From assembly GCA_002727735.1 (NCBI GenBank), contig PBXW01000148.1:1-10425 (forward strand): a stretch of DNA of 10,425 nt, given 5' to 3'. The notes under the pieces are model-generated. The model worked only from the letters and a program-made list of their open reading frames with translations, ran no database searches and was not told where the DNA came from. This DNA is from Crocinitomicaceae bacterium (GTDB lineage: Bacteria > Bacteroidota > Bacteroidia > Flavobacteriales_D > Parvicellaceae). Each line of letters begins with the position of its first letter. Position 1 is the first letter of the stretch. Below, piece by piece: positions 1 to 10,425 of this stretch. The translations under genes and the position numbers were made by a program.

Positions 1-16
1 ACTTTATAAATATTTT

Positions 17-38
17 GTGGGACAATTAGTGGGACAAT
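17..38 (+). repeat. Tandem GTGGGACAAT direct repeats, candidate integrase arm-type sites
   Basis: Two perfect copies of GTGGGACAAT start at 17 and 29, a 12-base period. They lie about 60 bases before the tRNA-end-like repeat at 95-114. A similar but diverged pair (TTTGGGACTA and TTTGGGATTA) precedes the matching repeat at the right end of the window, in the same orientation. Short G-rich direct repeats near an attachment core are what tyrosine recombinases use as arm-binding sites. The repeats are seen directly; the function is inferred. Confidence 0.45.
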
Positions 39-94
39 ATTAATGGCCCTCTATTTTATTGATTCAAATCAATCGCTTAGAGATCACTTTGGCT

Positions 95-120
95 GACCCC
101 CCATCCGCCATATCTATAAA
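95..120 (+). repeat. Left att-like direct repeat resembling a tRNA 3' end
   Basis: The 16-base string CCCCATCCGCCATATC (99-114) recurs at 10403-10418. With one mismatch the match runs to 120, giving 21 of 22 bases. It ends in GCCA, like a tRNA acceptor end with discriminator G followed by CCA. This copy has two extra C residues before the acceptor-like part (six in a row instead of four), and no T-loop, anticodon arm or 5' half precedes it. It is therefore a fragment and not a working tRNA gene. It is best read as a recombined attachment site marking the left edge of the module. Confidence 0.6.
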
Positions 121-309
121 TTCCTTACCTTTTTTAAATTTAAAATTTTTATAAATTATATAATGATTACAGGTATTTATAACTTATACTTAATTAAATT
201 CTCTATTGCTACCAGATACAACCTACGGAAAATTGTGGTACAGATATTGAGAATTAAAAATTAATTAACTTATTTAAGTTTAAAAAAAATGACTCAATAT
301 GATTTTGTA
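121..309. other. Non-coding AT-rich stretch downstream of iolE
   Basis: I see no gene in this stretch. It lies between the left att-like repeat and the stop codon of iolE. The only structure found is a weak AT-only inverted repeat, AACTTA-TT-TAAGTT, at 267-280. Read on the minus strand it follows iolE, but it has no GC stem and only a short T run after it, so it is a poor terminator candidate. Confidence 0.5.
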
Positions 310-1209
310 TTAGATTATTATCTTAAAATCATTATATTCCAAGCAGGATACTAATGTGTTATAACCTTTTCTTGCATACTCAAATGGATTTGCTTTAAGA
401 GGATCTTGTTCTGCTTCAACAACAATCCAACCACTATACTTTATATCTTTAAGTCTTTTAATAAATTTTCGGTAGTTAATGCAACCGTCTCCTGGAACTG
501 TAAATATACCATTCAACACACAATCTAAAAAACTATCCTTAGTTTTATCCACTTTTTTTAAAATATTCTCTCTAATATCTTTTGCATGAACATGATTTAT
601 TCTATTTCCAAAGGCAGAAATAATTTTCTCATAATCACCGTTGGCGAATAGAAGATGCCCTGTGTCTAAAAGAAGACCAACAGATTCTCTAGTATTATCC
701 ATTAACTGCTCAATCTCATTTTGCGTCTCAACGACTGTACCCATATGATGATGGAAACTCAAAGGCACACCTTTATCCAAGCAGTAATCGGCTAAATTAC
801 TTAAGTCTTGTCCATATTGCTTAATATCAAATTCTGATAATCTTGGTCTCGAATTTAAAGGTTTGTCTTTATTATTTTGAACTGTATTGTAAGTTTCTCC
901 ATAAACTAAAACACTTGCACCAACTTTCACAAATAGTTTCAACATTTTATCTAACTTTATTTTTTCGTCATTTAACTTATTTTTAAGCAATGTTCCAGAA
1001 TACCAACCGGAAATAAGTTTTAATTCGTGCGCTTCTAAAACTTTTTTAAGGCTATTAGGATTGTTTGGAAATTTTCCGCCTAACTCAGTTCCTGAAAACC
1101 CAGCTAAGCGTGTTTCTTTTAAGCATGTTTCTAAGCTAGTATCACCTCCTAGTTCAGGTAAATCATCATTAGTCCATGAAATTGGTGACATACCCAATTT
1201 TACCTCCAT
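310..1209 (-). CDS. iolE: Inosose dehydratase (2-keto-myo-inositol dehydratase)
   Basis: This cytoplasmic lyase of the xylose-isomerase-like TIM-barrel superfamily removes water from 2-keto-myo-inositol, the second step of inositol breakdown, to give the diketone that IolD cleaves. The 299 residues match the usual family length. The N-terminus GMSPISWTNDDLPELGGDT (6-24) and TELGGKFP (41-48) are hallmark IolE sequences. The metal-site strands are present: SFHHHMGT (151-158), LDTGHLLFANGD (181-192), NHVHAKD (205-211) and VVEAEQDP (263-270). The ATG at 1209 gives the usual family N-terminus. However, a strong GGAGG lies inside its first codons, five bases before an in-frame TTG at 1197, so the true start may be four codons later. 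The gene lies 49 bases after iolD and is the last gene of the minus-strand operon. Confidence 0.93.
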   Translation of the reverse strand: MEVKLGMSPISWTNDDLPELGGDTSLETCLKETRLAGFSGTELGGKFPNNPNSLKKVLEAHELKLISGWYSGTLLKNKLNDEKIKLDKMLKLFVKVGASVLVYGETYNTVQNNKDKPLNSRPRLSEFDIKQYGQDLSNLADYCLDKGVPLSFHHHMGTVVETQNEIEQLMDNTRESVGLLLDTGHLLFANGDYEKIISAFGNRINHVHAKDIRENILKKVDKTKDSFLDCVLNGIFTVPGDGCINYRKFIKRLKDIKYSGWIVVEAEQDPLKANPFEYARKGYNTLVSCLEYNDFKIII

Positions 1210-1258
1210 CTAAGACACGCCTTTTCTTTTGAAAATTTATCGATTAACTTTCCGATCA

Positions 1259-3109
1259 TCATTTAAATCCTTTGTTTTGATTTATTCTAGCAACTAAATA
1301 GTCCTTTCTAAGATTTGACTTATTACTATCCGTAAAAGTTTCTGGAATGGCAACATCCCACCAAGCACCTCCTTCTACAGTACTAATATTTGGATCTGTA
1401 TCAATAACTATAACCTTAACCCCCTTTTTTCTAATTGTGTTTTTTACCTCAACTTCGAGTTCAGCTATTTCAGACACATAGACAGCTTTAGCTCCCATAG
1501 ATTTGGCGTGAGAAACGAAATCAATCTCTATCTGCTTATCAAATTTAGAGTCAGAAAACAGATTATTAAACTCTGCTCCCCCTGTTGCCTTTTGCAAACG
1601 ATTGATACAACCATACCCTTTATTGTTTGTAAGAATAAGGGTCATTGAAATTCCCATCATAGCAGCTGTAGCTAGTTCAGAATTCATCATTAGGTAAGAT
1701 CCGTCACCTGAAAAAACGACATTAGGTCTATTAGGTGTAGCGAGATTTACTCCAATACCAGCTGAGATTTCATATCCCATGCAAGAATAGCCATACTCCA
1801 TATGATATGTATTTTGATCTAAAACTTTCCACAGTTTGTGCAGTTCTCCTGGCATTGAGCCTGCTGCCCCAATAACGATTGTGTTTTCAGGAACACTTCG
1901 GTTTACAGCACCAATTACTTGACTGTCGGAAGGCAAACTATTCATCAAACTGGGAGCTGTTATTTTCTCTAAGTCTTTTAACCATTTTTCTTTAGCTGCG
2001 GTATACTTTGAGATATAGCCTGAACTGACCTTATAATTTGTGCTTAGCGCCTTTAGTAATTGCAATGAAACTTTAGCATCGCCTAATATAGGTTTTGATT
2101 GGTGTTTTGTTAGATCATGTGCTTGTACATTAATAGAGTATACCGGGGCTTTTATTAATCCGTTAGAGCCAGTTGTAAAATCTTGCAATCGACTACCAAC
2201 TGAAATAATAAAATCAGCGTCCGAAATAATTGCATTGGCTGAACTAGAACCTGTCACACCTATAGATCCAAGATTCTGTTCATCTTTTTCCACCAGTACC
2301 GATTTTCCTGCTTGAGTTACCACTAATGGCACTTTAGTAATATCTAAAAATTCCTTTAATTCATCTTGAGCATTACTATATTTCACGCCTCCACCAGCAA
2401 TTAAAACAGGTTTTTTTGACTTTTCTAGAGCACTAGCCAACCTTTCGATTTCTCTTCGGTCAGGTTGAATTCTCCTTACATTCCAATAAGAGGGTTCAAA
2501 AAAAGACACGGGGTAATTATAAGCTTCAGCTTGAACATCTTGACAAAATGCTAGCGTTACGGGTCCGGTCATGGCAGGATCAGTAAGGATTGACATAGCT
2601 TTTGGCAAGGCGTTAAGTAACTGTTCAGGTCTAGTTATACGATCAAAATATCTACTGACTGGTCTGAAGCAATCATTTGCTGATACAGTCCCATCTTCAA
2701 AATCTTCAATCTGTTGCAGTACTGGGTCAGGCCGTCTGTCAGCAAACACATCACCTGGTAGTAAAAGAATTGGTAGTCTATTAACGTGAGCCAATGCAGC
2801 TGCCGTCACTAAATTCGTTGCACCAGGACCGATAGAGGATGTGACTGCCATAAACCTTCTTCTTTGCATTTCTTTTGTGTATGCCAATGCAGCATGTGCC
2901 ATACCTTGTTCGTTATGTCCTCTATATGTTGGAAGAACTGTTTTATACTTTTCTAAAGCCTCACCTATGCCGGCAACATTACCGTGTCCAAATATACCCC
3001 ACACTCCCTTAAAAGCCATTTCATACGATCCATCAAATTGTTCAATCTTTTGTGCAATGATCCACTTCACTAGGGCTTGCGCAGATGTTAATCTAACTGT
3101 TTTCATCAT
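1259..3109 (-). CDS. iolD: 3D-(3,5/4)-trihydroxycyclohexane-1,2-dione acylhydrolase
   Basis: This ThDP-dependent enzyme hydrolytically opens the six-membered ring of the IolE product to give 5-deoxy-D-glucuronate. The 616 residues follow the acetolactate-synthase fold. The N-terminal PYR domain has the cofactor-activating glutamate in YRGHNEQGMAHAA (E67), followed by SSIGPGATNLVTAAA (91-105). The middle domain contains LIAGGGVKYS (236-245). The C-terminal PP domain has the ThDP/Mg motif from GDGS (468-471) to NN (495-496). The tail GGAWWDVAIPE (580-590) is typical of IolD and separates it from acetolactate synthase. The first ATG is preceded by GAGG eight bases upstream; a second ATG follows immediately. 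The gene lies 129 bases downstream of the ATPase gene, with a TATAAT box in the gap, so it may have its own promoter besides operon read-through. Confidence 0.95.
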   Translation of the reverse strand: MMKTVRLTSAQALVKWIIAQKIEQFDGSYEMAFKGVWGIFGHGNVAGIGEALEKYKTVLPTYRGHNEQGMAHAALAYTKEMQRRRFMAVTSSIGPGATNLVTAAALAHVNRLPILLLPGDVFADRRPDPVLQQIEDFEDGTVSANDCFRPVSRYFDRITRPEQLLNALPKAMSILTDPAMTGPVTLAFCQDVQAEAYNYPVSFFEPSYWNVRRIQPDRREIERLASALEKSKKPVLIAGGGVKYSNAQDELKEFLDITKVPLVVTQAGKSVLVEKDEQNLGSIGVTGSSSANAIISDADFIISVGSRLQDFTTGSNGLIKAPVYSINVQAHDLTKHQSKPILGDAKVSLQLLKALSTNYKVSSGYISKYTAAKEKWLKDLEKITAPSLMNSLPSDSQVIGAVNRSVPENTIVIGAAGSMPGELHKLWKVLDQNTYHMEYGYSCMGYEISAGIGVNLATPNRPNVVFSGDGSYLMMNSELATAAMMGISMTLILTNNKGYGCINRLQKATGGAEFNNLFSDSKFDKQIEIDFVSHAKSMGAKAVYVSEIAELEVEVKNTIRKKGVKVIVIDTDPNISTVEGGAWWDVAIPETFTDSNKSNLRKDYLVARINQNKGFK

Positions 3110-3138
3110 TTATTGTTCCTCTTGTATAACTTTATTAA

Positions 3139-3180
3139 CTGTGGAATTATAAAAATGTCATTCTTTGTTATTAATTATTA
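3139..3180 (-). promoter_or_regulatory. Candidate internal promoter for iolD-iolE
   Basis: Reading the minus strand, a perfect TATAAT lies at 3151-3146. The hexamer 17 bases upstream is only a poor -35 (TTAATA). A start near 3139 would leave a leader of about 30 bases with the iolD ribosome binding site in it. In DNA this AT-rich a TATAAT can occur by chance, so this is a modest call. It is supported by the unusually long gap (129 bases) within an otherwise tight gene string. Confidence 0.3.
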
Positions 3181-3238
3181 ATTTAAATCCCAAACCGTTT
3201 TCTAAAAAATCGTTCAAAACTTAATTTTTTCCATTGGA

Positions 3239-4009
3239 TCAATTGTATCTTTCTGAGAACTCTGTTTCAAGTTTATCTAAATCTTCACCACCCGCCATTA
3301 GAGGTCTGAGATTATTTATATCAATTTCATCTCTCGATCCCTCAGCTAAAACTTTTCCTCTATTAAGAAAAGCAAACCGATCTCCCAAAAGTTTAGCATG
3401 CATATCGTTATGAGTTATGAATATGATCGCTATGTCTCCTAAATCTTTAACTTTTTTTATAGTTCTTAAAACTTCTAACTGCTGCTTTTGTCCGAGGGCT
3501 GAAGTGGGCTCATCAAGAATGAGTACATTGGCACCAAAATAAATAGCTCTAGCTATCGCAAGTGTCTGTCTTTGTCCACCAGACATTGTGCCTATAGGTT
3601 GTGTTGGGTCCGCAACATCAATACCCAGTTTAGCCATTTCCTTTCGTGTAATATCATTCATTAGAGACATATCTAAAAAAATACCTTTTGTAATTTCTCT
3701 GCCTAGAAAAAAGTTTCTAGTTACACTCATTAAAGATTGCAAGGCCAAGTCTTGATAGACGGTACCAATTCCAGCAGTAACAGCTTGTCTAGGTGACTTA
3801 AAATTTACCACCTTGCCATTCAATAGTATTTCACCCTCACTAGGTATATGGACTCCGGATAATAGTTTTATAAGTGTTGACTTTCCAGCACCATTGTCTC
3901 CTAAAAGAGCCGTTATTTCACCCTTGAAAACTTTAAAAGAAATGTCCTTTAGAGCTATTATGTTTCCAAAAAATTTTGATACACCTTTAAACTCAATTGA
4001 TGGGGTCAT
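3239..4009 (-). CDS. Sugar ABC transporter ATP-binding protein (carbohydrate uptake CUT2 type)
   Basis: This is the ATPase that powers uptake of the polyol or sugar bound by the partner periplasmic protein. All nucleotide-binding motifs are present in 256 residues: Walker A GDNGAGKST (37-45), Q-loop Gln86, signature SGGQRQ (143-148), Walker B VLILDEP (162-168) and switch His200. It has a single ATPase domain, like fructose transporter FrcA of rhizobia, whereas RbsA, XylG and the Caulobacter inositol transporter ATPase are fused double-domain proteins. It would therefore act as a homodimer. The start lies seven bases after the permease stop codon, which points to translational coupling. The substrate cannot be read from the ATPase itself; neighbouring iolD and iolE suggest an inositol-like compound. 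Confidence 0.9.
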   Translation of the reverse strand: MTPSIEFKGVSKFFGNIIALKDISFKVFKGEITALLGDNGAGKSTLIKLLSGVHIPSEGEILLNGKVVNFKSPRQAVTAGIGTVYQDLALQSLMSVTRNFFLGREITKGIFLDMSLMNDITRKEMAKLGIDVADPTQPIGTMSGGQRQTLAIARAIYFGANVLILDEPTSALGQKQQLEVLRTIKKVKDLGDIAIIFITHNDMHAKLLGDRFAFLNRGKVLAEGSRDEIDINNLRPLMAGGEDLDKLETEFSERYN

Positions 4010-4016
4010 ATATCCA

Positions 4017-5075
4017 TTATCCTTTCACTATCCTATCTCTTAAAAATTGGTTTAAGAGAGCAGATCCCAATATAAGCATCCCTAACATTACTCTAAAAAG
4101 ATTATTATCGATGAAAGGTACAAAATTTATTCCTCTGCTCGCAATTGCAAAAATTAATGCCCCAAGAACAGCTCCAACTACAGAACCGTATCCCCCAGTT
4201 AAAGCACAACCGCCAATAACAGCTGCTGCAATTGCATGTAACTCCCTAAAATCTCCAGCTTTTGGATCTGATGCACCAGAGGTCATAACTGTTAAAATAC
4301 CTAACAAGCAAGCCAGAGAAGTTGATATCATAAAAAGACTAATTTTTACCCTTGCCACTGGAACTCCTACAGCTCTTGCGGCCACAGGATCTCCTCCAGA
4401 TGCATATATCCAATTTCCATATGGCGTTCGGGTGGTGATGAAAGCAACTAAAAAAACAAGAATAATAAAATAATAAACTTCAGCATCAAAAGGCACTCCA
4501 AAAGCCCTATCGAATGCAAAAATGTTATCAATCAGTGTAGGGTCCTCTCCACCTCCTGGGGGAGGTTTAAGATTTGCCTTAACAGATAATCTAGATTGAT
4601 TGAAAAAAGTCTGACTAAGAAACACTGCAAACCCTCTACTAGCGAACCAAAAAGCTAGAGTTACAATGAAACTAGGAAGTCCAGTTCTGACAACAATTAT
4701 TCCAATGATAAATCCTAAAAAGGCGAGTTCCAAAAAGGTTAATATAATCGCCAACTCTACTGGCACTCCAAATAAAAGAAAAATAGCAAAACTATGTCCA
4801 GCCAAAGCGATATTAGCTCCCATACTAAGATCAAATTCTCCTGCTATCATTAGAAGAGAGGCTCCAATAGCTAAAATGCCAACAAATGCTGCAAGTTCTA
4901 CCCATGCCTGGATACCTATTGGATTTAACCACATAGCTTCAAATGTACCGCTTATCGAGGTAAGTGTCATAAAAGTGATAACGATTATTATTAGTCCAAA
5001 AACAGATCCCAGCTCAGGTCTAGATATAGATCTTCTGATTAATCCAATTTCTCGTATGCGTTCATCAGTTGCCAT
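4017..5075 (-). CDS. Sugar ABC transporter permease (RbsC/FrcC family)
   Basis: This inner-membrane channel subunit has 352 residues and many hydrophobic segments (for example 24-41, 61-78, 87-103, 107-129, 201-215, 246-266, 282-312 and 328-345). The family motif GEFDLSMG (79-86) corresponds to the GxxDLSVG signature of ribose-type permeases. The cytoplasmic coupling region includes AARAVGVPVARVKI (232-245), and the glycine-rich GGCALTGGYGSVVGAVLGAL (288-307) is also typical. A long polar, proline- and glycine-rich loop (about 160-185, with PPPGGGED) probably faces the periplasm. AGGTGG lies just upstream of the ATG. The gene sits between the binding-protein gene, from which a strong hairpin separates it, and the ATPase gene. 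Substrate assignment to inositol is inferred from context only. Confidence 0.9.
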   Translation of the reverse strand: MATDERIREIGLIRRSISRPELGSVFGLIIIVITFMTLTSISGTFEAMWLNPIGIQAWVELAAFVGILAIGASLLMIAGEFDLSMGANIALAGHSFAIFLLFGVPVELAIILTFLELAFLGFIIGIIVVRTGLPSFIVTLAFWFASRGFAVFLSQTFFNQSRLSVKANLKPPPGGGEDPTLIDNIFAFDRAFGVPFDAEVYYFIILVFLVAFITTRTPYGNWIYASGGDPVAARAVGVPVARVKISLFMISTSLACLLGILTVMTSGASDPKAGDFRELHAIAAAVIGGCALTGGYGSVVGAVLGALIFAIASRGINFVPFIDNNLFRVMLGMLILGSALLNQFLRDRIVKG

Positions 5076-5090
5076 TTGTCCACCTAAGAT

Positions 5091-5123
5091 GAATCTGGCA
5101 AATCAAAAGGATTTGCCAGATTC
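5091..5123 (-). promoter_or_regulatory. Perfect intercistronic hairpin between binding-protein and permease genes
   Basis: GAATCTGGCAAATC (5091-5104) and GATTTGCCAGATTC (5110-5123) form a perfect 14-base-pair stem with a five-base loop. It lies wholly within the 73-base gap between the two cistrons. In the transcribed direction it is not followed by a T run, so it is unlikely to be a strong intrinsic terminator. Hairpins here are known in other binding-protein operons (malE-malF type), where they block 3' exonuclease decay and keep the binding protein more abundant than the membrane parts. That role is inferred here. Confidence 0.75.
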
Positions 5124-5148
5124 TATACTAAAGGAAAAAGATTATTGC

Positions 5149-6075
5149 TTATCTTTCTTTCCCAGCTAGTTTCTTTACTAATTCAACATTGCCCTTAGTA
5201 ACAAAACCTGGGCCTGAGTTAATTGAATTACCTGGAAGAGTACCATTTCTGTGATTTAGGTGAAGTACCATAACTGGCACATAACCTTGAAGAAATTGTT
5301 GCTGGTCTATAGCGTAGTTAACTGTTCCGTCAATTATGCCATCAACAATTGCTGGTCCAAGGTCAAAACAACCTAACACAACTTTTCCAGCTTTACCCAT
5401 TTCTTTTAGAGCGGCTATAGTTGGGTCACAACCTGTTGGACCAACTGCCATTATGGCACCTGTGTTTGGATTAGATGTCATATGTGCAATGACAGTATTT
5501 TTAATATCATCAAAATCAGTTGAAACCTCAACCATATTGAGCTTCTCACCCATGCCATCAGCAAATCCCTGACACCTGTCCTTCAGCGCAGTATTCATTG
5601 GCTCATGGTTAAAGCAAACCGAGTTCTTTCCACCTAAACCTTTGCTTTTTTCACCACCACCTAGACCAGCTTCATATTCGGGTTGCCCAACATGCATTAC
5701 AGCACCTAAACTTTTTGAAACGCCAGCACCAGAATTCATAGATATGACTGGAATCCCAGCTGCAACAGCTGCTTTAATTGGTCCACCCAAAATGTCAGGT
5801 GCTGGTATTGATACAACTATACCATCTGGCTTTTGTGCAATAGCAGCTTCAATTAAAGATGCCATTTCGTTTAAATCTCCGGTTGGTGGATTTCTATATT
5901 GAACATCTGCGCCAGTGTCTTTTTTAGCAGCTTCAACGCCATTTCTTACAACACCCCAAAAAGCATCTGTGTCAGAGCCATGAGTTACAACGATAATATT
6001 AGCTTTATGATCTCCAGCAAAAGAAAAACTGGTAGATAACAAAAAAGCTATTAACGTAGTTAGTATTTTTTTCAT
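5149..6075 (-). CDS. Periplasmic sugar/inositol-binding protein of ABC transporter
   Basis: This is the solute-binding lipid-free periplasmic receptor of the ABC importer. Its 308 residues begin with a clear signal peptide: two lysines, a hydrophobic core and SFSFA-GD, with cleavage expected after residue 20. The mature protein has the type I ribose-binding fold (Peripla_BP_4): VTHGSDTDAFWGVVRNGVEA (30-49), KPDGIVVSIPAPD (82-94), AAGIPVISMNSG (105-116), DQQQFLQGY (257-265) and GPGFVTKGN (288-296). Four cysteines (154, 168, 216, 236) are present; 154 and 168 are placed for a disulfide. GGAGG lies seven bases before the ATG, a stronger site than those of the downstream genes. It is the first gene of the operon. 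An inositol-like ligand is inferred from iolD and iolE downstream. Confidence 0.9.
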   Translation of the reverse strand: MKKILTTLIAFLLSTSFSFAGDHKANIIVVTHGSDTDAFWGVVRNGVEAAKKDTGADVQYRNPPTGDLNEMASLIEAAIAQKPDGIVVSIPAPDILGGPIKAAVAAGIPVISMNSGAGVSKSLGAVMHVGQPEYEAGLGGGEKSKGLGGKNSVCFNHEPMNTALKDRCQGFADGMGEKLNMVEVSTDFDDIKNTVIAHMTSNPNTGAIMAVGPTGCDPTIAALKEMGKAGKVVLGCFDLGPAIVDGIIDGTVNYAIDQQQFLQGYVPVMVLHLNHRNGTLPGNSINSGPGFVTKGNVELVKKLAGKER

Positions 6076-6288
6076 AAATTTTCCTCCACTTTAAAATTAT
6101 TTAGTAATATTAACATAGTAGAATCAGTCTCTTTCAAAGTAAAATAATTTATTGCGTAAAGAAGATATTAAAAGTTATCTTGATAATATACATATAAAAA
6201 TTAGATAAAATTAGAATGGCAACTTGCTACTTCCTTAGTTTTTTATAAAATTTGTATTAATAGTACTCATTTTGTTTAGGAGATATTT
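6076..6288. promoter_or_regulatory. Divergent control region between transporter operon and dehydrogenase gene
   Basis: These 213 bases separate the minus-strand transport/iol operon from the plus-strand dehydrogenase and must hold both promoters. For the minus strand, TTGAAA (6137-6132) and TTAATA (6113-6108) are 18 bases apart. For the plus strand, TTGCTA (6224-6229) and TAAAAT (6246-6251) are 16 apart. Overlapping inverted repeats lie between them: AAGATA/TATCTT (6162-6181) and TTATC-TT-GATAA (6175-6186). The strong Shine-Dalgarno sites GGAGG (6087-6083) and AGGAGA (6278-6283) lie at the two edges. I found no match to the GGAA-N6-TTCC motif reported for Caulobacter IolR. No regulator gene is in the window. 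Confidence 0.5.
6162..6186. promoter_or_regulatory. Candidate operator: overlapping inverted repeats
   Basis: AAGATA and TATCTT pair across eight bases (6162-6181). The palindrome TTATC-TT-GATAA (6175-6186) overlaps it. The site lies centrally in the divergent promoter region, where one repressor could control both directions. The sequence is very AT-rich, so chance palindromes are likely; this is a weak call. Confidence 0.3.
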
Positions 6289-7413
6289 ATGAAAGGTATT
6301 GGGGTAGGAGTTATTGGTACAGGGTTTATGGGTAAAGCTCACTCAGTTGCCTATAGTGCTTCCGCTTCAGTTTTTGGTACAGGGTTAAGACCAAAACTGG
6401 AGATAGTTTGTGATTTAAGCCCCAAGAGAGCTAGTCAAAGAGCAAAAGACCTTGGATTTTCAAGGTATACTAGCAACTGGTTAGAGGTAGTAAACGACCC
6501 AAAAGTAGATCTAGTTTCTGTTTGTACACCAAATGATACCCACGCTGAAATTGCAATTTCAGCTTTAAAGTTAGGAAAAAGTGTTTGGTGTGAGAAACCT
6601 ATGTCAAGTAGCCTGCTAGATAGTAAGAAAATGCTTTCGGCGTCAAAAAAAAGTAGAGGCAAAACCATAATTGGTTACAATTACACAAAAAATCCATCAG
6701 TATTACATGCAAGAGAGTTAATAGAAAGTGGTACAATCGGTGACATCGTGGGTTTTTTTTGTCGTTACGATGTCGATAATGAGGCGGATAAAAAAAGACC
6801 GTGGTCTTGGCGTATGTCACGAGATGCCTCTGGTACAGGGGCAAATGGGGATATATTAAGTCATGTTATCAGCGTAGCGCACTTTTTAGTTGGATCAACT
6901 ATCTCAAAAGTTGTAGGAGATATAAACATTGTTCATCCCAAAAGGAAAGATCCAGCTAATAAAAAAGAAACTAAGATTGTAGATAACGACGATATGATCG
7001 CAGCTCTTATTCATTTTAAAAATGGAGTCCATGGGCATATAGGCGCCAGTAGAGTTACTTGGGGTAAAAAATGTGGGCTTACATGGGAAGTACACGGAAC
7101 ACTTGGTACAATAACCTTCGATCAGGAAAGACTAAACGAGATCAAATTATTTACACGACAAAAAAAGAAAAGTACAGACGGGTTCAGAACTATTTTAACA
7201 GGTCCTGATCATCCTTTTTACAAATCATTTCTACCTAATGGAGGTCACAGTTTAGGATTTATGGATGTAAAAATGTGTGAATTACAGATGCTTTTGTTCG
7301 CAATAGAGCACGATACAGAGGCTTGGCCCAATTTTGAATCTGGATATGATATAGAAAAAGTAATGAACGCTGTAGATAGATCAGCGCTAAGTGGAAAGTG
7401 GATAAAAATCTAG
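6289..7413 (+). CDS. Gfo/Idh/MocA oxidoreductase, levoglucosan-dehydrogenase-like
   Basis: This is an NAD(P)-dependent oxidoreductase, probably oxidising a ring hydroxyl of a sugar, anhydrosugar or cyclitol to a ketone. Its 374 residues begin with a Rossmann fold (GVIGTGFMGKAHS, 7-19). The family lysine is in CEKPM (K103), and the catalytic Asp and His are in GDILSHVISVAHFL (D188, H192). The C-terminal half resembles bacterial levoglucosan dehydrogenase as I remember it, notably GFRTILTGPDHPF (298-310), WEVHGTLGTITFD (266-278) and the GYDIEKVMNAV tail (352-362). It is clearly not a copy of the IolG in the same window. AGGAGA lies five bases before the ATG. It is the only plus-strand gene, divergent from the transporter operon, so it is probably co-regulated with it. 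The family call is firm; the substrate is not known. Confidence 0.85.
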   Translation: MKGIGVGVIGTGFMGKAHSVAYSASASVFGTGLRPKLEIVCDLSPKRASQRAKDLGFSRYTSNWLEVVNDPKVDLVSVCTPNDTHAEIAISALKLGKSVWCEKPMSSSLLDSKKMLSASKKSRGKTIIGYNYTKNPSVLHARELIESGTIGDIVGFFCRYDVDNEADKKRPWSWRMSRDASGTGANGDILSHVISVAHFLVGSTISKVVGDINIVHPKRKDPANKKETKIVDNDDMIAALIHFKNGVHGHIGASRVTWGKKCGLTWEVHGTLGTITFDQERLNEIKLFTRQKKKSTDGFRTILTGPDHPFYKSFLPNGGHSLGFMDVKMCELQMLLFAIEHDTEAWPNFESGYDIEKVMNAVDRSALSGKWIKI

Positions 7414-7422
7414 TTACAATTA

Positions 7423-8418
7423 TTAACTTAAATAAATAGTCCTACCTGTTCTGGCAGATTTAAGGGCATTTTCGGCTAAGTACAGTGCATAATGACCATC
7501 TTGAACATCAGGTTTAGGCATTGACTTTTTTTTTATGCATTCAATAAAATAGTCTATTTGATTCTTGTACGCATCTGCATATCGCGTCATAAAAAAAGTA
7601 TGTAACCTTTCCTTGGTTGCTCCTGACTCGTTTGCAAGTTCAATCTCTGTAAGAGGTGGGTTGTTAACTTTCAAGATTCCTTTTGATCCATGAACCTCAA
7701 CTCTTTGATCATAACCATAAGTCGTCCGTCGCGAGTTAATTATTGAAATTTGCTTTCCTGAAACAGTTTTCATTAAAATATTGGCAGTGTCGTAATCACC
7801 TGCTTGTTCTATTTTTTTACTTACTAAATTTGACCCTAAAGCGCTGATAGAATGTATTTTCTCACCTACTAAGAATACAGCCATATCGAAATCGTGAATT
7901 GCCATATCTTTAAAAATGCCACCGGATTGTGTTATATATTCAATAGTTGGGGGTGATGGATCTCTTGATGTTATGATAATTTGCTCAATAATTCCAATTT
8001 CTTTTTGGATTAAATGTAATTTTAATTTAGCGAAATGTGGATCAAATCTCCTATTAAAACCCACCATTACTTGAGATTTGGTATCTCTTACCAATTGAAC
8101 AATATTTTCAACTTTTTTTAGATTTAAATCTAGCGGTTTTTCACAAAACACAGCTTTTTTGGTATGAAGAAATTTTTTAATTAGATCAATATGTGTTTCG
8201 GTAGGAGTGCAGATAAGAAGTCCTTTAATTTGATCATCACTAGCAATATCATCAATAGACATTACTTGACATAAATATTTTTTTTTAAGGTTGTTAATTT
8301 CGTTATTCTTTGGGTCATTAATAGAAACAAGCTCAGAATTTGGATTGGTAATTATTGTATCGGCATGTAACCTTCCGATTCTACCAAGTCCCAAAATTGC
8401 AAATTTTATTTTTTTCAT
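7423..8418 (-). CDS. iolG: Inositol 2-dehydrogenase
   Basis: This enzyme oxidises myo-inositol (or a stereoisomer) to 2-keto-myo-inositol with NAD+, the step that feeds IolE. From the ATG at 8418 the protein has 331 residues, the usual length. It shows FAILGLGRIGRLHA (6-19) for NAD binding, CEKPLDL with K94, GFNRRFDPHF (120-129), SRDPSPP (151-157), the catalytic pair D171 and H175 in KDMAIHDFDMA, and VEVHGSKG (240-247). All fit IolG better than other Gfo/Idh/MocA members. An in-frame TTG at 8457 would add 13 residues overlapping the upstream oxygenase gene; I prefer the ATG, which begins right at the family N-terminus, although its ribosome site is weak. It starts 16 bases after the oxygenase stop codon, so the two form an operon. 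A scyllo-inositol or related substrate cannot be excluded. Confidence 0.88.
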   Translation of the reverse strand: MKKIKFAILGLGRIGRLHADTIITNPNSELVSINDPKNNEINNLKKKYLCQVMSIDDIASDDQIKGLLICTPTETHIDLIKKFLHTKKAVFCEKPLDLNLKKVENIVQLVRDTKSQVMVGFNRRFDPHFAKLKLHLIQKEIGIIEQIIITSRDPSPPTIEYITQSGGIFKDMAIHDFDMAVFLVGEKIHSISALGSNLVSKKIEQAGDYDTANILMKTVSGKQISIINSRRTTYGYDQRVEVHGSKGILKVNNPPLTEIELANESGATKERLHTFFMTRYADAYKNQIDYFIECIKKKSMPKPDVQDGHYALYLAENALKSARTGRTIYLS

Positions 8419-8434
8419 ATAATCAAAATACTTT

Positions 8435-9619
8435 TCACGAAAATTGTCTAATATCAAGTAATTTTAACTCTTCCAATACCAAAGTTGGTTCCTTCTTGGC
8501 CTTTAATGACTCAATTATTATCATAGCTTGGTTTTTAGGTGCCTTTCCTTCTACCGGTGGATTTAGGTCTAAATTGGTTGGAAATGAATAACCTTCCGAA
8601 CTTGCACCAACAACATTTTCAATTAAACGGAAAGGCATTTTGTTTTTCAACACTAATTCTAACAGGTGAGGATAAAGTTTCTCAGTCATTTTTTTCCTAT
8701 TAACTGTTTCCATAGCTCTGCCAAATGCTGAAGATATTTGCAGTAGGTTAACCATTCTCTTTACAGATCTGGTTCTATTATTTCCTGCTCCATGCATCAC
8801 AGCAGGATTAAAAAAAATAGCATCCCCCTTATTCATTTCAATCTGAATAGAATTTTCATTAAAGTATTTTTGAAATTTCTCTTTGGTGAAATCAATATAG
8901 CCATTTTTATATTGTTGGGAGTATGGTAGAAAGAGAGTTGGACCACTATCAATAGTTATGTCGCAGTGCGCAATTGCGCCCTGAAGTGTTAGGAATTGAG
9001 AAATTGTATGTACATTTGGAGGAAAATTAGCAGATTGTTCTGTTGACATAAACCCTAAGTGGTAATCTCTGTGAGGTTTTTGAGCTTCACCACCGGGGTT
9101 CACACTATTTACTTGTGCGGTAATTTGATAATTGGGGCCAAGCCAAGATTGTGCAGCTAAAGCTATGATCTCTGAACAGTAGTAATCTATAAAGTTTTGT
9201 GGGTCTTCCATACAGTGCTTTTGAAGAGAATTCCATATTCTATCATTAGCTCCTGGTTTAGCAAAATGATCACCTGAATTTCCATTTATTTTTTCAGATT
9301 TTATTATCGCTTCAAATATTTTTGTTGCAGTTTCAATCACGGAAGAACTTTTAATAGCATTTGTAATAGCTATTATTCCTGCACCACTTTTGAAAACATT
9401 AGACCATTCAGTTAGTAATTTTTGTTTTTTTTCGGATGAATTTGCATAATCTCTAACTAGCTGACCAGAATAAATTGGAATATTTTTTTTTATTTCTAAA
9501 GCAGTGGGTACATCATCTTGATTTGTTTTTCTCTTTAGTAGTTTTTCAAATGTTTTAAAATCCTCATGCCGTTCATTGAAAGGATTTTTTTTTTCTAAAT
9601 TGGTTTTACCATCTTTCAT
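8435..9619 (-). CDS. Phytanoyl-CoA dioxygenase (PhyH) family Fe(II)/2-oxoglutarate oxygenase
   Basis: This is a cytoplasmic non-haem iron oxygenase that would hydroxylate or demethylate a small molecule while turning 2-oxoglutarate into succinate and CO2. In 394 residues the iron ligands are visible: His183 and Asp185 in KPHRDYHLGF, and distal His276 in NPAVMHGAGNNR. R282 or R284 could bind 2-oxoglutarate. Other conserved stretches are DHFAKPGANDRIW (117-129) and LTLQGAIAHCDITIDSGPT (210-228). The protein is longer than human PhyH, with an extended charged N-terminus (1-45). GGAG lies eight bases before the ATG. A 10-base A run falls in codons 8-12. It is transcribed ahead of iolG with a 16-base gap, so its substrate is probably linked to inositol metabolism. 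No substrate can be named from sequence. Confidence 0.85.
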   Translation of the reverse strand: MKDGKTNLEKKNPFNERHEDFKTFEKLLKRKTNQDDVPTALEIKKNIPIYSGQLVRDYANSSEKKQKLLTEWSNVFKSGAGIIAITNAIKSSSVIETATKIFEAIIKSEKINGNSGDHFAKPGANDRIWNSLQKHCMEDPQNFIDYYCSEIIALAAQSWLGPNYQITAQVNSVNPGGEAQKPHRDYHLGFMSTEQSANFPPNVHTISQFLTLQGAIAHCDITIDSGPTLFLPYSQQYKNGYIDFTKEKFQKYFNENSIQIEMNKGDAIFFNPAVMHGAGNNRTRSVKRMVNLLQISSAFGRAMETVNRKKMTEKLYPHLLELVLKNKMPFRLIENVVGASSEGYSFPTNLDLNPPVEGKAPKNQAMIIIESLKAKKEPTLVLEELKLLDIRQFS

Positions 9620-9636
9620 GGATTAATCTCCAAGTA

Positions 9637-9672
9637 TTAAATTTATTTAAATATTAATCTTTTTTATGTAAA
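9637..9672 (-). promoter_or_regulatory. Candidate promoter for the oxygenase-iolG operon
   Basis: On the minus strand TTTACA (9672-9667) and TAAATA (9649-9644) are separated by 17 bases. A start near 9637 would leave a leader of about 18 bases carrying the GGAG ribosome site (9631-9628). The string GTTTAC occurs twice on this strand (9673-9668 and 9696-9691), overlapping and upstream of the -35, and might be a regulator half-site. High AT content makes chance matches likely. Confidence 0.4.
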
Positions 9673-10236
9673 CGAGAACAAAATTATTAAGTAAACATCT
9701 AAATAAACTTTTTTGAAAACATAATCAATTTTTATTCTTGAAGGTAATTCAGATAAGGAAACAGAAAAATATTAATAAATACTTAAACCATAGTATCATG
9801 GATTATGAAATGAAGTCGCTCTTTAGAGATTATTTTGTACATGAAGACATTAATAGAGAAGATTTATATCTTTTGAGTAAGAAAATGGATAAAGTATGTA
9901 ACATGGAATAAGACCAATTATGAAAGCATTAAAAGTGTCTTATGAAGAAATATTAAATCAAAAAGATGAAGCTACTTTTTCTTTGCCTAGGGATAAAAGT
10001 TAGGGAGAAATTCATAGAAATTTCTGAAGTTTTTGTGATATGCAAAATGAAATATAATAAAAATTTTATTAAAGTGATTTGTAGATAAATTGTAGACTGA
10101 AAACCTGTTAGACCGTAAGATATAAGTAAATCATATGATAAAAAAAGATTTGGGATGCCATTAATTTTATATTCACCAACTATATCGCATTTTTCAATAC
10201 TCTTGGTTTTGTTATCTAGTATCATCAAAACCCTCA
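9673..10236. other. Gene-poor, decayed stretch upstream of the oxygenase operon
   Basis: I see no convincing intact gene here. Two short plus-strand frames (9798-9911, 37 residues, and 9920-10027, 35 residues) follow each other closely in different frames. Neither has a ribosome binding site or a recognisable product. The minus-strand frame at 9953-10237 is described separately. The density of short, broken frames next to an attachment-like site fits old mobile-element sequence that is decaying. Confidence 0.4.
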
Positions 10237-10237
10237 T
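9953..10237 (-). pseudogene. Possible remnant of a tyrosine-integrase N-terminus
   Basis: This is a 94-residue frame starting MRVLMILDNKTKSIEKC. Residues about 8-37 (KNTK-like start, then VGEYKINGIPNLFLS) resemble the arm-binding N-terminal domain of P4-type integrases, which often reads as a basic stretch followed by G-x-Y-x-D-G-x-x-G-L-Y-L. After that the sequence turns hydrophobic and AT-driven, and no catalytic R-H-R-Y residues follow, so any integrase would be truncated or frameshifted. Its position fits: it starts beside the TGGGA repeats and about 155 bases from the right att-like site. The similarity is weak and was judged by eye. Confidence 0.25.
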
Positions 10238-10257
10238 TTGGGACTATTTTGGGATTA
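10237..10257 (+). repeat. Tandem TTTGGGAYTA repeats, candidate integrase arm-type sites
   Basis: TTTGGGACTA (10237-10246) and TTTGGGATTA (10248-10257) are direct repeats with an 11-base period and one mismatch. They share the TGGGA core and orientation with the GTGGGACAAT pair at 17-38, and like that pair they precede a tRNA-end-like repeat. Role as recombinase arm sites is inferred. Confidence 0.4.
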
Positions 10258-10393
10258 CTTAACACTAAAATATGATAATATAATTTGCAATTAGATAATA
10301 CATTATGTTATAGAAATTATCTAAATTTATTTAATAAAAACAGTAATTTATTTTTATTTTGATATTAAAAAAATCTAATTAATATAATTTAGA
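10258..10393. other. Non-coding AT-rich spacer before the right att-like site
   Basis: This stretch holds no reading frame and no clear secondary structure. It separates the TGGGA repeats from the tRNA-end fragment. Confidence 0.5.
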
Positions 10394-10424
10394 CGATTCC
10401 GACCCCATCCGCCATATCAATAAA
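10394..10424 (+). repeat. Right att-like direct repeat: tRNA positions 56-76
   Basis: Bases 10394-10414 fit tRNA numbering exactly. CGATT fits the 3' part of the T-loop (56-60), CCGAC the 3' T-stem (61-65), CCCATCC the acceptor 3' strand (66-72), G the discriminator (73), then CCA (74-76). The T-stem 5' half and everything before it are missing; upstream DNA is AT-rich spacer. It is thus the displaced 3' end of a tRNA gene, as left by integration into a tRNA. The parent tRNA should begin GGATGGG and have a GTCGG T-stem 5' strand. Serine, aspartate or asparagine tRNAs carry discriminator G. Bases 10403-10424 match 99-120 at 21 of 22 positions. Confidence 0.65.
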
Positions 10425-10425
10425 A

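Follow-up and report, generated by a model that had tools for sequence, protein, structure and literature searches.

A probable cargo element with inositol genes and only integrase stubs at the 3′ end of a tRNA-Ser(TGA) gene, most likely of the SAR116 group

Tycheposons are described, in the parts of the source available, as elements of 4–200 kb with a tRNA gene at their border, and those of Prochlorococcus use seven tRNAs (PMC10872708). The CIMEs of Streptococcus form tandem accretions in which, according to the excerpted text, attachment sites are kept and recombination genes are lost (PMC7563491). SAR116 is described as ranking among the most abundant groups of heterotrophs in surface ocean waters, and the sections at hand report metagenomic islands in two of its genomospecies (PMC8547437). 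Phosphate islands are reported for HIMB59, with tRNA borders absent in the passages available (PMC10734472). No tRNA-Ser island hotspot or tRNA-borne island was found for SAR116 in the literature searched, part of which was available as extracts.

The window analyzed here is the whole stretch of 10,425 nucleotides. Its positions 99–10418 very probably represent a cargo element that has inserted itself, or been inserted, at the 3′ end of a tRNA-Ser(TGA) gene, most likely in a SAR116 bacterium, forming one unit of a tandem array and immobile alone. Comparison with related loci is best read as indicating an integrase-less, chimeric and cis-mobilizable-like element, which would resemble a tycheposon without its own recombinase.

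Attachment cores, tRNA and host group

The motif CCCCATCCGCCATATC occurred exactly at 99–114 and 10403–10418, its only two matches in the window with up to three mismatches, against 0.04 expected by chance (200 shuffles). The extended copies (99–120 and 10403–10424) were identical at 21 of 22 bases, reproducing both the coordinates and the extension of the original prediction and confirming that the tRNA-end repeat is real. As noted originally, the copies bracketed all eight long genes, and the right copy corresponded to tRNA positions 56–76 when counted on the sequence (10394–10414); by the same count the left copy was without a T-arm. ARAGORN found no tRNA in the window, hence both copies are tRNA fragments, and no RNA family matched the window at gathering thresholds. 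The left attachment core (99–114, plus strand) corresponds to the 3′ end of tRNA-Ser(TGA). The right core with its T-arm remnant (10394–10418, plus strand) was 92% identical over 25 bases to the tRNA-Ser(TGA) of a second contig, C77, and the sequence after it (10415–10425, plus strand) equaled the post-tRNA sequence of G006 at 11/11 bases and of G005 at 10/11.

Contig C77 (10,465 bases), found in the nearest genome (G001), matched window positions 99–10417 with 99.62% identity; the 10,319 aligned bases differed by 39 substitutions, and the alignment was free of gaps. The match stopped at the repeats with nothing outside them, the flanks being different on both sides. In C77, the left copy completed an intact tRNA-Ser(TGA) starting GGATGGG and ending CCCATCCGCCA, so that the direct repeats match an existing tRNA gene at its 3′ end. 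The intact tRNA on which the prediction depended therefore exists, and a whole tRNA beside the inositol block is known from C77 alone, not from the window.

A different tRNA-Ser(TGA), partial at the edge of contig C20 and of the type seen in G003, was also carried by G001. C77 was thus probably mis-binned, and the G001 lineage was ruled out as the host. The tRNA type of C77 was present in nine records of named genomes, three of which, single-cell genomes labeled SAR116, were identical at 90/90 bases while the other six differed. The host group is consequently most likely SAR116, and the window most likely derives from a bacterium of this group, in line with the predicted marine alphaproteobacterial setting. 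The tRNA of G003 was of the GGTGAGG type and the copies in G004 were degenerate; the core CCCCATCCGCCA was absent from the stretches fetched from both.

In G050, the bases after the tRNA agreed at 71/71 positions with those 3′ of the C77 right copy, and the surrounding chromosomal genes came next, with one core only within the fetched 20 kb. With its single repeat copy the locus appears empty-site-like, although its tRNA differs from that of C77 at 7/90 bases and the two do not form a clean pair. An empty-site-like relative, as the prediction called for, was found. C77 combined a tRNA identical to that of G005, G006 and G007 with a flank identical to that of G050; the 7/90 difference despite this flank indicates that C77 is a recombinant or chimeric contig. 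The mixed ancestry of C77 counts against the cargo-element reading. In G006, the tRNA was followed by a short type-A remnant and then by recQ (named by eye). A relative with the genes of the block at the same place but without the repeats, which the prediction had named as adverse to it, was not found among the 58 family genomes at up to five scored places each.

Element ends and cargo genes

Positions 1–98 (plus strand) were the right end of a neighboring type-A element: positions 1–110 matched the G013 right end at 95.5% identity and eight further right ends at 74–86%. A pair of arm-like motifs (GTGGGACA) lay within it at 17–24 and 29–36. The unit at 99–10418 thus sits in a tandem array. This right end abuts the unit at the left, where the contig ends, and the integrase of the left neighbor is unseen for that reason. 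The unit itself began with a type-A left end (115–297, plus strand), positions 99–296 being 79% identical to G005 and the left end 90.6% identical to G053. It included a stub of integrase A with an internal stop (about 247–297, plus strand; tblastn of integrase A at 229–330, 54% over 37 aa, E 6e-4). One arm motif was missing and the other altered (GTGGTACA, 235–242), which makes present mobility by integrase A doubtful. G053 had the same left end with the same arm deletion and, by reading of the alignment, would also retain a decayed iolE tail in common with the window.

The right end was of another type. At the DNA level, positions 10142–10418 shared 92% identity with the type-B right end in G028. 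A complete integrase of 424 aa starts there, of which about 28 codons were left in the window (10142–10225, minus strand; 90% over 30 aa by tblastn, E 1e-12). The paired motifs TTTGGGAC and TTTGGGAT (10237–10255, plus strand), recognized in the G028 alignment, would serve as arm sites. Integrases A and B had catalytic and central domains in common, yet were only ∼27% identical, and scans of viral contigs gave no relatives beyond one integrase at 25% identity. A complete integrase gene in the window was rejected; the window held two 5′ stubs of different tyrosine integrases, one per end.

A segment just inside the type-B end (10079–10142, plus strand) resembled, at up to 86% identity, copies present in many family genomes, several in a row. 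Examination of 27 copies, namely the top of the match list and seven from two loci, revealed the arm pair in 26 and TCCGCCA with at most one mismatch in 14, always at offset 86 and exact in 11; shuffled segments contained it at 1.4% (one mismatch allowed) and 0.02% (exact). In G006, three copies lay 3′ of tRNA-Ser(GCT), which ends CCCTCCGCCA, with an exact core in one of the three. The segment appears to be the relict right end of a putative family of tRNA-Ser(GCT)-using elements, the window copy being without a core. However, no core within one mismatch was present in 13 of the 27 copies, one of which also lacked the arm pair, and three of these (L142, L144 and L154) stopped near the break point of the window and ran into a gene, hence this type of segment may have another role. 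The small integrative element originally proposed has its cargo between tRNA-end repeats but is not a standard island: its ends come from two, probably three, families, and it lies in a tandem array.

Three of the cargo genes exceeded the cut-offs of inositol catabolic families: iolE, for myo-inosose-2 dehydratase (310–1209, minus strand; TIGR04379, 395 bits, cut-off 290); iolD, for trihydroxycyclohexane-1,2-dione acylhydrolase (1259–3109, minus; TIGR04377, 828 bits, cut-off 715); and iolG, for inositol 2-dehydrogenase (7423–8424, minus; TIGR04380, 377 bits, cut-off 355). The transporter genes, all on the minus strand, encoded a sugar-type ABC transporter ATPase (3239–4009; PF00005, best NCBIfam matches being sugar importers below cut-off), a permease (4017–5075; PF02653) and a substrate-binding protein near the rhizopine/inositol type (5149–6075; PF13407; NF052284 with 295 bits, below the cut-off of 420), whose nearest solved chain was 4ru1 (143 bits). 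A Gfo/Idh/MocA dehydrogenase (6289–7413, plus strand) was nearest to the solved scyllo-inositol dehydrogenase chain 5ya8 (322 bits), its best NCBIfam match being levoglucosan dehydrogenase at 325 bits, below the cut-off of 650. The last gene encoded a PhyH-family dioxygenase (8435–9619, minus; PF05721), which sits in a 90% cluster of 98 sequences. The cargo may import inositol, the presumed substrate, and pass it through IolG or the scyllo-inositol-type dehydrogenase to IolE and then IolD, with later steps probably supplied from elsewhere.

In a DNA search of the 58 family genomes, the best matches (up to five places per genome) covered nothing of the unit but its ends and short pieces of genes. 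Related binding proteins (E ≤ 1e-60) were found in 28 genomes, none of them among these 58, and at 78–86% identity in 8 of 136 genomes of the order, where ARAGORN detected no tRNA in the 9–20 kb around each gene. Two genomes (G117 and G121) had a largely colinear inositol cluster, which in G121 also contained iolB and an iolC-type fusion, both absent from the window. For iolB, 0/58 family genomes and 3/14 control genomes were positive; as the genomes are incomplete this is a lead, not proof. That iolB was found in none of the family genomes is a point against the cargo-element reading.

The tRNA-Ser(TGA) locus in family genomes

The tRNA-Ser(TGA) gene was found in 29 of the 58 family genomes, and longer stretches were examined for second cores at 18 of these loci. 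Eight had a second core on the same strand (at most one mismatch), located 4.9–14.5 kb downstream, exact in G005 (14.5 kb), G012 (10.0), G028 (6.9) and G031 (9.7), and with one mismatch in G013 (4.9), G014 (5.6), G018 (5.3), where it adjoined no known end type, and G032 (6.7). Within 1.5 kb after the tRNA, integrase A was complete in G005, G031, G032 and, at 54%, G007, while only 5′ pieces of 22–138 residues were present in G006, G013, G044, G049 and G051, the contig of the last ending 836 bases beyond the tRNA. Type-B-like motifs occurred over the same distance in G012, G027 and G028.

A search of the two-core units with four integrases revealed a complete gene in G005, G028, G031 and G032, a truncated one in G013, and none in G012, G014 and G018, showing that integrase-less units are not unique to the window. 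The cargo comprised a TRAP transporter and CoA transferase in G012, an ABC transporter with a phosphonate-type binding protein in G014, and a type II methyltransferase with DpdF-like proteins in G005 (three of six proteins scanned); the G028 unit gave one helix-turn-helix domain match among four non-integrase proteins scanned. G007 had, in the opposite orientation on its contig, a separate unit of 7.66 kb between two cores, which contained a split integrase together with phosphate-transport and PhoU proteins.

These loci suggest a single tRNA address whose cargo can be exchanged (inositol, phosphate, TRAP substrates and restriction genes), some of the units being without an integrase. Such an address would offer reduced genomes a way of exchanging genes that can be tested.

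Mobility, origin and comparison with described elements

The comparisons suggest that at least two families of tyrosine integrases (A and B) insert elements through a core of about 13–16 bases shared with the tRNA end, which would leave a tRNA fragment at each junction. The unit keeps both cores but carries only a stub of A at the left and of B at the right, and hence cannot move by itself. Any movement would probably depend on integrases of neighboring or incoming elements acting on the cores, or on a composite unit formed with a neighbor. Recombination or deletion between elements in tandem is the most likely origin of the mixed ends.

It is quite possible, if short of probable, that the block was once mobile and is now fixed, its surroundings changing only through the insertion or loss of other elements next to it on both sides. 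The absence of a complete integrase and the damaged left arm motif common to G053 fit a fixed relic, and the neighbors alone can account for the flank differences. It accords less well with two contigs of 99.62% identity having different flanks on both sides, or with cargo DNA unseen among the best places in the 58 family genomes. It is improbable that the unit is an autonomous tycheposon or genomic island with an integrase just beyond the window: positions 1–98 do belong to a type-A element, a family often accompanied by integrase A, but a core separates that neighbor from the unit, and the left end, the place of the complete gene in type A, holds a stub in this unit. That the repeat is an assembly artefact or a chance match has next to no probability and was rejected, for although both copies lie close to contig ends, the shuffle expectation was 0.04, the flanks beyond the copies differ, the unit recurs in C77 and other genomes have the same layout.

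For the integrase-less cargo element, the tRNA, the G050 site and the SAR116 setting support the prediction that an inositol/sugar module is carried by a small integrative element. More tentatively, the module may have been re-addressed, originating in the tRNA-Ser(GCT) family and later fused to two tRNA-Ser(TGA) family ends, to become a movable passenger. If so, end-swapping in tandem arrays would give streamlined ocean bacteria a means of shuffling genes for nutrient use from one chromosomal address to another, and any integrase reading the tRNA-Ser(TGA) core could move the inositol passenger.

The recurring last 20 bases of one tRNA gene, described in the available text for the additive flexible genomic island at tRNA-Lys of Ca. 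Methylopumilus (PMC10872708), are a shared feature, to which the SAR116-type locus adds two integrase families, stubs and an empty-site-like relative. Like CIMEs, as far as the extracts describe them (PMC7563491), the unit has kept attachment sites, no recombination genes, cargo and a tandem position at one site. CIMEs derive from conjugative or mobilizable elements according to the same extracts; the two ends of this unit stem from different integrase families. With the tycheposons of Prochlorococcus and Methylophilaceae, as presented in the portions available (PMC10872708), it shares a tRNA border (tRNA-Ser(TGA)), elements of the tyrosine recombinase family, nutrient-use cargo and, at 10.3 kb, the size range. 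It is a tycheposon-like unit that differs from them in having stubs in place of its own tyrosine recombinase.

Base composition and right flank of the inositol unit

The G+C content of the cargo (window 310-9619) was 36% and that of the unit's ends 22%, compared with 28-29% for the SAR116 stretches in genomes G005, G006 and G050. On G001:C77 (stretch L001), a contig that carries nearly the same unit beside an intact tRNA-Ser(TGA), the right flank at 10395-10465 was from a different SAR116 lineage than the contig's tRNA.

Other units and copies related to tRNA-Ser(TGA)

A 7.66 kb unit on G007:C17 (L053/L054), at 17096-24757, had two cores of the window's type at its borders; its cargo was for phosphate transport, and its integrase was split. 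On G004:C15 (L029/L030), six degenerate copies of tRNA-Ser(TGA), some nearly full-length, were located near 3684, 5679, 7722, 10163, 18551 and 20414. Cargo genes filled the intervals of about 2-8 kb between them, and none of the six was called as a tRNA by ARAGORN. Upstream of a one-mismatch core, a 5.2 kb segment in G018:C3 (L080) matched G028:C19 (L067) at 96%. Most of this segment was also present in G053 and G057, at 86%, where its counterpart was adjoined by other ends. The segment is possibly another old cargo unit.

Arrays of right ends

Right ends of elements occurred in arrays with 1-4 kb spacing in G006:C25 (L077) and G061:C1 (L078). The G006 array, positioned after tRNA-Ser(GCT), is a second small-element array in SAR116.
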